Shown here in pieces: positions 1 to 60,049 of a stretch of DNA of 60,049 bases; the first letter of the stretch is position 1; each line of letters opens with the position of its first letter. The stretch is taken from NCBI RefSeq assembly GCF_000472905.1, contig NZ_AXAR01000011.1, forward strand, positions 57,139 to 117,187. Direction: 5' to 3'. The position numbers and the translations under genes are program-made. The notes beneath the pieces are model-generated. The model did no database searches and was not told where the DNA came from. It was given only the letters and a program-made list of their open reading frames with translations. The DNA comes from Alicyclobacillus pomorum DSM 14955 (lineage in GTDB: Bacteria > Bacillota > Bacilli > Alicyclobacillales > Alicyclobacillaceae).

Positions 1-744
1 AATCTCGTGGGAAGCATCTGCCACAAAGCGAGTCTGCTGGGCAAATGAGCGCTGGATTCTGGACAACATGTTGTTGAACGTCAGCGCGAGACGCCCCACT
101 TCGTCTTTGGTACTTGGAGGAGGTACTCGCTCGTCTAACCGGTTGGCTTCAATCCCCTCGACGACGCGAATCAATTGCTGTATGGGCCTCAACGCTGCCG
201 CAGCAATCAAATATCCACCGAACCCAGCGAGTACCACAGCACCAAGACAGCCCACTGCGAGTACCGTCAGTAACGATTCCATGTACTCCTGGAATGGGCT
301 GACATCCGACGCGAGTGTGACATATCCGACCAAGCCCGTCCCTGCCGCATTGGATACCGGCAGCGTTGTGAACATGACACTGCTGTCGTTTGGCAGTCGT
401 ACCATTTGTTGCTTCATGTTCTTGACTGGACGGAAATGAGTCACGACGTCGGCTAGGTCTAAATGCCCGACAGCTTCAATGACATTCCCTTTGGGTCCGA
501 AAATCACGACATCTTGATCGTGCCTACTGTACTGCACTAACCACTTCTTCAAGCCCCAATTCGCGGTCCTGCCATTGTTTGCGTGGGCACTGTAGTACTG
601 GGCGATGGTTTGCGCGGTGTTGGCGAGCTCGCTGTTCTGAATGGTTGACACTCGGGTGTATACCGTGAAATAAATGAATCCCCCGAACACCACAAGGATG
701 ACAAACAAAATCGACGCAGACAGGATGGCAATTTTGATTTTCAC
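1..744 (-). CDS. Sensor histidine kinase, 3' part cut by window edge
   Basis: Membrane sensor kinase that should phosphorylate the neighbouring response regulator. Reading from a GTG at 744, the 248 visible codons show an N-terminal membrane helix (about residues 4-24), an extracytoplasmic sensor region of about 130 residues, a second membrane helix (about 155-180), a HAMP-like linker with a P-rich E-V-G-R-L motif, and the start of the HisKA helix. The last residues in the window are RFVADASHEI, so the phospho-accepting His is present but the rest of HisKA and the ATPase domain lie outside. The GTG overlaps the regulator stop (GTGA), which indicates translational coupling. The stimulus cannot be read from the sequence. 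Confidence 0.9.
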   Translation of the reverse strand, partial: MKIKIAILSASILFVILVVFGGFIYFTVYTRVSTIQNSELANTAQTIAQYYSAHANNGRTANWGLKKWLVQYSRHDQDVVIFGPKGNVIEAVGHLDLADVVTHFRPVKNMKQQMVRLPNDSSVMFTTLPVSNAAGTGLVGYVTLASDVSPFQEYMESLLTVLAVGCLGAVVLAGFGGYLIAAAALRPIQQLIRVVEGIEANRLDERVPPPSTKDEVGRLALTFNNMLSRIQRSFAQQTRFVADASHEI

Positions 745-1436
745 GAGGAGGTCGCGCCTTTCAGCATGTACCCGACCCCCCGAACCGTGTGGATCAGCGG
801 AGGATCAAAGGGCACGTCGATTTTCTGACGCAGGTACCGGACGTATACGTCCACAATGTTTGTCTCTCCCTTGTAGTCGTATCCCCACACGCGTTCGAGC
901 AAGAGATCCCGAGACAAGACTTGGTTTGGATTTCGCATAAACATCTCCAACAAGTCAAACTCCCGCGCCGTCAACGTAATCGGTTTCTGCTGACGAAACA
1001 CTTCACGCGTGGCGGTGTTCATCGTCAGGTCTTGCACCGTGAGTGTCTTTTGTTCCGCAATAGAAGCTCGGTTCCTCCGCAGTAACACCCGTATGCGGGC
1101 AAGAAGTTCCTCAATGGCAAACGGCTTTTGCAGATAATCGTCAGCTCCAGCATCGAGGCCGGCAACGCGGTCTGGAACGCTGCCCCGTGCGGTTAACATG
1201 ATAATAGGAACGTTGCTGACCGCTCGAACACGTCTGCACACTTCCATGCCGTTCATCTCGGGCAACATGACGTCCAATAGAATGATATCCCACTTCTGTT
1301 CCAAGGCCAGTTTCAGGCCTTCACGACCATCAAAAGCCTTGGTCACTTTGTATCCTTCGTACTCAAACTCCATCGCCAAGAATTCTGCGATATCTTCTTC
1401 ATCTTCAACCACTAGAATACGATGCGGTTCATTCAT
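741..1436 (-). CDS. OmpR/PhoB-family response regulator
   Basis: A 231-residue DNA-binding response regulator. The receiver domain (about 1-120) has the acidic cluster E11-D12-E13, the phospho-acceptor D55 in LLDVMLPEMNG, T82 and K104 in the LQKPF motif. The C-terminal winged helix (about 130-228) ends with the VRYLRQKID and HTVRGVGY motifs typical of the OmpR subgroup. The start is supported by GGAGG six bases before the ATG. The last four bases overlap the start of the histidine kinase gene, so the pair forms a two-gene operon. The target genes are not evident. The adjacent efflux operon is a candidate by proximity only. Confidence 0.95.
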   Translation of the reverse strand: MNEPHRILVVEDEEDIAEFLAMEFEYEGYKVTKAFDGREGLKLALEQKWDIILLDVMLPEMNGMEVCRRVRAVSNVPIIMLTARGSVPDRVAGLDAGADDYLQKPFAIEELLARIRVLLRRNRASIAEQKTLTVQDLTMNTATREVFRQQKPITLTAREFDLLEMFMRNPNQVLSRDLLLERVWGYDYKGETNIVDVYVRYLRQKIDVPFDPPLIHTVRGVGYMLKGATSS

Positions 1437-1796
1437 GGCAATCCTCCGTGTGTTTCACCCTTGTTGACGTGGAAAAACCGAGTTTTCCCACTTTGTGCTT
1501 CCAACGCCACAAAGCCCCACTCACGCGTGCGAGCCATGTGTGCATCCCCATCCATAACATGCCTACTTTCGTGAAAGGGTACACACTGCCTATCGCATCA
1601 CATGCGGTGAGTGGGGTCAAGTCATGCACATGTCCTGGCCGCTCGCAGTGTCTACGGAATCCGTTCGACTTAGGTTGAACACAAGCGAGGGCTACACTTT
1701 ATTCATCATACCTCGGACAGGTGAGTGGTGTCTTTAAAGAGGATTAGAAATGCATGAGAGAGGCTACAGCCTGGCGATGATGAATGGAATCTGTGA
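1437..1796. other. Intergenic region between regulator and efflux operon
   Basis: About 360 bases with no convincing gene. It must hold the promoter of the two-component operon (minus strand), but I see no clear -35/-10 pair. A small inverted repeat, GGAAAA / TTTTCC, lies near 1470-1488. A 66-codon minus-strand frame overlapping the regulator start has no good ribosome site and no recognisable content. Confidence 0.4.
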
Positions 1797-1821
1797 GGGA
1801 AAAACCCCCCTGCACGGGGGG
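1797..1821 (-). terminator. Rho-independent terminator of efflux operon
   Basis: On the minus strand a six-base-pair C/G stem (cccccc at 1805-1810 with gggggg at 1816-1821, five-base loop) is followed by a run of five T. It lies 13 bases beyond the stop of the MFS transporter gene. Confidence 0.85.
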
Positions 1822-1833
1822 CGGAAGTTGGAT

Positions 1834-3474
1834 TCATGTGCGCACGAGACGTGGCTCCTTGCTTTCCACGAGATATCCCGCATTCGGCTGGTCTTCAGGT
1901 TTCGGAAGCATTGGGCGAGATTTTTCGACTTTGACGCGCCGGACAAACAGGGACAGAATCAGCGCAATCACAGTTCCAATGGTCGCCCACCAAAAGGCAT
2001 CGTTGATGCCATCAATCGTAGACTGCTTCATGGCGAGACCGTACAACAAATAGTTGGTAATCCCCTGCCCAGCTTGCAACGGCAATCCCATTTTGGCCGC
2101 CAAACCCTGTGCCAGACTGGCAACTGTCTGCGTCAGGTGCGGGTTATTGATGGTCATCAAATTGCGGTAGTCTGCGTAGTGCACTTGCGTCCTTGTGGTC
2201 ATGACCGACACCAGAATGGCTGTACCGAGGGACGACGCAACTTGTCGAACCGTGTTCGACGCAGCTGATCCGTGACTGTACAACTCGCGTGGCAGCTGAT
2301 TCAATCCCGCTGTCTGAATGGTCATGGCGATAAACGACATACCAAACATACGGAAGGTGTAAAGCAACATCACGTGTCCGTAGGTTGTGTCCGCGGTTAA
2401 CTTCGTGAACTGCCACGTCGTCACCGCCGTGATGGCGAGGCCGATGATGGCTAACGGGCGGACGCCAATGCGGTCAAACAACGCACCGGAAATGGGTGAC
2501 ATGATACCCATCAACAATGCGCCAGGCAACATCAACAAGCCAGATTGCAACGGTGTGAAACCGCGAATGTTCTGCAGGTAAATCGGTGTCAAAATCATGG
2601 CGCCAAACATCGCCATGTTGACCACCGAGCCAATGATGGTCGTGAGCGTAAACACGTCAAAGCGAAACACGCGCAGGTTCAGCATCGGCGACGGAGTCGT
2701 TAGCTCACGGATGACGAACAGAACCAAGAAAATGACACCGATGATGATGCACGTCAAGACCAGCGAATCGCCCCAACCCTTGCTGCCAGCTTCACTAAAA
2801 CCGTACAAGAGCGTGCTGAATCCGACGATGGATGTGACGGCTCCTGGTCCATCGAGCTTGGGTTTGGGCCCGGGCGTCTCCACGTTCGGCAGCATCACAA
2901 TGCCCAAAATGATGTCGACCACCGCAATCGGTATCACGACGTAGAACAGGAGACGCCAACTCCAGTGGTCAAGAATCCAACCGGACAACGTGGGCCCTAT
3001 CGCTGGAGCGAAAAACAAGGCAATGGCCATGGTTCCCATCGCCTTTCCTCGGGTTTGCGGCGGGAACAGGTCGAGGATGACCGTCATCATCAATGGCATC
3101 ATGATCCCGGAGCCGGCCGCCTGTACAATTCGTCCCAGCAGCATCACGCTGAACGTCGGCGAAATACTGCAAATGAACGAACCAAGAGTAAATAGCATCA
3201 TCGATGTGATGAACAACTGACGGGTCGTAAATGTTCCAATCAGAAAAGCACTTAACGGCACCAGCACTCCCGTGGTCAGCATATAGGCAGTGGACAGCCA
3301 CTGCACGGTATCCGCAGACACATTAAAGGCGTTCATCAAGTGTGGTATCGCAACGTTGAGTAGCGTTTGATTGAGAATCGCTACGAATACGCCAAGCAGC
3401 AACACGAGCAAAATCGCCATGCGGTGCTCTGCTCTGCGTGCGTCGTTCACTCTCCCCTGATTTCCTTTTGCCAA
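1834..3474 (-). CDS. MFS multidrug transporter, DHA2 (EmrB/QacA) family
   Basis: A 14-helix drug:proton antiporter-type protein of about 546 residues. The N-terminal half shows the DHA2-like NQTLLNVAIPHL segment and the VQWLSTAYML motif. The membrane-embedded signature around GSGIMMPLM and the antiporter motif near APAIGPTLSGWI follow. The upstream gene encodes a HlyD/EmrA-type periplasmic-adaptor homolog ending three bases before a GTG at 3483, so the two are one operon. I prefer a TTG at 3474, eight bases after AAGGGG. The GTG at 3483 is the alternative but sits too close to the Shine-Dalgarno sequence. Substrates are unknown. Export of a toxic hydrophobic compound is the family role. Confidence 0.9.
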   Translation of the reverse strand: MAKGNQGRVNDARRAEHRMAILLVLLLGVFVAILNQTLLNVAIPHLMNAFNVSADTVQWLSTAYMLTTGVLVPLSAFLIGTFTTRQLFITSMMLFTLGSFICSISPTFSVMLLGRIVQAAGSGIMMPLMMTVILDLFPPQTRGKAMGTMAIALFFAPAIGPTLSGWILDHWSWRLLFYVVIPIAVVDIILGIVMLPNVETPGPKPKLDGPGAVTSIVGFSTLLYGFSEAGSKGWGDSLVLTCIIIGVIFLVLFVIRELTTPSPMLNLRVFRFDVFTLTTIIGSVVNMAMFGAMILTPIYLQNIRGFTPLQSGLLMLPGALLMGIMSPISGALFDRIGVRPLAIIGLAITAVTTWQFTKLTADTTYGHVMLLYTFRMFGMSFIAMTIQTAGLNQLPRELYSHGSAASNTVRQVASSLGTAILVSVMTTRTQVHYADYRNLMTINNPHLTQTVASLAQGLAAKMGLPLQAGQGITNYLLYGLAMKQSTIDGINDAFWWATIGTVIALILSLFVRRVKVEKSRPMLPKPEDQPNAGYLVESKEPRLVRT

Positions 3475-3486
3475 CGCAGACACCCC

Positions 3487-4143
3487 TTACTTGTGGATCC
3501 GCACGGTCGCGCTCTCTCCAGGCACCAAGCCAGTTCCTTCGTATCCCTGAATGGAAATGGTGACCGGAATGACCTGCGTCACCTTCGTATAGTTCGCCGA
3601 CGTGTTGGATGTCGGAAGAAGCGAGAATGTACTTGCTGTCGTCAACCCAATGCTGCTGACGTTTCCTTTGATGGTCACTCCGGGATCCGCATCGACGTAG
3701 ACGTCTACGTCCTGTCCCACTTTCACATCATTGATTTGGGTTTCCTTGATGTTTGCGGTCACCCACAAGTGATTCATATCGTAAGCATAGGCCAGTGGCG
3801 TACCAGCCGCGACGAATTCGTTTTGTACTGCAGAGTTCTGCACAACGGTTCCATTGCTTGGCATCGTCACAGGCACATCGATGGTTTTCCCGGCTTGTTG
3901 TACTTCTACAATGCCAACCGTGTCTCCAGACTTAAATTGGGTTCCAGTGGATCCTTTCCACTGGACTAACTTTCCCGTCGCAGGCGCTGCGATAGTGACC
4001 TGTTGGCCAGTCACCTGCGCATTGTCTGTTTCCAAATAAAGCGTCGACTGGTTGTAGAAGTAATAGCCCACAAAACCCGCCACGACAATCAACAAAATGA
4101 TCACGAGATTTAATACCAATAGCCTTCGTGTGTTCACGAACAC
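3487..4143 (-). CDS. HlyD/EmrA-family membrane fusion protein
   Basis: A 218-residue membrane-anchored adaptor with one N-terminal helix (about 8-28), then a biotinyl-lipoyl-like half (about 40-80, TDNAQVTGQQVTIAAPATGK) and beta-barrel segments (VGQDVDVYVDADPG, VTISIQGYEG) ending in GESATVRIHK. It is much shorter than the roughly 390-residue E. coli EmrA because the coiled-coil hairpin is missing, as expected for a cell without an outer membrane. The start is a GTG preceded by GGGAGG five bases upstream. It is cotranscribed with the MFS transporter downstream and probably assists it. Confidence 0.88.
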   Translation of the reverse strand: MFVNTRRLLVLNLVIILLIVVAGFVGYYFYNQSTLYLETDNAQVTGQQVTIAAPATGKLVQWKGSTGTQFKSGDTVGIVEVQQAGKTIDVPVTMPSNGTVVQNSAVQNEFVAAGTPLAYAYDMNHLWVTANIKETQINDVKVGQDVDVYVDADPGVTIKGNVSSIGLTTASTFSLLPTSNTSANYTKVTQVIPVTISIQGYEGTGLVPGESATVRIHK

Positions 4144-4193
4144 CTCAACCTCCCTAATTTTTAACGAACGTCACGATGATTATTTTACCCATT

Positions 4194-4224
4194 AAAGTAT
4201 TTATTGCTGCAAGCGAAATGTCAA
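4194..4224 (-). promoter_or_regulatory. Candidate sigma-A promoter of efflux operon
   Basis: The minus strand has a perfect -35 TTGACA (4219-4224). Possible -10 boxes are TACTTT (4194-4199, 19-base spacer) or the partly overlapping TAAATA (4198-4203, 15-base spacer). Neither spacing is ideal, so the -10 assignment is uncertain. Confidence 0.4.
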
Positions 4225-4292
4225 GACAACAAATTTTGAGGCGAGGACCATTTCGTAAAATCGTAAAGAAGGAACCCCCATTCATACGGCAG

Positions 4293-5138
4293 TTACCGCA
4301 TGTGAGGGGTCAGATACTGAATCATGGATTTGAGCGCTTGCGCATGTCGATAATAGTCTGCTTTCGCATCTGAATTGTTCGTCTGTAAACTGAACAGCTC
4401 CAAATCCGCTTGAATTTTCTTGAGGCTGGTTAGGACCAGCTTTTTCTGATTCGGAGGCGCAGCGGGTTGGGCTACCAGATCAGAGTACAAATCCACGTAT
4501 ACCTGACCGTTGCTGTCGACTTGGGCTAGGAACACATCTTCCCATGTCGTGGCACCCTGGGTGCGAATTTGCTCTAGCAACCAGGCGCGCGTGTACCCGA
4601 GATTGGCGAGCGCATCGGGCAGTACCTTGCCGTCTAATATGACGACCGCGGGCGTTGACTCGTTGCTCACAGACAGATTCATGGTTTTCGGAGTCAACGG
4701 CTGACGGTCGGACTTCAACAGCACACTCAGATTGCCGTCCGGTTCCAGCGCGGCGAACTCCACGTCGGCCAGCTTGAATGCATCTTTGGTTCTCAGCATG
4801 GTCATGACGTCGTCGACGGTCAAGCGAGATTTGCGTAAGTTCTGATCCATCACCTTGCCGTTTTGGACAATCGGGGTGGCCTTGCCGTTGACCAAGTTGC
4901 GGAACGGCATCGATTTCATGGCGAAGAATCGCACACAGACGTTGAGCAAAGCCCACGTGACCATGGCCAATAGACCGTAGTACACCGGTTCGTTGTGATC
5001 CAGGATGGTCCATGCGGTCAGCGCGCCCAGCGCAATGCCGGAGACCACTTTCAGCGGTTGACCGACAAATCGGCTCGCAATCAACGAGAGCACAAATGCC
5101 GCTACTGTTCTTAAAAGAATCAACAAATACGGTTGCAT
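4293..5138 (-). CDS. DUF421 membrane protein (YetF/YrbG-like)
   Basis: About 281 residues. Three N-terminal membrane helices (LLILLRTVAAFVLSLIASRF; GIALGALTAW; LLAMVTWALLN) precede a cytoplasmic region with the DUF421 pattern: VNGKATPIVQNGKV, then LRKSRLTVDDVMTMLR, KLADVEFAALEPDGNLSVL, and a duplicated VVILDGKVLPDALANLGYT. The start is the ATG at 5136-5138, six bases after GAGGTG. An ATG two codons earlier abuts the ribosome site. The gene follows a DUF1657 gene, a pairing known in spore formers, often beside spoVA genes. A role in spores is an inference. No enzymatic activity can be assigned. Confidence 0.88.
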   Translation of the reverse strand: MQPYLLILLRTVAAFVLSLIASRFVGQPLKVVSGIALGALTAWTILDHNEPVYYGLLAMVTWALLNVCVRFFAMKSMPFRNLVNGKATPIVQNGKVMDQNLRKSRLTVDDVMTMLRTKDAFKLADVEFAALEPDGNLSVLLKSDRQPLTPKTMNLSVSNESTPAVVILDGKVLPDALANLGYTRAWLLEQIRTQGATTWEDVFLAQVDSNGQVYVDLYSDLVAQPAAPPNQKKLVLTSLKKIQADLELFSLQTNNSDAKADYYRHAQALKSMIQYLTPHMR

Positions 5139-5174
5139 GGACATCACCTCGCGGCGTGGTGTAAGGACTGAAAT

Positions 5175-5211
5175 GCCCTTGCCCGTGCCGATGCGGCAAC
5201 GAGGCAAGGGC
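5175..5211 (-). other. Strong hairpin between DUF1657 and DUF421 genes
   Basis: Nine complementary bases (gccttgcc-type arm at 5175-5183 against ggcaagggc at 5203-5211) enclose a smaller gtgcc/ggcac pair. No T run follows on the minus strand, so it is more likely an mRNA-processing or attenuating hairpin than a full terminator. Confidence 0.6.
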
Positions 5212-5222
5212 TGTTGGCGAAA

Positions 5223-5429
5223 TCAGAAGCCCTTGTACTGCGGCTCCTCGGTCTCGAGTTGTTGCACCCGCTGTTCGAGTGATGTAATGATGGCTTGCGT
5301 CTGGTTGGCCGCGTCCGTAAAACTCTGTTTGGCCTGTTGGTTTTGCGTCTGCAAAGCGAACTGTTCGAGGCTAGCCTGCGCACTTTTGAGTCCCGCCAAA
5401 GTCTGCTTCACTTGTGATGCGACGGTCAT
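5223..5429 (-). CDS. DUF1657 protein
   Basis: A 68-residue, soluble, Gln-rich helical protein (MTVASQVKQTLAGLKSAQAS..., ending EEPQYKGF). The length, the start with a TVxxQVKQTLAxLKxAQAxLE pattern and the FALQTQN segment match the DUF1657 family of spore formers. It lies directly upstream of the DUF421 gene in the same orientation and is probably cotranscribed with it through the hairpin at 5175-5211. Family members are expressed during sporulation. The molecular role is unknown. Confidence 0.85.
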   Translation of the reverse strand: MTVASQVKQTLAGLKSAQASLEQFALQTQNQQAKQSFTDAANQTQAIITSLEQRVQQLETEEPQYKGF

Positions 5430-5549
5430 TCAATTCATCCTCCCGTTCTGTCTCCGAGCTTAGCGTCGGCCGTGAAGCCACGCCATTTAAACAAATTCCC
5501 ATTTTCAAAGACGTGTAGTCATACAAATATTGGAAGTCGCTGTCCCACG

Positions 5550-7019
5550 TTACAGCAATGGTGCAAATAACCGCGCGATGCGCTGTGCCCCTTGGTGCCA
5601 TGGTGGCGGCTTCTGCAACCATTCGGTCGTCAAGGGAAACGAGTGTTGCAAATCTTGTTCAAACTGTCTACGCAGTTCGGACGCGACGTCGGGACAGTAA
5701 ACGACCTGGCAAACTTCATAGTTTGTGCGGAAAGATCTCAAATCGTAATTGGCAGCCCCGAGGATGGAAACGTCATCGTCTATGGTCATCACTTTGGCGT
5801 GTAGGATTCCTCCCGTGTACAAGTAGATCTGAACACCCACATCCAACAGTTCCTTGTAGAATGTTCGACTGGCAAGCCCGACGGCCTTGTGATCCGGTTG
5901 TTCCGGAACGAGCAACCGTACGACAACCCCCTTGAGCACAGCAGTTTTGATGGCCGTGAGGACGTCGGTGTCAGGTACGAAATAGGGTGTGGTAATATCC
6001 ACGGATGCGTTCGCCTGCGTCAAGCCGGTAAAGAACAGGTTGCGAATGGATTGCATACGCCTGTCCGGTCCGCTCTCTATGGCTTGTACAAAACCCTGCG
6101 TCCAGTCGGCGCCGTGCGCTGGCCACGCGGTCAGTTCCTCTGCCCATTCGCCAGCGTAGCTTGGTACGGGCTGGCGGGTTTTCACTACCCCTCGGGTTCG
6201 CGGAGGCACGCGGTTCAACTGACCGCGGTCCAGGGTGGCAATGGCCCAGTTCATGTCGAAGATGGACTGCAGTGCCTGAATTGCCCTGTCCCCCAGAAGT
6301 TGCACGTGTGTGTCGCGCCACGGACCCACCCCCGGCTTGCGACCCGTATACTCATCTCCGACATTGATGCCTCCAACAAAGCCGATGTGTTTGTCAATCA
6401 CCACAATTTTCCCGTGATCCCGGTGATTCAGGCGTCTTGTGAGCCATGGAAAGCGAACCGGGAAGAACGTTCGACACTCGATGCCGTGGGACTGCATGCG
6501 GGCGACGGTGGATGGCGGGAGCTTCCGACTTCCCATGCCGTCTCGCAGAAACCGAATTTTTACGCCTTCTTTCGCTCGTTGACAGAGCAACTGCATGATG
6601 CGCCGTCCAATGTGGTCGTCACGAAAGATGTAGAATTCGAGGTCAATCGTGTGCCTGGCGCTCGACAGTGCCTGCAACAATGCGGCGTAGGTGCTGTTAC
6701 CGTCGTGAAATAACCGGATACGCGCTTCGACTGCGGGCACGTGCGTGATGGACTGTACGACCCGGTGAATGGTCGCTGCGGACGTCGTGTGAGCCGGAAG
6801 CGAATTCGCGTTGACATCCGAGCGTGAGCCCTGTCTTCGTGGTTCAGGCCGTTCAGGAAGAGGTCCATTCAGGATGTAGTAAACTGCAAAACCAAGAAAC
6901 GGAATACAAAGACCGATGACAATCCATGCCAGTGAGCGCATCGGGAGCTTCACATCTCGTAACGCCACGGTGCACAACAAGATGACCTGTGCAGCGTACA
7001 ATCCTAAGCACAACCACAA
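5550..7019 (-). CDS. Phospholipase D family protein, cardiolipin-synthase-like
   Basis: A membrane enzyme that should condense two phosphatidylglycerols to cardiolipin. Two N-terminal helices are followed by two HKD catalytic motifs: HGKIVVIDKHIGFVGGINVGD and HAKVMTIDDDVSILGAANYD. The latter is followed by RSFRTNYEV, typical of bacterial cardiolipin synthases. A frame opens at 7067 but that ATG has no ribosome site. A TTG at 7019 sits seven bases after GGAGGG, giving 489 residues, close to the usual 480-510. The C-terminus ends IARLFAPLL, also typical. It appears to be a single-gene unit preceded by the hairpin at 7097-7125. Confidence 0.9.
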   Translation of the reverse strand: MWLCLGLYAAQVILLCTVALRDVKLPMRSLAWIVIGLCIPFLGFAVYYILNGPLPERPEPRRQGSRSDVNANSLPAHTTSAATIHRVVQSITHVPAVEARIRLFHDGNSTYAALLQALSSARHTIDLEFYIFRDDHIGRRIMQLLCQRAKEGVKIRFLRDGMGSRKLPPSTVARMQSHGIECRTFFPVRFPWLTRRLNHRDHGKIVVIDKHIGFVGGINVGDEYTGRKPGVGPWRDTHVQLLGDRAIQALQSIFDMNWAIATLDRGQLNRVPPRTRGVVKTRQPVPSYAGEWAEELTAWPAHGADWTQGFVQAIESGPDRRMQSIRNLFFTGLTQANASVDITTPYFVPDTDVLTAIKTAVLKGVVVRLLVPEQPDHKAVGLASRTFYKELLDVGVQIYLYTGGILHAKVMTIDDDVSILGAANYDLRSFRTNYEVCQVVYCPDVASELRRQFEQDLQHSFPLTTEWLQKPPPWHQGAQRIARLFAPLL

Positions 7020-7080
7020 CCCGCATCCCTCCGAATCCGTCTTAGGGTGAACGAGCTTGGGATGCATTATTCGAAAACGT

Positions 7081-7125
7081 TAGAGAAAACACGAAACCAG
7101 ACACACCTACCATCGGTGTGCCTGG
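7081..7125 (-). terminator. Terminator after the epimerase and small ORF
   Basis: On the minus strand the interrupted stem CCAG-n-CACACC / GGTGTG-n-CTGG (7097-7125) is followed by a T-rich tract (TTTCGTGTTTTCTC). It begins about 20 bases after the small ORF at 7146-7268 and ends just before the PLD gene. Confidence 0.65.
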
Positions 7126-7145
7126 CATCTGGGTACTGATTGGGG

Positions 7146-7268
7146 TTACCAAGGTCGCCCAACCGGCGGGCGTGGAATCGGGAATGGGCGTGGCATTGGA
7201 ACGGGTCTTCGGATGCCGTGTGGAAGGCCGCACCACGCCAATATCACGTCATGTGCACATTGCACCAT
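7146..7268 (-). CDS. Very small Pro/Arg-rich protein, unrecognised
   Basis: A 40-codon frame on the minus strand, from an ATG at 7268 to TAA at 7146. GGAGG lies about eight bases before the ATG, and a terminator follows about 20 bases after the stop, so the reading frame is framed by expression signals. The first half is ordinary (MVQCAHDVILAWCGLPHG). The second half is a proline/arginine repeat (RRPVPMPRPFPIPRPP) ending GRPW. It lies 64 bases downstream of the epimerase gene and may share its transcript. I do not recognise the family. It could be a chance frame. Confidence 0.5.
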   Translation of the reverse strand: MVQCAHDVILAWCGLPHGIRRPVPMPRPFPIPRPPVGRPW

Positions 7269-7332
7269 ACGAAACACCTCCACCGTATATTGCATGCCGA
7301 AGGGTCTTCGTTTGTCCGAGTCAGATGTCCCA

Positions 7333-8220
7333 TCAAACGTATGGCAGCAGAAAGGGTATCGGCTCCAGATGTAATTCTTGGTAGACCGTTTCAGGGTCTT
7401 CACAAACATTGCCCTCGAGGAGCATGGCGAGTTGGTCTTTCGTCAGAGGAAAACCAGGCAATTTCTCCAACACGGGGATGAGTGCCTTCATGGCAAACAC
7501 CGGCACAGACACCGTCCGCAGCGGCTTGTTCAGAGCGAGAGCCATGCGTCGAAGGATGTCCCGGTACGCAATTCTTTCAGGTCCGCCGATTTCGTACGTG
7601 TTGTGATACGCGACGGGCGTGTCCAAGGCGGTTACAAACGCCTCAGAGACGGTCTCTATGGCCACCGGCTGCAGCTCAAAGTGTCCGTCGCCAATGATGG
7701 GAACGAGCGGTGCTGTCTTGATCAATTGTGTCATGAGGCTGATGAAGTTTGGTCCGGGCCCCCCGTCCCCGTAGATTACGGATGGCCGAAAAATGGTGAA
7801 GTTCAATGGCGAGGACTGTACAATTCGCTCCGCGTCCCACTTCGATTTGTGATACGCTGAAACAGCTCCATCGCGCGCGCCAAGCGCGCTCATGTGTAGA
7901 AATCGAGACACTCCGGCCGCTTGTGCCGCATCCACGATACAGCGCGTGCCGCAAACATGAATTCGCTCCATGGTGACACCCTCGCGCGGAACCTCCCGTA
8001 TGATGCCGACCAAGTGGATCACCGCGTCGCATTCTCTCAATCGCGACAGCCAGTTGTCAGGAGCAAATAGACTTCCTAAGACGACGTGAACACCGGGCTC
8101 CCGTAGCGGGCGTGCTGTCTCTTCCCGTTGCAACACGTAGACCTCGTGTCCGCAAGCAACAAGTCTCCGTACCACGGGCACACCTACGTACCCGGTTCCA
8201 CCAGTCACGAACACCTTCAC
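7333..8220 (-). CDS. NAD(P)-binding epimerase-like protein (NDUFA9/NmrA type)
   Basis: A 295-residue atypical short-chain dehydrogenase. The Rossmann motif TGGTGYVG lies at the N-terminus. An AVIHLVGI segment, the catalytic-like Y-x3-K (AYHKSKWDAE) and FRPSVIYGDGG follow. This pattern is usual in complex-I NDUFA9-like and YfhF/YfcH-type proteins annotated as NAD-dependent epimerases. The start is a GTG at 8220, six bases after AGAGG. The longer frame upstream lacks a ribosome site. It reads away from the plus-strand antiporter gene. The substrate cannot be inferred. Confidence 0.85.
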   Translation of the reverse strand: MKVFVTGGTGYVGVPVVRRLVACGHEVYVLQREETARPLREPGVHVVLGSLFAPDNWLSRLRECDAVIHLVGIIREVPREGVTMERIHVCGTRCIVDAAQAAGVSRFLHMSALGARDGAVSAYHKSKWDAERIVQSSPLNFTIFRPSVIYGDGGPGPNFISLMTQLIKTAPLVPIIGDGHFELQPVAIETVSEAFVTALDTPVAYHNTYEIGGPERIAYRDILRRMALALNKPLRTVSVPVFAMKALIPVLEKLPGFPLTKDQLAMLLEGNVCEDPETVYQELHLEPIPFLLPYV

Positions 8221-8437
8221 CTGTATCCTCTCCCGCCCACTGTTTGTACCATCGTACCGTAACACCGCCCTGTGTGAAAGCACCCGTAAAGGGCGTGTGT
8301 GGAAATGTCTAGGTATCTGTCGCTAGGAGAATGTCCATGACGGATACATGCCCTGTACTAGTCAGGTTCGTGTGCATACCCTGTACAACGACCTACGTTT
8401 AGATAGGCGTGATTCACTTGGAAAGGAGAATGTCGAG

Positions 8438-9769
8438 ATGTTTAGCTTGGCAGGACCGGAGTTAGCCCGATTCCTCCTGGGACTCGTGGCTTTACTCGTC
8501 GCGGGCAACGTGCTCGGCTACGTCGCCGAACGACTGACAGTTCCACGGGTCATCGGTGAAGTCTGCGGAGGGCTGCTGCTGGGACCGACCGTGCTCGGCT
8601 TCTTTGCTCCAGGAGTGTTTCACTGGATCTTCCTCGGCTTTGCATCGGAGGGCAAACTGTTTGGCCTTGTCTACCAACTGGGGTTGATACTGCTGATGTT
8701 CACCTCTGGATTGAAGTTTCAAACGCGTTTTGAGAAGGCGGACGGAAAGATTGGGGCCGCGATTATCGTCGGATCGACTGCAATTCCGTTCGCGGTTGGA
8801 TGGCTCGTCACCTACCTATTCAACCTCAAGCAATTCCTGGGACCTGCGAACAACATAGTGGCCTTGCAAATTGTGGTCGCCATTTCCATTGCGGTGACCA
8901 GCATTCCTGTGATATCGAAGATTCTCTTCGATTTAGGTATCATGCATTCAAGATTCGCCAAAATTGTCATCGGTGTGGCAGGCATCCACGACATCATTCT
9001 CTGGGTCGCGTTGGCGGTCGCCTCAGGGATTGTCAGCACTCACGAAGGCGTGAATGTCTGGGTCGTGTCAAAAAGTCTGGTCATCACGTTGTCGTTCTTG
9101 GTTGTCTGTTTGGTTCTCGTGCCGTGGATCTTGAAAAGGATCAACTCGAAACCTGCAAACTTCTTGTTTCGCGCTTCTTTCTTGGGGTATTTCCTGCTCA
9201 TCCTGTTTGCGCTGTCTGACTTGGCCGGTTACTTAAACGTAGAGGTGATGTACGGGGCTCTGCTCGCCGGCATTGCCACGAAGCTGACACTTCCAGCGCA
9301 CTTGTTCCAGCGCGTGGAGACCAGTATCCGGGAAATTTCATTTTCTTTGTTCATCCCGCTGTATTTCGCGATTGTTGGCCTCAGCCTGGACTTAGCGAAA
9401 AATTTCAGCGTTGGATTCTTTGTCCTGTATTTGCTTGTCGCGACGATTGTGCAATTTACGGTTGTCTATTTTACGTGTCGGTGGATGAAACAGGATAAAC
9501 TGACAAGCACCAATCTAGCAGCGGCGATGAACGCGAGGGGTGGCCCGGGGATTGTTTTGTCGACTGTTGCATACGCTTTGGGGATTATCAATCAGGACTT
9601 TTTCGCCATTCTGGTCATGCTGGCGTTGGTAACCTCCTGGATGGCCGGGTCCTGGTTGCGGTGGATTATTCGAAGTGGTCGCCGACTCATGCCAGGTGAC
9701 GAAAACATCGTCGTGATGAAGCCGCAAGAAGAAGTTCTGTTTGAGGTGCCGAACCGGGTCGAGACGTAA
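8438..9769 (+). CDS. CPA2-family cation:proton antiporter
   Basis: A 443-residue integral membrane protein with about 12 helices, the Na+/H+ exchanger fold of the KefB/NapA branch. Evidence includes the early RVIGEVCGGLLLGPTVLG motif, the ion-site-type VAISIAVTSIPVISKIL and GIHDIILW helices, and the C-terminal AAAMNARGGPGIVLSTVAY segment conserved in CPA2 proteins. No TrkA-N or TrkA-C nucleotide domain follows, so it is a membrane-only form. The ATG at 8438 follows AAAGGAG by about nine bases. An earlier in-frame ATG at 8348 lacks a ribosome site. It probably contributes to pH or salt homeostasis. The ion is not determined. Confidence 0.9.
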   Translation: MFSLAGPELARFLLGLVALLVAGNVLGYVAERLTVPRVIGEVCGGLLLGPTVLGFFAPGVFHWIFLGFASEGKLFGLVYQLGLILLMFTSGLKFQTRFEKADGKIGAAIIVGSTAIPFAVGWLVTYLFNLKQFLGPANNIVALQIVVAISIAVTSIPVISKILFDLGIMHSRFAKIVIGVAGIHDIILWVALAVASGIVSTHEGVNVWVVSKSLVITLSFLVVCLVLVPWILKRINSKPANFLFRASFLGYFLLILFALSDLAGYLNVEVMYGALLAGIATKLTLPAHLFQRVETSIREISFSLFIPLYFAIVGLSLDLAKNFSVGFFVLYLLVATIVQFTVVYFTCRWMKQDKLTSTNLAAAMNARGGPGIVLSTVAYALGIINQDFFAILVMLALVTSWMAGSWLRWIIRSGRRLMPGDENIVVMKPQEEVLFEVPNRVET

Positions 9770-9790
9770 GTCTTCCTTGGACAGCAAAAG

Positions 9791-9823
9791 GAGACGGCCT
9801 CGACAGATGTCACTGGCCGTCTC
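9791..9823. terminator. Bidirectional terminator between antiporter and dnaD
   Basis: A perfect nine-base-pair stem, gagacggcc (9791-9799) with ggccgtctc (9815-9823), sits between the converging antiporter and dnaD genes. A T-rich tail (CTTTT) follows on the minus strand. The plus-strand tail is weak. Confidence 0.75.
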
Positions 9824-9905
9824 GCGGTTTCACTGCATTGGCGATGTGCAACACCGGGTTACATCACTCTCGTGCCATTGCACACCGTGCACCGTGATAG
9901 CGTTG

Positions 9906-10661
9906 TTAACTGTCGGGGAACAGTTGATAAAACGCGGAATAGCGCTCATCACGCACCGGCTTGCTCGCAGATTTCGGCGCACTGGTGTGAGACTTGTTGG
10001 TTGTAGACGTCGCCGCCGCCTGGTCGCGAGCCTTGTTCCGCTCCCGGTAACTCTGGCGGTACGCTTCGAGTTCTGCCTTGGTTCGAACGCGATTGCGGTA
10101 CCAGTCGTACAAAACTCGGTCGATATACTTAAAGCTGTATTTGTTCGCCAACACCGCTTCGCGCAGTGCCTCCACAATCAACCACTCTGGATGGCCGTCC
10201 CGTTCCATCCATTGACGAATCTGTTCACATTCAATGCCCGACAGCGGGCGTCCAAATTCCTCTTCAAAGAGGGTCACTGTATCCTTGCGCCACTCCCGGA
10301 CGGGCGTATGATGTGGGTCTCGCCCACGTAAACGCGTCCAGAGGGGCTTTAAATCAAAGTAATTGCTGTGCGTCCCTTGGTCGTCCATGCGTTCACCAAT
10401 GGTAAGAAACCCCTTGTGAACCAGCCGCTCAATATGTGAAGCGGCTTCAGCGGACGTCATGGCGCACCGTTCACCAAGCTCCTGGGGCGTCAGAAAGTCC
10501 CGTTTTTCTACCTGGATGGCGGCAAAGATTTGTAACAACACGATGCACTCCGAAGGACTTAACCCTAGCTCGCAGTACCGTGACAACCAGAGATACGGGA
10601 TGGTGACAAACGACCCACTCAAAAAATCCGCGTTTGCCAGTTCCCGTTCAGAAGGTTTCAC
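9906..10661 (-). CDS. dnaD: DNA replication initiation protein DnaD
   Basis: About 251 residues. DnaD helps load the replicative helicase during primosome assembly at oriC and in restart. The N-terminal winged-helix domain (FVTIPYLWLSRYCELGLSPSE, then LTPQELGERCAMT) precedes a DnaD/DnaB_2 domain (VTLFEEEFGRPLSGIECEQIRQW and the YIDRVLYDWYRN motif). The C-terminal tail is rich in Ala, Ser, Thr and Lys. I place the start at a GTG (10661), eight bases after GGAGGGGG. An upstream GTG at 10691 in the same frame has no such site. It follows asnS by 62 bases in the order found in B. subtilis. Confidence 0.92.
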   Translation of the reverse strand: MKPSERELANADFLSGSFVTIPYLWLSRYCELGLSPSECIVLLQIFAAIQVEKRDFLTPQELGERCAMTSAEAASHIERLVHKGFLTIGERMDDQGTHSNYFDLKPLWTRLRGRDPHHTPVREWRKDTVTLFEEEFGRPLSGIECEQIRQWMERDGHPEWLIVEALREAVLANKYSFKYIDRVLYDWYRNRVRTKAELEAYRQSYRERNKARDQAAATSTTNKSHTSAPKSASKPVRDERYSAFYQLFPDS

Positions 10662-10723
10662 AGATCTCGCCCCCTCCCAAACGTCATCCACAGTATATCA
10701 CGGATTGACTGGGGCGTATGGGA

Positions 10724-12019
10724 TTATGGATAGAGCCGATACAACATGCGTGGGAAAGGATTCGCTTCCCGCACGTGTTCCAGTCCACAAATCCACGCAA
10801 CCGTCCGTTCCAGTCCAATACCGAATCCTGAATGAGGCACGCTGCCGTATTTACGGAGTTCGAGGTACCAGCCATACGACTCCTCGGGCAGGTTGTGTTC
10901 CTCAAAGCGCTGCTTCAATAGATCGTAGTCGTGAATGCGCTCGCTGCCGCCGATGATTTCACCGTATCCTTCAGGTGCGAGTAGATCCGCGCACAGGACC
11001 ACTTCAGGCCGATTTGGATCTGGTTGCATATAGAACGCCTTGATGTTCGTCGGATACTTCTCGATGAACACCGGCCGGTCGAATTGCTCGGCAAGTTCTG
11101 TTTCGTGTGGTGCGCCAAAATCGTCGCCCCACTGGATATCGTGGCCTTGTTTCTGCAACCAGGCAATGGCATCGTCATACGTCAGTCGCGGGAACGGAGG
11201 TTTCACGCTTTCGAGCTTGGAAATATCGCGTCCGATGGTCTTCAACTCAGACTCACAGTGTGACAACACGTGCTGCACCACGTAACTGATGAACTCTTCC
11301 TGCAGCTTCACATTGTCTTCGTGTGTGTAGAACGCCATTTCCGGCTCAATCATCCAGAACTCAATCAAGTGTCGGCGCGTCTTGGATTTTTCCGCGCGGA
11401 AAGTGGGACCCATGGAATACACCTTACCGAGTGCCATCGCTGCCGCTTCCATGTACATCTGCCCGCTTTGGGTCAGGTAGGCATCTTCATCGAAGTACTT
11501 GATGTGGAACAGTTCCGTCGTACCTTCAGCGGATGACGGTGTCAAAATCGGTGGATCTACGCGTGTGAATTCGCGGCTGTCCAGGAAGTCAGCCATTGCA
11601 CGCATAATTTCCGCACGTACTTTCAGAATGGCGCGTTGTCGCGGCGTACGAATCCACAAATGGCGATGATCCAAGAGAAAGTCCACGCCGTGTTCTTTCA
11701 GCGTAATTGGATAATCCACTGATTCGCCGACGGGTTCCACGTCGAGCACTGTAATTTCATAACCGCCGGCAGCGCGTTCATCTTGACGAACGACACCGTG
11801 CACAATAAGAGAACTTTCTTGTGTCAGTTTGGAACACTTTTCAAAAATTTCTTCGCCCACTTCGTTCTTGACCGCGACACACTGAATGACACCGGTGCCG
11901 TCGCGCAATTGCAGAAATTGAATCTTCCCACTCGAGCGCTTGTTGTACAGCCAGCCACGAAGTGTCACTGTTTGTCCAACATAGTCGCCAACGTGGTGGA
12001 TGGTCGTAACTGGGTACAC
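10724..12019 (-). CDS. asnS: Asparagine--tRNA ligase
   Basis: A 431-residue class IIb aminoacyl-tRNA synthetase charging tRNA-Asn. The N-terminal OB-fold ([26 protein letters not shown]) is followed by the catalytic core with motif 2-like [21 protein letters not shown] and the motif 3 glycine-rich [27 protein letters not shown]. Having Asn in place of Asp-type residues and the usual length of about 430 identify AsnS rather than AspS. The start is a GTG after GGAGGG (seven bases), downstream of a good sigma-A promoter. The aspB gene that precedes asnS in B. subtilis is absent. Confidence 0.96.
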
Positions 12020-12052
12020 AGTCTTTCCCTCCAGACAACGTCAATACATCGG

Positions 12053-12082
12053 ATTATAGCAAAACCAGGTACCAATGAACAA
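12053..12082 (-). promoter_or_regulatory. Sigma-A promoter of asnS-dnaD
   Basis: On the minus strand a perfect -10 TATAAT (12053-12058) lies 18 bases after TTGTTC (12077-12082). The box is 33 bases from the asnS start, too short for a T-box leader. Confidence 0.75.
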
Positions 12083-12097
12083 TTGAGGGTGAAGACG

Positions 12098-12129
12098 ACA
12101 AAACGCCGATTCCCCTATGAACCGGCGTT
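12098..12129 (-). terminator. Terminator of the ftsH-like gene
   Basis: The stem AACGCCGGTTC / GGGAATCGGCGTT (with one G-U pair) is followed by a short T run on the minus strand, 18 bases after the stop of the protease gene and just before the asnS promoter. Confidence 0.75.
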
Positions 12130-12146
12130 TGTCTCCGAAAGACGGT

Positions 12147-13673
12147 TTACGCAAACGGAAGTGCGGAAGCATCGTTGACAACGGCAGGAAGTTCAGGATT
12201 CGGCTGCCGCTGTGTGCGCTCCAACCACTCGCGGAATGCGTCCCCACTGATACTCTCTTCTTCCACCACAGATTTGGCGAACTCCGCAATCGCATCCTTG
12301 AACGGCTGCAAAAGTTCGCGGGTGGCTTTTTCCTGTTCGCTGAGGATATAGCGAACTTCCGTGTCGAGTACCGTGTCGGGTAGGTTCTCTTCGTCCACAA
12401 TACCAATCCTCGACAGCCCGCACTTCACCATGGTGCGCGCCAAAGACGAAGCTTGCATAAAGTCGTTCTGCGCGCCTGTGCTGCGATTGCCAAAGTGAAG
12501 TTCTTCGGCCAGGCAGCCAGCCAAAGCCACGTTGATCTGCTGCTGCAGCTGCTCGCGGGTGTACAGGTAGCGGTCGCTCTCCGGAATTTGGCGGACAAAT
12601 CCAAGCGCGTTCCCGCGCGGTGCGATGGTAATGTGCGAGACTGTGCCGGGACGCATCAATTCGCTCACAATCGCGTGTCCAATCTCGTGAATGGCCACGC
12701 GGTGAAGTTCCTCGTCCGTGGGTTTCCGCCCCGTTTTCTCACCCATCAGTACTTTGTCCACGGCATCTCTGAACATCTCCTGCGAGATCTCCTGCTTGTC
12801 GTTCCGCAAGGCGATGATGGCAGCTTCGTTCACGAGGGATTCCAGCTGCGCACCGGAGAAACCGTACGTCTCCTTGGCGATGTGTTCGAGGTCCACGTCA
12901 GCCGCCAACGGTTTTCCCTTCGTCTGAATCTTAAGGATGTGCAGACGTCCCTCTTTGTCCGGCAAGTCGACCTTGATTTGACGGTCAAATCGGCCCGGAC
13001 GCAGCAGTGCAGAGTCCAGCATGTCCGGACGGTTGGTTGCGGCCATCACGAGAACCAGCGGCGATTGGGTGGTGGACATGCCATCCATCTCGGTCAGCAG
13101 CTGGTTGAGCGTCTGGTCGTACTCTTGATGGCTGTGTTGGCCTCGACGAGCCCCCAGAACGTCAATCTCATCAATGAAGATGATGGCGCTGTCCTTGTTC
13201 TCTTTCTTCGCCTGGGCCCGTGCGCGGCGAAACAGGTCGCGTACGCGCTGGGCGCCGACGCCGACGTACATTTCCACGAATTCACTGCCAGATGCCGACA
13301 GGAATACCGAATCCGTGTACGTCGCTGCAGCCTTCGCCATCAGTGTTTTACCGGTTCCCGGCGGTCCGGTGAGCAAAATTCCCTTGAGCGGACGAATGCC
13401 AAGCGCCTTAATCTTGTCTCGGTACTTAAGAAAGTCGAGCGCTTCCATCAATTCGCGCTTTGCATGTTCCTGACCGCCAATCTGGTCGAACGAAACCTGA
13501 TGTCGAACGGGTGCCTCCCGGGTTGCTACAGGAGCCGCCGAGCGACGGTCCATCACATACCACAACGCTATTGAAACTCCGACGAGGAAAAAGATAGGCA
13601 GCACATTGAGCCCCAAAACGGCGAGGAAAACGAACACCGCCACGCCGACGCCGACAATCCACTCCTTAATCAA
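12147..13673 (-). CDS. FtsH-like AAA zinc protease lacking the extracytoplasmic domain
   Basis: A 508-residue ATP-dependent membrane protease. Two closely spaced hydrophobic segments (about 5-24 and 25-41) lead straight into the AAA module: Walker A GPPGTGKT (103-110), Walker B IIFIDEID (164-171), the arginine-finger region ALLRPGRFD (222-230). The M41 protease domain has HEIGH (329-333) and the third zinc ligand D404 in TGAQNDF. Full-length FtsH is about 610-640 residues with a roughly 75-residue extracytoplasmic domain between its two helices. Here that loop is essentially absent and the C-terminus is short. The gene overlaps the upstream membrane-protein gene by ATGA. This is probably a second, specialised FtsH paralog. 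Confidence 0.92.
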   Translation of the reverse strand: MIKEWIVGVGVAVFVFLAVLGLNVLPIFFLVGVSIALWYVMDRRSAAPVATREAPVRHQVSFDQIGGQEHAKRELMEALDFLKYRDKIKALGIRPLKGILLTGPPGTGKTLMAKAAATYTDSVFLSASGSEFVEMYVGVGAQRVRDLFRRARAQAKKENKDSAIIFIDEIDVLGARRGQHSHQEYDQTLNQLLTEMDGMSTTQSPLVLVMAATNRPDMLDSALLRPGRFDRQIKVDLPDKEGRLHILKIQTKGKPLAADVDLEHIAKETYGFSGAQLESLVNEAAIIALRNDKQEISQEMFRDAVDKVLMGEKTGRKPTDEELHRVAIHEIGHAIVSELMRPGTVSHITIAPRGNALGFVRQIPESDRYLYTREQLQQQINVALAGCLAEELHFGNRSTGAQNDFMQASSLARTMVKCGLSRIGIVDEENLPDTVLDTEVRYILSEQEKATRELLQPFKDAIAEFAKSVVEEESISGDAFREWLERTQRQPNPELPAVVNDASALPFA

Positions 13674-14200
13674 GAAGCTCCACCTCCTTGTCGAAGAAGC
13701 GTGTAAGGCATAACTTGGTACAAGTAGTGGCTTCCTTCCTCCAACTGAATGTATATGTTGTGCTCGTCCATGGTAATTCTGGCGTCTGCGTGCATCTGCT
13801 TTGCTTTTTGTTGCGTCGCGGAGATCATATCTGTGAAGCTGCCATGAGCAATACCTTGCTGTAGTACTGGAACAAGCGCTTCGTATACATCGTTGAGATC
13901 TTGGTTCCGATTGTCCTGAATGTTGACCGTCACGGACTGCGGATCTCCAAGTACGCTGCGTACAGCCTTTGAGATGGTTTGGTACGTCGACTGTAAGTCG
14001 GAAACTCGCCCCAACGTGATGGTGATGACATTGGGGTTACCGGTGTCCACTTGAACGCTTTGGACGCCGGAGATATGCCCCAGACTGTCTTTGAGCGGGT
14101 TCACCACGTTGTATTGTCGATACGCCCACCAGCCGCCGGATAGCACGACGAAACTGATGAGCGCAATCAATATCACTGGAACGAGGCGAATGCGAGTCAA
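13670..14200 (-). CDS. Membrane-anchored protein of unknown function, coupled to ftsH-like gene
   Basis: A 176-residue protein with an N-terminal helix (about 6-26, VPVILIALISFVVLSGGWWA) and an extracytoplasmic domain of about 145 residues with alternating beta and alpha character (VQSVQVDTGNPNVITITLG; YQTISKAVRSVLG; NIYIQLEEGSHYLYQVMPY). I do not recognise a named family. The start is a TTG nine bases after GAGGAGG. Its stop overlaps the ATG of the FtsH-like protease gene, so the two proteins are made in a coupled way. Because the protease lacks its own extracytoplasmic domain, this protein could supply or regulate that part. This is inference. Confidence 0.8.
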   Translation of the reverse strand: MTRIRLVPVILIALISFVVLSGGWWAYRQYNVVNPLKDSLGHISGVQSVQVDTGNPNVITITLGRVSDLQSTYQTISKAVRSVLGDPQSVTVNIQDNRNQDLNDVYEALVPVLQQGIAHGSFTDMISATQQKAKQMHADARITMDEHNIYIQLEEGSHYLYQVMPYTLLRQGGGAS

Positions 14201-14243
14201 CGGTCACCGCCTCCTCTATTGGTCTATCTCGATGTCAGGCACT

Positions 14244-14272
14244 AGTATAACATGTGCTCCGAGTTATGTAGA
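14244..14272 (-). promoter_or_regulatory. Candidate promoter of the membrane protein / ftsH-like operon
   Basis: A TATACT box (14244-14249) on the minus strand, with a weak TCTACA at the -35 position (14267-14272, 17-base spacer), lies about 45 bases before the TTG start. Confidence 0.45.
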
Positions 14273-14299
14273 CAACACATATTTCCTTCGGGGGCGTGT

Positions 14300-14794
14300 T
14301 CACGCCGATAATGGCTTGCCAGACCGAGCGTCGAAATAGCGGAACACGAGCGCGCCAGTCTCGTCTGTACCACTGACTTCATACACGACCTCCGCATTCG
14401 TATGCAATCGCGTCTGCTGGTTGGCATCGAGATAGCCCAAGTGAATCTGAGTGGGATGGATGTGTGCCGAAATGGCTCGCTGCGTGATCTGATCTTTGCT
14501 CATCACGCTGTCTGCCGGTACTGCATGTACGACGAATGGAGATCCATACACGAACGCGTACCACGCACGTCCAAACGAGTCCGTGCCTTCAAAGACCTCT
14601 TGAACATCTGCACCGGTAAACACATCGTGATGGTCAATGTGAGTCAGCGGGGACTTGTTGAGCGCAAACTGCGCCGCGTCCGCCTCGATATCCCATTCGC
14701 TGGAAAGATTGCTCCACACCGCACACACCAAGGCAATCATGGCCATGACAACGACAGCAAAAATACTCCAAAACCAAACTCTCCACCTAGCCAT
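14300..14794 (-). CDS. ypmB: YpmB-like membrane-anchored protein (DUF5590)
   Basis: A 164-residue protein with one N-terminal membrane helix (about 7-28) and an extracytoplasmic domain containing VFTGADVQEVFEGTDSFGRAWYAFV and a PepSY-like C-terminal part (HIHPTQIHLGYLDANQQTRLHTNAEVVYEV, then GALVFRYFDARSG). The size, topology and position directly downstream of ypmA match B. subtilis YpmB. The role is unknown. The assignment is by position and architecture, so the symbol is tentative. Confidence 0.75.
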   Translation of the reverse strand: MARWRVWFWSIFAVVVMAMIALVCAVWSNLSSEWDIEADAAQFALNKSPLTHIDHHDVFTGADVQEVFEGTDSFGRAWYAFVYGSPFVVHAVPADSVMSKDQITQRAISAHIHPTQIHLGYLDANQQTRLHTNAEVVYEVSGTDETGALVFRYFDARSGKPLSA

Positions 14795-14798
14795 AGTG

Positions 14799-14975
14799 CT
14801 ATGCCCGGTACAGGGTCAACAGCATCTTCCCTTCCTCTTCTTGATGCTTGGACAGTCCAAAAATGACGCCCTTATCCTTCAGGTTGCGATTGAGAAAATC
14901 GACCAACTGATACAGGTCATCCGTTGCTGTGCAAACCTGCGTGCCAATGACTGATAACTTCAACTTGTCGTCCAT
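14799..14975 (-). CDS. ypmA: YpmA-like small protein (DUF4264)
   Basis: A 58-residue protein read from the ATG at 14975 (AGGTGA seven bases upstream) to TAG at 14799. The sequence begins MDDKLKLSVIGTQVCTATDD and continues with LYQLVDFLNRNLKDKGVIFG and SKHQEEEGKMLLTLYRA. Small size, the VIFGLSK segment and position between surE and ypmB agree with B. subtilis YpmA, a short conserved protein of unknown function. It starts six bases from the surE stop, so it is cotranscribed with surE and ypmB. Confidence 0.8.
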   Translation of the reverse strand: MDDKLKLSVIGTQVCTATDDLYQLVDFLNRNLKDKGVIFGLSKHQEEEGKMLLTLYRA

Positions 14976-14981
14976 TCGATG

Positions 14982-15755
14982 TCACCTGCGAGTTTTCTCA
15001 TTGTCCTCAAACTTTGTTTTCAGCGTAGCAATCATTTCATCGTTTGTAAAATGATACTTCAGCGGCGTCAGGCTAATTCCCCCGTGCTCCACGACGTACA
15101 CGTCGGTGTCTGATCCGCCCGCGTCCACCAACGCTTCACCGGTGTAACGAAAATACGGATTTCCTTGTTCGTCAGTTTTTTGCGTGAAGAGGTCACGGTA
15201 GCTGCGCGCTCCAAGTTGCGTGACGCGCCACGGTGCCTTTACGATGTCCCGGTTCGGGAAATTGATGCTGACAAATGTGTCTGCTGGGAACGGGATGTCG
15301 TTCAGAACATCAATAATGCGTCGAGATACTTGAGCCGCATCTTCGTATAAAAACGGAGTGCCCGTGAGGGAGAATGCAATGGCCCGGACCTGGTGCAGAG
15401 CCGCTTCGCCGGCCGCAGCCAGCGTGCCGGAGTACAGCACGTCCGTTGCCAAATTCGGCCCTTCGTTGATACCAGATAACATCAGGTCGAATGGCCGCTT
15501 GTCGGATAACGACGCAATCGCCCACTTGACGCAGTCCACCGGGGTTCCAGAAACGGAGTATGCCTGCACACCCTGCATGCCGAAATCCACTTCGTTCACG
15601 TACAGTCGTTGGTACAAAGATATACCGTGACTGGAAGCACTGCGCTGCCTATCAGGAGCGACGACAACGAGTTCCCCTGCATCCTTGACCGCTTCCGCCA
15701 AGGCGCGTATCCCTGGAGCATGTATGCCATCGTCGTTGCTGATCAGTATTCGCAT
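14982..15755 (-). CDS. surE: 5'/3'-nucleotidase SurE
   Basis: A 257-residue metal-dependent nucleoside monophosphate phosphatase. The N-terminal metal-binding motif MRILISNDDGIHAPG contains the paired aspartates D8-D9. Further conserved blocks are VAPDRQRSASSHGIS, SGTPVDCVKWAI, LMLSGINEGPNLATDVLYSGTLAAA and SINFPNR. The length is usual for the family. It leads the surE-ypmA-ypmB run. Substrates are likely nucleotide monophosphates. Its neighbours in methylthioadenosine salvage suggest, but do not show, a link to nucleotide turnover. Confidence 0.95.
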   Translation of the reverse strand: MRILISNDDGIHAPGIRALAEAVKDAGELVVVAPDRQRSASSHGISLYQRLYVNEVDFGMQGVQAYSVSGTPVDCVKWAIASLSDKRPFDLMLSGINEGPNLATDVLYSGTLAAAGEAALHQVRAIAFSLTGTPFLYEDAAQVSRRIIDVLNDIPFPADTFVSINFPNRDIVKAPWRVTQLGARSYRDLFTQKTDEQGNPYFRYTGEALVDAGGSDTDVYVVEHGGISLTPLKYHFTNDEMIATLKTKFEDNEKTRR

Positions 15756-15845
15756 CGATTGTCTCCTCTCCTGCCATCAAACCGCCCACATACGAGCAGA
15801 CGCCACGCGGATACTACGAGTATTACGCGAGGAGGTGCACGTCAT

Positions 15846-16037
15846 ATGCCAGGGCGAAATGTCCGCACCAAATCGAGTTCCCTTGTGTCACCTTCTACAG
15901 CAGATCATGCACCTGTTTCACCGCCACGACGGACGGGCGCCGAAATGGACCTGTGGCTATCCGCATGGGAGTGCGCCTTCGACCTCAAGCACCCGGACGT
16001 GGTCACCCAACTTCGGAATACCTTGTTACGCGCGTAA
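15846..16037 (+). CDS. Small plus-strand hypothetical protein
   Basis: A 63-codon frame from the ATG at 15846 to TAA at 16037, preceded by GGAGGTG with eight bases of spacing, one of the better ribosome sites in the window. The N-terminal half is Ser/Arg/Pro-rich and looks disordered (MPGRNVRTKSSSLVSPSTAD). The C-terminal half is a helix-like segment (MDLWLSAWECAFDLKHPDVV). It fills the gap between surE (which diverges) and the deaminase gene, ending five bases from the convergent deaminase stop. I do not recognise the family. Confidence 0.55.
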   Translation: MPGRNVRTKSSSLVSPSTADHAPVSPPRRTGAEMDLWLSAWECAFDLKHPDVVTQLRNTLLRA

Positions 16038-16041
16038 TCTG

Positions 16042-17337
16042 TTACCGCTTGAGAAATTCTTCAATCTTTCGCACCTCGAAGCGAATCCGCTCCGTGTCCA
16101 ATGTCACTGGTTCTCGGTTAAGCAAGAGGGGTTGGCCGTCGACAAACACGTCTGTGACGTCGTCGGCCCCGCTTGCATATACGACGTTGGACAGCAGATC
16201 ATGCGTCGGTTGAAAATGTGGGCTACGCAGATCCAACAACGTGATATCGGCACGCGCACCGACCGTCAACGTCCCATGGCCTTCGGGAAGAAATACCGCA
16301 CGTGCACTTTCGGCGGTGGCCATGGCAAACGCTTCTGCAGCAGGAATGACGGTGGCATCCAGATGGATCCCTTTGTGCAGCGTTGCCGCAAGTCGAAGTT
16401 CTTCAAACATATCCAGGTTGTTGTTGCTCGCTGCACCGTCTGTACCGAGGCCGACCGTGAGCCCAGCCTGTTTCATGGCCACAATCGGTGCCACACCGGA
16501 ACCCAACTTCAAATTGCTCTGCGGATTGTGCGCCACCCGGACATCATGTGCCTTGAGGATGGCGATATCCTCGTCGGATACATGAACGCAGTGAGCGGCC
16601 AAAACAGGTCTTGTAAACAGTCCGCACGCTTCCGAGTGGGCAATGGGTGACTTACCGTGCTCTCGGAAACTGTTGTCTACTTCCACCCGGGTTTCGGAAA
16701 GGTGAATCTGAATCGGGACGTCCAGTTCGGCAGACAAGTCGGCAACCAAGGTCAGGTAGTCGGCAGGACACGTGTACGGTGCGTGTGGACCGAGGGTGGT
16801 GGTGATGCGTCCAGACGCCTGTTTGTGCCATTGCCTGACGAAAGACTTCGTGTTGTTTACGCCATTTTGCCGCGAGGTTTGGTCCATTCCCACCATGCCC
16901 CACGACAGCACGCCGCGCATGCCCGACTCTTCTACAGCCTGTGCTGCACTGTGCATCATGAAGTACATATCCGTGAAACACGTGGTTCCGGATTGGATCA
17001 TCTCCCAACAAGCGAGCAAGGTGCCCCAGTAAATCGCTTCCTGCGTCAGTTTGGCCTCCGTCGGAAACATTTTTTCCTCAAGCCAAGTCATCAGGGGGAG
17101 ATCGTCACCGATTCCGCGGAGTAATGTCATGGCGGCGTGTCCATGTGCGTTGACGAATCCTGGCATGGCGACCGCCGCGGGACGCCTGTAGACGGTCAAC
17201 CCCTCTCTGACTCCACCGTACCGACCTTCGCCGACCTCCACGATGATGCCGTCCTTTATGAGTACATATGCCGGCCCTGGCACAATTTTTTCTGCAGATT
17301 GAATCAGCGAACCTACTTCAAGCAATACTTGGCTCAT
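16042..17337 (-). CDS. mtaD: 5-methylthioadenosine/S-adenosylhomocysteine deaminase
   Basis: A 431-residue amidohydrolase that deaminates MTA or SAH to the inosine form. Metal and catalytic motifs are visible: VNAHGHAAMTLLRG (HxH), PHAPYTCP, IHLSETRVE, LAAHCVHVSDEDIAIL, the S-N-x-K-L-G-S-G motif and LGTDGAASNNNLDMFEEL. The C-terminal beta part ends with the usual ADITLLDL. The ATG overlaps the mtnA stop by ATGA, so mtnP-mtnA-mtaD is an operon. The family also includes guanine- and related deaminases (SsnA), but the operon context favours MTA/SAH. Confidence 0.9.
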   Translation of the reverse strand: MSQVLLEVGSLIQSAEKIVPGPAYVLIKDGIIVEVGEGRYGGVREGLTVYRRPAAVAMPGFVNAHGHAAMTLLRGIGDDLPLMTWLEEKMFPTEAKLTQEAIYWGTLLACWEMIQSGTTCFTDMYFMMHSAAQAVEESGMRGVLSWGMVGMDQTSRQNGVNNTKSFVRQWHKQASGRITTTLGPHAPYTCPADYLTLVADLSAELDVPIQIHLSETRVEVDNSFREHGKSPIAHSEACGLFTRPVLAAHCVHVSDEDIAILKAHDVRVAHNPQSNLKLGSGVAPIVAMKQAGLTVGLGTDGAASNNNLDMFEELRLAATLHKGIHLDATVIPAAEAFAMATAESARAVFLPEGHGTLTVGARADITLLDLRSPHFQPTHDLLSNVVYASGADDVTDVFVDGQPLLLNREPVTLDTERIRFEVRKIEEFLKR

Positions 17338-18383
17338 TCGGTGCTCTCCTTCCCGTCACCCATCCACGTCAAAATCCGTTCCTCCGTCGGTGCATGAATG
17401 ACACCGCGCTCGGTGATGATGCCCGTGATGAGCGAGTGCGGTGTTACGTCAAACGCGGGGTGTGCTGCGCTGGTTTGCTGCGGTGATATCCGATGTCCGC
17501 GGATGGACGTGACTTCCTCAGCGCTTCGTTCTTCAATGGGAATGAATTCCCCGGACGCAATGGACAAGTCGAACGTACTCAACGGAGCCGCCACGTAAAA
17601 CGGTATCTCATGGTACGCACACAGCACAGCTAGGCCGTACGTACCGATTTTGTTGGCCGTATCCCCATTTCGCGCAATCCTATCGGCACCCACGATGACA
17701 GCGTCGACTCGGCCTTGCTTCATAAAATGCGCAGCCATGTTGTCGGTGATCAAGGTATGCGGAATCCCGTCCTGACACAGTTCGTACGCGGTCAAACGGG
17801 CACCTTGTAGGTAAGGTCTGGTCTCATCGACCCACACGTGGGTCAGCTTGCCATCTTCAGCCAACGTGCGGATGACGCCGAGTGCCGTGCCAAAGTCGAC
17901 GGTGGCCAATGAGCCGGTGTTACAGTGCGTCAAGATTTCAACAGGTTTATCGAACAAATCTGCCCCATGGCGGCCAATGGCGCGATTCGTGGCCACGTCT
18001 TCCAGAGCAATCTGTTCCGCTTCTGACCGTATCCAATCTGCCAATTGACCCGCGTTTTCCGCCGGCCGCTTCAGCGTCTTTGTCATCCGTTCAATGGCCC
18101 AGAACAAGTTCACCGCAGTCGGGCGCGTTGCTCCTAACCGCTCCAGTGACTTCGTCATTTCTCGGCGGAATGTGTCCAGGGACAGGTCGCGCAAACGCTG
18201 TGCTTCGAGCGCTGCGCCGAAGGCGGCTGCAGCGCCAATGGCCGGCGCTCCACGAACTTTCATCTCGACAATCGTCTTTGCCACATCTTCCGCGTTGTCG
18301 CATGAAATCCACAGTTCTTCATGCGGCAGGGCGGTCTGGTCCAGTACTTCCAGTGTGTTCGTGTTCCATCGTAGTGCTTTCAG
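17334..18383 (-). CDS. mtnA: Methylthioribose-1-phosphate isomerase
   Basis: Converts 5-methylthioribose-1-phosphate to the ribulose form in methionine salvage. MtnA/eIF2B-alpha-fold motifs: VRGAPAIGAAAAFG, LTHCNTGSLATVDFGTALG with the catalytic Cys, VIVGADRIARNGDTANKIGT with the catalytic Asp, and PFYVAAPLSTFD. A conventional start in frame occurs only at a GTG (18284), which would cut off about 33 conserved N-terminal residues (KALRWNTNTLEVLDQTALPH). An in-frame TGA sits just upstream, and the only start candidates after GAGGAGGAG are CTG codons at 18384-18386 and 18381-18383. I annotate from the second CTG, giving 349 residues, near the usual length of about 350. Confidence 0.85.
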   Translation of the reverse strand: MKALRWNTNTLEVLDQTALPHEELWISCDNAEDVAKTIVEMKVRGAPAIGAAAAFGAALEAQRLRDLSLDTFRREMTKSLERLGATRPTAVNLFWAIERMTKTLKRPAENAGQLADWIRSEAEQIALEDVATNRAIGRHGADLFDKPVEILTHCNTGSLATVDFGTALGVIRTLAEDGKLTHVWVDETRPYLQGARLTAYELCQDGIPHTLITDNMAAHFMKQGRVDAVIVGADRIARNGDTANKIGTYGLAVLCAYHEIPFYVAAPLSTFDLSIASGEFIPIEERSAEEVTSIRGHRISPQQTSAAHPAFDVTPHSLITGIITERGVIHAPTEERILTWMGDGKESTE

Positions 18384-18400
18384 CAGAACTCCTCCTCACG

Positions 18401-19204
18401 TCACTTGGGTTGGTCGCCCGTCAGTGGCGCTTGTCCAGAAACGGCCGCCCCACAGTTACAATCCCGGTCTACCGACAACGAGTCAATCGTGTGGAAGAAC
18501 AATCTCCGAATGTTATCCGCGTTGCGCTTCATCTCCTGTACCACTTCGTCCACAGTCAGTGGGTTTGCGCTGATGCCTGTGCCGTAATTGGTGACCATGG
18601 CCACCGTCGCGTAACAGAGTTCCAATTCCTTCGCCAGCACCACTTCTGGCACCGTGGTCATCCCCACGACCGCACCGCCCAAGGACTGATACAGGCGGAT
18701 CTCAGCGCGTGTTTCAAAGCGAGGTCCTTCAGTGCAAACGTACGTCCCCCCGTCGTGAACTGGGATTTCCAACTGCCGCGCGCTTGCCACAAGATGCCGG
18801 CGCAATCGATGGCAATAGGGATCCGACATGTCCACGTGGACCACGTGGTTTTCTTCAAAGAAGGTCTGCGTTCTCTGCTTGGTAAAATCAAGAAAATCGT
18901 CAACCACCACCAAACTCCCAGGGGCGTACTGCAGCTGCAGTGATCCCACAGCAGCGGTGGCCAATACCTGGTGAACGCCCAACGCTTTCAAAGCCCACAA
19001 ATTGGCTCGGTAGTTCACACGATGCGGCGGAATGCTGTGGGCCGCGCCGTGCCGCGGCATAAACGCCACGCCGCGCCCTTTGTATGTACCCACGGTGGCT
19101 TTGGCCTGTCCATAGGGCGTTTCGAGAATCCGAACTTCCGCCCCGTCCAGCAAGTCTGGATGGTATACGCCTGTGCCACCGATAATGGCAAATTCTGCTT
19201 GCAC
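18401..19204 (-). CDS. mtnP: S-methyl-5'-thioadenosine phosphorylase
   Basis: A 267-residue purine nucleoside phosphorylase-2 family enzyme cleaving MTA to adenine and methylthioribose-1-phosphate, the substrate of the next gene product. Visible motifs: IGGTGVYHPDLL at the N-terminus, FMPRHGAAHSIPPHRVNYRANLWAL (phosphate and sugar site), CTEGPRFETRAEIRLY and GMTTVPEVVLAKELELCYATVAMVTNY. GTG start, seven bases after AGGAGG. The last segment carries an unusual Cys pair (RDCNCGAA). mtnA starts 17 bases downstream. Confidence 0.93.
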   Translation of the reverse strand: MQAEFAIIGGTGVYHPDLLDGAEVRILETPYGQAKATVGTYKGRGVAFMPRHGAAHSIPPHRVNYRANLWALKALGVHQVLATAAVGSLQLQYAPGSLVVVDDFLDFTKQRTQTFFEENHVVHVDMSDPYCHRLRRHLVASARQLEIPVHDGGTYVCTEGPRFETRAEIRLYQSLGGAVVGMTTVPEVVLAKELELCYATVAMVTNYGTGISANPLTVDEVVQEMKRNADNIRRLFFHTIDSLSVDRDCNCGAAVSGQAPLTGDQPK

Positions 19205-19237
19205 GCTGTTTCCTCCTCGCCTGTCCTACGACACCCG

Positions 19238-19266
19238 ATTATACGTGAAGTTGGGCGAGGGTTCCA
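19238..19266 (-). promoter_or_regulatory. Promoter of mtnP-mtnA-mtaD
   Basis: Perfect -10 TATAAT on the minus strand (19238-19243), with a poor TGGAAC at the -35 position (19261-19266) and a 17-base spacer. The promoter lies 34 bases from the GTG. The short leader leaves no room for a SAM riboswitch. Confidence 0.6.
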
Positions 19267-19280
19267 TCGGGTTGACCAGA

Positions 19281-19305
19281 AAAAAGCAGCGCGCTTAGAC
19301 GCTGC
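19281..19305 (-). terminator. Terminator at the ligD end
   Basis: The six-base-pair stem GCAGCG / CGCTGC (19286-19291 with 19300-19305) followed by a T run on the minus strand. The ligD stop codon lies in the loop, so the terminator overlaps the end of the gene. Confidence 0.85.
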
Positions 19306-20200
19306 CTTGCGGTTGACGGCGTAAAAACGAAACAATGTCCTCGAGGGCGATTCCCGGCCCAATGTCCATGAGGTCACCGACTCGTTGCAACCGGTTCGGC
19401 ACGCTGTGAATCGTAAAATCCGTAGGGACAGCGCCGGCCGCCAGCTCCGACCAGCGCAATGGCGTGGATACCGTGGCTCGTTTGGTGGCCCGAGCGCTGT
19501 ATGGCGCAATCAGGGTGCGCGTACTGCCGTGTTGCGGATAGTCCACGTAGACTTTATTCCCACGATTCTTTTTCAAACGCTCCAGGGTTACGATGCGAGA
19601 CAGCGTGCTCGCGAGGTAGTCGGCAACCGCCTTAGTGAACAGGCGGGTGTCGGCAAATGAATAGCCCTGCGCAAGCGGAAGAAACACCTGTAACCCCGTG
19701 GCGCCTGAGGTTTTCGCTACGTGCGGCAATCCCAATCCATCCAGCAACTCGTGTAGACACATGGCGACCTCGCGCACGGGTTCAAATCCGGGCACAGAGG
19801 GGTCCAAGTCGAACGCGATATGGGTGGGCTGGTCAGGATGGTCTATCGTGGTGAAGCCAATGTGCATTTCCAGACACCCAATATTGGCGAGCCACAACAG
19901 GGTTGCAATGGAATCCACCAAGACCGAGTGTATATCGTCGTTTCGGTCACTGGACCAGCGCGCGACCGTCTTCACCCACTCCGGTGTCCCCTGAGGCGCG
20001 TCCTTTTGATAAAACGAGTGGCCATTCACGCCGTCCGGAAAGCGAATCATGGTCAAGGGCCGCCCTTTGAGGTGTGGCAACATGTACGGCGCCACCTCAG
20101 CCAGGTACTGCATATAGCCAACCTTCGTAATGCCAGCGTCTGGCCACAGCAGCTTGTCCGGATTCGTCACTTTGACTGGATACTCCGCCGCGATTTCCAC
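19295..20200 (-). CDS. ligD: Stand-alone LigD-type DNA polymerase/primase domain
   Basis: A 301-residue archaeo-eukaryotic-primase-like polymerase of bacterial non-homologous end joining. Conserved blocks: VTNPDKLLWPDAGITKVGYMQY, GRPLTMIRFPDGVNGHSFYQK, the catalytic D-x-D in IAFDLDPS, SGATGLQVFLPL and VYVDYPQHGSTRTLIAPYSAR. It lacks the nuclease and ATP-dependent ligase domains of full-length LigD. The GTG start follows GGGGAG. It lies 50 bases downstream of ku on the same strand, and the two form a gap-filling end-joining pair. A separate ligase must be encoded elsewhere. Confidence 0.93.
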   Translation of the reverse strand: MEIAAEYPVKVTNPDKLLWPDAGITKVGYMQYLAEVAPYMLPHLKGRPLTMIRFPDGVNGHSFYQKDAPQGTPEWVKTVARWSSDRNDDIHSVLVDSIATLLWLANIGCLEMHIGFTTIDHPDQPTHIAFDLDPSVPGFEPVREVAMCLHELLDGLGLPHVAKTSGATGLQVFLPLAQGYSFADTRLFTKAVADYLASTLSRIVTLERLKKNRGNKVYVDYPQHGSTRTLIAPYSARATKRATVSTPLRWSELAAGAVPTDFTIHSVPNRLQRVGDLMDIGPGIALEDIVSFLRRQPQGSV

Positions 20201-20250
20201 GATTCTACTCCCCTTCGCCCGCTAACGACAAGAAGCCGCCGCGATACTCA

Positions 20251-21057
20251 TCACGACGACTTTTTTCGCGTCGCCCGTTTGGCAGGTTTGGTCGCCTTCA
20301 GACTCTCCTGCAGCGCCTTCATCAAGTCCACGATGTTGTCCTGTTTAGCCGTTGCTGCTGGCGCCGTAGCGACTTCCTGGTTCTGTACTTTTCGTTCAAT
20401 CATGGCCAACACTTCGTTTCGATGTTCATCGACGTACTTTTCCGGTTGAAAGGACGTGGCCAGTTGCCCAATCAACGTCACGGCCATCTTCAATTCCTGC
20501 TCGGTGACGTTCCCCTCCGACTGGATGTTCGGGAGTTCGTTGGTGGGACGTACCTCGTCGGGCCAAAACAGCGTCTCCACCAGAATCACGCCGTTTGCTA
20601 CGCGAACGCACGCCAGCGTCTCAGAACTTCGAATGACCATGCGCGCAATGGCAATTTTCTGGGTCTCTTCCATCGCCTGTTCAAGCAGCCGATACGCCTT
20701 GAGTCCGGACGTCTCGGGCGCCAGGTAGTACGTTTTATCGTAGTAGACCGGATCAATCTCCGAAAGCTCCACAAAGTCGACGATGTCAATGGTTTGCGAC
20801 CGCTTTTTCTGCACAGACTCCATTTCTTCTTTATCCAGGACCACGAACTGGTCCGGTGCGTACTCGAACCCGCGTACAATCTCGTCCCACTCCACCGCTT
20901 TATCGCAGTGCGGACACGTCCTCGTATATTGAATCGGCGTTTTGCACGCCTTGTGTAAATAACGGAACTTCACGTCTTTCGACTCAGTCGCTGCAAACAT
21001 CCGCACCGGTACGTTAACTAGACCGAAACTGATGGCGCCTTTCCACATCGTGTGCAT
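20251..21057 (-). CDS. ku: DNA end-binding protein Ku
   Basis: A 268-residue homodimeric Ku that encircles broken DNA ends and recruits LigD. The family start MHTMWKGAISFGLVNVPVR, RYLHKACKTPIQYTRTCPHCDKAVEW (a Cys pair), EIVRGFEYAPDQFVVLDKEEM and YYLAPETSGLKAYRLLEQAM are plain. The C-terminal tail is basic and low in complexity (KATKPAKRATRKKSS), as in bacterial Ku proteins where it aids DNA binding. I use the ATG at 21057 after AGGAGG. An earlier in-frame ATG at 21090 precedes the ribosome site. Confidence 0.95.
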   Translation of the reverse strand: MHTMWKGAISFGLVNVPVRMFAATESKDVKFRYLHKACKTPIQYTRTCPHCDKAVEWDEIVRGFEYAPDQFVVLDKEEMESVQKKRSQTIDIVDFVELSEIDPVYYDKTYYLAPETSGLKAYRLLEQAMEETQKIAIARMVIRSSETLACVRVANGVILVETLFWPDEVRPTNELPNIQSEGNVTEQELKMAVTLIGQLATSFQPEKYVDEHRNEVLAMIERKVQNQEVATAPAATAKQDNIVDLMKALQESLKATKPAKRATRKKSS

Positions 21058-21173
21058 CGCCTTGCCTCCTCTTTTCGGACCGCACTTCACAACACCGTGT
21101 TCCTAGTGTTTTCGGAGGCGAAGATCCTCATCCGAGGAAGTTGTTGCACAAGCCGTGGACAGCGCCAGACACT

Positions 21174-23969
21174 TTACGTGTGATCTGCGGCCAGAAAGCG
21201 GCGCATCTGTTGTAAGACTTGTGCCTCCGGACCAATGCAACGGCGTACGCCTGGAACACTCTTCAAGAAACTGGAGCCGTATTTGGCGGTGACAATTCGC
21301 TTGTCCATCACCACCACAACGCCGCGGTCGTGCACGGTCCGAATGAGTCGTCCAAATCCCTGACGAAACCGAACGATAGCCTCCGGCAGACTGTCGAACG
21401 TAAACGGACTTCGCCCTTCCGCCTGCAGGCGTTCGTGTCGGGCCATCGTTACGGGGTGAGTGGGCGGCGCAAACGGAAGACGAACAATCACCAGCGTCGT
21501 CAATTGATCTCCCGGCAAGTCAATCCCTTCCCAAAACGACTGTGCACCCAGCAACACGGACTCCGGGTGTTTGCGGAACGCTTCGAGAAGGTAACTGCGG
21601 CTGCCGTCTACGCCTTGGGCAAACAGGTCGTACCCTTGCGCCTTCAGCGGTTGTCGAAGCTGCTCTGCGGTGGCCCGCAACATCGCGTGACTGGTAAACA
21701 AGGCCAACAGCCGACCCCTGCTGATCTTCGCGTACTGGAACAGTGAATCACTCAACCACACCGCCGCTTCCCCCGGACTCATTTTCGCGAGCTCCGGCAC
21801 GTCGGTTGGCACACACAACAAGGCTTGTCGGTCGTAGCGGAAGGGAGATGAGACGACAACGCTGGCAAGTCGACCGTCCCTTGCAGCGTCTTTCAGCCCC
21901 AAGCGAGCCATCACGTAATCGAACGATCCGCCTGCAGACAACGTCGCCGACGTCAACACGACGCTGCTCTTTTCGTCGAACAGACTGGTCCTCAGTATTT
22001 TTGCGACATCGATGGGTGCCTGATGCAAACTGACAAACTTCTTATCACCTTGGCCACTTGCCTCAATCCAGACCACCCAGTCGTCCGACAGCACAGCCGC
22101 ACTGCAGAGAAGTCCCACGTGGTTCTGCAACTCCTGCAGGAATCCGGCCGCGTCAAACAGTCGTCCCGCCAAATCTTCGTCCGGTTCCTGTTCCGCGGTG
22201 TCGGAAATCGTAGCCGCTTGGGATTCTATTTCCTTTAGGAGTTCCTGTAATTCATCCACGAGCTCGAGGTACTTGTTCCACGTGGGCGTGTTTTCGACTG
22301 CCCGTGTGATCCGGAACACGTTCTCGCCTGGCGGGAGCCATTCACAAAATGTCGCGAAGGTCGTTTCGACAACGCCCCGCAGTTCGCGAAGCGTATCCAC
22401 CACGTGTTCGAGTGCAGGAACCGCCTTGACCGAGACTGCGTCAGACCCTTGTAGGCGCGTCAGCAACTCCGGGATCACGCCGTGCTTTCCGTTGTCGCGA
22501 GACAGACGTCCTATCAACGCGGAACACTGAAGCTGGTGCACTTCGTCGCCCAGGTGTTTGGTGGCCTCTTCTTCGAGATGGTGTGCTTCATCCAGGATCA
22601 ACTTGTCGTAACGCGGGAGCACCCGGTGATTCGCCTTCACGTCAGACAAGATGAGTGAGTGATTGGTCACAATCACGTCCGCTTCGTATGCCCGGCCGCG
22701 AGCCCGGAAATAGTAACACGGCTTGAAAAACGGGCACCGCTTGTTAATACACGTCTCCGTTTCACTCTGCACGCGGGGCCAGACGTCCGTTAACTTGCCT
22801 TGCAGTCGCAATTCTTCTCGGTTGCCCTCTTCCGTTTCTGTCAACCAAACCAGTAGTTTCATATAAGCTTCGATTTCGTCTTGGCTGGAAGCAAATCCAA
22901 CGGATCTCACTTCCTGGAGGAGCTTTCGCATGCATACGTAGTGCGTTCTCCCCTTAAATACAGAAAGCGACAACGGATGTTGAATCACCTGACGCAGCAG
23001 CGGAAAGTCGCGCTTCGCGATTTGGTCTTGCAGGGATATCGTATGTGTGGAGACGACCACGCGGGTGTCGTTATGAATCGCGTACAACGCAGCAGGAATC
23101 AGGTAAGCCAGCGATTTTCCGGTACCCGTTCCGGCTTCCGCAAGCAAGTGAGTATCCCCTTCCAACGCCTCCGCGACCGCTTCTACCATCTCCATTTGTC
23201 CTTTTCGAACCTCGAAGCCGTGCATCATTTTCGCCAACGGGCTGTCTGCCATCAGGAGGCTGCGAGAATGGGCAACCAAGTCGCTGTCCGGTGTTTCGTC
23301 GGCAGATTCAACGCTGTCTTGAGAAGGATTTGACTGTACTCGAGTAAACGCCAACTGATGAATTTGGTCGCAATGATCCGGCAAGGCTGTGAATGTGTGG
23401 AACCGTACGTCGGCCACCCTCTGAAACCACTGTCCCAGTTGGGTAGCGTACATGGCCCCAAGTCGCGCAAGATGCTGCAATGTGACGTAGGGAAGTTCCT
23501 TGGCCTTGCGATAACAACGAGTGAGTAATTCACCTTGCGCCGACACCAACTGCTGTGCTGTTGAATCCGGAATATCGACGTTGGCCAGTTGCAAAAACGC
23601 AGTCAACGTGTCTTCAACGTGCGTCGGATAGAGCACACGGCAAATTGCCCTGAGGTCAAGTGGTTCACTAGAAATAGGCAGAACGTATCCCCATTCGTCG
23701 CACAGTTGGCGAAGCAGGCGAAGTTGGGTCTCTGGGTAGAAACTGACCAGCGTACGCCCCTCTATGTATTTTAAAAGGCCTGGTAGCGCTTCTTCCATCG
23801 GTACATTTGTCGGTGCAGATGGGAGTCTGGCACAACGCCGCACATACGGCTCTGCGAGCGCTCCATCCGTCCATCGCAAGGCACCGATTTCGAACGTTTC
23901 CGCAGCCGTTTTGATGCCTTCCTGGGTGGTGTTTTCAATTTCTGTGAGGTGAAAAAGAACAATGTCCAA
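21174..23969 (-). CDS. dinG: DinG-family helicase with degenerate exonuclease domain
   Basis: A 931-residue superfamily 2 helicase. Motifs: Walker A GTGTGKS (280-286), DEAH in KLILDEAHHLEEEA, VVLTSATL, LGAQSFWEGIDLPGDQL and the motif VI-type IVRFRQGFGRLIR. Four cysteines, in HYVCMRK and ETCINKRCPFFKPCYY, fit an XPD-like iron-sulfur site. Residues 1-170 occupy the place of the DEDDh exonuclease of Bacillota DinG, but the VxDxETT signature is replaced by LFHLTEIENT and the later H-N-x-x-F-D motif is lost (LVSFYPETQLRLL). TTG start, nine bases after GGGGG. It follows a TPR gene rather than panD as in B. subtilis. Confidence 0.92.
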   Translation of the reverse strand: MDIVLFHLTEIENTTQEGIKTAAETFEIGALRWTDGALAEPYVRRCARLPSAPTNVPMEEALPGLLKYIEGRTLVSFYPETQLRLLRQLCDEWGYVLPISSEPLDLRAICRVLYPTHVEDTLTAFLQLANVDIPDSTAQQLVSAQGELLTRCYRKAKELPYVTLQHLARLGAMYATQLGQWFQRVADVRFHTFTALPDHCDQIHQLAFTRVQSNPSQDSVESADETPDSDLVAHSRSLLMADSPLAKMMHGFEVRKGQMEMVEAVAEALEGDTHLLAEAGTGTGKSLAYLIPAALYAIHNDTRVVVSTHTISLQDQIAKRDFPLLRQVIQHPLSLSVFKGRTHYVCMRKLLQEVRSVGFASSQDEIEAYMKLLVWLTETEEGNREELRLQGKLTDVWPRVQSETETCINKRCPFFKPCYYFRARGRAYEADVIVTNHSLILSDVKANHRVLPRYDKLILDEAHHLEEEATKHLGDEVHQLQCSALIGRLSRDNGKHGVIPELLTRLQGSDAVSVKAVPALEHVVDTLRELRGVVETTFATFCEWLPPGENVFRITRAVENTPTWNKYLELVDELQELLKEIESQAATISDTAEQEPDEDLAGRLFDAAGFLQELQNHVGLLCSAAVLSDDWVVWIEASGQGDKKFVSLHQAPIDVAKILRTSLFDEKSSVVLTSATLSAGGSFDYVMARLGLKDAARDGRLASVVVSSPFRYDRQALLCVPTDVPELAKMSPGEAAVWLSDSLFQYAKISRGRLLALFTSHAMLRATAEQLRQPLKAQGYDLFAQGVDGSRSYLLEAFRKHPESVLLGAQSFWEGIDLPGDQLTTLVIVRLPFAPPTHPVTMARHERLQAEGRSPFTFDSLPEAIVRFRQGFGRLIRTVHDRGVVVVMDKRIVTAKYGSSFLKSVPGVRRCIGPEAQVLQQMRRFLAADHT

Positions 23970-24001
23970 TCCGCGCGTCCCCCGGTCATAAGAATACGTT
24001 C

Positions 24002-24010
24002 ATTGTAACA
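24002..24010 (-). promoter_or_regulatory. Extended -10 promoter element before dinG
   Basis: TGTTACAAT on the minus strand (an extended -10 with TACAAT), 33 bases before the TTG start of dinG. I see no convincing -35 box. Confidence 0.45.
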
Positions 24011-24053
24011 AATCGGGGCTGGACAGGGCAGGCGCGCCAAATTGGATTGGATC

Positions 24054-25571
24054 TCATTCGATGTCGGATGCGGGTTCATGGCATGCAGAAGCTTGCAAAT
24101 TTAGTTTTTCCGCTTCGTGCGAACGTCCTTGTTCGCGTGCGCACTCAGCGAGCGCTTCATAAATAGCGGCGTTGGGTTGTCCGATGAGCGCCGCACCTTT
24201 TAGGTAGGTCTCCGCGTCTTGGTATTGACCTTGCTCCATCAGCAGCTGGGCATACGAGTACATCGCCAGGCGCCGAATCGGTTTTCGCGGTTCCTTCATG
24301 GCCCGCAAATAACGAGTATGCGCTTGATGGTGTCGTCCCATCATCGCACTGACCCGCCCCAGTGCCATCCACAACAGTGATTTGTGCGAAGAGGACGGAA
24401 AGCACTTGAGGAGCACTCGTTCCGCGGCGTTCGCGTCTCCAGTCAGCACCTGGACAATTCCGAGTTGCAGCAGCGCTTCGGCGTCATCCGGCTGGATGGA
24501 GAGGCGCATTTTCAAGGTTGCGGTCGCTTGTTCCAGCCGGTCCGTGCGCGCGTACACCCATGCGAGGAGCGACCACGCACGCGCGTTTCCGGCATCCACT
24601 TGCACCATCTTGCGACAAGTCCGGATACATGCGTCGTAATCTCGACTGGCACGTTGTATGAGTGCGAGCAAGTAGAGCAACTCGAGGTTGAGCGGCTGCA
24701 CGTTCAGTCCATTCCGGCACGCTGCTTCAGCATCGGCCAGACTGCCACCCTGTAGTTCTGCGTAGCCCATGACCCGCCAGATTTCAATGTCCTGGGGATC
24801 CAGTTGTACAGCGTTTCGGAGGGCCACAATGGCAGCGTGGTGGTTGTGCGTAAAGAGGTAGCTCACACCCAAGTTAAACCAGACATCCGCGTATCTCGGG
24901 ATCCGGCGCGCGACACGCTGTAGGCATTCAATGGCGCGCTCGGGGTTGTTCCGCTGAAGCTGCAGTAATGCCTCCAGTTCATCGGCCGCAGCCAGATACA
25001 GCGGTTCACGTGTTTCTTTGCGCAGTTGCAAGAGTTGTTCGAGCGCTTCATCCACATGCTGGTTCGCGGCGTAACTGCCCGCGAGATATAGGCGTCCGAT
25101 GGCGCTGCCGGTCGCCTCGACCACTTGTTCCAACGATTTGGCAGCGTCCTCAAACATGAACAGATCGTAGTAAGCCAACCCTTTGCGAAAGGCGCACGTG
25201 AGCGGATCCGACAGGTCGAATGCGGCGTCCATCCAATCGGCGTCGTCATCGTCATTGAGAAGAGCCAAATCCTCGCAAGTACGGGATTTTACATGGTTTA
25301 TTGACGTGGTGAGGGCTGGGGTATGTAACGATGTCGAATCACCGGCGTTCAGATTCCCTCGCTCTTCCGAAGGGATGTCTGCGTAGGTTTCCAATAGTTC
25401 GGCAATGTGCTCATCGAGCGTCATCCAATAGTCGATGTAACGTTCACCGAGTTTTTGAATGCACACCAACTCTTCCGTGAGGTGCTGCCGAAGGTCGGAA
25501 TCGGCTGTCTCCAGCTGACCACGAATTCGCTCTACGGCGCGAAACAGCGTTGCAAACCCCTGTTCAAACAC
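24054..25571 (-). CDS. Large TPR-repeat protein
   Basis: A 505-residue soluble protein. After an N-terminal helical part (1-120) that has an acidic stretch (LLNDDDDADW), residues 125-500 consist of about ten tetratricopeptide-like repeats, for example ADVWFNLGVSYLFTHNHHAAIVAL, ARAWSLLAWVYARTDRLEQATATL and AEALLQLGIVQVLTGDANAAERVL. TPR arrays bind protein partners. No catalytic domain is seen. GTG start with GGGGGG seven bases upstream. That G run is also the 3' arm of a hairpin (25577-25618). It stands where panBCD lies in B. subtilis, between birA and dinG. Family beyond TPR not recognised. Confidence 0.85.
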   Translation of the reverse strand: MFEQGFATLFRAVERIRGQLETADSDLRQHLTEELVCIQKLGERYIDYWMTLDEHIAELLETYADIPSEERGNLNAGDSTSLHTPALTTSINHVKSRTCEDLALLNDDDDADWMDAAFDLSDPLTCAFRKGLAYYDLFMFEDAAKSLEQVVEATGSAIGRLYLAGSYAANQHVDEALEQLLQLRKETREPLYLAAADELEALLQLQRNNPERAIECLQRVARRIPRYADVWFNLGVSYLFTHNHHAAIVALRNAVQLDPQDIEIWRVMGYAELQGGSLADAEAACRNGLNVQPLNLELLYLLALIQRASRDYDACIRTCRKMVQVDAGNARAWSLLAWVYARTDRLEQATATLKMRLSIQPDDAEALLQLGIVQVLTGDANAAERVLLKCFPSSSHKSLLWMALGRVSAMMGRHHQAHTRYLRAMKEPRKPIRRLAMYSYAQLLMEQGQYQDAETYLKGAALIGQPNAAIYEALAECAREQGRSHEAEKLNLQASACHEPASDIE

Positions 25572-25576
25572 AAAAT

Positions 25577-25618
25577 AACCCCCCTCTCACACTAGAATGG
25601 GCTGCGACGGGGGGTGTT
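25577..25618 (-). promoter_or_regulatory. Hairpin covering the ribosome site of the TPR gene
   Basis: On the minus strand AACACCCCCC (25609-25618) can pair with GGGGGGTT (25577-25584). The second arm is the Shine-Dalgarno sequence of the TPR gene and is followed by TATTTT. It could act as the birA terminator, as a ribosome-site-masking hairpin, or both. Confidence 0.55.
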
Positions 25619-25654
25619 ATACGGGGCAACTTGCATGTCTGTCTCTCTTCTGTG

Positions 25655-26671
25655 TCAAAACAGAACGTCTCCGCTGTGGATGGGCACCGTGGTTCCACTG
25701 TCCTTCCGCACGTACAGCACGCCGGTCGCGTCAATGTCAGTGGCTACCCCTTCAATGGTCCCCTGTGGACTAAGGACGCGGACACGCCGTCCCAAGGTGG
25801 CGCTGGCACTGCGCCATTCCTCCACCACGCTTTCGAAACCGCGACCATCGTGAATCAATGCAGTAAACAGGGCGTCCATCTCGGCGAAGATGTCGGTCGC
25901 GAGCGCCACATGCGAAACTGGCTGTCCGCTCTCGGCGAGAAGCGACGTTGCTAGGTCCGATAACTCTGGCGGGAAGTCGTCCCGCGGGATATTGCTGTTC
26001 ATGCCGACACCGACGATTGCGTAATCCAGGTTTTCGCCGTCGGCGCGTATTTCAGCCAGAATGCCGCATACCTTCTTGTCGTGAATGAGGAGGTCATTTG
26101 GCCACTTGATCTTGATAGGCAGTGCCGTGTGACGAATGACGGCTCGCCGTACAGCCACGCTGGTTAAGAGCGTGAGGTCTGCAGCCTGGCGAACAGGTAT
26201 TGGCGCACGAAACACGACGGAGAACCACAGCCCCGTCTCAGGAGAGAACCACACCCGGCCCCTGCGGCCCTTTCCGCCCGTCTGAATCATGGCAGTGACG
26301 ACTGTTCCGTGAGGAACCCCTTCCTGTACCCATTTCACGGCCTGCAGATTGGTCGAGTCCACCTCGCGGTACCAGATGACCCGTTGGCCGATGTTCTGGC
26401 CAGGTGGCACGTGGGGCTGGATGATGCCCGGCAGAAGTAGGTCGGGAACGTGAACGATGCGGTGGCCAATTCGCGGCGTCGACTCAAACCGGAACCCCAG
26501 ACCTTCCAAAGCCTTAATGTGTTTCCACACCGCGGTGCGAGACACTCCCGTTTTTCGGCTGAGTTCTGTTCCCGAGATGTTCTTGTCCGGTTCCGTCAAA
26601 AATGCCGCGACAATTTTCTGTCGGAGGTCGTTTGTCTCCGTCATGCCGATGCTATCCATCAGTGAAGTCAA
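25655..26671 (-). CDS. birA: Bifunctional biotin ligase / biotin repressor
   Basis: A 338-residue two-domain BirA. Residues about 14-62 form a winged helix-turn-helix (GTELSRKTGVSRTAVWKHIKAL). The ligase domain begins at the YREVDSTNLQAVKW motif, with the ATP/biotin loop GGKGRRGRVWFSPETGLWFS (where GRGRRGR is usual), the KWPNDLLI motif and a C-terminal SH3-like domain. It biotinylates carboxylases and represses biotin genes. A TTG start (26671) follows GGAGGG by seven bases and overlaps the cca end. An ATG at residue 10 is the alternative. Confidence 0.93.
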   Translation of the reverse strand: MTSLMDSIGMTETNDLRQKIVAAFLTEPDKNISGTELSRKTGVSRTAVWKHIKALEGLGFRFESTPRIGHRIVHVPDLLLPGIIQPHVPPGQNIGQRVIWYREVDSTNLQAVKWVQEGVPHGTVVTAMIQTGGKGRRGRVWFSPETGLWFSVVFRAPIPVRQAADLTLLTSVAVRRAVIRHTALPIKIKWPNDLLIHDKKVCGILAEIRADGENLDYAIVGVGMNSNIPRDDFPPELSDLATSLLAESGQPVSHVALATDIFAEMDALFTALIHDGRGFESVVEEWRSASATLGRRVRVLSPQGTIEGVATDIDATGVLYVRKDSGTTVPIHSGDVLF

Positions 26672-27929
26672 AGGTTGTCCCTCCTGCGAGCGAATGGATC
26701 AGCGCTGTTGCACGTTTCAATAGGTGAGATCGGTCGTTCAACACGCGCTTCATTAACACGTCTTCGGTCAACTGTTGCTTGACCTGCCCTACCAAGGGGC
26801 CGCGCGCTCCCAAAGCCACGATGTCCTGACCAGAAATCTGCAGGTCCTGAACCCTCCAGATGGGCTGGGTTTGAGCGTATTCGCGAAACAAGGTCCATCG
26901 TGGTCGGTGATCATCGCCGACGTTTTCCCAGATGTCGAGCGCCGCGCAAGCACGCTCTACGCGGCCTTCTCCAAATTCAAACAAATGGCGGCGCCACTCC
27001 CAAGTGCTCCATTTCAGAGGATTGGCCTGCAGCAACTCGAGAAAGTCGCCAGCTTCCTGACAGTACTGGTTTGACCAGCGCAGCGCACGCCCCATCGCCC
27101 TGCAGGAGGTCGGTGTCAATCCAGCCGCATGGCACCAGATGGCCAAGGCTTCTGCAATTCTGTCCTCCACCGCGTGCGGCTTCATCCATGACTGCAGCGA
27201 CTTTGCGGCTGTGGACAGACGCTTAAATCCTTGCTGCAGCGGCCGAAGATGAGGGTCGACATACGCCCAGATCTCGCTCTTTGCCATAGAATCGATGACA
27301 GCACTCCAGTCCGCAGCAGCAATTTTGGCCACTTCCACACCGATTCGCTCGGGAGACACGGCGCGCAGTTTCTCCGCGTTCTGTTCCATACCCCGCCAAG
27401 TGTCATCATCCAGTTGAAAGCCCAACTGTGCGGCGAACCGAAAGGCGCGCAAAATGCGAAGCCCGTCTTCCTGAAACCGATGCGACGGCACACCGACCGC
27501 GCGAATGACTCTGCGAGCGAGGTCTGACCGTCCACCAAAGCAATCGACGATGTGACCGCGAACATCCATGGCCATCGCATTGACCGTAAAATCCCGTCGG
27601 CTCAGGTCCTCTTCCAGCGAGTGACAGAAAGCGACTTTGTCTGGTCTGCGCCCGTCAGAGTACCCGATGTCTTTGCGATAGGTGGTGACCTCCACCGGCA
27701 GTCCCTCGGACAGCACCGTGACGGTTCCGTGCTTCAGTCCTGTCGGTACTGTCCGCGGAAACAGGGATACGACTTGGTCTGGCGTCGCATTGGTCGCGAC
27801 GTCAAAGTCCGTGACTGGCCTTCCGAGCAAGCGGTCGCGTACGCAGCCTCCGACCAGGTACGCTTCATATCCGCCTGCCTCCAGCGTATTGAGTACGCTG
27901 ACAACGGGCGCTGGCCAATCCATTTCCAT
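26652..27929 (-). CDS. cca: CCA tRNA nucleotidyltransferase
   Basis: About 425 residues. Adds or repairs the 3' CCA end of tRNAs. Class II signature: LVGGCVRDRLLGRPVTDFDVATNATP with the catalytic D-x-D, followed by VEVTTYRKDIGYSDGRRPDKV, LEEDLSRRDFTVNAMAMD and RFQEDGLRILRAFRFAAQLGF. The ATG overlaps the bshA stop as TGATG. An upstream TTG (27938) is also in frame. It is embedded in bshA-cca-birA as in B. subtilis. Confidence 0.94.
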   Translation of the reverse strand: MEMDWPAPVVSVLNTLEAGGYEAYLVGGCVRDRLLGRPVTDFDVATNATPDQVVSLFPRTVPTGLKHGTVTVLSEGLPVEVTTYRKDIGYSDGRRPDKVAFCHSLEEDLSRRDFTVNAMAMDVRGHIVDCFGGRSDLARRVIRAVGVPSHRFQEDGLRILRAFRFAAQLGFQLDDDTWRGMEQNAEKLRAVSPERIGVEVAKIAAADWSAVIDSMAKSEIWAYVDPHLRPLQQGFKRLSTAAKSLQSWMKPHAVEDRIAEALAIWCHAAGLTPTSCRAMGRALRWSNQYCQEAGDFLELLQANPLKWSTWEWRRHLFEFGEGRVERACAALDIWENVGDDHRPRWTLFREYAQTQPIWRVQDLQISGQDIVALGARGPLVGQVKQQLTEDVLMKRVLNDRSHLLKRATALIHSLAGGTTFDFTDG

Positions 27930-29059
27930 CAGCAGCAACTTCCCTTCAGCACAGCCTTGTAGATGTCTTCGTATTCCTGTACTCGGTGGTCGATGTGGAA
28001 GACCTGCTGCGCTCGTTGGACGGATGCATCGGAGAAACGAGCGTAGAGCGCATCGTCAGTCAGCAGTGTTTTGGCGTAGCCGGCCATGGTGTCCACATCC
28101 CCGACACTGGCGAGGAATCCAGTCTCACCGTGGACAACCACTTCGGGAATGCCCCCTGCAGTCGTTCCAACCACGGGAACGCCACACGCCATCGCTTCCA
28201 AGGCGACCAGGCCAAAACTCTCTTTCTCCGAAGGAAGCAAAAACAGGTCAGCCGCTGCACAGATGGGCGCCACTTGATCTTGCTTGCCGAGAAACAGGAC
28301 GCTCGCGTCCAACTGCAGTGACTGTACCAGGTCGCGGGCGTGGTTTAACTCCGGCCCTTCTCCCACGAGCAGAAGTTTTGCGGGCATACTCTGCCGCACC
28401 TGTGCAAACACGTGAATCACATCGGAGATGCGTTTTACGCGGCGAAAGTTGGAGATATGCAGTAGCACTTTCTCATCGCGGTCGGCAAAGCAACGCCGCA
28501 GCTCAGAGTTGGGGTCGGGATGAAATACATCCGTGTCCACAAAGTTGTACACGCAGTGAATGTGTCGCTCGATGCCGAACAACGCTTGGGTCTGCGTGAC
28601 TAGACTTTGGCTGACGGCAGTCACGACGTCGCTCTGTTCAATCCCGAGTTTGATAACCTCGTATAAACTCTTATCCTGCGAAAGGACGGTAACATCCGTT
28701 CCGTGCAGCGTAGTAACCACCTTGAATGAGTGATTCTTGACAATCGCCTTCGCGAGAAATGCGCAGACCGCAAACGGAAACGCATAGTGAACGTGCAGAA
28801 TGTCCAGGTCGTACCGCTTGACGATGTCAGCCATATGCGCAGCCAGCGACAAGTCATACGGTGGTGTCCGCAGGACTGGGTACGAGACCGTATCCAGTTC
28901 GTGTATGTAAATGTTTTGGTGAAACTCGCCCAGTCGAAACGGAACGTCGGTCACAATGAAGTGAACCTGGTGTCCGCGTCTCGCAAGCGCCTTTCCTAAC
29001 TCCGTCGCGACCGCGCCGGAACCTCCGATGGTCGGATAACAACTAATGCCAATGCGCAT
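27929..29059 (-). CDS. bshA: N-acetyl-alpha-D-glucosaminyl L-malate synthase BshA
   Basis: A 376-residue GT4 glycosyltransferase making GlcNAc-malate, the first step of bacillithiol synthesis. The N-terminal [22 protein letters not shown] motif, [27 protein letters not shown] and the C-terminal UDP-sugar-binding [21 protein letters not shown] are typical. Start supported by GGAGGT. Its last base overlaps the cca start. Together with bshB1 upstream it gives the two first bacillithiol steps. BshC is not in the window. Confidence 0.94.
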
Positions 29060-29087
29060 CGCGCCACCTCCCTCTCCATTGCACGAT

Positions 29088-29810
29088 TCACTTGGGTTCG
29101 GGATTGATGAGCAGCGGCCGCTTCATCCGGAATCCTTCCGCAAATCGACACCCAACCTGGTGTCCCGTTAATGCATCGCGTCCGATGATGGCATCCACAA
29201 ACCCCTGGTTGAGTGGAGTCGGGATGCTCCCTGAACCAGAATGAAACTGAGATCCATACTGTTCTAATGCTGACTTCTTTTTGTCAGCCACAGTTGAGAT
29301 GTCGACGGCGATATCCGGTCGCTCCATGCCGTTTATGGCGTAATAGAACAGGTGGCGCACCTTGTGAGGCGGTTCTCCAGATGGCGTGCCGAACCGTTTG
29401 AGGCCCGCGTTGAACACCCCTTCTTCCACAATCGCCGCGCAAGCTCTGTGGTCCGGGTGTCTATCCTCCCAGTCCGGTGCAAACACGTACGTAGGCCGAT
29501 ACTGCCGAATGATGTCAGCGACGGCAGACACCGTCTCTGGTCGTACAGACAGGCCCCGATCCGGAAAAGACAACGTCAACCGCACGGCGAGGCCAACCAC
29601 TTCCGCCGCTCGCTTCGCCTCTTCCAATCGCGTATAGACGGTGCCATTCGTGGACAGTTCAGCGTGTGTGAGATCACACACGCCCACCCGGTATCCTTGC
29701 TGTGCGTACCAGGCCAGCGTACCGGAACAGCCGATGTCGGTGTCATCCGCGTGAGCCCCAAACGCAAGTATGTACAGCGCATTGTTGACGTCAGTCGGAG
29801 GTATGGCCAT
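29088..29810 (-). CDS. bshB1: Bacillithiol biosynthesis deacetylase BshB1
   Basis: A 240-residue zinc deacetylase (LmbE/PIG-L family) that removes acetate from GlcNAc-malate. The motif [16 protein letters not shown] carries the catalytic Asp and the zinc ligands His and Asp. The usual DVEIG is DTDIG here. Other motifs: [46 protein letters not shown] with the third zinc His, and HYQVG-like [11 protein letters not shown] at the C-terminus. The ATG at 29810 lies ten bases after GGAGG and overlaps the end of mgsA. Confidence 0.93.
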
Positions 29811-30201
29811 GCACTGCATTCCTCCAGTTCAAGTCACCGCGCTCCAGGGCGCGGAGCAACGCTTCCGCGGTCGCGAGGTTCGTGGCGACGGGAATGTTGT
29901 GGACGTCACACAGTCGCAATAGTGCCGTAATGTCCGGCTCGTGAGGTTGTGCGGTGAGCGGATCGCGAAGGAAGATGACGAGATCCATCTCGTTCTCCGC
30001 GATTTTAGCGCCAATTTGTTGGTCGCCGCCGAGTGGACCGGACTGTACACGGCGCAGCGTCAGGCCCGTAGCTTCTGCAATGCGCAGTCCCGTGGTTCCG
30101 GTGGCGTACAATGTGGCTTTCTCGAAGATATGCTTATAAGCAATGGCAAAGTTTACAATGTCTTCCTTTTTGTTGTCGTGCGCAATCAGGGCGACATTCA
30201 T
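29791..30201 (-). CDS. mgsA: Methylglyoxal synthase
   Basis: A 136-residue enzyme turning dihydroxyacetone phosphate into methylglyoxal. Conserved blocks: [30 protein letters not shown] (phosphate-binding loop), [11 protein letters not shown] and [20 protein letters not shown], with the catalytic Asp in the last. The ATG is eight bases after GGAGGG. The order dapB-mgsA-bshB1 matches B. subtilis, where bacillithiol helps detoxify methylglyoxal. The overlap with bshB1 suggests coordinated expression. Confidence 0.95.
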
Positions 30202-30218
30202 CGTGCAATCCCTCCAGC

Positions 30219-31028
30219 TCACCAGAGTAAGTGCTCCAGTCCGTACACCATGCCCTGGATTTCCATGACCTTACTACATGCCAGCACCACGCCGGGCATG
30301 AAGCTCGCGCGCGACAAAGAATCGTGTCGGATGGTCAACACTTCTCCCGTTCCGCCGAAGATGACTTCCTGGTGCGCTACGAGCCCCGGTAGGCGGACAC
30401 TGTGGATAGGCACTTCGCCGTAGAGGAGCCCTCGGGCCGGTGTAGACGGCTGTTCTGGGGCCTGTCCCTGGGATGGTTGCCAAGACGGCTCCGATGCCGC
30501 ATCTTGACGCTGTTTCGCCATCTGCTCCGCTGTCCGTTTGGCCGTCCCGGACGGAGCGTCCTTCTTTCCGTCGTGGTGATACTCCACAATTTCAGCCTTT
30601 TCGTAGAACCGTGCGGCCTCCGCAGCGAAGCGCATCATGAGCAGGGCGCCAATTGCGAAGTTTGGCGCGGCAATCCCGCCAATCTCGTTGGCCAGGCATT
30701 GCTTGTTCCACCGTTCCACGTCCTCCAGCGTATAGCCTGTGGCGCCGACAACCGGGCGCACACCAAATGCGATGCAACGGTCGATGTTGTCTACAACGCT
30801 GTCGGCGTCGGTAAAGTCCAACCAAACGTCGGGGCGCTGCTCCATCAGCAGCTGCGATGCATCGTCGTATACGGGATATGGAGTCTCTGACGCTTGTCCA
30901 CGGGATCTCACCAGCACCGCACTGAGCTTGAACTGTGGGCTGGAAGAAAGGGCCGCAACGGCCTCTCTCCCCATCTTACCGTTCGCTCCAGCAACAGCCA
31001 CTGAGATTTGCTTTTGGGAATGATTCAT
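30219..31028 (-). CDS. dapB: 4-hydroxy-tetrahydrodipicolinate reductase
   Basis: A 269-residue NAD(P)H enzyme of lysine and diaminopimelate synthesis (and dipicolinate supply in spores). Rossmann motif [13 protein letters not shown], catalytic [22 protein letters not shown] with the HH pair and Lys. The cofactor loop [10 protein letters not shown] and the C-terminal [10 protein letters not shown]-like [20 protein letters not shown] follow. A Gln/Pro/Ser-rich insert (about 20 residues after QDAASEP) lies between the catalytic and C-terminal parts. Start at ATG 31028, six bases after GGAGAG. Confidence 0.95.
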
Positions 31029-31056
31029 CTTCATCTCTCCGTCGATTGATTTCCGT

Positions 31057-31479
31057 TCAGGGTGGTGCCTGCTCTGTCGCATCGAGGATGGCACTCGATG
31101 GATCACAGTGCGATACGAAGTACTCCGCCTCCTGATTCAGGGGGTCATGGCTCAACGCGGACGCAAATAGATGTTGCGCCTCCGCGAGGCGACCGCGCTG
31201 CAACATCTCGAGTCCATCCTTGACGAGCAACTTGGCTCGAATCACATGCCAATGTTGCTTGTACAGGTCGTTATCTGGCTCTAGCGTCTTGGCGGATTCC
31301 GCCCAGATTATGGCCTCCGTCAGATTTCCGCTACGCACCGCCGTGATGGATGCGTGGAAATAGTACGCCGGGTTTTGCGGATTGCTGCAAATGGCGTTTC
31401 TGAAGGCGTCCATAGCTTTGTCAAAATCGCGAATGAACAAGTACGAATATGCAGTGTTCAACCACCGGTCTTCCACCAC
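31057..31479 (-). CDS. Small TPR-repeat protein
   Basis: A 140-residue protein of about three TPR-like hairpins: TAYSYLFIRDFDKAMDAFRNAI, AYYFHASITAVRSGNLTEAI and a C-terminal GLEMLQRGRLAEAQHLFASAL. No membrane or signal segment. GTG start nine bases after AGAGG. It sits between the MazG-like gene and dapB, 28 bases before dapB, and probably belongs to that operon. The function is presumably protein binding. The family is not recognised further. Confidence 0.75.
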   Translation of the reverse strand: MVEDRWLNTAYSYLFIRDFDKAMDAFRNAICSNPQNPAYYFHASITAVRSGNLTEAIIWAESAKTLEPDNDLYKQHWHVIRAKLLVKDGLEMLQRGRLAEAQHLFASALSHDPLNQEAEYFVSHCDPSSAILDATEQAPP

Positions 31480-31562
31480 CGCAAATCACCTCTGGTCCAG
31501 CTTATGGAAACCAAGGTGCGGTGGATTGTACCAAGGCCTAGGACGACGCCTCGTGCCTATGC

Positions 31563-31898
31563 CTATGGTGTCTTTGGATGGATGCGCGTCCAGCGGTCCT
31601 TATCACGCGTTTCAAACTTCTCCATGATACGCATGAACGCATCGGATAGATCAATGTCCAACCGGTTGGCAAGGCAAGCGATGACAAACATCAGATCCCC
31701 CAGCTCCAAGGCAATACTGCCAGGTTCCTCTGATGGCTTCTTCGGCTTTTCACCGTATTCGTGGTTGACCTCACGGGCCAGTTCACCCAGTTCCTCTGTG
31801 AGGCGAACGACCAGTGTCATCGGTTGGAAGTAGCCTTCCTTGAATTGGCTGATGTACGCGTCCACGCGTCGTTGCATGTCCTCCAGGGTGAGCGCCAT
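31563..31898 (-). CDS. ypjD: MazG-like nucleotide pyrophosphohydrolase (YpjD type)
   Basis: An 111-residue single MazG-fold domain that should hydrolyse a non-canonical NTP to the monophosphate. The metal-binding E-E-x2-E pattern is in RLTEELGELAREVNHEYGEK and the following E-x2-D in ALELGDLMFVIACLANRLDID. Start at ATG 31898 after AGAGG. The longer open frame upstream has no ribosome site and would extend into the divergent ylbJ region. B. subtilis has ypjD at the same place before dapB. Confidence 0.88.
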   Translation of the reverse strand: MALTLEDMQRRVDAYISQFKEGYFQPMTLVVRLTEELGELAREVNHEYGEKPKKPSEEPGSIALELGDLMFVIACLANRLDIDLSDAFMRIMEKFETRDKDRWTRIHPKTP

Positions 31899-31953
31899 GT
31901 GCAAACCTCTTTCACGGAATCTGTCTTGTAGTGCTTTTCCTTCGTTCTCCCCC

Positions 31954-31959
31954 ATTATA
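31954..31959 (-). promoter_or_regulatory. Candidate -10 box of the ypjD-dapB-birA unit
   Basis: A TATAAT on the minus strand, 55 bases before the ypjD start, between the diverging ypjD and ylbJ genes. No clear -35. Confidence 0.45.
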
Positions 31960-32078
31960 CCGAACAAAGGTATTCCGCACATGCATGACAAACATAAACC
32001 CAATGCCTGGACAATATGATGTACTGATTGACCGGGACAAGTGCGAGGCCCGGGCGCGGCAAAAGGAGATGAGATGGA

Positions 32079-33347
32079 TTGAGTCAACAGCGTAAGGGCC
32101 AGTGGACCACGTATTTACTTGGTACCGCAGTTATCGTATTTACAATTGCGCTGGTCGTTTACCCGAAACAAGGATTTGATGCCGGGATTATCGGGCTGAA
32201 AATGTTTTGGGACATCGTCTTCCCGTCCCTGCTTCCGTTCTTCATTTTAGCGGAATTATTGCTTGGACTGGGGATGGTGCACGGACTCGGGGTGCTGTTG
32301 GAACCATTGATGAGACCGCTGTTCAGCGTTCCGGGTGCCGGTGCTTTCGCTTTGTCGATGGGTCTCGCAGCAGGGTATCCCATGGATGCAGTCATTACCT
32401 CCCGGTTTCGAGAGACGGGGATGTGTACCCGTAGCGAAGGTGAACGGTTGCTAGCTTTCACGAATACGGCAGACCCGTTGTTCATGATTACAGCGGTGGC
32501 TGTCGGCATGTTTAAGTCTCCTGAATTAGGTGCGCTCATCGCACTCGCACATTATATTTCTGCGTTTTTGGTTGGCGTGAGTTTCAAATTCTGGGGTCGT
32601 GGCAGTGAATCTACGCCAAAGACTGAGCAAGCGGGAAAGAGCAATATTTTTGCACGCGCGTTTCGAGAAGTGGTGGTCGCCCGCGAGGAAGACGGTCGCC
32701 CGTTTGGTAAGCTATTACGGGAAGCTGTAACGGAGTCTATTATGACCATTTTGATGATCTGCGGTTTTATCGTGTTTTTCGCGGTGATGATTGAAGTGAT
32801 GCGGTTGTCCGGAATTCTCGCCGTACTGGGTGTTCCAGTGGCCTTTATCTACCACCTGCTCGGCATCGACACGAGTTTAGTGAATCCGACGCTCGCCGGT
32901 CTCGTGGAAATTGACATCGGCAGTGCGCAGGCAGCGGGGGCATCGGCTGCGCCGCTCATTCAAAAGGTGGCCATTGTGGGCGGTATCATCGGGTGGAGCG
33001 GCTTGGCTGTGCATGCCCAGGTTGCCAGCGTCATCACAAACACGGACATCCGTATGGCACCTTATTTTCTGGCACGGTTCCTGCACGGTGTGTTGGCGGT
33101 CGTGTTTACGTACATTCTGTGGTGGTTGGGGTTGGGCAACGCAGCCGAACACGCGTTTTCCTTTGCCGTACCCGCGTTCGCGTCGACACAGGCGGCGGCT
33201 GCAGGCGCCCCGTGGTGGCAGGTCATGGAGAGAGGGTTGTCGGCCTGGGTTTGGCTGATCCTCGCCATGCTCGTGGTGTCTGTGGCTCTCTATATTATCA
33301 AGAGGGTTCGGGTGATTGTCTGGCGCGCGAAAGTGCCGAGAGCTTGA
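32079..33347 (+). CDS. ylbJ: Sporulation integral membrane protein YlbJ
   Basis: A 422-residue polytopic membrane protein with a nucleoside-recognition (Gate) domain fold. Typical YlbJ features: DIVFPSLLPFFILAELLLGLG near the N-terminus, AAGYPMDAVITSRF, ERLLAFTNTADPLFMITAVAVGMF, ESIMTILMICGFIVFFAVMIEV, GLVEIDIGSAQAAG and VGGIIGWSGLAVHAQVAS. The family is conserved in spore formers and needed for robust spores. The TTG start is preceded by GGAGATGAG. An ATG just upstream runs into a stop after two codons. It diverges from ypjD. Confidence 0.9.
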   Translation: MSQQRKGQWTTYLLGTAVIVFTIALVVYPKQGFDAGIIGLKMFWDIVFPSLLPFFILAELLLGLGMVHGLGVLLEPLMRPLFSVPGAGAFALSMGLAAGYPMDAVITSRFRETGMCTRSEGERLLAFTNTADPLFMITAVAVGMFKSPELGALIALAHYISAFLVGVSFKFWGRGSESTPKTEQAGKSNIFARAFREVVVAREEDGRPFGKLLREAVTESIMTILMICGFIVFFAVMIEVMRLSGILAVLGVPVAFIYHLLGIDTSLVNPTLAGLVEIDIGSAQAAGASAAPLIQKVAIVGGIIGWSGLAVHAQVASVITNTDIRMAPYFLARFLHGVLAVVFTYILWWLGLGNAAEHAFSFAVPAFASTQAAAAGAPWWQVMERGLSAWVWLILAMLVVSVALYIIKRVRVIVWRAKVPRA

Positions 33348-33420
33348 CGACTACACACAGATGTGACGGTGGGATGGTTCGAAACATGATACATTCAGTC
33401 TCGGTGCACCATCCAGGTCC

Positions 33421-33446
33421 TCCACCGCTCGCTTATGGGCGGTGGA
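33421..33446. repeat. Inverted repeat 1
   Basis: tccaccgc (33421-33428) pairs with gcggtgga (33439-33446) around a ten-base loop. It resembles the subterminal hairpins of IS200/IS605-type elements, but no transposase is nearby. Confidence 0.7.
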
Positions 33447-33477
33447 GTGACATCGACGCAGCACAAGTCAATCGGAC

Positions 33478-33518
33478 ATCACGAAGGGGAGACGGATGGA
33501 ACGTCTCCCCTTCGTGAT
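33478..33518. terminator. Inverted repeat 2, probable ylbJ terminator
   Basis: A perfect 17-base-pair stem (33478-33494 with 33502-33518) and a seven-base loop. The following plus-strand sequence has only a short T pair, so termination efficiency is uncertain. Confidence 0.7.
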
Positions 33519-33553
33519 CTTGCAAGCACACAGTCACTCCTATCAAGTGAACG

Positions 33554-33592
33554 ATGGCGCCCACGAATTCTTTGCCGAATTCGGGGCGCCAT
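33554..33592. repeat. Inverted repeat 3
   Basis: atggcgccc plus cgaattc (33554-33570, one bulged A) pairs with gaattcg plus gggcgccat (ending 33592) around a six-base loop. No T run on either side. Confidence 0.75.
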
Positions 33593-33666
33593 GGCGGACG
33601 TTCGCACTTTGCAGAGCATCAAAACCAACAGGGCTAGCATCGTTCGCACGCTCTTAGGCTTTCACT

Positions 33667-33696
33667 GCAAGCACCTGTAAAGGTCACCTCGCTTGC
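33667..33696. repeat. Inverted repeat 4 next to uppP stop
   Basis: gcaagc (33667-33672) and gcttgc (33691-33696), with an inner acct/aggt pair, just beyond the uppP stop. It could be the uppP terminator but no T run is seen. Confidence 0.5.
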
Positions 33697-33699
33697 ACA

Positions 33700-34503
33700 T
33701 CAGAACAAAGGTGGAAACCAGTGGTGAAGCCAGATTTGGTCGACAAGGACAAACGCTGCGAGCACCCATACGTACACGGCAAAAATGCGCATGCGAGAGC
33801 GATTGAGAAGCCACATCGTGCCTTTGACAGCGAAGTAGCCGGCAATGACGGCCGCCAACGTGCCTAAGCCGATGGCTGTCCAGTTCGTTCCGTTGATCAA
33901 GCTCGGGTCCTCGAACACATCATCCAGTTCAACGACGGTCGCTCCGAGAATCGCTGGAACAGACAGTAAGAACGAGAAGCGTGCTGCCGCTTCTCGGCTC
34001 ATGCCGCGCCACAGTGCAGCGGCGATGGTGAGGCCAGACCTCGAAAGCGCTGGCAGGATGGCAGCGCCTTGCAGCGTACCAATCCACAGGGCGTCCGCTG
34101 GGGACATGTCATCCTCTGACTGTGCGGTGTTCCCCACGCTGTCCATCCACCACAGCACGACGCCCGTGATGACGAACTCAAAGCCTACCGTGATCCCGCT
34201 TTGAAACAGATCCTCGAAGATCTCCTCGAACAATCCGCCGACGACCGCCGTTGGGATGAGCGCAACCAAGATCATTCTTGCAGTGCGGGACCAGGGATGT
34301 CGGATCAGCCACCGGACTTCGTTCCGCAGCGCCCACACCACTGCGATGAGGGTACCTAAATGCAAAAAGGTAATGAAGAGGAGCTCTTCTCCGGAGATGT
34401 TCCACAACTTCTGCAGGAGTACGAGGTGGCCTGAACTGCTGATGGGCAAGAATTCTGTCACACCTTGTACAATGCCAAGGATGATGGCTTGCCATGTGGT
34501 CAT
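33700..34503 (-). CDS. uppP: Undecaprenyl-diphosphate phosphatase
   Basis: A 267-residue BacA/UppP membrane enzyme that recycles the undecaprenyl carrier lipid for wall synthesis. Starts MTTWQAIILGIVQGVTEFLPISSSGHLVLLQ, with the conserved E and SSSGH. The second signature, LPALSRSGLTIAAALWRGMSREAAARFSFLLSVPAILGA, carries the RSG motif. About eight membrane helices. The ATG at 34503 follows GGGGGG by six bases. The long in-frame extension upstream is Arg-rich, without a ribosome site, and rejected. Confidence 0.95.
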   Translation of the reverse strand: MTTWQAIILGIVQGVTEFLPISSSGHLVLLQKLWNISGEELLFITFLHLGTLIAVVWALRNEVRWLIRHPWSRTARMILVALIPTAVVGGLFEEIFEDLFQSGITVGFEFVITGVVLWWMDSVGNTAQSEDDMSPADALWIGTLQGAAILPALSRSGLTIAAALWRGMSREAAARFSFLLSVPAILGATVVELDDVFEDPSLINGTNWTAIGLGTLAAVIAGYFAVKGTMWLLNRSRMRIFAVYVWVLAAFVLVDQIWLHHWFPPLF

Positions 34504-34664
34504 ATACTTCCCCCCTTTCCGTTTGCGCGCGAGAGCAAGACGTGGACTGGCTCCGCTATATTCATCTATATTTGTCCTTCCCTGCGGACATGCTGGACGG
34601 TTCTTCGGGCTGCAATCATCATTGTGGGGACAAGGCCATATTCTGTCTGTAGGGGGTATGGCGA

Positions 34665-35729
34665 ATGCATCGCGCGGGACAATCGAAATGGCTTGCGTTT
34701 CAAGTCGGCTGCACCTACGTGGGGACAGTGGTGGGAGCCGGTTTTGCTTCCGGACAAGAGATTTTTCAGTTTTTCGGACGCTATGGGAACTGGGGATTTC
34801 TATCCATTCTGCTATCCGTCGTGCTGTTTGCGTGGCTCGGGTACAAAGTGATGTATCTCGGGCATCGCCTACAGGCCCACTCTTACCGCGAGCTGAATGC
34901 GTTCTTGTTTGGCAGGACATTAGGAAGCGTATTCGACGTGGTTCTGGTATTGATGTTATTCGGTGTCACGGTTGCCATGCTGGCCGGTGCTGGGGCGCTC
35001 TTTCGTGAAAGTTTGCACGTGTCGTTCCAAGTCGGGGCCTTGCTGACACTCGCGATTACATACATCACCATCGTTCGCGGCATAAAGGGAATACTGGAAG
35101 CCAACACCGTGATTGTCCCTACCATGGTCTCCTTTGTTTTGTTCGCCGCCTTTGATGTCCTTCGGAAGTACGGTCTCCCCCACATCTGGAGCGCGGGCGC
35201 GATGCTGACGACGCACCATCCTCTCGTGAGTCTCATCTCAGGCGTCATGTACGCAGCCTTCAATATTGGGTTAGCAGCCGGCGTATTAATTCCACTGGGT
35301 GCCAACGTCAAAGACGTAGAGACGCTTCGACTGGGTGCATGTATGGGGGCAATCGCGCTTGGTAGCATGCTGTTGGCCGTGACATGTGCCTTGTTTGCTC
35401 ATTATCCGAAGGTGATGACTTTGGACATTCCTATGGCGTATGTGGCTTCACAGATTGGGCGGTACCTGCAGTGGGCGTTCCTGTTTGTTCTGTGGGGGGA
35501 GATCTATTCTACCTTGGTAGGCAATGTCTACAGTCTGGGTGCGCAATTTGGTATGCGCACACACCGTTCTTCCGCCATCGTGACGGGAGTCATTCTGGTC
35601 TTGGCGTACCTAGGTAGTCAGGTTGGATTCTCAACCATGGTGACATACGTGTACGGAGTGTTTAGTTGGATCAGTACCCTATTTGTCTTCGCGCTTGTGT
35701 GGCCGAGGGAAAAGTTGCCTGTCCCGTGA
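34665..35729 (+). CDS. YkvI-like membrane transporter-type protein
   Basis: A 354-residue protein with about ten membrane helices. The N-terminus has a LeuT-fold-like unwound helix, VGCTYVGTVVGAGFASGQEI. Further helices run through VLVLMLFGVTVAMLAGAGALF, TYITIVRGIKGILEANT and AAFNIGLAAGVLIPLG. This pattern matches the YkvI family of uncharacterised APC-superfamily-like proteins. The ATG follows AGGGGGT. It diverges from uppP and is followed by the YitT gene after 60 bases. Substrate unknown. Confidence 0.8.
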   Translation: MHRAGQSKWLAFQVGCTYVGTVVGAGFASGQEIFQFFGRYGNWGFLSILLSVVLFAWLGYKVMYLGHRLQAHSYRELNAFLFGRTLGSVFDVVLVLMLFGVTVAMLAGAGALFRESLHVSFQVGALLTLAITYITIVRGIKGILEANTVIVPTMVSFVLFAAFDVLRKYGLPHIWSAGAMLTTHHPLVSLISGVMYAAFNIGLAAGVLIPLGANVKDVETLRLGACMGAIALGSMLLAVTCALFAHYPKVMTLDIPMAYVASQIGRYLQWAFLFVLWGEIYSTLVGNVYSLGAQFGMRTHRSSAIVTGVILVLAYLGSQVGFSTMVTYVYGVFSWISTLFVFALVWPREKLPVP

Positions 35730-35744
35730 CCAGTTCCGTATAAT
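35715..35744 (+). promoter_or_regulatory. Sigma-A promoter of the YitT-family gene
   Basis: TTGCCT (35715-35720) and a perfect TATAAT (35739-35744) with an 18-base spacer. It overlaps the end of the upstream gene and lies 45 bases before the ATG. Confidence 0.65.
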
Positions 35745-35789
35745 GAGGCAACGTACAACTACGTTGTTTCAATCGGAGGAAGTTAAGAT

Positions 35790-36626
35790 ATGTTGCGGGA
35801 ATGGTGGAAGTGGGCATCCATCGTCTTAGGCAGTTTGGTCTATTCGGTAGGGCTGAACGCTTTTCTGGTCGCCAACCACCTTGCCGAAGGTGGTTTTGTC
35901 GGAATTTCCGTGCTGCTGCTATACAAATTCAAGTTGCCGCTCGGGGTCACGTTTCTTCTTTTGAACATACCTCTGTTGATTCCCGCATGGCGGCTGTTTG
36001 GACACGACTTTATCCTGCGCACCACAGTGGGCGTACTGGCTGTATCCTTGTTCAGCGCACTGACCGCTCGTCTTCAGTTGCCGACATCCGACCACCTCTT
36101 GGGCGCACTGTACGCCGGCGTCGTCACAGGCCTCGGTTTGGGTCTCATTTTTCGGGCCGGAGCGACAACGGGTGGTGCGGACATCATTGCGCGATTTGTT
36201 CGGCACTGGTACGGGCTCTCCATGGGCAAGACGCTGTTTTCAATCGACGTTGTGGTGATTGGGATTGGAGCCTGGGTGGTTGGTCGAGAGACTGCGATGT
36301 ATTCCCTCGTAGCACTCTTCGTGTCCAGTCGAGTGATTGATTTTGTCATTGAAGGTGTCAAGGCGGGCAAGGCCGTGCACATTATTTCGGACAAGTACGA
36401 GGACATCGTTCGCGACATTCACGAGATACTGAATCGAGGAACGACTCTGCTCGACGCCAGTGGTGGTTACACCGGAGAGGCCAAACGCGTGATCTACTGC
36501 GTGGTGTCGCGGGAAGAGGTTGGGCGCATTCAGCAAATTGTGCACGACATTGATCCTCGCGCCTTCGTCGTCGTAAACGATGTCCACGAAGTACTCGGAG
36601 AGGGCTTTACGTATCCCTCTCCGTAA
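35790..36626 (+). CDS. ypjC: YitT-family membrane protein (YpjC-like)
   Basis: A 278-residue protein: five or six membrane helices of the YitT domain (SIVLGSLVYSVGLNAFLVANHLAEGG...; GLIFRAGATTGGADIIARF) then a cytoplasmic DUF2179 domain (about 190-275, with KAVHIISDKYEDIVRDIHEI, LLDASGGYTGEAKRVIYCVVSREE and DPRAFVVVNDVHEVLGEGF). The length and domain order match B. subtilis YpjC/YitT proteins, and B. subtilis places ypjC between ypjD and qcrC. GGAGG lies ten bases before the ATG. Function unknown. Confidence 0.88.
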   Translation: MLREWWKWASIVLGSLVYSVGLNAFLVANHLAEGGFVGISVLLLYKFKLPLGVTFLLLNIPLLIPAWRLFGHDFILRTTVGVLAVSLFSALTARLQLPTSDHLLGALYAGVVTGLGLGLIFRAGATTGGADIIARFVRHWYGLSMGKTLFSIDVVVIGIGAWVVGRETAMYSLVALFVSSRVIDFVIEGVKAGKAVHIISDKYEDIVRDIHEILNRGTTLLDASGGYTGEAKRVIYCVVSREEVGRIQQIVHDIDPRAFVVVNDVHEVLGEGFTYPSP

Positions 36627-36679
36627 TCAGCTGTGATGACCGATTCGAAAAATTCTACTCGAGCGCTTCAACAAGATGA

Positions 36680-36717
36680 GATGAGGCCTGCACGCGACAT
36701 ACGCTGCAGGCCTCATC
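36680..36717. terminator. Bidirectional terminator between ypjC and qcrC
   Basis: A perfect 13-base-pair stem (36680-36692 with 36705-36717) between the converging genes. T runs are weak on both sides. Confidence 0.7.
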
Positions 36718-36734
36718 GTATTGAAAACGCGAGA

Positions 36735-37496
36735 TTATCCCTTTTGCTTAGACAGCCAGTCGACGACTTTCTGAACGTCGGCGTCGCTGGACAAGGTCCC
36801 GTTCTTGGGCATTCCGCCGGACGGGTTGTTGACGAATTGCTTCAGTTTCGTCGCATCCCAGTACTTGCCGATGGCGTAAATCGGAGGTCCCATTCCACCT
36901 TCACCGGACTTGCCGTGGCAGTTCGCGCACGTTTGTTCAAACAACTTGTAGCCAGGCATATTGGTATCTACCAAGTGAATCTGGGAAGCCGAAATCTTTG
37001 GTAATGCCGGCAACCCTGCGGACGCCTTGCCACTCGCAGCGTCTACCTCCGCCTGGTGTTGAACGGCCGCTTCGTTGGTTAGCCAAATGGTGAGCAGCGT
37101 TGTGAGCACCATGGCGCCGGTGGCCAGAGGTCGTTTGTAGGGGTGTCGCGCCTTGGAAGTATCCAGCCAGGGGGCGAACAACAGCAACAGCGAGGCAACC
37201 ATCGGGACCAACACCGTTCCAACGACGATATCGGAACCCGGATAATACTTTAAGATTTGATAGAGAAACAAAAAGTACCAGTCCGGAACCGGAATGAACG
37301 ACGTATCATCCGGGTTGGCCTTGTCGCCGAGGTCCACCGGATTGAACACAATCCAGAGCATGAAGGACAACAGAAACACGGATCCGACAATCCATTCCTT
37401 CAACAGGAAGTTTGGAAAAAACGGCTCCGTACCGGGGTTCTTCAGATGGTGATGACGATACCTGGGCGTGCCAGGAATCCGTTCGCCTCCCGCCAT
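36735..37496 (-). CDS. qcrC: Menaquinol:cytochrome c reductase, cytochrome b/c subunit
   Basis: A 253-residue subunit fusing a subunit IV-like part to a cytochrome c. Three membrane helices (about 35-52, 92-110, 125-141) surround the Qo-site motif PDWYF (71-75, in place of PEWY). The C-terminal cytochrome c has the CANCH heme site (190-194) and the axial Met in GGMPKNGTLS. This b/c architecture is that of Bacillus QcrC. It is 56 bases downstream of qcrB and ends at the terminator at 36680-36717. Confidence 0.95.
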   Translation of the reverse strand: MAGGERIPGTPRYRHHHLKNPGTEPFFPNFLLKEWIVGSVFLLSFMLWIVFNPVDLGDKANPDDTSFIPVPDWYFLFLYQILKYYPGSDIVVGTVLVPMVASLLLLFAPWLDTSKARHPYKRPLATGAMVLTTLLTIWLTNEAAVQHQAEVDAASGKASAGLPALPKISASQIHLVDTNMPGYKLFEQTCANCHGKSGEGGMGPPIYAIGKYWDATKLKQFVNNPSGGMPKNGTLSSDADVQKVVDWLSKQKG

Positions 37497-37552
37497 TCCA
37501 CACCCTCCTTAGCCGTACTCTGCGCCTCGCGCGCTTGCCTCTGCCGCACCGA

Positions 37553-38224
37553 TTACAGCGGACCAGCAATGTGTTGAGAGCGAATCATGATAAAGTGCAG
37601 GGCCAACAACACAAGCAGTGCGGCAGGCAGGAAGAATACGTGAATTGCAAAAAACCTCGTCAATGTGAGAGCGCCCACCGTGTGACTTCCCAGCAGCAAG
37701 GTTTGGATATATGGCCCAACCCACGGAATGGACCCTGCGATTTGACTACCCACGGCGGTCGCCCAGTACGCCTTCTGGTCCCATGGCAGCAGGTAACCGG
37801 TAAAACCGAAAGCAAGTACAACGAAGAAAATCAGTACGCCGACGACCCAGTTGAGCTCACGAGGAGCCTTGTACGCCCCTGTGAAAAACACGCGAAGCAT
37901 GTGTAAGAACATCATGACAATAACCAAGCTGGCTCCCCAGAAGTGCATTCCGCGCACGACATTTCCAAGAAGTACTTCGTCCGTGATGTATTTGACGCTG
38001 TACCACGCATTCGTGATGTCGGGCGTGTAATACATCGCGAGGAACATACCGGAGAGGATCTGTGTTGTAATGACCAGAAACGTCAATCCACCGAAGCAGT
38101 ACACGAACGCAGACATCTTCACCGCTGGATTCACGTGGGCCGGAACCTCGTGATCCGCCATGTCGCGCCACAGCGGTGTTACGTTGAGCCGCTCGTCAAT
38201 CCAGTCGTAGGCTTTTTTCAACAT
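37553..38224 (-). CDS. qcrB: Menaquinol:cytochrome c reductase, cytochrome b6 subunit
   Basis: A 223-residue four-helix cytochrome b6. Two heme-ligating His pairs are visible in MHFWGASLVIVMMFLHMLRVF and IHVFFLPAALLVLLALHF, with the b6-type spacing in the second. C43 in VYCFGG corresponds to the Cys that binds the extra heme c in b6-type proteins. AGGTGA lies nine bases before the ATG. The gene that normally precedes it, qcrA for the Rieske protein, is not present. Instead there is a 599-base region with a strong promoter. Confidence 0.95.
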   Translation of the reverse strand: MLKKAYDWIDERLNVTPLWRDMADHEVPAHVNPAVKMSAFVYCFGGLTFLVITTQILSGMFLAMYYTPDITNAWYSVKYITDEVLLGNVVRGMHFWGASLVIVMMFLHMLRVFFTGAYKAPRELNWVVGVLIFFVVLAFGFTGYLLPWDQKAYWATAVGSQIAGSIPWVGPYIQTLLLGSHTVGALTLTRFFAIHVFFLPAALLVLLALHFIMIRSQHIAGPL

Positions 38225-38562
38225 GTTACGTCATCACCTGCCCTGAGCGATTGCGTTGTTGCAGCGGTCCCGGCTGCCGTGCAGACCGCGCGTTCCGTGC
38301 ACTTCACAGCGGACGTGCGCATCGAGGGGCGACACAAGAGAGACAGCGGCCGGTTTTGAGCTGCAAGAGATGAGCCTGACTGTTCTAAAAATTTCGTACA
38401 TCTTCTTGGCGTTCGTCCATCACATGGCACCGATTCATGCATGGGTCGCCGGTCCGGCACGTCACCGCGATGGATGCCCTGGCGACGCCACAGATGAAAC
38501 GCTTCCACGAATATCATGGCTTCGTGCTCCCTCGCGCCAGAAACTCCGGAAACAGCGCTCAT
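38218..38562 (-). CDS. Unassigned ORF overlapping the qcrB start
   Basis: A 114-codon frame whose TGA (38218-38220) overlaps the region of the qcrB ATG, as for translationally coupled genes. It lies downstream of a strong promoter. The predicted protein is Arg- and Cys-rich (eight Cys, for example TPRRCTKF and RAVCTAAG), has no membrane segment and no Rieske CxHxGC or CPCHGS motif. The ribosome site is weak. It could be a chance frame in a long leader. I could not identify a family. Confidence 0.3.
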   Translation of the reverse strand: MSAVSGVSGAREHEAMIFVEAFHLWRRQGIHRGDVPDRRPMHESVPCDGRTPRRCTKFLEQSGSSLAAQNRPLSLLCRPSMRTSAVKCTERAVCTAAGTAATTQSLRAGDDVTC

Positions 38563-38678
38563 TCTCTTTTCTCTTCGTTTTTAAAGCAAGTGAACCTAGA
38601 TATGGCGCTGACCTCCGCCGACTCACCCATCTCTCGTCAAAATTCATATGTAGACGTGGCACCCACTGTATGTAAATC

Positions 38679-38708
38679 ATCATATCTTTCAGACGTTTCA
38701 TGTGTCAA
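38679..38708 (-). promoter_or_regulatory. Strong sigma-A promoter upstream of qcrB-qcrC
   Basis: TTGACA (38703-38708) and TATGAT (38679-38684) with an 18-base spacer on the minus strand. It would give a leader of about 450 bases before qcrB. The region 38225-38823 otherwise contains no recognisable gene. Confidence 0.8.
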
Positions 38709-38823
38709 GCAGTGCCTTGCGTCTCTATTGGATTCATCCATCTGTCCCAGTAGGGATGTCGGAGGTCGGAACCGCAGCACAACAGAAAAATGCTGTCACC
38801 GACGGAAATCGGAGGGCCCGTCC

Positions 38824-39408
38824 TCAGCTGGTGTGGTTTGGCGTTCCCTGCCACAAGTCTGACAGTTCACCGACCGCCCATTCCTCCAACGCGTCCAACA
38901 GTTTTCTTCCCTCGGCAGCCATGGCAGCAGTCATGGACTCAGGCATGCCGATGTCCTGGCGTGCTGGACTGTTCCAGTACTGCGGGCAGGCGAATGCAAG
39001 ATATGACCAGGCATCGGCGAGACGGTGTTCAGGGACCCGTCGCCGCAGCCACTGCCACCAGTCCAGGATGACGCAGTTTCGCCTCTCAGAAGGTTTCCAC
39101 GCGTCTTGCACCAACGTGCGGTCTGTGAACCACAGCACGTATTTCAACGGATGAAACCACGCTTTGGGCAGCGCAGAAACCATGTCCAGGGATACCGGCG
39201 TCAGCAAGGTAGCACCTGCATCGAGATGGGTTGTGCGTCCTCCAAATCGCGCAAGGAGTCGTTGTGCCAGGTTTTCCACAATCCAAGCGCTCGCCGCGAA
39301 GGGCGCTGCAATGTCCAACGGTGCCGGTTCAAAAGAGGTGATGATGAGGGTGTCGACATACTCACGGTACGGCTCAAATTGGTGTGGCGTCAGATGTTGC
39401 ATCTGCAC
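38824..39408 (-). CDS. ypiF: YpiF-like protein (DUF2487)
   Basis: A 194-residue cytosolic protein. MQHLTPHQFEPYREYVDTLIITSFEP and the Trp-rich C-terminal half (VILDWWQWLRRRVPEHRLADAWSYL) fit DUF2487, and the position between ypiB and the qcr genes matches B. subtilis ypiF. GTG start five bases after GGGGGAG, with an in-frame ATG two codons later. The role is unknown. Its association with the bc-type complex genes is conserved, so a role in its biogenesis is conceivable. Confidence 0.8.
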   Translation of the reverse strand: MQMQHLTPHQFEPYREYVDTLIITSFEPAPLDIAAPFAASAWIVENLAQRLLARFGGRTTHLDAGATLLTPVSLDMVSALPKAWFHPLKYVLWFTDRTLVQDAWKPSERRNCVILDWWQWLRRRVPEHRLADAWSYLAFACPQYWNSPARQDIGMPESMTAAMAAEGRKLLDALEEWAVGELSDLWQGTPNHTS

Positions 39409-39552
39409 AGGGACTCCCCCATTCAGGTCGTCGGAGCTATGTACAGAGTAACATGCGCCAATCGGGGCGACAAATCGCGGTACAACAATAGCGAGTCACA
39501 ACAGTCCACCAGACTGGCTCTCCGCGATGTTGTCATATGCGGAACACATCAA

Positions 39553-39583
39553 CAACCCCTTCGCAGTGGTTGCGAGGGGGTTG
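39553..39583 (-). terminator. Terminator between ypiB and ypiF
   Basis: The stem CAACCCCCTCGCA / TGCGAAGGGGTTG (39571-39583 with 39553-39565) has a five-base loop and one unpaired position. T content after it is low, so it may only attenuate transcription into ypiF. Confidence 0.55.
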
Positions 39584-39598
39584 ATCAGGTCAAGTGCG

Positions 39599-40162
39599 TC
39601 ATCCTACAGGCAGCGACAATGCGTCAAAGTCGATAAGTTTGCGACTGGCTTCATAAAACGCCTGGCGATCACCGAGGTCGAGTGCGCGGTTGACTTCTTC
39701 CATGAGCATCTCCCGCTGGTAACTTCGTACTGCCTGGTCAATCACCCATTCCGCTTGCATCGTGATTAACTCTCGGACCGCCGGCTCCAACTCGGCTGTA
39801 ACCGTTTCCTCCAAGACGGAAGCATAGGCGGTGCTGGTCGTCCGGTCCTTGAAAAACAGCCCGACGTAAACGTCGTCGTCCGGGTGTTGATACAGGTCCA
39901 GGAACGCTTGTTCGACATCGGTAGACACCGGTTTGTTCCGGCGATAGTAGCGAAATGGTGCGACTTGGACACACGTAGTGGACACGACAATGACACGCGG
40001 CAGTTGACGGAAGTTTTCGACGAAATGGACTCTGCGCAGTAAGTTTTCCCGTGTCATCATGTAGCGCAGGAGCATTTCCGCCTCCCGGCTTTGCAACTGG
40101 TAGTTGCCCAGGAACCAACGCAGAAAGTGTTTCTTTTCGGCGACCGTTACAGTATTGCCCAT
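39599..40162 (-). CDS. ypiB: UPF0302 family protein YpiB
   Basis: A 187-residue protein with the UPF0302 domain, EKKHFLRWFLGNYQLQSREAEMLLRYM and FVENFRQLPRVIVVSTTCVQVAPFRYYR, followed by a short IDEAL-like C-terminal part (about 145-187, VRSYQREMLMEEVNRALDLGDRQAFYEASRKL). IDEAL domains bind other proteins, for example in competence or proteolysis adaptors. The ATG is preceded by GGAGGAG. Order ypiB-ypiF-qcr as in B. subtilis. Confidence 0.9.
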   Translation of the reverse strand: MGNTVTVAEKKHFLRWFLGNYQLQSREAEMLLRYMMTRENLLRRVHFVENFRQLPRVIVVSTTCVQVAPFRYYRRNKPVSTDVEQAFLDLYQHPDDDVYVGLFFKDRTTSTAYASVLEETVTAELEPAVRELITMQAEWVIDQAVRSYQREMLMEEVNRALDLGDRQAFYEASRKLIDFDALSLPVG

Positions 40163-40352
40163 AGCCGTCTCCTCCCTGAGTGGCCGAAGCCCATTGTCCC
40201 AAGATTGAGAATATCCGCACCTACACCGGCAACCAGCAGAAGTAAGAATGCTTTGAGTATTCTATTCGAGCGGACAGTCAAATTTTCCTGCACAACTGTC
40301 CATACTGTGGAACGATTTCAGAGATTGGGCTCTCTGTTCAGTACCCAACGGA
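40163..40352. other. Intergenic region upstream of ypiB
   Basis: 190 bases with no gene. A TTGACT (40276-40281, minus strand) could be the -35 of ypiB, with a weak TACTCA 16 bases on. No convincing terminator for the XPB pair is seen. Confidence 0.35.
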
Positions 40353-41741
40353 TCAACTCGTCAGGGTATCGTCTTCCACCGCTCGCTCTGCACGCATGAC
40401 CCGGTCCCACTCCTCCAGCGTACGCTCGACATTGCCTGGCACGGGTGTTTGCGAGTAGGTCTGCAAGAAGTCGAGCCAGGCTGTGAGTGACTTGCCTGCC
40501 GCAACTCCTTTTTGGACCGATTCTTCCGTCATTCGGTAGACTCGAATGACCCCCGCCTGTCGTAACTCGGTGAACATTGACAATTCGGCAGTGATCATCG
40601 GCTGATCCGTTGTGACGACAATCTCAAAGTTCGGTTGCACGATGAGGATACGTTGTTTCTCCTTCGCTTGGTCCGGAATGACCGGTAAAGCGTCCGGTGT
40701 TAGCAATTGTTGACCAAGTTGAGTGATTTGAAACCACTCTCGCCCACTTTCGTCGCTCCCAGTTCGAATCAGACCCAGATGCATCAACATCTTGAGTATT
40801 CTTGTTTTCCAGACCTGGTGTTGTTCGTCGTAGTAGTAGGGTTGCACAAGGTCGGACAAGGCCGTCAACATGCCGTCACTGCAGGTCCACTTGCGTGCAG
40901 CGTGTGCAATGAGCTGCGCCACCTGAGGCAGTCGTTTGATAGGGCGGCGATATGTCGACATGTAGAACCGCACGAGCGCTCGTTGCCTATCCAGCATATC
41001 GAGGCCTGCCCAGGCCGCCACGCCGTCAGCCAGGCGAAGCAGGCCATCGTTATCCTCGCTGATCAAGTTTGCATGGTAGGCGTAGTCGTACAACAAAGCG
41101 AACCTGTCCGGATAATCGTGAAATCTTCTCCCGTAACCGAACCTCCACCCGCTTTGCAAGGGTTCTTCAGGCACTTCGAGTAATTCCAGAATCTGTGTCA
41201 GATTCCGCTTGTATATGCTGCCGTCCGTGGTCAATCGAACATCGTGGTTGCGGACGTATTCCAGGAACACATCGACGTCGCGCACCATGGCGTGCCCTTC
41301 CTCCTGGTACAGAAGTGGTCCGTCGTCCATGGTTTCCAATTGTTTGGAGAAGCGTTGCACCATGACTCCGCGGATCTTGCTTTGCAGCTCTTCGGGCACG
41401 CAATAGAGTAGTCGGCCCCCATACCGGGTGGTCGGAAACAACCAGCCCTCCTGTACCGCCTTGTCGAGGGCGTTGTCGGCCCCTTGGCCCTGCAAGACGC
41501 CCACGAGTTCCTCCTGGGAGAACGTCCGACGCTGTTCCAGGCTCAGACGGAGCATGGCGTACTCTCTTCCGTGGACCCAGGTTTCCATGTGCTCTTGAAG
41601 GAACGCCGACGACTGAAAGGTGTACAAAATTTCCTGCAGCAACGACAGTTTTGAGTGTCGTGAGCAGCGCAAGTCGTAGCGCTCAGCAATGGCCCTTAAT
41701 GTAGATATATCAGCGGTGTTGAGACACTCGGCCAACTTCAT
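40353..41741 (-). CDS. XPB/Ssl2 N-terminal-like helicase companion protein
   Basis: A 462-residue soluble protein of winged-helix-like repeats and a conserved C-terminal block (KQRILIVQPNFEIVVTTDQPMITAELSMF, then YRMTEESVQKGVAAG) found in the helicase-associated/XPB-Ssl2 N-terminal domain family. The start is the ATG at 41741 after GGAGGAAA. It lies 69 bases downstream of the XPB helicase gene. In mycobacteria a related gene pair, Rv0861c and Rv0862c, is also adjacent. Probably a partner or regulator of the helicase. It has no ATPase motif. Confidence 0.82.
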   Translation of the reverse strand: MKLAECLNTADISTLRAIAERYDLRCSRHSKLSLLQEILYTFQSSAFLQEHMETWVHGREYAMLRLSLEQRRTFSQEELVGVLQGQGADNALDKAVQEGWLFPTTRYGGRLLYCVPEELQSKIRGVMVQRFSKQLETMDDGPLLYQEEGHAMVRDVDVFLEYVRNHDVRLTTDGSIYKRNLTQILELLEVPEEPLQSGWRFGYGRRFHDYPDRFALLYDYAYHANLISEDNDGLLRLADGVAAWAGLDMLDRQRALVRFYMSTYRRPIKRLPQVAQLIAHAARKWTCSDGMLTALSDLVQPYYYDEQHQVWKTRILKMLMHLGLIRTGSDESGREWFQITQLGQQLLTPDALPVIPDQAKEKQRILIVQPNFEIVVTTDQPMITAELSMFTELRQAGVIRVYRMTEESVQKGVAAGKSLTAWLDFLQTYSQTPVPGNVERTLEEWDRVMRAERAVEDDTLTS

Positions 41742-41810
41742 GGTATTTCCTCCTCGCTTCGGGGGCCTCGACGGTCGCCACTGGCGACAAGCCACCTCGC
41801 TCTAAGTCCC

Positions 41811-43469
41811 TCACTTCTGCACCCCGGCGACGTGCACACTCCCTAATATTTCCTCGGCGTCCATGACGTCGTAGGCATACCCCTGCTCCACGAGATACAA
41901 CTGTCGGTGTTTTGCAGTTCTCTCCTCAACGGTGTTCTTGCTGACCAGCGTGTAAAACACACCTTCTTTGGTGTGTGGTCGCAACAGCCGGCCCAATCGC
42001 TGCGCTTCTTCCTGACGCGATCCGAACAACCCTGACACCTGGACGGCAACCGATGCGCACGGGATATCCACTGCCATGTTGGCAATGCGGGACAGGACAA
42101 TCTGGCGAATCTGCCCGGACCTGAATTGTTCCAGCCACTGCTCGCGTTCTGGCTGCGGCGTCTGGCCGCTGACCATGGGGCAGTGCAGCTCGGCAGCCAA
42201 TGTCTGCAACGACTCCAAGTAATGGCCTATGACCATTGCGCTCTCCCCAGGGTGCTTCGCCAACAGTGCGCGCACAACGGACACTTTGGCCGGGTTGAGT
42301 GCCGCAATCTTGTGTCGTTCCCGGACACTCGCTCGCTCGTACAACGCCGCATCCGCGGCAGATAACGGCACGTGTACTTCCACACAGCGAACCGCAGCCA
42401 GGTATCCCGCCTGTTCCAGTTGTTTCCACGGCACTTCGAAGACCTTGCTGCCAATGAGGCTGAACACGTCAGCTTCTGCACCGTCTTCTCGGACGAGGGT
42501 AGCGGTCAGCCCAAGCCTTCGCGCTCCTTGCAGGTCCGCTGCCAGCCGAAACAAGGGCGCAGGCAGCATGTGTACTTCGTCGTACACCACGATACCCCAC
42601 GGGTGTCCAGTCAATCGCCTCAGGTGTTCCCGTTCGCCGCTCCGCTTCTTCGCCGCAACCTTTTGGTACGTGGTAATCGTGATGGGCGCTAGCGGTCGGT
42701 TCGCGTGATACAGAGCAACGTCGTCGTCCGTGAGCGTGGTCCGCTCCAGCAATTCCTTTTGCCACTGTTTCGCGGATGTGTCGCTGGGCGTCAAAACCAG
42801 TGCGTGCCGTCCAAGGGCCTGAATGATGGCGATGCCCACGATGGTCTTCCCCGCCCCACACGGGAGTACGACCACACCGCTCTGGTCCCGCGTGTTCGCA
42901 TAGAATTGCTCCACGGCGGCCCACTGGTAATCCCGCAATTGGGTCCGTCCATCCCACGAAAAAGAGATAGCCGGTGCGTCCTGATAACCGACGTTGTCGC
43001 GTACCGGCCATCCTGCGCTGGCCAGTATCTGCTTCACCTCTGCCCGACAGCCCGCTGAAAACACAAGCCCATCGCCGTCGTCGGAGAGGGCGAGTTCGCG
43101 CACGGCCGGAACGGCTCTGGCTGCATCGAGGTCTGCGCTACATCCACGCAGCACAATGCGTCCACGCGCCCCTTGATGCAACGCCAACCTGCCCCACTTG
43201 GACATTTCTCCAGCAATCAATTGCTGCAGTGCATAAGGAATCGGATGGGCCGCATACTGACGTAAAAACGCGAGTACCTGGCGGGCGGTTTTGCCTGTAG
43301 ACGCGGCCTGCCACAGCGAGATGGGGCGCACCTGGTAGACGTGGATGGGATCCAGGCGCTGAACGAGGTCGGAAAAAGCCATGAGGTCCGCACGAGCGGC
43401 GTCATAGTCCGGGTTGTCCGACTGAACCAACAGCGTGCCGTCACCCTGAACGTACAACAATCCAGTCAC
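41811..43469 (-). CDS. Bacterial XPB-type DNA repair helicase
   Basis: A 552-residue 3'-5' DNA helicase of the XPB/ERCC3 type. An N-terminal DRD-like part (GRLALHQGARGRIVLRG) precedes LRDYQWAAVEQFY. Then Walker A CGAGKT (in VVVLPCGAGKTIVG), DEVH (VVYDEVHMLPAPLF), LGLTATLVREDGAE with the XPB RED motif, and the C-terminal RecA half with MVIGHYLESLQTLAAEL and EEAQRLGRLLRP. GTG start six bases after GGAGG. It occupies, with its companion, the place of ypiA between aroA and ypiB. Nucleotide excision repair or transcription-coupled roles are inferred from family members. Confidence 0.92.
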   Translation of the reverse strand: MTGLLYVQGDGTLLVQSDNPDYDAARADLMAFSDLVQRLDPIHVYQVRPISLWQAASTGKTARQVLAFLRQYAAHPIPYALQQLIAGEMSKWGRLALHQGARGRIVLRGCSADLDAARAVPAVRELALSDDGDGLVFSAGCRAEVKQILASAGWPVRDNVGYQDAPAISFSWDGRTQLRDYQWAAVEQFYANTRDQSGVVVLPCGAGKTIVGIAIIQALGRHALVLTPSDTSAKQWQKELLERTTLTDDDVALYHANRPLAPITITTYQKVAAKKRSGEREHLRRLTGHPWGIVVYDEVHMLPAPLFRLAADLQGARRLGLTATLVREDGAEADVFSLIGSKVFEVPWKQLEQAGYLAAVRCVEVHVPLSAADAALYERASVRERHKIAALNPAKVSVVRALLAKHPGESAMVIGHYLESLQTLAAELHCPMVSGQTPQPEREQWLEQFRSGQIRQIVLSRIANMAVDIPCASVAVQVSGLFGSRQEEAQRLGRLLRPHTKEGVFYTLVSKNTVEERTAKHRQLYLVEQGYAYDVMDAEEILGSVHVAGVQK

Positions 43470-43748
43470 ACTCCGCCTCCTTTTGCGGCCAATCAAGGCA
43501 TCCCAGTCTGTTGCACATATTGGTATTCTTTTCTTCAGTATGACTTTTTGCGGAGTTGGGTATACGGAGGAAAGTGCGGGAGAATGGGTGAATCAAAAAA
43601 AAGCGGGAATCTGAATGTTCAGATTCCCAATGGGAATTTGCTAGGAGTGGAGAGAAATCAGACAAAACACCCTTCGATAAAAAGGATAGCGCTTTCATAA
43701 CTCCGTGTCAATACTAAATGTTCAGATAATTGATGAAGCCAAAGCGGA
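43470..43748. other. Region between XPB helicase and aroA
   Basis: 279 bases. The left part should contain the XPB promoter (not clearly seen). A strong minus-strand terminator lies at 43595-43628. A second hairpin, AGCGGATC / GATCCGCT near 43742-43762, overlaps the aroA end. Confidence 0.6.
43595..43628 (-). terminator. Terminator of the aromatic supraoperon
   Basis: Perfect eleven-base-pair stem GGGAATCTGAA / TTCAGATTCCC (43618-43628 and 43605-43615), two-base loop region, then eight T on the minus strand. It lies 121 bases beyond the aroA stop. Confidence 0.9.
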
Positions 43749-45077
43749 TCAGAGATCCGCTCCGACCATTCGCAGTGTTTCCAAGAACGTCGGGTAAGAA
43801 ATTCCGACACAATCCCAGTTCTGAACCGTCACGGGATCTTGGCTTGCCAACCCTGCGACAGCAAAGCTCATGGCGATTCGGTGGTCGTTGTAACTGTGAA
43901 CCGTGCCGCCCTTCACCTTGCCCTGCCCTCGAATAAGGAATCCATCGGGGCGTTCTTCCGCATCTACCCCAATCGCCTGGAGGCCCTCCACAACCGCTCG
44001 AATTCGGTCGGTCTCCTTCACGCGCAGTTCCTCTGCACCTGACACGACCGTCTCTCCGTTTGCGTAAGCGGCAAGCACAGCGAGAATGGGTAGCTCGTCA
44101 ATCAGCGAAGGGATCTCTGCTTCATCAATCCGCACCCCCTGCAGTGCTGAAGAAGAGACAGTCACATCGCCGATGGGTTCCCCGGCAATCGTTTGCACGT
44201 TCGCAATCTGGACGTTCGCACCCATGCGCGAGAGGACGTTGAGGAAACCAATCCGGGTCGGGTTGAGTCCGACGCCTTGAACGGTGACGACAGAACCCTG
44301 GACCACGGCTGCGGCCGCGAGAATAAATGCCGCAGAGGAGATATCCCCTGGTACCACGACTCGCGTTCCTTGCAAGGTCGCTCCGGGCGATACCACGATG
44401 GTTTGGCTGGTTCCGTCCGATACTTGACGCAATGGAGCCCCAAACGCTGTCAGCATGTTCTCCGTGTGATTGCGCGTGGGGCGAAGTTCAGTCACTGTCG
44501 TGTCTCCTGCCTCCGCCAGCAAACCGGCCAGAAGAATGGCAGATTTCACCTGTGCGCTTGCTACAGGTAACGTGTAGGAAATCCCGCGCAGCGGTCGTCC
44601 CTGTACGACGAGAGGCGCAAAGCGTCCAGAGCGAGCCCGGATGTCAGCGCCCATTTGTGTGAGTGGATCCATCACACGCCCCATCGGCCGTCTCCGAAGC
44701 GATGCGTCACCGGTCACGCAGGCAAACGGGACGCGCGCGGAGAGGATGCCTAGGACAAGCCGTGTCGTTGTGCCCGAGTTGCCGCAATTCAGGACGTCCA
44801 GCGGCTCCTTTAGTCGTCCGGCGGTTCCCTGAATCACCAACCTGTTGGGTTCCACTTCGATGTCCGCTCCGAGGGCCCGGGCCACTTCGATGGATGACCG
44901 ACAGTCGCCAGCATCCAGCCAGTTTTCGACTGTCGTGGTGCCGTCCGCAATCAACCCGAGGAGAATCGCTCGATGCGTGATGGATTTGTCTCCCGGAACA
45001 CGAACGGAACCAGAGAGCGCAGGGGATTTGTGAAACGCACGAAGTGCGGAATGTTGCAAGTCTACTGGTACTGTCAT
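43749..45077 (-). CDS. aroA: 3-phosphoshikimate 1-carboxyvinyltransferase (EPSP synthase)
   Basis: A 442-residue enzyme of the shikimate pathway joining shikimate-3-phosphate and PEP. Visible blocks: VPGDKSITHRAILLGLIADGTT with the PEP/S3P Lys, LNCGNSGTTTRLVLGILSA, GDASLRRRPMGRVMDPL, SAQVKSAILLAGLLAEAGDTTV, PGDISSAAFILAAAAVV, RVKETDRIRAVVEGL and HRIAMSFAVAGL. The ATG (45077) overlaps the tyrA stop as ATGA and follows AGAGG. The long upstream frame is the tyrA shadow. It is called aroE in older B. subtilis naming. Confidence 0.95.
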   Translation of the reverse strand: MTVPVDLQHSALRAFHKSPALSGSVRVPGDKSITHRAILLGLIADGTTTVENWLDAGDCRSSIEVARALGADIEVEPNRLVIQGTAGRLKEPLDVLNCGNSGTTTRLVLGILSARVPFACVTGDASLRRRPMGRVMDPLTQMGADIRARSGRFAPLVVQGRPLRGISYTLPVASAQVKSAILLAGLLAEAGDTTVTELRPTRNHTENMLTAFGAPLRQVSDGTSQTIVVSPGATLQGTRVVVPGDISSAAFILAAAAVVQGSVVTVQGVGLNPTRIGFLNVLSRMGANVQIANVQTIAGEPIGDVTVSSSALQGVRIDEAEIPSLIDELPILAVLAAYANGETVVSGAEELRVKETDRIRAVVEGLQAIGVDAEERPDGFLIRGQGKVKGGTVHSYNDHRIAMSFAVAGLASQDPVTVQNWDCVGISYPTFLETLRMVGADL

Positions 45078-45931
45078 AGACGTTCCTCTTTCCACTTTTT
45101 GTGTACGGACTGCGCGCGTGCCAGCCACTGTTCGATGGAATCGCCGTCTGCCGCAGTCAAAGCCGCTGCGATGTCCCCCAGTACCGTTTGAAGTGCAGAT
45201 ATATAAGACAGCACATGGTCTCGGTTGGCAAGCAGAGTGCTTCGCCAAAACTGCGTCGGGGACTCTGCGAGACGCGTGACGTCGCGAAACGCGGGACCTG
45301 TCAGTTCTGCCCATCCCCCTTGGCGGTCGGTCGCCAACGCGTCAGACGCCAGAAGTGCTGTCAAGGAAGCCAAGTGGATACCGTGGCTGACGGAGGCCAT
45401 GGCGGCATCGTGTAAATCCGGTGTTGGTAGTTCGACCACGCGCGCCCCCAGCGTCTCCAATAGAGGGTACACTCTCCGACAGGCGGGCCAGCCCGCGATG
45501 GTAATCCACGTTCGTCCCGCAAACAGGTCTGGCGTCGCATGGGTCGGCCCCGGCGTAGACAAACCAGCCATCGGGTGAGTTGGGGCGAATGCGTCCCGTA
45601 GATTGAATCGTTCCGCAACCTGACAGATATCCCGTTTCACGCTGCAGACGTCCAAAACGACGTCCGCCACTGCGGCCACTGCAGGCAGTTGCCGGCAAGC
45701 GACATCGACCGGCGTTGCCAGTACAGCCAAGTCGAATCGAGAGGCACGTGGAACATCTGCGTCTATCGACGCAAATGCTCCACATTCCGCTGCGATACCT
45801 CGGTAATCGGGGCGAATCTCGACGCCTGTGATGGTGATGTCTGGCAGTCGGCTGGAAATGGCGCGAGCCAGCGACGTTCCAATCAGACCGCATCCGACGA
45901 CCAGCACGGACTCGGGAAACCGCTCGTTCAT
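45074..45931 (-). CDS. tyrA: Prephenate dehydrogenase without ACT domain
   Basis: A 285-residue NAD-dependent TyrA. The Rossmann motif VVGCGLIGTSLARAI (about 12-26), VLDVCSVKRDICQ, FAPTHPMAGLSTPGP with the catalytic His, and the helical C-terminal half FRDVTRLAESPTQFWRSTLLAN. Bacillus TyrA usually continues into an ACT domain (about 360-370 residues). Here it stops after the dehydrogenase. The ATG at 45931 is preceded by GAGG ten bases upstream. A GTG at 45949 is an alternative start. It overlaps aroA by ATGA. Confidence 0.93.
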   Translation of the reverse strand: MNERFPESVLVVGCGLIGTSLARAISSRLPDITITGVEIRPDYRGIAAECGAFASIDADVPRASRFDLAVLATPVDVACRQLPAVAAVADVVLDVCSVKRDICQVAERFNLRDAFAPTHPMAGLSTPGPTHATPDLFAGRTWITIAGWPACRRVYPLLETLGARVVELPTPDLHDAAMASVSHGIHLASLTALLASDALATDRQGGWAELTGPAFRDVTRLAESPTQFWRSTLLANRDHVLSYISALQTVLGDIAAALTAADGDSIEQWLARAQSVHKKWKEERL

Positions 45932-45950
45932 TGACCGATGGCCTCGCACA

Positions 45951-46988
45951 TCACGCTTTCCCGACGTACATCGGGTCCGTGACTGGGTTCATCGCCTTCG
46001 CGATGCGGCGGACTTCAACGACCAGATTTTCAAAGTTCTCAATCGTGAGCGATTGCTCTCCGTCCGACAACGCCTCTTCCGGATTGGGGTGAACTTCCAC
46101 AATCAAGCCGTTGGCCCCGGCAGCGATGGCTGCGCGCGCCATTGGCGTCACGTGCCGCCACTGGCCGATGCCGTGACTTGGATCTACCACCACCGGCAAG
46201 TGCGACAGGTGTTGAACGACAGGAACGGCGTTCAGATCCAGCGTGTTGCGCGTATATGGTTCAAACGTCCGAATGCCACGTTCGCAGAGGATGACGTTCG
46301 GGTTCCCTTCCGCCAGAATGTACTCAGCCGACATGAGCCACTCTTCGATGGTCGCTGAGAGTCCGCGTTTCAGTAGAATGGGCTTCTGTGTCTTGCCAAC
46401 CGCTTTGAGCAAGGGGTAGTTTTGCATATTGCGCGCGCCGATTTGTAACACGTCCACGTACTCAAGCATCATGTCCAGCACGTCGATTTCCATGATCTCG
46501 GTGACGACAGGAAGTCCGGTCTTTTCACGCGCCTCGGCGAGGTACTTCAGCCCGGTTTCACCGAGACCTTGGAACGAGTACGGGGATGAACGGGGTTTGA
46601 ACGCGCCGCCGCGGAGCATGTTTGCACCCGCTGCCTTCACTTTCTCTGCGGTCTCCACAATTTGCTCGCGCGATTCTACGGAGCAAGGCCCGGCAATGAT
46701 GACCGGCTCGCTGCCACCCACCACGTGTTCACCGACTTGTATAAGGGTGTCCTGTGGGTGAAACGCTCGACTGGCCAGTTTAAACGGATTGCTTACAGCA
46801 ACCACTTTTTCCACACCAGCCATTGCTTGCACAGGCAACTCGCGCACCCTCTCTTTGGGACCAATGACGCCCACGATGGTTCTTTCTTCGCCTTGCGAAA
46901 TGTGTACACCCAGCCCTTTGCTCTTGAGTAACTGGACGACACTGTCAATGTCGTCGCGCCTAGCGCCCTCCTTCATGACTACAATCAC
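45951..46988 (-). CDS. aroF: 3-deoxy-7-phosphoheptulonate synthase with N-terminal regulatory domain
   Basis: A 345-residue type I-beta DAHP synthase, first step of the shikimate pathway. Residues 1-70 form a ferredoxin-like regulatory domain ([25 protein letters not shown]), as in Thermotoga DAHPS. The barrel begins [16 protein letters not shown] and has [74 protein letters not shown] and the [11 protein letters not shown] metal region. GTG start eight bases after AGGAG. It stands between trpA and tyrA, where hisC lies in B. subtilis, and follows trpA by 25 bases. Confidence 0.95.
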
Positions 46989-47013
46989 CGTTCATTCTCC
47001 TCTCCATTCCTGT

Positions 47014-47847
47014 CTATACGCCCTGAACGAAACGCCGCTTCGTCTGCGCCATCGCCTCGACGAGTGCTTGTGCAAAATGATACACACATTCTTCGAGGAC
47101 CGAAACCTCTACCGATTCATTTTCTAAATTTTTTTCAATTCTGCGAATGAACGCGCTGCCGACAATCACGCCGTCCGCATAGGTTGCAATGTCTCGTGCC
47201 TGCTCCGGTGTGCTTACGCCAAAGCCGACAGCAACGGGTAACTGGCTGTACTGGCGGGCCGTAGCCACCAGTGATTTCACCCGATCCGACATTTTCGCCC
47301 GCTCTCCGGTCACGCCGAGTGAGGAGACGCAGTAGATGAACCCGCGAGCGTGCGCACAAATGTCGCGAATCCGGTCCTCCCCTGACGTCGGCGCCACCAG
47401 CGGAATGAGGGCGGTGCCATATGCATCCGCCGCCGCTCGGATACTCTCGCTCTCCTCAAACGGAAGATCCGGAACAATGACGCCGTCCACACCCGCGGCC
47501 TGCGCGTCTCGAAAGAAGCGGTCCACCGAATACTGCAGGAGCGGATTGACGTAGGTAAACAAGACTTGGGCGTGATCGCCTTCCTTTCGTAGAGCAGCGG
47601 CGAGTTCAAAGCTGTGCGGCAACTGAAACCCGGCGCGAAGACTCCGCAGCGCGGAATTTTGGATGACAGGGCCATCTGCCAATGGGTCAGAATATGGGGT
47701 TCCGATTTCAATGATGTCGGCACCCGCCCGTAAGACGCTCCGAAACAGGGCCAAAGAATCCGCGAACGTCGGATCACCCGCGTTCAGAAATGGAATCAGT
47801 GCCGCGCGGTCCTGGCGGCGGTAAAACGCGCGTTGAATCCGCTCCAT
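47014..47847 (-). CDS. trpA: Tryptophan synthase alpha chain
   Basis: A 277-residue TIM-barrel subunit that cleaves indole-3-glycerol phosphate. LIPFLNAGDPTFADSL, the catalytic Glu in IIEIGTPYSDPLADGPVIQ, the Asp in GVDGVIVPDLPFEES, GFIYCVSSLGVTGER and VAVGFGVSTPEQ with IVGSAFIRRI are present. Start at ATG 47847, just past the trpB stop and after AGGGGG. The longer frame upstream is a shadow of trpB. Confidence 0.95.
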   Translation of the reverse strand: MERIQRAFYRRQDRAALIPFLNAGDPTFADSLALFRSVLRAGADIIEIGTPYSDPLADGPVIQNSALRSLRAGFQLPHSFELAAALRKEGDHAQVLFTYVNPLLQYSVDRFFRDAQAAGVDGVIVPDLPFEESESIRAAADAYGTALIPLVAPTSGEDRIRDICAHARGFIYCVSSLGVTGERAKMSDRVKSLVATARQYSQLPVAVGFGVSTPEQARDIATYADGVIVGSAFIRRIEKNLENESVEVSVLEECVYHFAQALVEAMAQTKRRFVQGV

Positions 47848-47849
47848 GG

Positions 47850-49049
47850 TCACTTTCCCCCTGTCCTTTGAGCAAGTTGGTCGACGTCTTTGTCCCCGCG
47901 CCCGGAGAGGCACACCACAATCACCTGATCTTTGGACATCCTTGGCGCTTCCTTGATGGCCTCGGCGACAGCATGTGCGCTTTCCAACGCCGGAATGATG
48001 CCCTCCAGTCGCGTCAGCGTGGAAAACGCTTCGAGCGCTTCGTCGTCCGTAATGGGAACGTACGTGGCTCGGCCAGAGTCGTGTAACCAGGCGTGTTCCG
48101 GCCCAATGCCGGGGTAGTCGAGACCTGCGGAGATGGAGTGCGCAGGCGTCACTTGTCCATATTCGTCCTGCAGCAAATACGTGAGCGATCCGTGCAGTAC
48201 ACCGGGCCGCCCCTTCGCAATGCTGGCCGCGTGCTTCTCGGTGGTGATGCCGTGACCTGCCGCTTCCGTGCCGACCAACCGGACCGAAGTGTCTTCCAGG
48301 AATGGGTAGAACATGCCCATGGCGTTGCTGCCACCCCCGACGCATGCAATGACCACGTCTGGCAGCCGTCCTTCCAGTTCCAGGCACTGCGACTTCGTCT
48401 CGTCGCCAATCACGCGCTGAAAGTCGCGGACCATCATGGGATATGGGTGAGGTCCGACGACAGAGCCAATGATGTAGTACGTGTCTTCTACATGCTCCAC
48501 CCAGTGGCGGATGGCTTCATTCGTGGCGTCCTTCAAAGTGCGGGTTCCGGACGTTGCTGGGACCACTTCCGCACCCAGCATCCGCATCCGGAATACGTTC
48601 AACGCTTGCCGCTTCATGTCTTCCTCGCCCATAAACACGGTACATTCCAGCCCGAACAAGGCTGCCACGGTGGCGGTTGCTACGCCGTGCTGACCAGCGC
48701 CCGTCTCTGCAATCACACGTTTCTTCCCCGTGTGCACGGCCAGCAGGCCTTGGCCGAGCGTGTTGTTGATTTTATGAGCACCTGTGTGGTTCAGGTCTTC
48801 CCGTTTGAGGTAAATCTTCGCGCCACCGAGTGCCTCCGTCAGACGTTTCGCAAAGTACAGTGGCGTGGGGCGGCCGGAGTAGTACGCGAGATAATACTGC
48901 AGTTCCCGCTGAAACGACGCATCGCCGGACAGGCGTCGGTAGTCCTGCTCCAACTGGTGTAGTGCGGACATCAGTGTCTCTGGAACATACCGTCCGCCAA
49001 ACGGTCCGAAACGGCCATGTACGTCAGGATACGTTGCTTTGCTGCTCAC
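47850..49049 (-). CDS. trpB: Tryptophan synthase beta chain
   Basis: A 399-residue PLP enzyme condensing indole with serine. [16 protein letters not shown] at the N-terminus, [20 protein letters not shown] with the PLP Lys, [37 protein letters not shown] (phosphate-binding glycines, written [10 protein letters not shown]) and the C-terminal [13 protein letters not shown] are visible. GTG start within the end of trpF (26-base overlap), so it is coupled to trpF. It has the usual length. Confidence 0.96.
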
Positions 49050-49716
49050 TACGGCTCACCGCCTTTATCAGTTCGATGATTTTGTTCGGGTCTTTCCGCC
49101 CGGCTCGCTCCACACCAGAAGATACATCGATGCCGTACGGCCTGAAGTTGGACAGTAGCGACTGGACGTTATCCGGCCGTATGCCGCCCGCCACCCAGAG
49201 CGGCGGGAGCGATGCTCCTTCACACGCGGCGGCCATCTCTTTTAGAATGGACCAATCCCAGGCGACGCCGTGTCCTCCAGACACGCTACCCGCTTCCTTG
49301 GGCGGCGCCGCATCCAACAATATGGCGTCCACAACTTCTGCGTACTGGAGGACGCGTTCAGCCAGCCTGTTGACATCTGCATGCTGCAACGGAACACAAA
49401 TGGATTTCCAGACGGTTCGCCCCTGTTCTCGCAACTGGCGGCAGTCCGATGGCGTCTCATTCCCGTGCAACTGAGCGACTTCCAACCGCGCGGTTTTCAT
49501 GATGGCATCTACCGTTGACACCGACGCGTTGACAAACACCCCGACGCTTTTCACGGTGTCCGAAGGTACCGTTCGCACCATGTCGCCGACGGCGCTCGGT
49601 TCGACGTATCTTCGACTCTGCGGAACCAACACGAAGCCAATGTGCGTCACCACTTTGTCTGCAGTAAAACGGAGATCATCTCCGGGGCGCAAGCCGCAAA
49701 TTTTCACACACGTCAT
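49024..49716 (-). CDS. trpF: Phosphoribosylanthranilate isomerase
   Basis: A 230-residue TIM barrel for the third step of tryptophan synthesis. [13 protein letters not shown] with the catalytic Cys, [42 protein letters not shown], the catalytic Asp in ILLDAAPP and [11 protein letters not shown], then [17 protein letters not shown] are present. The start overlaps the trpC stop by ATGA. The C-terminal tail overlaps trpB. Confidence 0.95.
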
Positions 49717-50528
49717 CCCGAAACACTCCGTTGTTCTAATTTTGCGGTGACTCCGCAGAGTTCCTGAACTTTCTGCGCCGCGTCCTCTGGATGGCCCGTT
49801 CTCATCAGGGACTCGCCCACGAGAATGCCACTCGCGCCGTACGACAACATGAGCTGGGCATCCTCTGCGCTGTGCACACCGCTTTCCGCAATCACCAGTT
49901 GACCTTTGGGTGTCTCTCGGATCACATCTCTCGTGGTGTTGAGGTCCACTTCGAACGTGTGCAGGTTCCGGTTGTTGACACCAAGCACCGAAGGATTGGC
50001 CTTCAACGCAGCGTCCAGCTCCGACAACGCGTGCACTTCTATCAGAACATCCAGGCCAATGGACTGTGCGTAGGCGGACAGTTCAACCAGTCGATTTGGC
50101 TCCAGGGCCGCCACAATCAACAGCACCGCGTCTGCTCCAGCCAGCCGCGCCTCCGCGATTTGCAGCTCATCGATGATGAAGTCTTTGCGCAACACCGGTA
50201 GATTCACGTGCGCGCGAATGTCGCGTAAATCCTTCAGGGAGCCCTGGAAGTAGCGTGTATCCGTCAGTACGGAAATGGCTGATGCACCACCCCGCTCATA
50301 CGCAGACGCCATGGTGACCGGGTCCAACTCAGGGGCAATGGGGCCCTTCGATGGACTCGCCTTCTTGAACTCCGCGACAACCGCCAGTCCGGCTGCACGA
50401 CGAATGGAGGATTGAAATCCCCTGCAGGGCGGTAAGTTCGACAGAGCGGACAAGTCGATGGATTGACTTTTCAATTGGGACACTTCTTCGCGCTTCGTCT
50501 CAAGGATCCTGGGCAAGAAGTCGGTCAT
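49713..50528 (-). CDS. trpC: Indole-3-glycerol phosphate synthase
   Basis: A 271-residue TIM barrel. ILETKREEVSQLK at the N-terminus, LAVVAEFKKASPSKGPI with the catalytic Lys, YERGGASAISVLTDTRYFQGS, LPVLRKDFIIDELQIAEARLAGADAVLL, VLIEVHALSELDAAL, LGVNNRNLHTFEVDL and IAESGVHSAEDA are all conserved. The ATG overlaps the trpD stop by ATGA. Confidence 0.96.
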   Translation of the reverse strand: MTDFLPRILETKREEVSQLKSQSIDLSALSNLPPCRGFQSSIRRAAGLAVVAEFKKASPSKGPIAPELDPVTMASAYERGGASAISVLTDTRYFQGSLKDLRDIRAHVNLPVLRKDFIIDELQIAEARLAGADAVLLIVAALEPNRLVELSAYAQSIGLDVLIEVHALSELDAALKANPSVLGVNNRNLHTFEVDLNTTRDVIRETPKGQLVIAESGVHSAEDAQLMLSYGASGILVGESLMRTGHPEDAAQKVQELCGVTAKLEQRSVSG

Positions 50529-51562
50529 TGGGCCACCTCCGCTTGTGCCGCGTATCGGTTGGACGCTACAGCGACTCGTTGCAGCGCAGCAGACACCGCC
50601 CCACTGTCCAGCAACCGCTCAGCCAATCGCACGCCTTCTGCGATGCTGGTGACCTTGCCGCCAACGTACAGCGCCGCACCGGCATTGAGTACGACGACAT
50701 CGCGCCGAGGCCCCCGTTCCCCATCGAAGACGCGGCGCAGGATGCTCGCGTTCTCTGCCGCGTCACCGCCTTCCACCGCGGACAGTGGAGCGGTCGGTAA
50801 CCGGAAATCGGAAGGATGCACCGTGTAGCGGGTCACGCGACCGTGTTTCACTTCGGCGACTTCCGTCGGGCCCTGTAGAGAAAACTCGTCGATGCCGCCG
50901 TCACCGTGGACGACGAGCGCGTGCTCAGTGCCGAGCTGTCCCAATGCCTCGGCGACCTTCTCGACGAGGTCAACACGGTACACGCCGAGCACCTGGCGCG
51001 TCGCGCCCGCGGGGTTGGTCAGCGGGCCCAGAATGTTGAACACGGTGCGGAATCCAAGTTGTTTGCGCGGTTCTGCTGCGTGTTTCATTGCCGGATGGAA
51101 GTGCTGTGCGAAGAGGAAACAAAGATTTGCTGCTTGTAAGCACTCGAGCGCTGCTTCAGGGGACAACTCAAGGTGGATGCCAAGCGCCGCGAGCACATCG
51201 GCACTGCCACTTTTGCTGGACACGGCACGATTGCCGTGTTTGGCGACCTTCACGCCAGCGGCTGCACACACGAACGCGGTCGCCGTGGAGATGTTGAATG
51301 TATTCGCGCCATCGCCACCTGTTCCGCACGTGTCCAACACGGGGAACGGAGGATTGAGTCGCACACTGTTTTTCCGCATAGCTCTGGCGAAACCGACAAT
51401 TTCCGATACTGCTTCCCCCCGTACTGCCAGGGCAGCCAGCAATCCGGCCGTCTGCACAGGGGTAATTTCACCGTTCATGAGGGCATCCATGAACGCCTCC
51501 GCCGTTTCCGCGGTCAAAATGTCACCTGACGAGACGGCTTTCAATACGTCCTTGACCACCAT
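50525..51562 (-). CDS. trpD: Anthranilate phosphoribosyltransferase
   Basis: A 345-residue enzyme, first gene of this trp unit. The helical N-terminus and PVQTAGLLAALAVRGEAVSEI, the catalytic DTCGTGGDGANTFNISTATAFVCA, KHGNRAVSSKSGSADVLAALG, ALVVHGDGGIDEFSL and VVVLNAGAALYVGG match TrpD. ATG at 51562 after AGAGGAG. The open frame runs upstream into the trp leader but has no start there. No trpE precedes it. Anthranilate must come from trpE/trpG elsewhere. Confidence 0.95.
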   Translation of the reverse strand: MVVKDVLKAVSSGDILTAETAEAFMDALMNGEITPVQTAGLLAALAVRGEAVSEIVGFARAMRKNSVRLNPPFPVLDTCGTGGDGANTFNISTATAFVCAAAGVKVAKHGNRAVSSKSGSADVLAALGIHLELSPEAALECLQAANLCFLFAQHFHPAMKHAAEPRKQLGFRTVFNILGPLTNPAGATRQVLGVYRVDLVEKVAEALGQLGTEHALVVHGDGGIDEFSLQGPTEVAEVKHGRVTRYTVHPSDFRLPTAPLSAVEGGDAAENASILRRVFDGERGPRRDVVVLNAGAALYVGGKVTSIAEGVRLAERLLDSGAVSAALQRVAVASNRYAAQAEVAQ

Positions 51563-51614
51563 GTGCCTCGACTCCTCTCTGCTCAACTCGTCGCGTCGTC
51601 GCCTGCCGTCGGAG

Positions 51615-51658
51615 AAAAAACAAAATCCACAGGACCAGGCGTCGCCCAACCTGCGGAT
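51615..51658 (-). terminator. trp attenuator terminator
   Basis: On the minus strand ATCCGCAGG pairs with CCTGTGGAT (51650-51658 and 51625-51633, one G-U), with an inner GGGCG/CGCC, followed by TTTTGTTTTTT. It lies 53 bases before trpD and after the TRAP site, so it should stop transcription when TRAP is bound. A separate ATCCCA/TGGGAT pairing (51696-51701 with 51664-51669) lies between. Confidence 0.85.
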
Positions 51659-51701
51659 GCAGTATCCCAGAGTTCGTTTGCGAAACAAATAGACGTGGGA
51701 T

Positions 51702-51762
51702 CTCGTTCCTCCGCTCGGCTCTACTCCATCTCATCTCTCAGCGACTGCACTCGACTCAACTC
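51702..51762 (-). promoter_or_regulatory. TRAP-binding site in the trp leader
   Basis: Read on the minus strand, eleven triplets, ten GAG and one CAG, appear in 61 bases. Most are separated by two to four bases (five in one place). Their plus-strand positions include 51760-51762, 51755-51757, 51750-51752, 51745-51747 (CAG), 51737-51739, 51730-51732, 51724-51726, 51719-51721, 51714-51716, 51709-51711 and 51702-51704. This is the layout bound by the eleven-subunit trp RNA-binding attenuation protein. Confidence 0.88.
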
Positions 51763-51832
51763 AGCAATTTGCAACCCGACGACGAATCCGTCATTTTGCA
51801 AATCACTCAACTACGAAAACTTATTGTGTTCC

Positions 51833-51861
51833 ATATTACGAGTTGTTGGCCATTTCGTCAA
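51833..51861 (-). promoter_or_regulatory. Sigma-A promoter of the trpDCFBA unit
   Basis: TTGACG (51856-51861) and TAATAT (51833-51838) with a 17-base spacer on the minus strand, just after aroH. The leader before trpD is then about 265 bases and contains the TRAP site and attenuator. Confidence 0.85.
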
Positions 51862-51880
51862 CAGACATGTGCAAAATATG

Positions 51881-52252
51881 CTACTTTGCATCGGCTACGT
51901 CTGGGCGCAGCCGAACGGCGTCACCAAGATACACGTGCTGAATGTCCTGCTGAGACTTCTCTGTGTTGACATGGACCAGCACGCGAATACACAATGGCAT
52001 GGCTCCCGGCACGCTGATTTCGGTGGCGCACATCAGGGGCACCCACTGCCAGCCCTCAATACTGCGAACAGCCTTGGCCGGAAAGTCCGCATTCAAGTCG
52101 GGCGTCATGGTGAGCAAGACGCTCGCTACGTGATTCACGTCCAAGTCATTGCGCATAATGAGGGTCTCCATCAATTGCCGCGTCGCGCGAAATATCGCCT
52201 CCGGCGTATTCTCGTCCACAGTGACCGCACCGCGGATTCCGCGTACTAACAT
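51881..52252 (-). CDS. aroH: Chorismate mutase, AroH type
   Basis: A 123-residue AroH-fold chorismate mutase making prephenate from chorismate. RGIRGAVTVDENTPEAIFRATRQLME with the catalytic Arg, VASVLLTMTPDLNADFPAKAVR, WVPLMCATEISVPGAMPLCIRVLVH with the active-site Cys and Glu are family blocks. The ATG at 52252 lies six bases after GGGGG and overlaps the aroB stop. Its product feeds tyrA in the same cluster. Confidence 0.94.
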   Translation of the reverse strand: MLVRGIRGAVTVDENTPEAIFRATRQLMETLIMRNDLDVNHVASVLLTMTPDLNADFPAKAVRSIEGWQWVPLMCATEISVPGAMPLCIRVLVHVNTEKSQQDIQHVYLGDAVRLRPDVADAK

Positions 52253-53352
52253 GTCCATCCCCCATTCTGATGTACATCCGTCCAGGCACGGGCCACTTCG
52301 TCATATGTCGCGTCGCGCACCACGACGACTTCCCCAATCCCTTTGGGAAGCGCAAACCTCCAGCCCTCACTCGTATGCTTCTTGTCATGCCGCAAGTACT
52401 CCATCACTTCCGCGAGCGGAAAGTCCGCCGTTCTCAGGGGAAGACCATGCGCCTGAAGCGCGGCAAAGATCTGATCTCTCTCGGTTGTGGAAACCAGGCC
52501 GCGATGCACTGCCATCTGCGTCTCGACGGCAATGCCGATGGACACCGCCTCTCCGTGATTGAGTTGGTAGTGTGAGTATTGTTCCACGGCGTGTCCGACC
52601 GTGTGACCGAGGTTCAACTTCATGCGTTCTCCGCTTTCCCGTTCGTCTCGCTCCACAACGGCCACTTTCACCGCGCAGGCACGCGCCAGCAAGGTTTCCG
52701 TCGGAGCGGGCCCAGGATAACAGGTGAGCGGAGCGCGGAGGAGTTCCCGGAACAATTCCGCGTCTCCAATCAAACCGTGCTTGATCACCTCGGCCATTCC
52801 TGCCGCCCACTCCCGCGCAGGAAGGGACGCCAGCAGACTCACGTCGAACATGACGGCCAACGGTTGGTGAAACGCGCCCACCAGATTCTTGCCGCTTCGC
52901 AGGTTGATCCCCACCTTGCCGCCGATACTGCTGTCGTGGGCGAGCAAAGTGGTCGGCAACTGGATGAATGGAATCCCGCGGTAGTACGTCGCGGCCACGA
53001 ACCCGGCCAGGTCACCCACTACGCCGCCTCCTAATGCCAGGACGATGCCGTTACGTGGAATGCCCGCCTCTACCATTGCCTCGTACAGCCGCTCTGCGGT
53101 CGCCAGCGATTTGCTCGCGTCCGTCGGCGCCACAACCGCCTTGTGCAGCACGTATCCCGCTTTCCTGCAACTCTCTGCCGCATGGTCTGGGTAGCCAAGG
53201 CGCGCCAGGTTTTCATCGGTGACGAGAAACAGTGGACGACTCGTGGTGACGCCGAGTTCCTGTAGTTGCTGGCCAAGTTCGTCCAGCAACCCGTCCGAAA
53301 ACAGCACCGGATACGCCGCAGACCCCGTACGAACTGTCAGGCGCGCCGTCAT
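52246..53352 (-). CDS. aroB: 3-dehydroquinate synthase
   Basis: A 368-residue NAD/zinc enzyme of the shikimate pathway. LFLVTDENLARLGYP, the NAD-binding LALGGGVVGDLAGFVAATYYRGI, QLPTTLLAHDSSIGGKVGINL, KNLVGAFHQP and the metal His in LNLGHTVGHAVEQYSHYQLNHGEAVSIG are all present. Start at ATG 53352, overlapping the aroC stop as ATGA. Confidence 0.96.
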   Translation of the reverse strand: MTARLTVRTGSAAYPVLFSDGLLDELGQQLQELGVTTSRPLFLVTDENLARLGYPDHAAESCRKAGYVLHKAVVAPTDASKSLATAERLYEAMVEAGIPRNGIVLALGGGVVGDLAGFVAATYYRGIPFIQLPTTLLAHDSSIGGKVGINLRSGKNLVGAFHQPLAVMFDVSLLASLPAREWAAGMAEVIKHGLIGDAELFRELLRAPLTCYPGPAPTETLLARACAVKVAVVERDERESGERMKLNLGHTVGHAVEQYSHYQLNHGEAVSIGIAVETQMAVHRGLVSTTERDQIFAALQAHGLPLRTADFPLAEVMEYLRHDKKHTSEGWRFALPKGIGEVVVVRDATYDEVARAWTDVHQNGGWTC

Positions 53353-54506
53353 CGTTGCTTCACCCGTTCCAGGTACGCGTTGTACGCGTCGCGAATTTGA
53401 TCCATCGAATCGTTTCCGAACTTCTCCAGGAACGCATCTGCAATCACCCACGCTGCCACGTTTTCACCGACTACAGATGCCGCTGGCACGGCGCAGTAGT
53501 CCGACCGCTCCACTGCGGCAGGTTCCACCTGCTTGGTCACCATATCCACGCTGTTCAGCGGTTTGTACAACGTCGAAATGGGCTTCATGGCCACGCGCAG
53601 CACAATGGGTTCGCCGTTGGTGACGCCGCCCTCGAGACCGCCTGCACCATTGCTCGGGCGCATGTACCGGGAGCCGTCGTGTGCAATCGGATCGTGTACT
53701 TTGGAACCGAACCGCCTTGCAGCCTCGAAACCAAGCCCAATCTCCACACCCTTGATAGCCTGGATGCTCATCAACGCGCCAGCCAACCGCCCGTCCAGCT
53801 TCCGGTCCGGGTGCACGTAGCTGCCAAGTCCGATGGGGCAGCCCTGGATGACAATTTCAAAGACCCCTCCGACCGTGTCCCCATTGGCTTTTGCCTCGTC
53901 AATCAACGCCATCATTTTGGATTCGGCGTCTTTGTCTGCGGTCCGCACCGGCGACGCATCAGCAGTTGCCACCAGTTCCGCCCAGTCTCTGGGTACTGAC
54001 TGTGCCTTGACACTGCCGATCTCCACCACGTGCGCAGTGACTTGAATATTGAAGGCAGCGAGCAACTGGCGCGCCAAGGCACCTGCTGCCACCATCGTCG
54101 CGGTGTTGCGCGCACTCGCACGCTCCAGCACATTGCGAATGTCGCGGTGGTCGTACTTGATGGCGCCCGCCAAATCGGCGTGCCCGGGCCTCGGTCGATG
54201 AATTTCCTTCAGCGATTCCGGTGGACTGTCCCACACCGCCATCTTGTCCGTCCAGTGCGAGAAGTCCCGGTTGACCACATGCATGGTGATGGGTGATCCC
54301 AACGTGTATCCAAACCGCACGCCACTGGTGATCTCCACTTGGTCGGACTCAATTTTCATCCGCAAGCCGCGACCATAACCCTGTTGGCGCTTTTTGAGTT
54401 GCTCATCAATGATTTCTTTGGATACTTTCAGTTGGCTCGGAAACCCCTCCACGATGACCGTAAGTTCCGGTCCGTGGGATTCCCCTCCAGACAAATAGCG
54501 AATCAT
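53349..54506 (-). CDS. aroC: Chorismate synthase
   Basis: A 385-residue FMN-dependent last enzyme of the shikimate pathway. It begins MIRYLSGGESHGPELTVIVEGFP with the conserved His. RQQGYGRGLRMKIESDQVEITSGVRFG, RPRPGHADLAGAIKYDHRDIRNVLERASARNTA, the GCPIGLGSYVHPDRKLD segment and GGLEGGVTNGEPIVLRVAMKPI follow. It heads aroC-aroB-aroH with overlaps throughout and is named aroF in older B. subtilis nomenclature. A promoter with an extended -10 precedes it. Confidence 0.96.
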   Translation of the reverse strand: MIRYLSGGESHGPELTVIVEGFPSQLKVSKEIIDEQLKKRQQGYGRGLRMKIESDQVEITSGVRFGYTLGSPITMHVVNRDFSHWTDKMAVWDSPPESLKEIHRPRPGHADLAGAIKYDHRDIRNVLERASARNTATMVAAGALARQLLAAFNIQVTAHVVEIGSVKAQSVPRDWAELVATADASPVRTADKDAESKMMALIDEAKANGDTVGGVFEIVIQGCPIGLGSYVHPDRKLDGRLAGALMSIQAIKGVEIGLGFEAARRFGSKVHDPIAHDGSRYMRPSNGAGGLEGGVTNGEPIVLRVAMKPISTLYKPLNSVDMVTKQVEPAAVERSDYCAVPAASVVGENVAAWVIADAFLEKFGNDSMDQIRDAYNAYLERVKQR

Positions 54507-54556
54507 CAGGCGTTCGTCCTCTCTCCAGTCTCTTCTCTGCTCAGTACGTTTTGATA

Positions 54557-54565
54557 ATTATAACA
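54557..54565 (-). promoter_or_regulatory. Extended -10 promoter of aroC-aroB-aroH
   Basis: TGTTATAAT on the minus strand (TATAAT plus an upstream TG) 51 bases before aroC. No clear -35. Confidence 0.55.
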
Positions 54566-54606
54566 TGGACACAGACGGTGGAACGGACGGGATTTTCGGT
54601 GGAACG

Positions 54607-54632
54607 AAAAGAGGCTGCACGCAGGCAGCCCC
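54607..54632 (-). terminator. Terminator of the M42 peptidase operon
   Basis: GGGGCTGC (54625-54632) pairs with GCAGCCTC (54611-54618, one G-U) and is followed by TTTT on the minus strand, 16 bases after the last M42 gene stop. Confidence 0.75.
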
Positions 54633-54647
54633 CTGTTTCCTACCGAC

Positions 54648-55631
54648 TCAATAGGAACGAATGGCTTCCACAATCAAACGTACAGCCGCTTCCGCGTCAC
54701 GCAGGTCCACCATAGTCGACGTGTTGCCCACATACCGCGCTGGGTATGACACACCGCCGACCGGAATGCCGTCCACTGACAACTGAATAGACCCTGCGTC
54801 GGACAAGCCGCGCGGCCACACTTCATATTGAATGTCGATGCCCTCCTTCTTGGCCGTTTCAATCAGATGATCTTTGACCTTAAGCGGCACAATCGCAGTC
54901 CCGTCCATAATTTTCACGGCTGGGCCAGCTCCGAGCTTCAAATCCATGCGCGTGGCCTGGGGCATATCTCCCGCAGGTACCGCGTCCACCACAATAGCCA
55001 GGTCCGGTTGTAATTGAAACGCAGCCGTTTTGGCTCCCCGCGCCCCCACTGTCTGCTGTGACGTGAAAACCAGGGAGACGTTGTGCCCCGCGGCTGCAGC
55101 TTGGCGGAACGCTTCGATGGCAATGGCACAGCCCACGCGGTTGTCCAGCGCACGCCCTGCCAACTTATGCTCGTCAATGTCCACAACGGGCTCCAATGCC
55201 ACGCCGGACAGACCAATGTAGACCTTGCTCTTCGCCACATCTCCGTTCTCTGCGCCGATGTCCACATATAGGTTGTCGAAAGAAATATCCTCGAGCTTTA
55301 CCTTCGACTCGACGCCGACGACCCCCGTCACGCCATTGGTGAACTTCACGTGACGGCCCACCAGCGCCTGTGCTTTCACGTCTCCGACGGAAATCACGCG
55401 GAGGAACCCTTCATCTTCAATGTGAATCACCATGACGCCCGCTTCATCCGCGTGTGCTGCCAGCGCAACGTGTGGACCGTTTCCTGATTTCTTGGCAATG
55501 CCGTTGCCTAAGGCGTCCGTGTAGACCTCGTCCGCCACGTCTTTCACCAGTTCAAGCAGCGCTTCTTGCACCGCAGACTCCGAACCGGACGGCGCTACGT
55601 AGCCGGCGAGCTTCAATATTAAGTCTTTCAT
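54648..55631 (-). CDS. M42-family peptidase homolog with lost catalytic residues
   Basis: A 327-residue paralog, last gene of the M42 operon, overlapping the previous one by ATGA. The fold is intact: H60-x-D62 in AAHADEAGV, D163 in RALDNRVGCAI and D216 are retained. But the family Q-E-E-V-G-x-R-G-A loop is QQTVGARGA (192-200), so the catalytic Glu and a metal-binding Glu are Gln193 and Thr194. The C-terminal metal His of R-Y-x-H is Gly302 (ARYVGNT). This protein is probably inactive as a peptidase and may be a structural subunit, regulator or binder. I infer this only from these substitutions. Confidence 0.85.
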   Translation of the reverse strand: MKDLILKLAGYVAPSGSESAVQEALLELVKDVADEVYTDALGNGIAKKSGNGPHVALAAHADEAGVMVIHIEDEGFLRVISVGDVKAQALVGRHVKFTNGVTGVVGVESKVKLEDISFDNLYVDIGAENGDVAKSKVYIGLSGVALEPVVDIDEHKLAGRALDNRVGCAIAIEAFRQAAAAGHNVSLVFTSQQTVGARGAKTAAFQLQPDLAIVVDAVPAGDMPQATRMDLKLGAGPAVKIMDGTAIVPLKVKDHLIETAKKEGIDIQYEVWPRGLSDAGSIQLSVDGIPVGGVSYPARYVGNTSTMVDLRDAEAAVRLIVEAIRSY

Positions 55632-56653
55632 GCCGTAAATCCCCCTTTAGCGAGTTCCGTCAGAATCGCGGACACCAGGCGAATCGTGTTCTGGTAGTCA
55701 TCCAGTGAAATCAATTGGGTTGGGGCATGGATATAGCGGACGGGTACGGAAATTCCGCCGCCGATAATGCCTTCCCGGACCTTGTGAATCGCACCGTAAT
55801 CGTTCGATCCGCCCTTCACCCGCCGCAATTGGTAGGGAATGCTGTATTTTTCAGCAACCGACATCATGAACTCGAGGAACCGGCGGTTGGCGATGGTCTG
55901 CCCGTCATGAACTGTGAGCGCTGGTCCTTTCCCCATGATGGTGGATTGTCCGTGCCCCGGTGCATCCGCCACGTCAAAGCAAACGGTGCCTTCCAGGGCG
56001 ATGGCGATGTCGGGCTGTAACCGGTATGCCACTGGACCGGCACCGCGCAATCCGATTTCCTCTTGAACGGTGAAGGCGCCATACAGTGGCAGGTCGAACT
56101 GCGCTTTCAGGGTTTCCACCAGTACAGCGCATCCGACTCTATCGTCAAATGACTTCGCCTTCGCACAATGGTCGCCGATTTCTTCGTACTTCGTCGTGAA
56201 CATCGCCACGTCGCCCAACTTCACTGCAGACAGGGCATCGTCTTTGTCCTTGGCTCCAATGTCGATGTAGAGCTGTTTCAGAGAGAGCGGTTTCGTCCGC
56301 TCCTCCGGGGATTGCAAATGGATGGGCTTCGCCCCAATGACGCCGAACCGCTTTTGCGGCCCGATTTGCACCGGTTTGGACACGAGGACGCGCGGATCGA
56401 TTCCGCCCAGTGGCCGGAACCGCAACAGACCGTTTTCCTCCACGTGTACAATCATCAGGCCCACTTCGTCCATGTGGGCATCCAGCATCACGCGCGGTCC
56501 GTTCTTGTTCACGCCCTTTTCGCAAATGAGCGTGCCCAGCACGTCCGTGTAATGCTTATCGACGTAAGGCGTCACTTCTTCGCGGATGACGTTTCTGATT
56601 TCGTCTTCAAACCCGGACGGGCCCATCGCTTCCGTCAATTTCTTCAGTAGCAT
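55628..56653 (-). CDS. M42-family aminopeptidase (second of three)
   Basis: A 341-residue TET-type metallo-aminopeptidase. Metal and catalytic residues are in place: VMLDAHMDEVGLMIVHVE, DDRVGCAVLVETLK, the catalytic QEE in FTVQEEIGLRGAGPVAYRL, the FDVADAPGHG region and the final His in VPVRYIHAPTQL. TET peptidases form large tetrahedral complexes and trim oligopeptides in the cytosol. GGAGGG precedes the ATG, which overlaps the upstream gene end. Confidence 0.9.
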   Translation of the reverse strand: MLLKKLTEAMGPSGFEDEIRNVIREEVTPYVDKHYTDVLGTLICEKGVNKNGPRVMLDAHMDEVGLMIVHVEENGLLRFRPLGGIDPRVLVSKPVQIGPQKRFGVIGAKPIHLQSPEERTKPLSLKQLYIDIGAKDKDDALSAVKLGDVAMFTTKYEEIGDHCAKAKSFDDRVGCAVLVETLKAQFDLPLYGAFTVQEEIGLRGAGPVAYRLQPDIAIALEGTVCFDVADAPGHGQSTIMGKGPALTVHDGQTIANRRFLEFMMSVAEKYSIPYQLRRVKGGSNDYGAIHKVREGIIGGGISVPVRYIHAPTQLISLDDYQNTIRLVSAILTELAKGGFTA

Positions 56654-57708
56654 GTGAGTCCCTCCACGGTTTTGGCGTCAACAGTCGTTATGTAGTGCGC
56701 CAACAGGCGGCCGCAGTCGATGATATCATCGTACGATCCGGTCTCGACCGAACAGTGCATGTATCGAATGGCGATACCCACCAATCCGGAAGCAATCCCT
56801 TCTCGCGTGATCTGGAAGGCGCGCGCGTCGGTGCCGGTCGGACCTTGCGACAACTCCAGTTGGTACGGAATGTGATGCTCTACAGCCGCGTCGCGCAGTC
56901 CTTGAAACACCTTCGGATGGATGTTGGGACCGAAGGCGATGGCCGGACCTTTCCCAATCTTGAAGCTGACGTCCGCATCTTGCCCAGGCATGTCTGCGAA
57001 AGTCACGTCGATGCCAATGCCAATGTCGGGGTTCACTCCGTACCCAGCCGTGGTTGCGCCACGTACCCCCACTTCCTCTTGGACAGTGGCTACAGCATAC
57101 ACGTCCGCGACGTGTCTCATGGGTTTCAGCAACCGCAGGCATTCCAGAATGACTGCGATGCTGGTTCGGTCGTCCAATGCTTTGCCACTAATACGGTTAT
57201 TTAATAGATCCATGGTTTCGCGGTGGAGCGTGATCCGGTCGCCCACGTTCACCAATTCGCGCACACGCTCTTCAGACATGGCGACGTCGATAAAGAGGTC
57301 TTCCAGCGGAGCCGCCTTGCTTCGCTCTTCCGGTGAGGTCAAATGAGGTGGTTTGGATCCGACAATGCCCAGCAGTGGCTGTTTGCCATGCACGACGACT
57401 TCCTGGCCGACGAGTGTGCGTGGATCGAATCCGCCCGCCTGCCACACACGGAGAAATCCGCCTTTGTCAATCTTCGTGACCACCAGCGCAATTTCGTCCA
57501 TGTGCGCTGACAGCAGGATTTTCGGGCGCGGGCCGTCTCCTTCACCCCGCACCAGCGCGATGACGTTGCCCAGTTTGTCTATCTGGACGTCCTCGGTATA
57601 CTCATTGAATGCAGTGACACACTTCTCGGCCACAGCTTGTTCAAAGCCGGGTCCCCCGTGGGATTCCAGAAGATCAATGAGTGTGTCTTTGTGGTTCTGC
57701 CTCGTCAC
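56644..57708 (-). CDS. M42-family aminopeptidase (first of three)
   Basis: A 354-residue M42 enzyme and probable first gene of the operon. HMDEIALVVTKID, KALDDRTSIAVILECLR, VATVQEEVGVRGATTAGYG, the IDVTFADMPGQ loop and the final IRYMHCSVETGSYDDI with the metal His are all conserved. GTG start (57708), seven bases after AAAGGGG. An earlier in-frame start at 57738 has no ribosome site. The three paralogs differ enough to have separate substrate preferences. Confidence 0.9.
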   Translation of the reverse strand: MTRQNHKDTLIDLLESHGGPGFEQAVAEKCVTAFNEYTEDVQIDKLGNVIALVRGEGDGPRPKILLSAHMDEIALVVTKIDKGGFLRVWQAGGFDPRTLVGQEVVVHGKQPLLGIVGSKPPHLTSPEERSKAAPLEDLFIDVAMSEERVRELVNVGDRITLHRETMDLLNNRISGKALDDRTSIAVILECLRLLKPMRHVADVYAVATVQEEVGVRGATTAGYGVNPDIGIGIDVTFADMPGQDADVSFKIGKGPAIAFGPNIHPKVFQGLRDAAVEHHIPYQLELSQGPTGTDARAFQITREGIASGLVGIAIRYMHCSVETGSYDDIIDCGRLLAHYITTVDAKTVEGLTCY

Positions 57709-57798
57709 GTCAACACCCCTTTCCACACATATGTACATCTTACCAGATACGCGCTGTCGATTGGATTGGACGTGGGAACGGCGGATGCACCGGACAGT

Positions 57799-58782
57799 TC
57801 ACGCGTCCGGTGTGGTCTCTACCTCGCGCCACACCACTTCATCGCCGCCTAGCGCTACCCACAAACGCCGGATATCCGATGCAACGGGCGCTGTCGCCGT
57901 CTGGGTTTGATGCGTAACCGGATGCTCCCACGTGAGATGCACCGCGTGCAACGCTTGCCGCTCGAACGGAATTGGAAGAGCAGCGGTGCTGGGGTTCTGC
58001 TGTGAGCCTGCGCCATACACCGGATCGCCCACCAACGGCATGCCCATCGCGGAGAAATGCAGACGGATTTGGTGCGTGCGGCCCGTCTCCAGGCGAATGT
58101 GTACCGCGCTAATGTGCTCGGTCCGCCCCAACACGCGGTAGTGCGTAATGGCGCGTTGTCCGGAAGCGGTGATGATTCGGCGAGACGGTCGGTTTGGGTC
58201 CATCCCGATGGGCAAGTCGATGGTGCGCCACTCCCCAACTTCCCCAATGTCGAACGCCTGGTCGTGCCAAACCAGCGCGCAATAGGCACGGTGCATCTTG
58301 TCGTTGCGCAGCGCAATGTCGAACAAGTGATGAATGTGCGCGTGCTTGGCGAACATGACGACGCCCGACGTGTCTCTGTCCAATCGGTGCACAGAGTGTG
58401 GCACGGCTCCCTGGCCCTGCAGGTGGTACGCAACGCCCGCCAGCAGGGTGCCTGTCCGTTCGCGTGCCGTTGGATGTGTCAGCATTCCTGGTGGTTTATT
58501 GATGACAATGACCTCGGCGTCCTCATATCGGATGTCTAAGTCCATTGGCTCTGGGGGGATGTCGGAATGCTCCCGAGGTAACTTAACAAGTATTTTGTCG
58601 CCTTCGCTCACAGGTTGGTTCAAATATGCGAGTTGCCCATTTTTCAGAACGCCTTCATACGGAGCCATGGTTCGCAACAGGCGTGTCGAAAACTTTAGCT
58701 CAGACTGCAGCAGGGATTTCAACTTCCTGCCATGCCACGCCTCTGGGATGGTAAATTCATAAGTGAAAGGATGGTCTGACAT
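57799..58782 (-). CDS. RluA-family RNA pseudouridine synthase
   Basis: A 327-residue protein: an N-terminal S4-like part (WHGRKLKSLLQSELKFSTRLLRTM) and the pseudouridine synthase domain with IVINKPPGMLTHPT, the catalytic Asp motif VHRLDRDTSGVVMFAKHAHIHHLF, LVWHDQAF and the GRTHQIRLHFSAMGMPLVGD segment. Target uridine in rRNA or tRNA unknown. The RluD/YhcT/YlyB branch is most likely. ATG at 58782 is preceded by AGAGG ten bases upstream. The long upstream frame is noncoding. Confidence 0.9.
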   Translation of the reverse strand: MSDHPFTYEFTIPEAWHGRKLKSLLQSELKFSTRLLRTMAPYEGVLKNGQLAYLNQPVSEGDKILVKLPREHSDIPPEPMDLDIRYEDAEVIVINKPPGMLTHPTARERTGTLLAGVAYHLQGQGAVPHSVHRLDRDTSGVVMFAKHAHIHHLFDIALRNDKMHRAYCALVWHDQAFDIGEVGEWRTIDLPIGMDPNRPSRRIITASGQRAITHYRVLGRTEHISAVHIRLETGRTHQIRLHFSAMGMPLVGDPVYGAGSQQNPSTAALPIPFERQALHAVHLTWEHPVTHQTQTATAPVASDIRRLWVALGGDEVVWREVETTPDA

Positions 58783-58937
58783 CGCCAAGTGTCCTCTTCC
58801 CTCTTCGATGTATTCAATCGGCGGCAGTGCTGAGTATACATATACCACAGAACGCCGAATTGACGGAGTCTGAGAACAGGCCCTGCAATGAACAACAGGA
58901 TACTCGAAAATCGTCCAATAACGCCTTTTGATATGAA
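58783..58937. other. Upstream region of the pseudouridine synthase gene
   Basis: 155 bases between the pseudouridine synthase gene and the end of the IS element. A TATATG/TATACT-like stretch near 58830-58845 may be the promoter. No gene seen. Confidence 0.35.
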
Positions 58938-58944
58938 CGACACC

Positions 58945-59215
58945 TGTCAAGCCCCGTGTCGTGGTGAGGTTGAAAGCCCGGCCCGAAGGCAAGGTTCGTC
59001 GACGGTTAGCACACTGATATTCGCGGGTTGGTTACCGCATTTCGTACCTCCGTCAAGGGGCTGCCTCGGACTATGTACGTGCGTGAGGCACCTGTGAGCC
59101 TTGCACAAAAAGACGACGAGGGTTCCCCGTACCGGATTCCTTTGCCTTCAGGCCCGACCTTCAACCCTGTTCCTCAAACAGTAACAGTCTTCGTTAACTT
59201 TACTTTCGGACTCGG
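58945..59215 (-). ncRNA. Candidate bridge-RNA or other noncoding RNA region of the IS element
   Basis: Noncoding region downstream of the transposase with local stems: TGCCTC/GAGGCA (59062-59067 with 59085-59090), a GCC-TTCG-GGC tetraloop near 58976-58990 and GGT/AACC near 59125. Two similar blocks, GCCCCTTGACGG and GGGGCTTGACAG, bracket it. IS110 relatives encode a bridge RNA in a terminal noncoding region. Whether this is it is inference. Confidence 0.3.
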
Positions 59216-60049
59216 TTATGCAGGAGTGGAGGTTTCCATCTGTCTCTCCGCCTCACATGCAATGGCCCATATGAACCCCAGCAATTCTCTCGCCACCGCG
59301 GTAACAGCTACATTGTGGTTTTTCCCTCGGGAGACCATTCTCATATACTTTCGGTGCAATCTGTCCTGTGCCCGCCACGCTATATCTCGTATTCGTGCAC
59401 TCTGCCCTTCTTGGCGCTTCTTTATCGCTCTTTTTACAGCTGGTTTGTGTCGGTAACTCCATGCGGCTTCTCCAAGCGTCCGTCGTAAATGTGAATTCCC
59501 TGCTTTCGTGATACGGCCTTGCCATCGAGACGAACCACTCGAGTACTCCCTTGGGACCAGTCCTGCATAGGCCATGAGCTGTTTGGGGTTACGGAATCTT
59601 CGAAAATCCCCAATCTCTGCAACCAAAGAGATCGCTGTCACCTCTGCCACACCACGTAGTATCTGTAACGCTTGAATAACCGGCGCTCGCTCGCTTTCTG
59701 TCGCTTCCAGATGAATCGCAGCTTCTAAACGCTTCAAGCGGCCCTCGATTTCATCCAACTGATGCAGATACTCCTGAAACACCATTTGCTCCCGTCTGTC
59801 CGTCCACTTAAGACTGTCCAACCACCGTCTATAGGTGCTGCTCCAGGTTTTCATCGGCTTTGTTGGACGTCTATCATGTCGAAGGAGGAACTTTGACAAA
59901 CGTTGTTTTGCACGGAGCTTATCCTCGAGGGCGTCTTCTCTGGCCCGTACCAAGTCCCGAAGAGACTCGTCTTCCTCGCTCGGAACAAAGACCGGAACCA
60001 ACTCACCAGCTCGAAATAGTTGTGCCAGCCGTAAGGCATCCCGCTTGTC
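59216..60049 (-). CDS. IS110-family transposase, N-terminus outside the window
   Basis: 277 residues visible. The window edge falls at DKRDALRLAQLFRAGEL, whose two Asp correspond to the last acidic residues of the DEDD RuvC-like domain. A long coiled-coil (ALEDKLRAKQRLSKFLL, about 30-130) follows. Then comes the Tnp20 domain: LRGVAEVTAISLVAEIGDF, FRNPKQLMAYAGLVPREYSSGSS with the serine region, and GNSHLRRTLGEAAW. It moves by a circular intermediate without terminal inverted repeats. No frameshift is seen in the visible part. Confidence 0.9.
   Translation of the reverse strand, partial: DKRDALRLAQLFRAGELVPVFVPSEEDESLRDLVRAREDALEDKLRAKQRLSKFLLRHDRRPTKPMKTWSSTYRRWLDSLKWTDRREQMVFQEYLHQLDEIEGRLKRLEAAIHLEATESERAPVIQALQILRGVAEVTAISLVAEIGDFRRFRNPKQLMAYAGLVPREYSSGSSRWQGRITKAGNSHLRRTLGEAAWSYRHKPAVKRAIKKRQEGQSARIRDIAWRAQDRLHRKYMRMVSRGKNHNVAVTAVARELLGFIWAIACEAERQMETSTPA

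Follow-up and report, generated by a model that had tools for sequence, protein, structure and literature searches.

How does a tryptophan operon that starts without trpE come under tryptophan control, and is anthranilate synthase then left to a different regulator? These questions are raised by the intergenic stretch between aroH and trpD of Alicyclobacillus pomorum DSM 14955, which lies within the window analyzed here—60,049 nucleotides of contig NZ_AXAR01000011.1. Attenuation under protein control has its textbook example in the trp RNA-binding attenuation protein (TRAP), which is known largely from Bacillus. Two accounts (PMC11255114, PMC4347634) describe how it acts: by attenuation, by inducing a hairpin on the trpE Shine–Dalgarno sequence (SD), or by a direct block at trpG, trpP, and ycbK. 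The open reading frames (ORFs) of the window support an operon trpDCFBA with trpD as its first gene and without trpE. Our preferred reading—to which we assign a probability of roughly 0.8—is that the trpD leader combines TRAP attenuation with direct occlusion of the trpD SD through two putative TRAP sites, and that it belongs to a split regulon.

On the minus strand, the aroH–trpD stretch displays, in this order, a promoter-like site, a 5′ stem-loop, a distal triplet array, a hairpin with T run, and a proximal array (Table 1). No Rfam family was found at its gathering score within positions 40000–60049 of the window.

Table 1. Features of the trpD leader and its surroundings in the window
Feature	Coordinates	Strand	Remarks
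trpC, trpF, trpB, trpA	47014–50528	−	ORFs; named from recognized sequence, no family search
trpA	inside long ORF 47014–48387	−	
trpD, first gene of the operon	50525–51562	−	start ATG at 51562
Proximal TRAP array (putative)	51567–51589	−	five GAG, exact 2-nt spacers, over the trpD SD
Terminator	51615–51658	−	hairpin 51658–51625 and T run 51624–51615; by folding
Candidate antiterminator	51648–51720	−	predicted pairing
Distal TRAP array (putative)	51702–51762	−	11 NAG triplets; shuffle statistics and mtrB in the genome
5′ stem-loop	51763–51807	−	predicted fold; 12-bp outer stem, ends directly at the first triplet
Promoter-like site	51833–51861	−	TTGACG-17-TAATAT, 9/12 matches
aroH	51881–52258	−	neighbor upstream of trpD, kept there in 39/41 family genomes
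Weaker candidate third TRAP site before aroC	54519–54542	−	GAGcaGAGaaGAGactgGAGaGAG; 16/3000 shuffles

Several of these elements had already been proposed by a sequence-only reading of the locus. Its sigma-A promoter can be recognized at 51861–51833—one such promoter-like site was found before trpD, the shuffle mean being 0.3. Its eleven GAG-like triplets are upheld as well: the distal array comprises ten GAG and one CAG, the first bases of which run from 51762 to 51704, and its chain score of 8.0 was reached by 0/2000 dinucleotide shuffles of the leader. No other chain on either strand of the 60 kb window scores as high, and the maximum over 100 shuffles of the whole window was 4.70. Known TRAP sites have 9–11 triplets, as stated in an excerpt of PMC4347634, and the distal array with its 11 triplets lies within this range. 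Its spacers (2, 2, 2, 5, 4, 3, 2, 2, 2, and 4 nt) are irregular compared with the textbook 2–3 nt, whereas those of the proximal array are all 2 nt. Both the stem-loop touching the distal array and the proximal array itself had been overlooked. In the predicted fold, the distal triplets are partly paired with a mean unpaired probability of 0.46 to 0.65 depending on transcript length, and folding—suggested earlier as a check of their accessibility—hence depicts them as neither clearly accessible nor clearly buried. The complete trpD leader folds no better than its shuffles (z 0.75).

The claim of a TRAP-type leader is supported by a single mtrB in the genome (PF02081, E = 2.3e-33, above cut-off; G000:C7:67662-67859), positioned between hbs and hepS. 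Residues 33–98 of this ORF are close to solved TRAP chains—15 solved TRAP sequences were matched—and alignment to these chains shows conservation of the residues that we take to mediate RNA contact and to form the tryptophan pocket. The EKLD and K-x-R motifs are retained in 31/31 mtrB loci examined; one TRAP (L164) carries Leu in place of a conserved Phe. A search for anti-TRAP (rtpA), which had likewise been proposed, found no gene in this genome (PF15777, E 0.001), the model being not very specific, as its matches include three further control genomes besides B. subtilis.

The sequence-only reading had further placed trpE and trpG elsewhere, and had expected tryptophan to control only the later steps, with anthranilate synthase regulated separately. 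The former is borne out; the latter, if taken to mean a different regulator, is not supported in view of the trpG–trpE leader. Three chorismate-binding genes are found in the genome, one of which is trpE, preceded by trpG. The other two resemble, by eye, a pabB–pabC fusion and a menF-type gene. The fusion-like gene (L003, G000:C34) is a long ORF in which a C-terminal extension adds to the chorismate-binding part, and this apparent pabB–pabC fusion argues for trpG–trpE as a dedicated pair. At the separate trpG–trpE locus, the trpG leader adjoins a tRNA cluster on its upstream side and bears its own array of ten triplets (score 7.5, 0/2000 shuffles) as well as a terminator (9766–9743 of L005). 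A promoter, TTGACG-17-TAAGCT, is readable by eye and was not reported by the scan. Since the trpG–trpE leader carries the same type of site, there are likely two RNAs under one regulator, and anthranilate synthase is probably subject to TRAP via this second RNA. A site of this kind near trpG–trpE is what the sequence-only reading had named as supporting evidence.

This arrangement was compared across 41 genomes of the family of the window (Alicyclobacillaceae), covering 16 genera. The nearest gene upstream of trpD is aroH in 39 of them, aroB in 2, and never trpE. In 41/41 genomes, the best chain of the trpD leader exceeds the 95th percentile of 300 shuffles of that leader; for the trpG leader, this holds in 38/39 (200 shuffles; the exception is G026). 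At the second locus, trpG precedes trpE in 39/40 trpE loci examined, and the fortieth is cut by a contig end; for G035, no convincing trpE was found (best match 111 bits). A search for mtrB was successful in 38/41 family genomes, the gene being not found in G034 and G039 (62 and 82% complete) and in G035 (97%). In addition, the mtrB copy of G002 has a broken reading frame (L247, G002:C1:1761000-1763500)—which is either a sequencing error or a recent loss—while its trp arrays are intact. The trpD arrays persist in all four genomes, and such arrays without an intact mtrB either reflect assembly gaps or count against a strict dependence. The highest-scoring trpD-leader array of the family is that of G035.

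The proximal array scores 5.0, which is reached by 3/2000 leader shuffles and exceeds all 100 whole-window shuffles. Across both strands of the window, the distal and proximal arrays rank as the two top-scoring chains. At 51589–51567, the triplets overlap the SD in the manner of an occlusion site of the trpG/trpP type, but five are fewer than the 9–11 expected for such a site. Proximal arrays of at least three triplets overlap the SD in 36 of the 37 family leaders having one. Within the last 45 nt, the trpD starts of 35/41 family genomes score at least 3.0 and those of 22 at least 3.9; for trpG starts, 18/39 and 7/39 attain these scores, and the trpG start of the window genome is without an SD array (0.9). 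As a control, 95 SD-bearing gene starts were taken from ten sequences; a score of about 3 or higher was reached by seven of them, namely five trpD and two aroC starts. Weak proximal arrays (2.0) are present in G006, G038, and G039. The score of 1.0 for G035 is caused by a misplaced start—a run of four GAG ends at an ATG further upstream—and G028 bears eight triplets on the trpD SD with no distal array.

The terminator claimed between the distal array and trpD is present as a hairpin of −20.0 kcal/mol, which is followed by TTTGTTTTTT to 51615; a simple, stricter terminator scan left it unreported (0 found, 0.3 expected). In a candidate antiterminator, bases 51714–51710 of the array (GCGGA) are predicted to pair with 51657–51653 of the terminator 5′ arm (UCCGC), accompanied by a second pairing of 51720–51717 with 51651–51648. 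This segment folds with −23.5 kcal/mol, and with −14.6 kcal/mol when the triplets are masked. Across the family, a loose scan detects a hairpin and T run after the distal array in 24/41 trpD leaders, 21 of which are credible and distributed over 12/16 genera; the loose-scan terminators of G006, G020, and G033 were discounted for hairpin probabilities of at most 0.02. The terminator 5′ arm often reads AUCCGCAGG, and the exact complement of its UCCGC-type five bases is found inside the array, as in GAGcgGAG, in 13/22 leaders. For G027, both partners are altered together (UCCAC with GUGGA). The pairing between array spacers and terminator arm was matched by 0/300 shuffled spacer sets for trpD and 1/300 for trpG, or by 2/300 and 0/300, respectively, if averaged by genus. 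Arrays pair with the terminators of their own leaders only marginally better than with those of other genera (−9.03 vs −8.69 kcal/mol).

Whether these two structures act as a switch was assessed by folding with and without masked triplets. The equilibrium fold of the window leader prefers the terminator whether or not TRAP is present (probability 0.93 and 0.97). Masking raises the terminator probability by more than 0.1 in 2/24 trpD and 7/31 trpG leaders, and lowers it in 0 of the 24 trpD and 2 of the 31 trpG leaders. The equilibrium ensemble does not switch and thus gives no evidence of a thermodynamic TRAP switch; for the candidate antiterminator, which pairs better than spacer shuffles, a kinetic argument is needed. 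To a degree, this likewise applies to B. subtilis, whose attenuator is described in part of PMC3913778 as a weak intrinsic terminator, with TRAP acting more directly.

The connection between triplet arrays and TRAP can also be followed in a wider sample. There, 80 named loci encode a TrpD relative, and 50 genomes were searched for mtrB, which is present in 27 and not found in 23. The leader score—the best chain within 450 nt before trpE, trpG, or trpD—is at least 4.2 in 23/27 genomes with mtrB versus 0/23 without, and the trpD-SD score is at least 2.95 in 14/27 (missing in 13/27) versus 0/23, a contrast that is confounded by phylogeny and includes near-duplicate genomes, so that its p values are overstated. 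Omitting the four family genomes among the 27 leaves 20/23 for the leader and 10/23 for the trpD SD. The SD site at trpD extends beyond the family, being found in Desulfotomaculum-like Bacillota. Five loci of that group (L055, L057, L077, L054, and L090) combine trpE, trpG, and trpD in one operon with arrays ahead of each, the trpD SD included. Another case outside the family is Seinonella peptonophila (L061), where a trpE-less aroB–aroH–trpD order comes with a triplet array before trpD.

For both arrays of the window, we infer binding of TRAP and its dependence on tryptophan, and picture the consequences for termination and translation as follows. When tryptophan is plentiful, TRAP would wrap the distal 11-triplet array. 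The wrapped array would release the 5′ arm of the terminator from the array-made antiterminator, and transcription would end before trpD. If a transcript escapes this stop, its proximal GAG array would be bound by TRAP, which would then cover the trpD SD and block translation. With trpG–trpE at another chromosomal place, bearing its own array and terminator, a single protein would coordinate the split pathway through separate RNAs.

Attenuation could in principle act alone: the distal array would function like its B. subtilis counterpart, and the GAG run would be a purine-rich ribosome site of no regulatory role. GAGAGGAG is indeed a natural extension of an SD, five triplets are few, and the proximal array is missing from 13 of the 27 named genomes that bear mtrB. 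Yet among the 95 SD-bearing starts just trpD and aroC reach a score of about 3, the family trpD starts do so in 35/41 cases, and none of the 23 genomes without mtrB has the proximal array; we consider this explanation improbable. Likewise, the shuffles, the 95-start control, and the co-occurrence with mtrB led us to reject chance or a plain SD as origin of the proximal array. Even further from what we observe is the notion that the arrays are chance purine repeats or serve another RNA-binding regulator. Purine-rich repeats can suit proteins such as CsrA, which recognizes GGA, but the 2-nt period of the triplets, the shuffle controls, and again the co-occurrence with mtrB render this a very improbable alternative.

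More weight is due to the idea that one TRAP ring grips both arrays and thereby clamps the structured middle, the arrays being halves of a single interrupted site. It is favored by genus g2, for which no credible terminator was found between array and trpD in 15 genomes. The trpD leaders of this genus contain 5–7 triplets, a hairpin, and then 2–4 triplets adjoining the start, on the SD. Their triplet totals are 8–10 in 15/15 (nine or ten in 14), and their middle folds with closed ends in 14/15 versus 6.1 expected from shuffles; the trpG leaders show closed ends in 13/15 (6.9 expected) and totals of 9–10 in 10/15. From these counts, the g2 trpD leader looks like one TRAP site that is interrupted by a hairpin and has its second part on the SD. 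For the window, however, the distal array with its 11 triplets can already fill a ring, and the polymerase reaches the proximal array only after the decision on termination has been made. A shared ring is hence unlikely here, and attenuation plus SD occlusion through two sites stays our preferred reading of this leader. A unifying picture for the family, which we advance tentatively and at slightly less than even odds, is that its TRAP sites consist of two blocks separated by a structured insert, with the second block placed on the SD. In most genera, the insert would be a terminator, giving attenuation and SD occlusion; in g2, it would be a plain closed hairpin bridged by a single ring, giving translation-only control in the trpD and most trpG leaders. 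The pathway would be divided between two loci, and some lineages may have a third target in aroC.

This possible third target concerns the array upstream of the aroC start, which follows 12 nt downstream; aroC is the first gene of an aroC–aroB–aroH run. Short aroC arrays were detected in the window genome and a congener, genus g4, and G035 (G016, G020–G022, and G035), with 16, 57, 3, 4, 8, and 88 of 3000 shuffles being as good. Among the 37 aroC leaders as a whole, 7 score at least 3, compared with 7% of shuffles; because of this small excess, the site is kept as a candidate only. TRAP control of the chorismate supply via the aroC array is possible. Genome-wide, the pattern KAGNNKAGNNKAGNNKAG gave 7 matches, three in the trpD leader and one in the trpG leader. 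With the reversed pattern as control, 8 matches were obtained, and on this scale the pattern is thus powerless by itself; the three other matches, located within or close to ORFs that have no link to tryptophan, were set aside. A KAG run (L207, G000:C7:19624) precedes an ORF that resembles, by eye, a group II intron reverse transcriptase, again with no link to tryptophan.

Placed next to known systems, the window leader resembles that of B. subtilis trpEDCFBA in its 5′ stem-loop, its 11 triplets, the competing antiterminator and terminator—predicted here—and the aro–trp neighborhood; it differs in preceding trpD instead of trpE. The B. subtilis logic ascribed to it earlier is retained in the mtrB gene, array, and terminator of a TRAP-type leader; the gene preceded and the irregular spacing depart from that model. 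In its proposed working, the leader joins TRAP attenuation to SD occlusion, and its membership among classical leaders is qualified by these two points. We propose that translation of the first gene is blocked at a second array, which covers the SD; in B. subtilis, by contrast, TRAP binding leads to sequestration of the trpE SD in a hairpin (PMC11255114). Triplets over the ribosome site with a direct block, as proposed here, are described for B. subtilis trpG, trpP, and ycbK in parts of PMC11255114 and PMC4347634. Unlike those sites, the one in the window belongs to trpD, has fewer triplets, and shares its leader with a second, full array and a terminator. Another point of comparison is the trp leader of Bacillus (Halalkalibacterium) halodurans, which stands before trpE in trpEDCFBA. 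Its 19 NAG triplets (PMC3184956) are, similar to the window, in excess of what one 11-mer needs; there, the extra triplets were connected with a TRAP of 12 subunits rather than with an SD site. No account of TRAP sites in Alicyclobacillus, of a TRAP site at trpD, or of a trpD leader with two arrays was found in the open-access papers searched; a prior description, for instance in the older comparative reviews of trp operons, is possible.

If our reading is true, one regulator can unite a split pathway through separate RNAs, and trpD would be a direct translational target of TRAP. TRAP sites would then also come as two blocks parted by a hairpin, which poses the biochemical question if one ring can bridge a site interrupted in this way. 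The 41 family genomes—with and without terminators—would form a natural series in which attenuation and SD occlusion replace each other.
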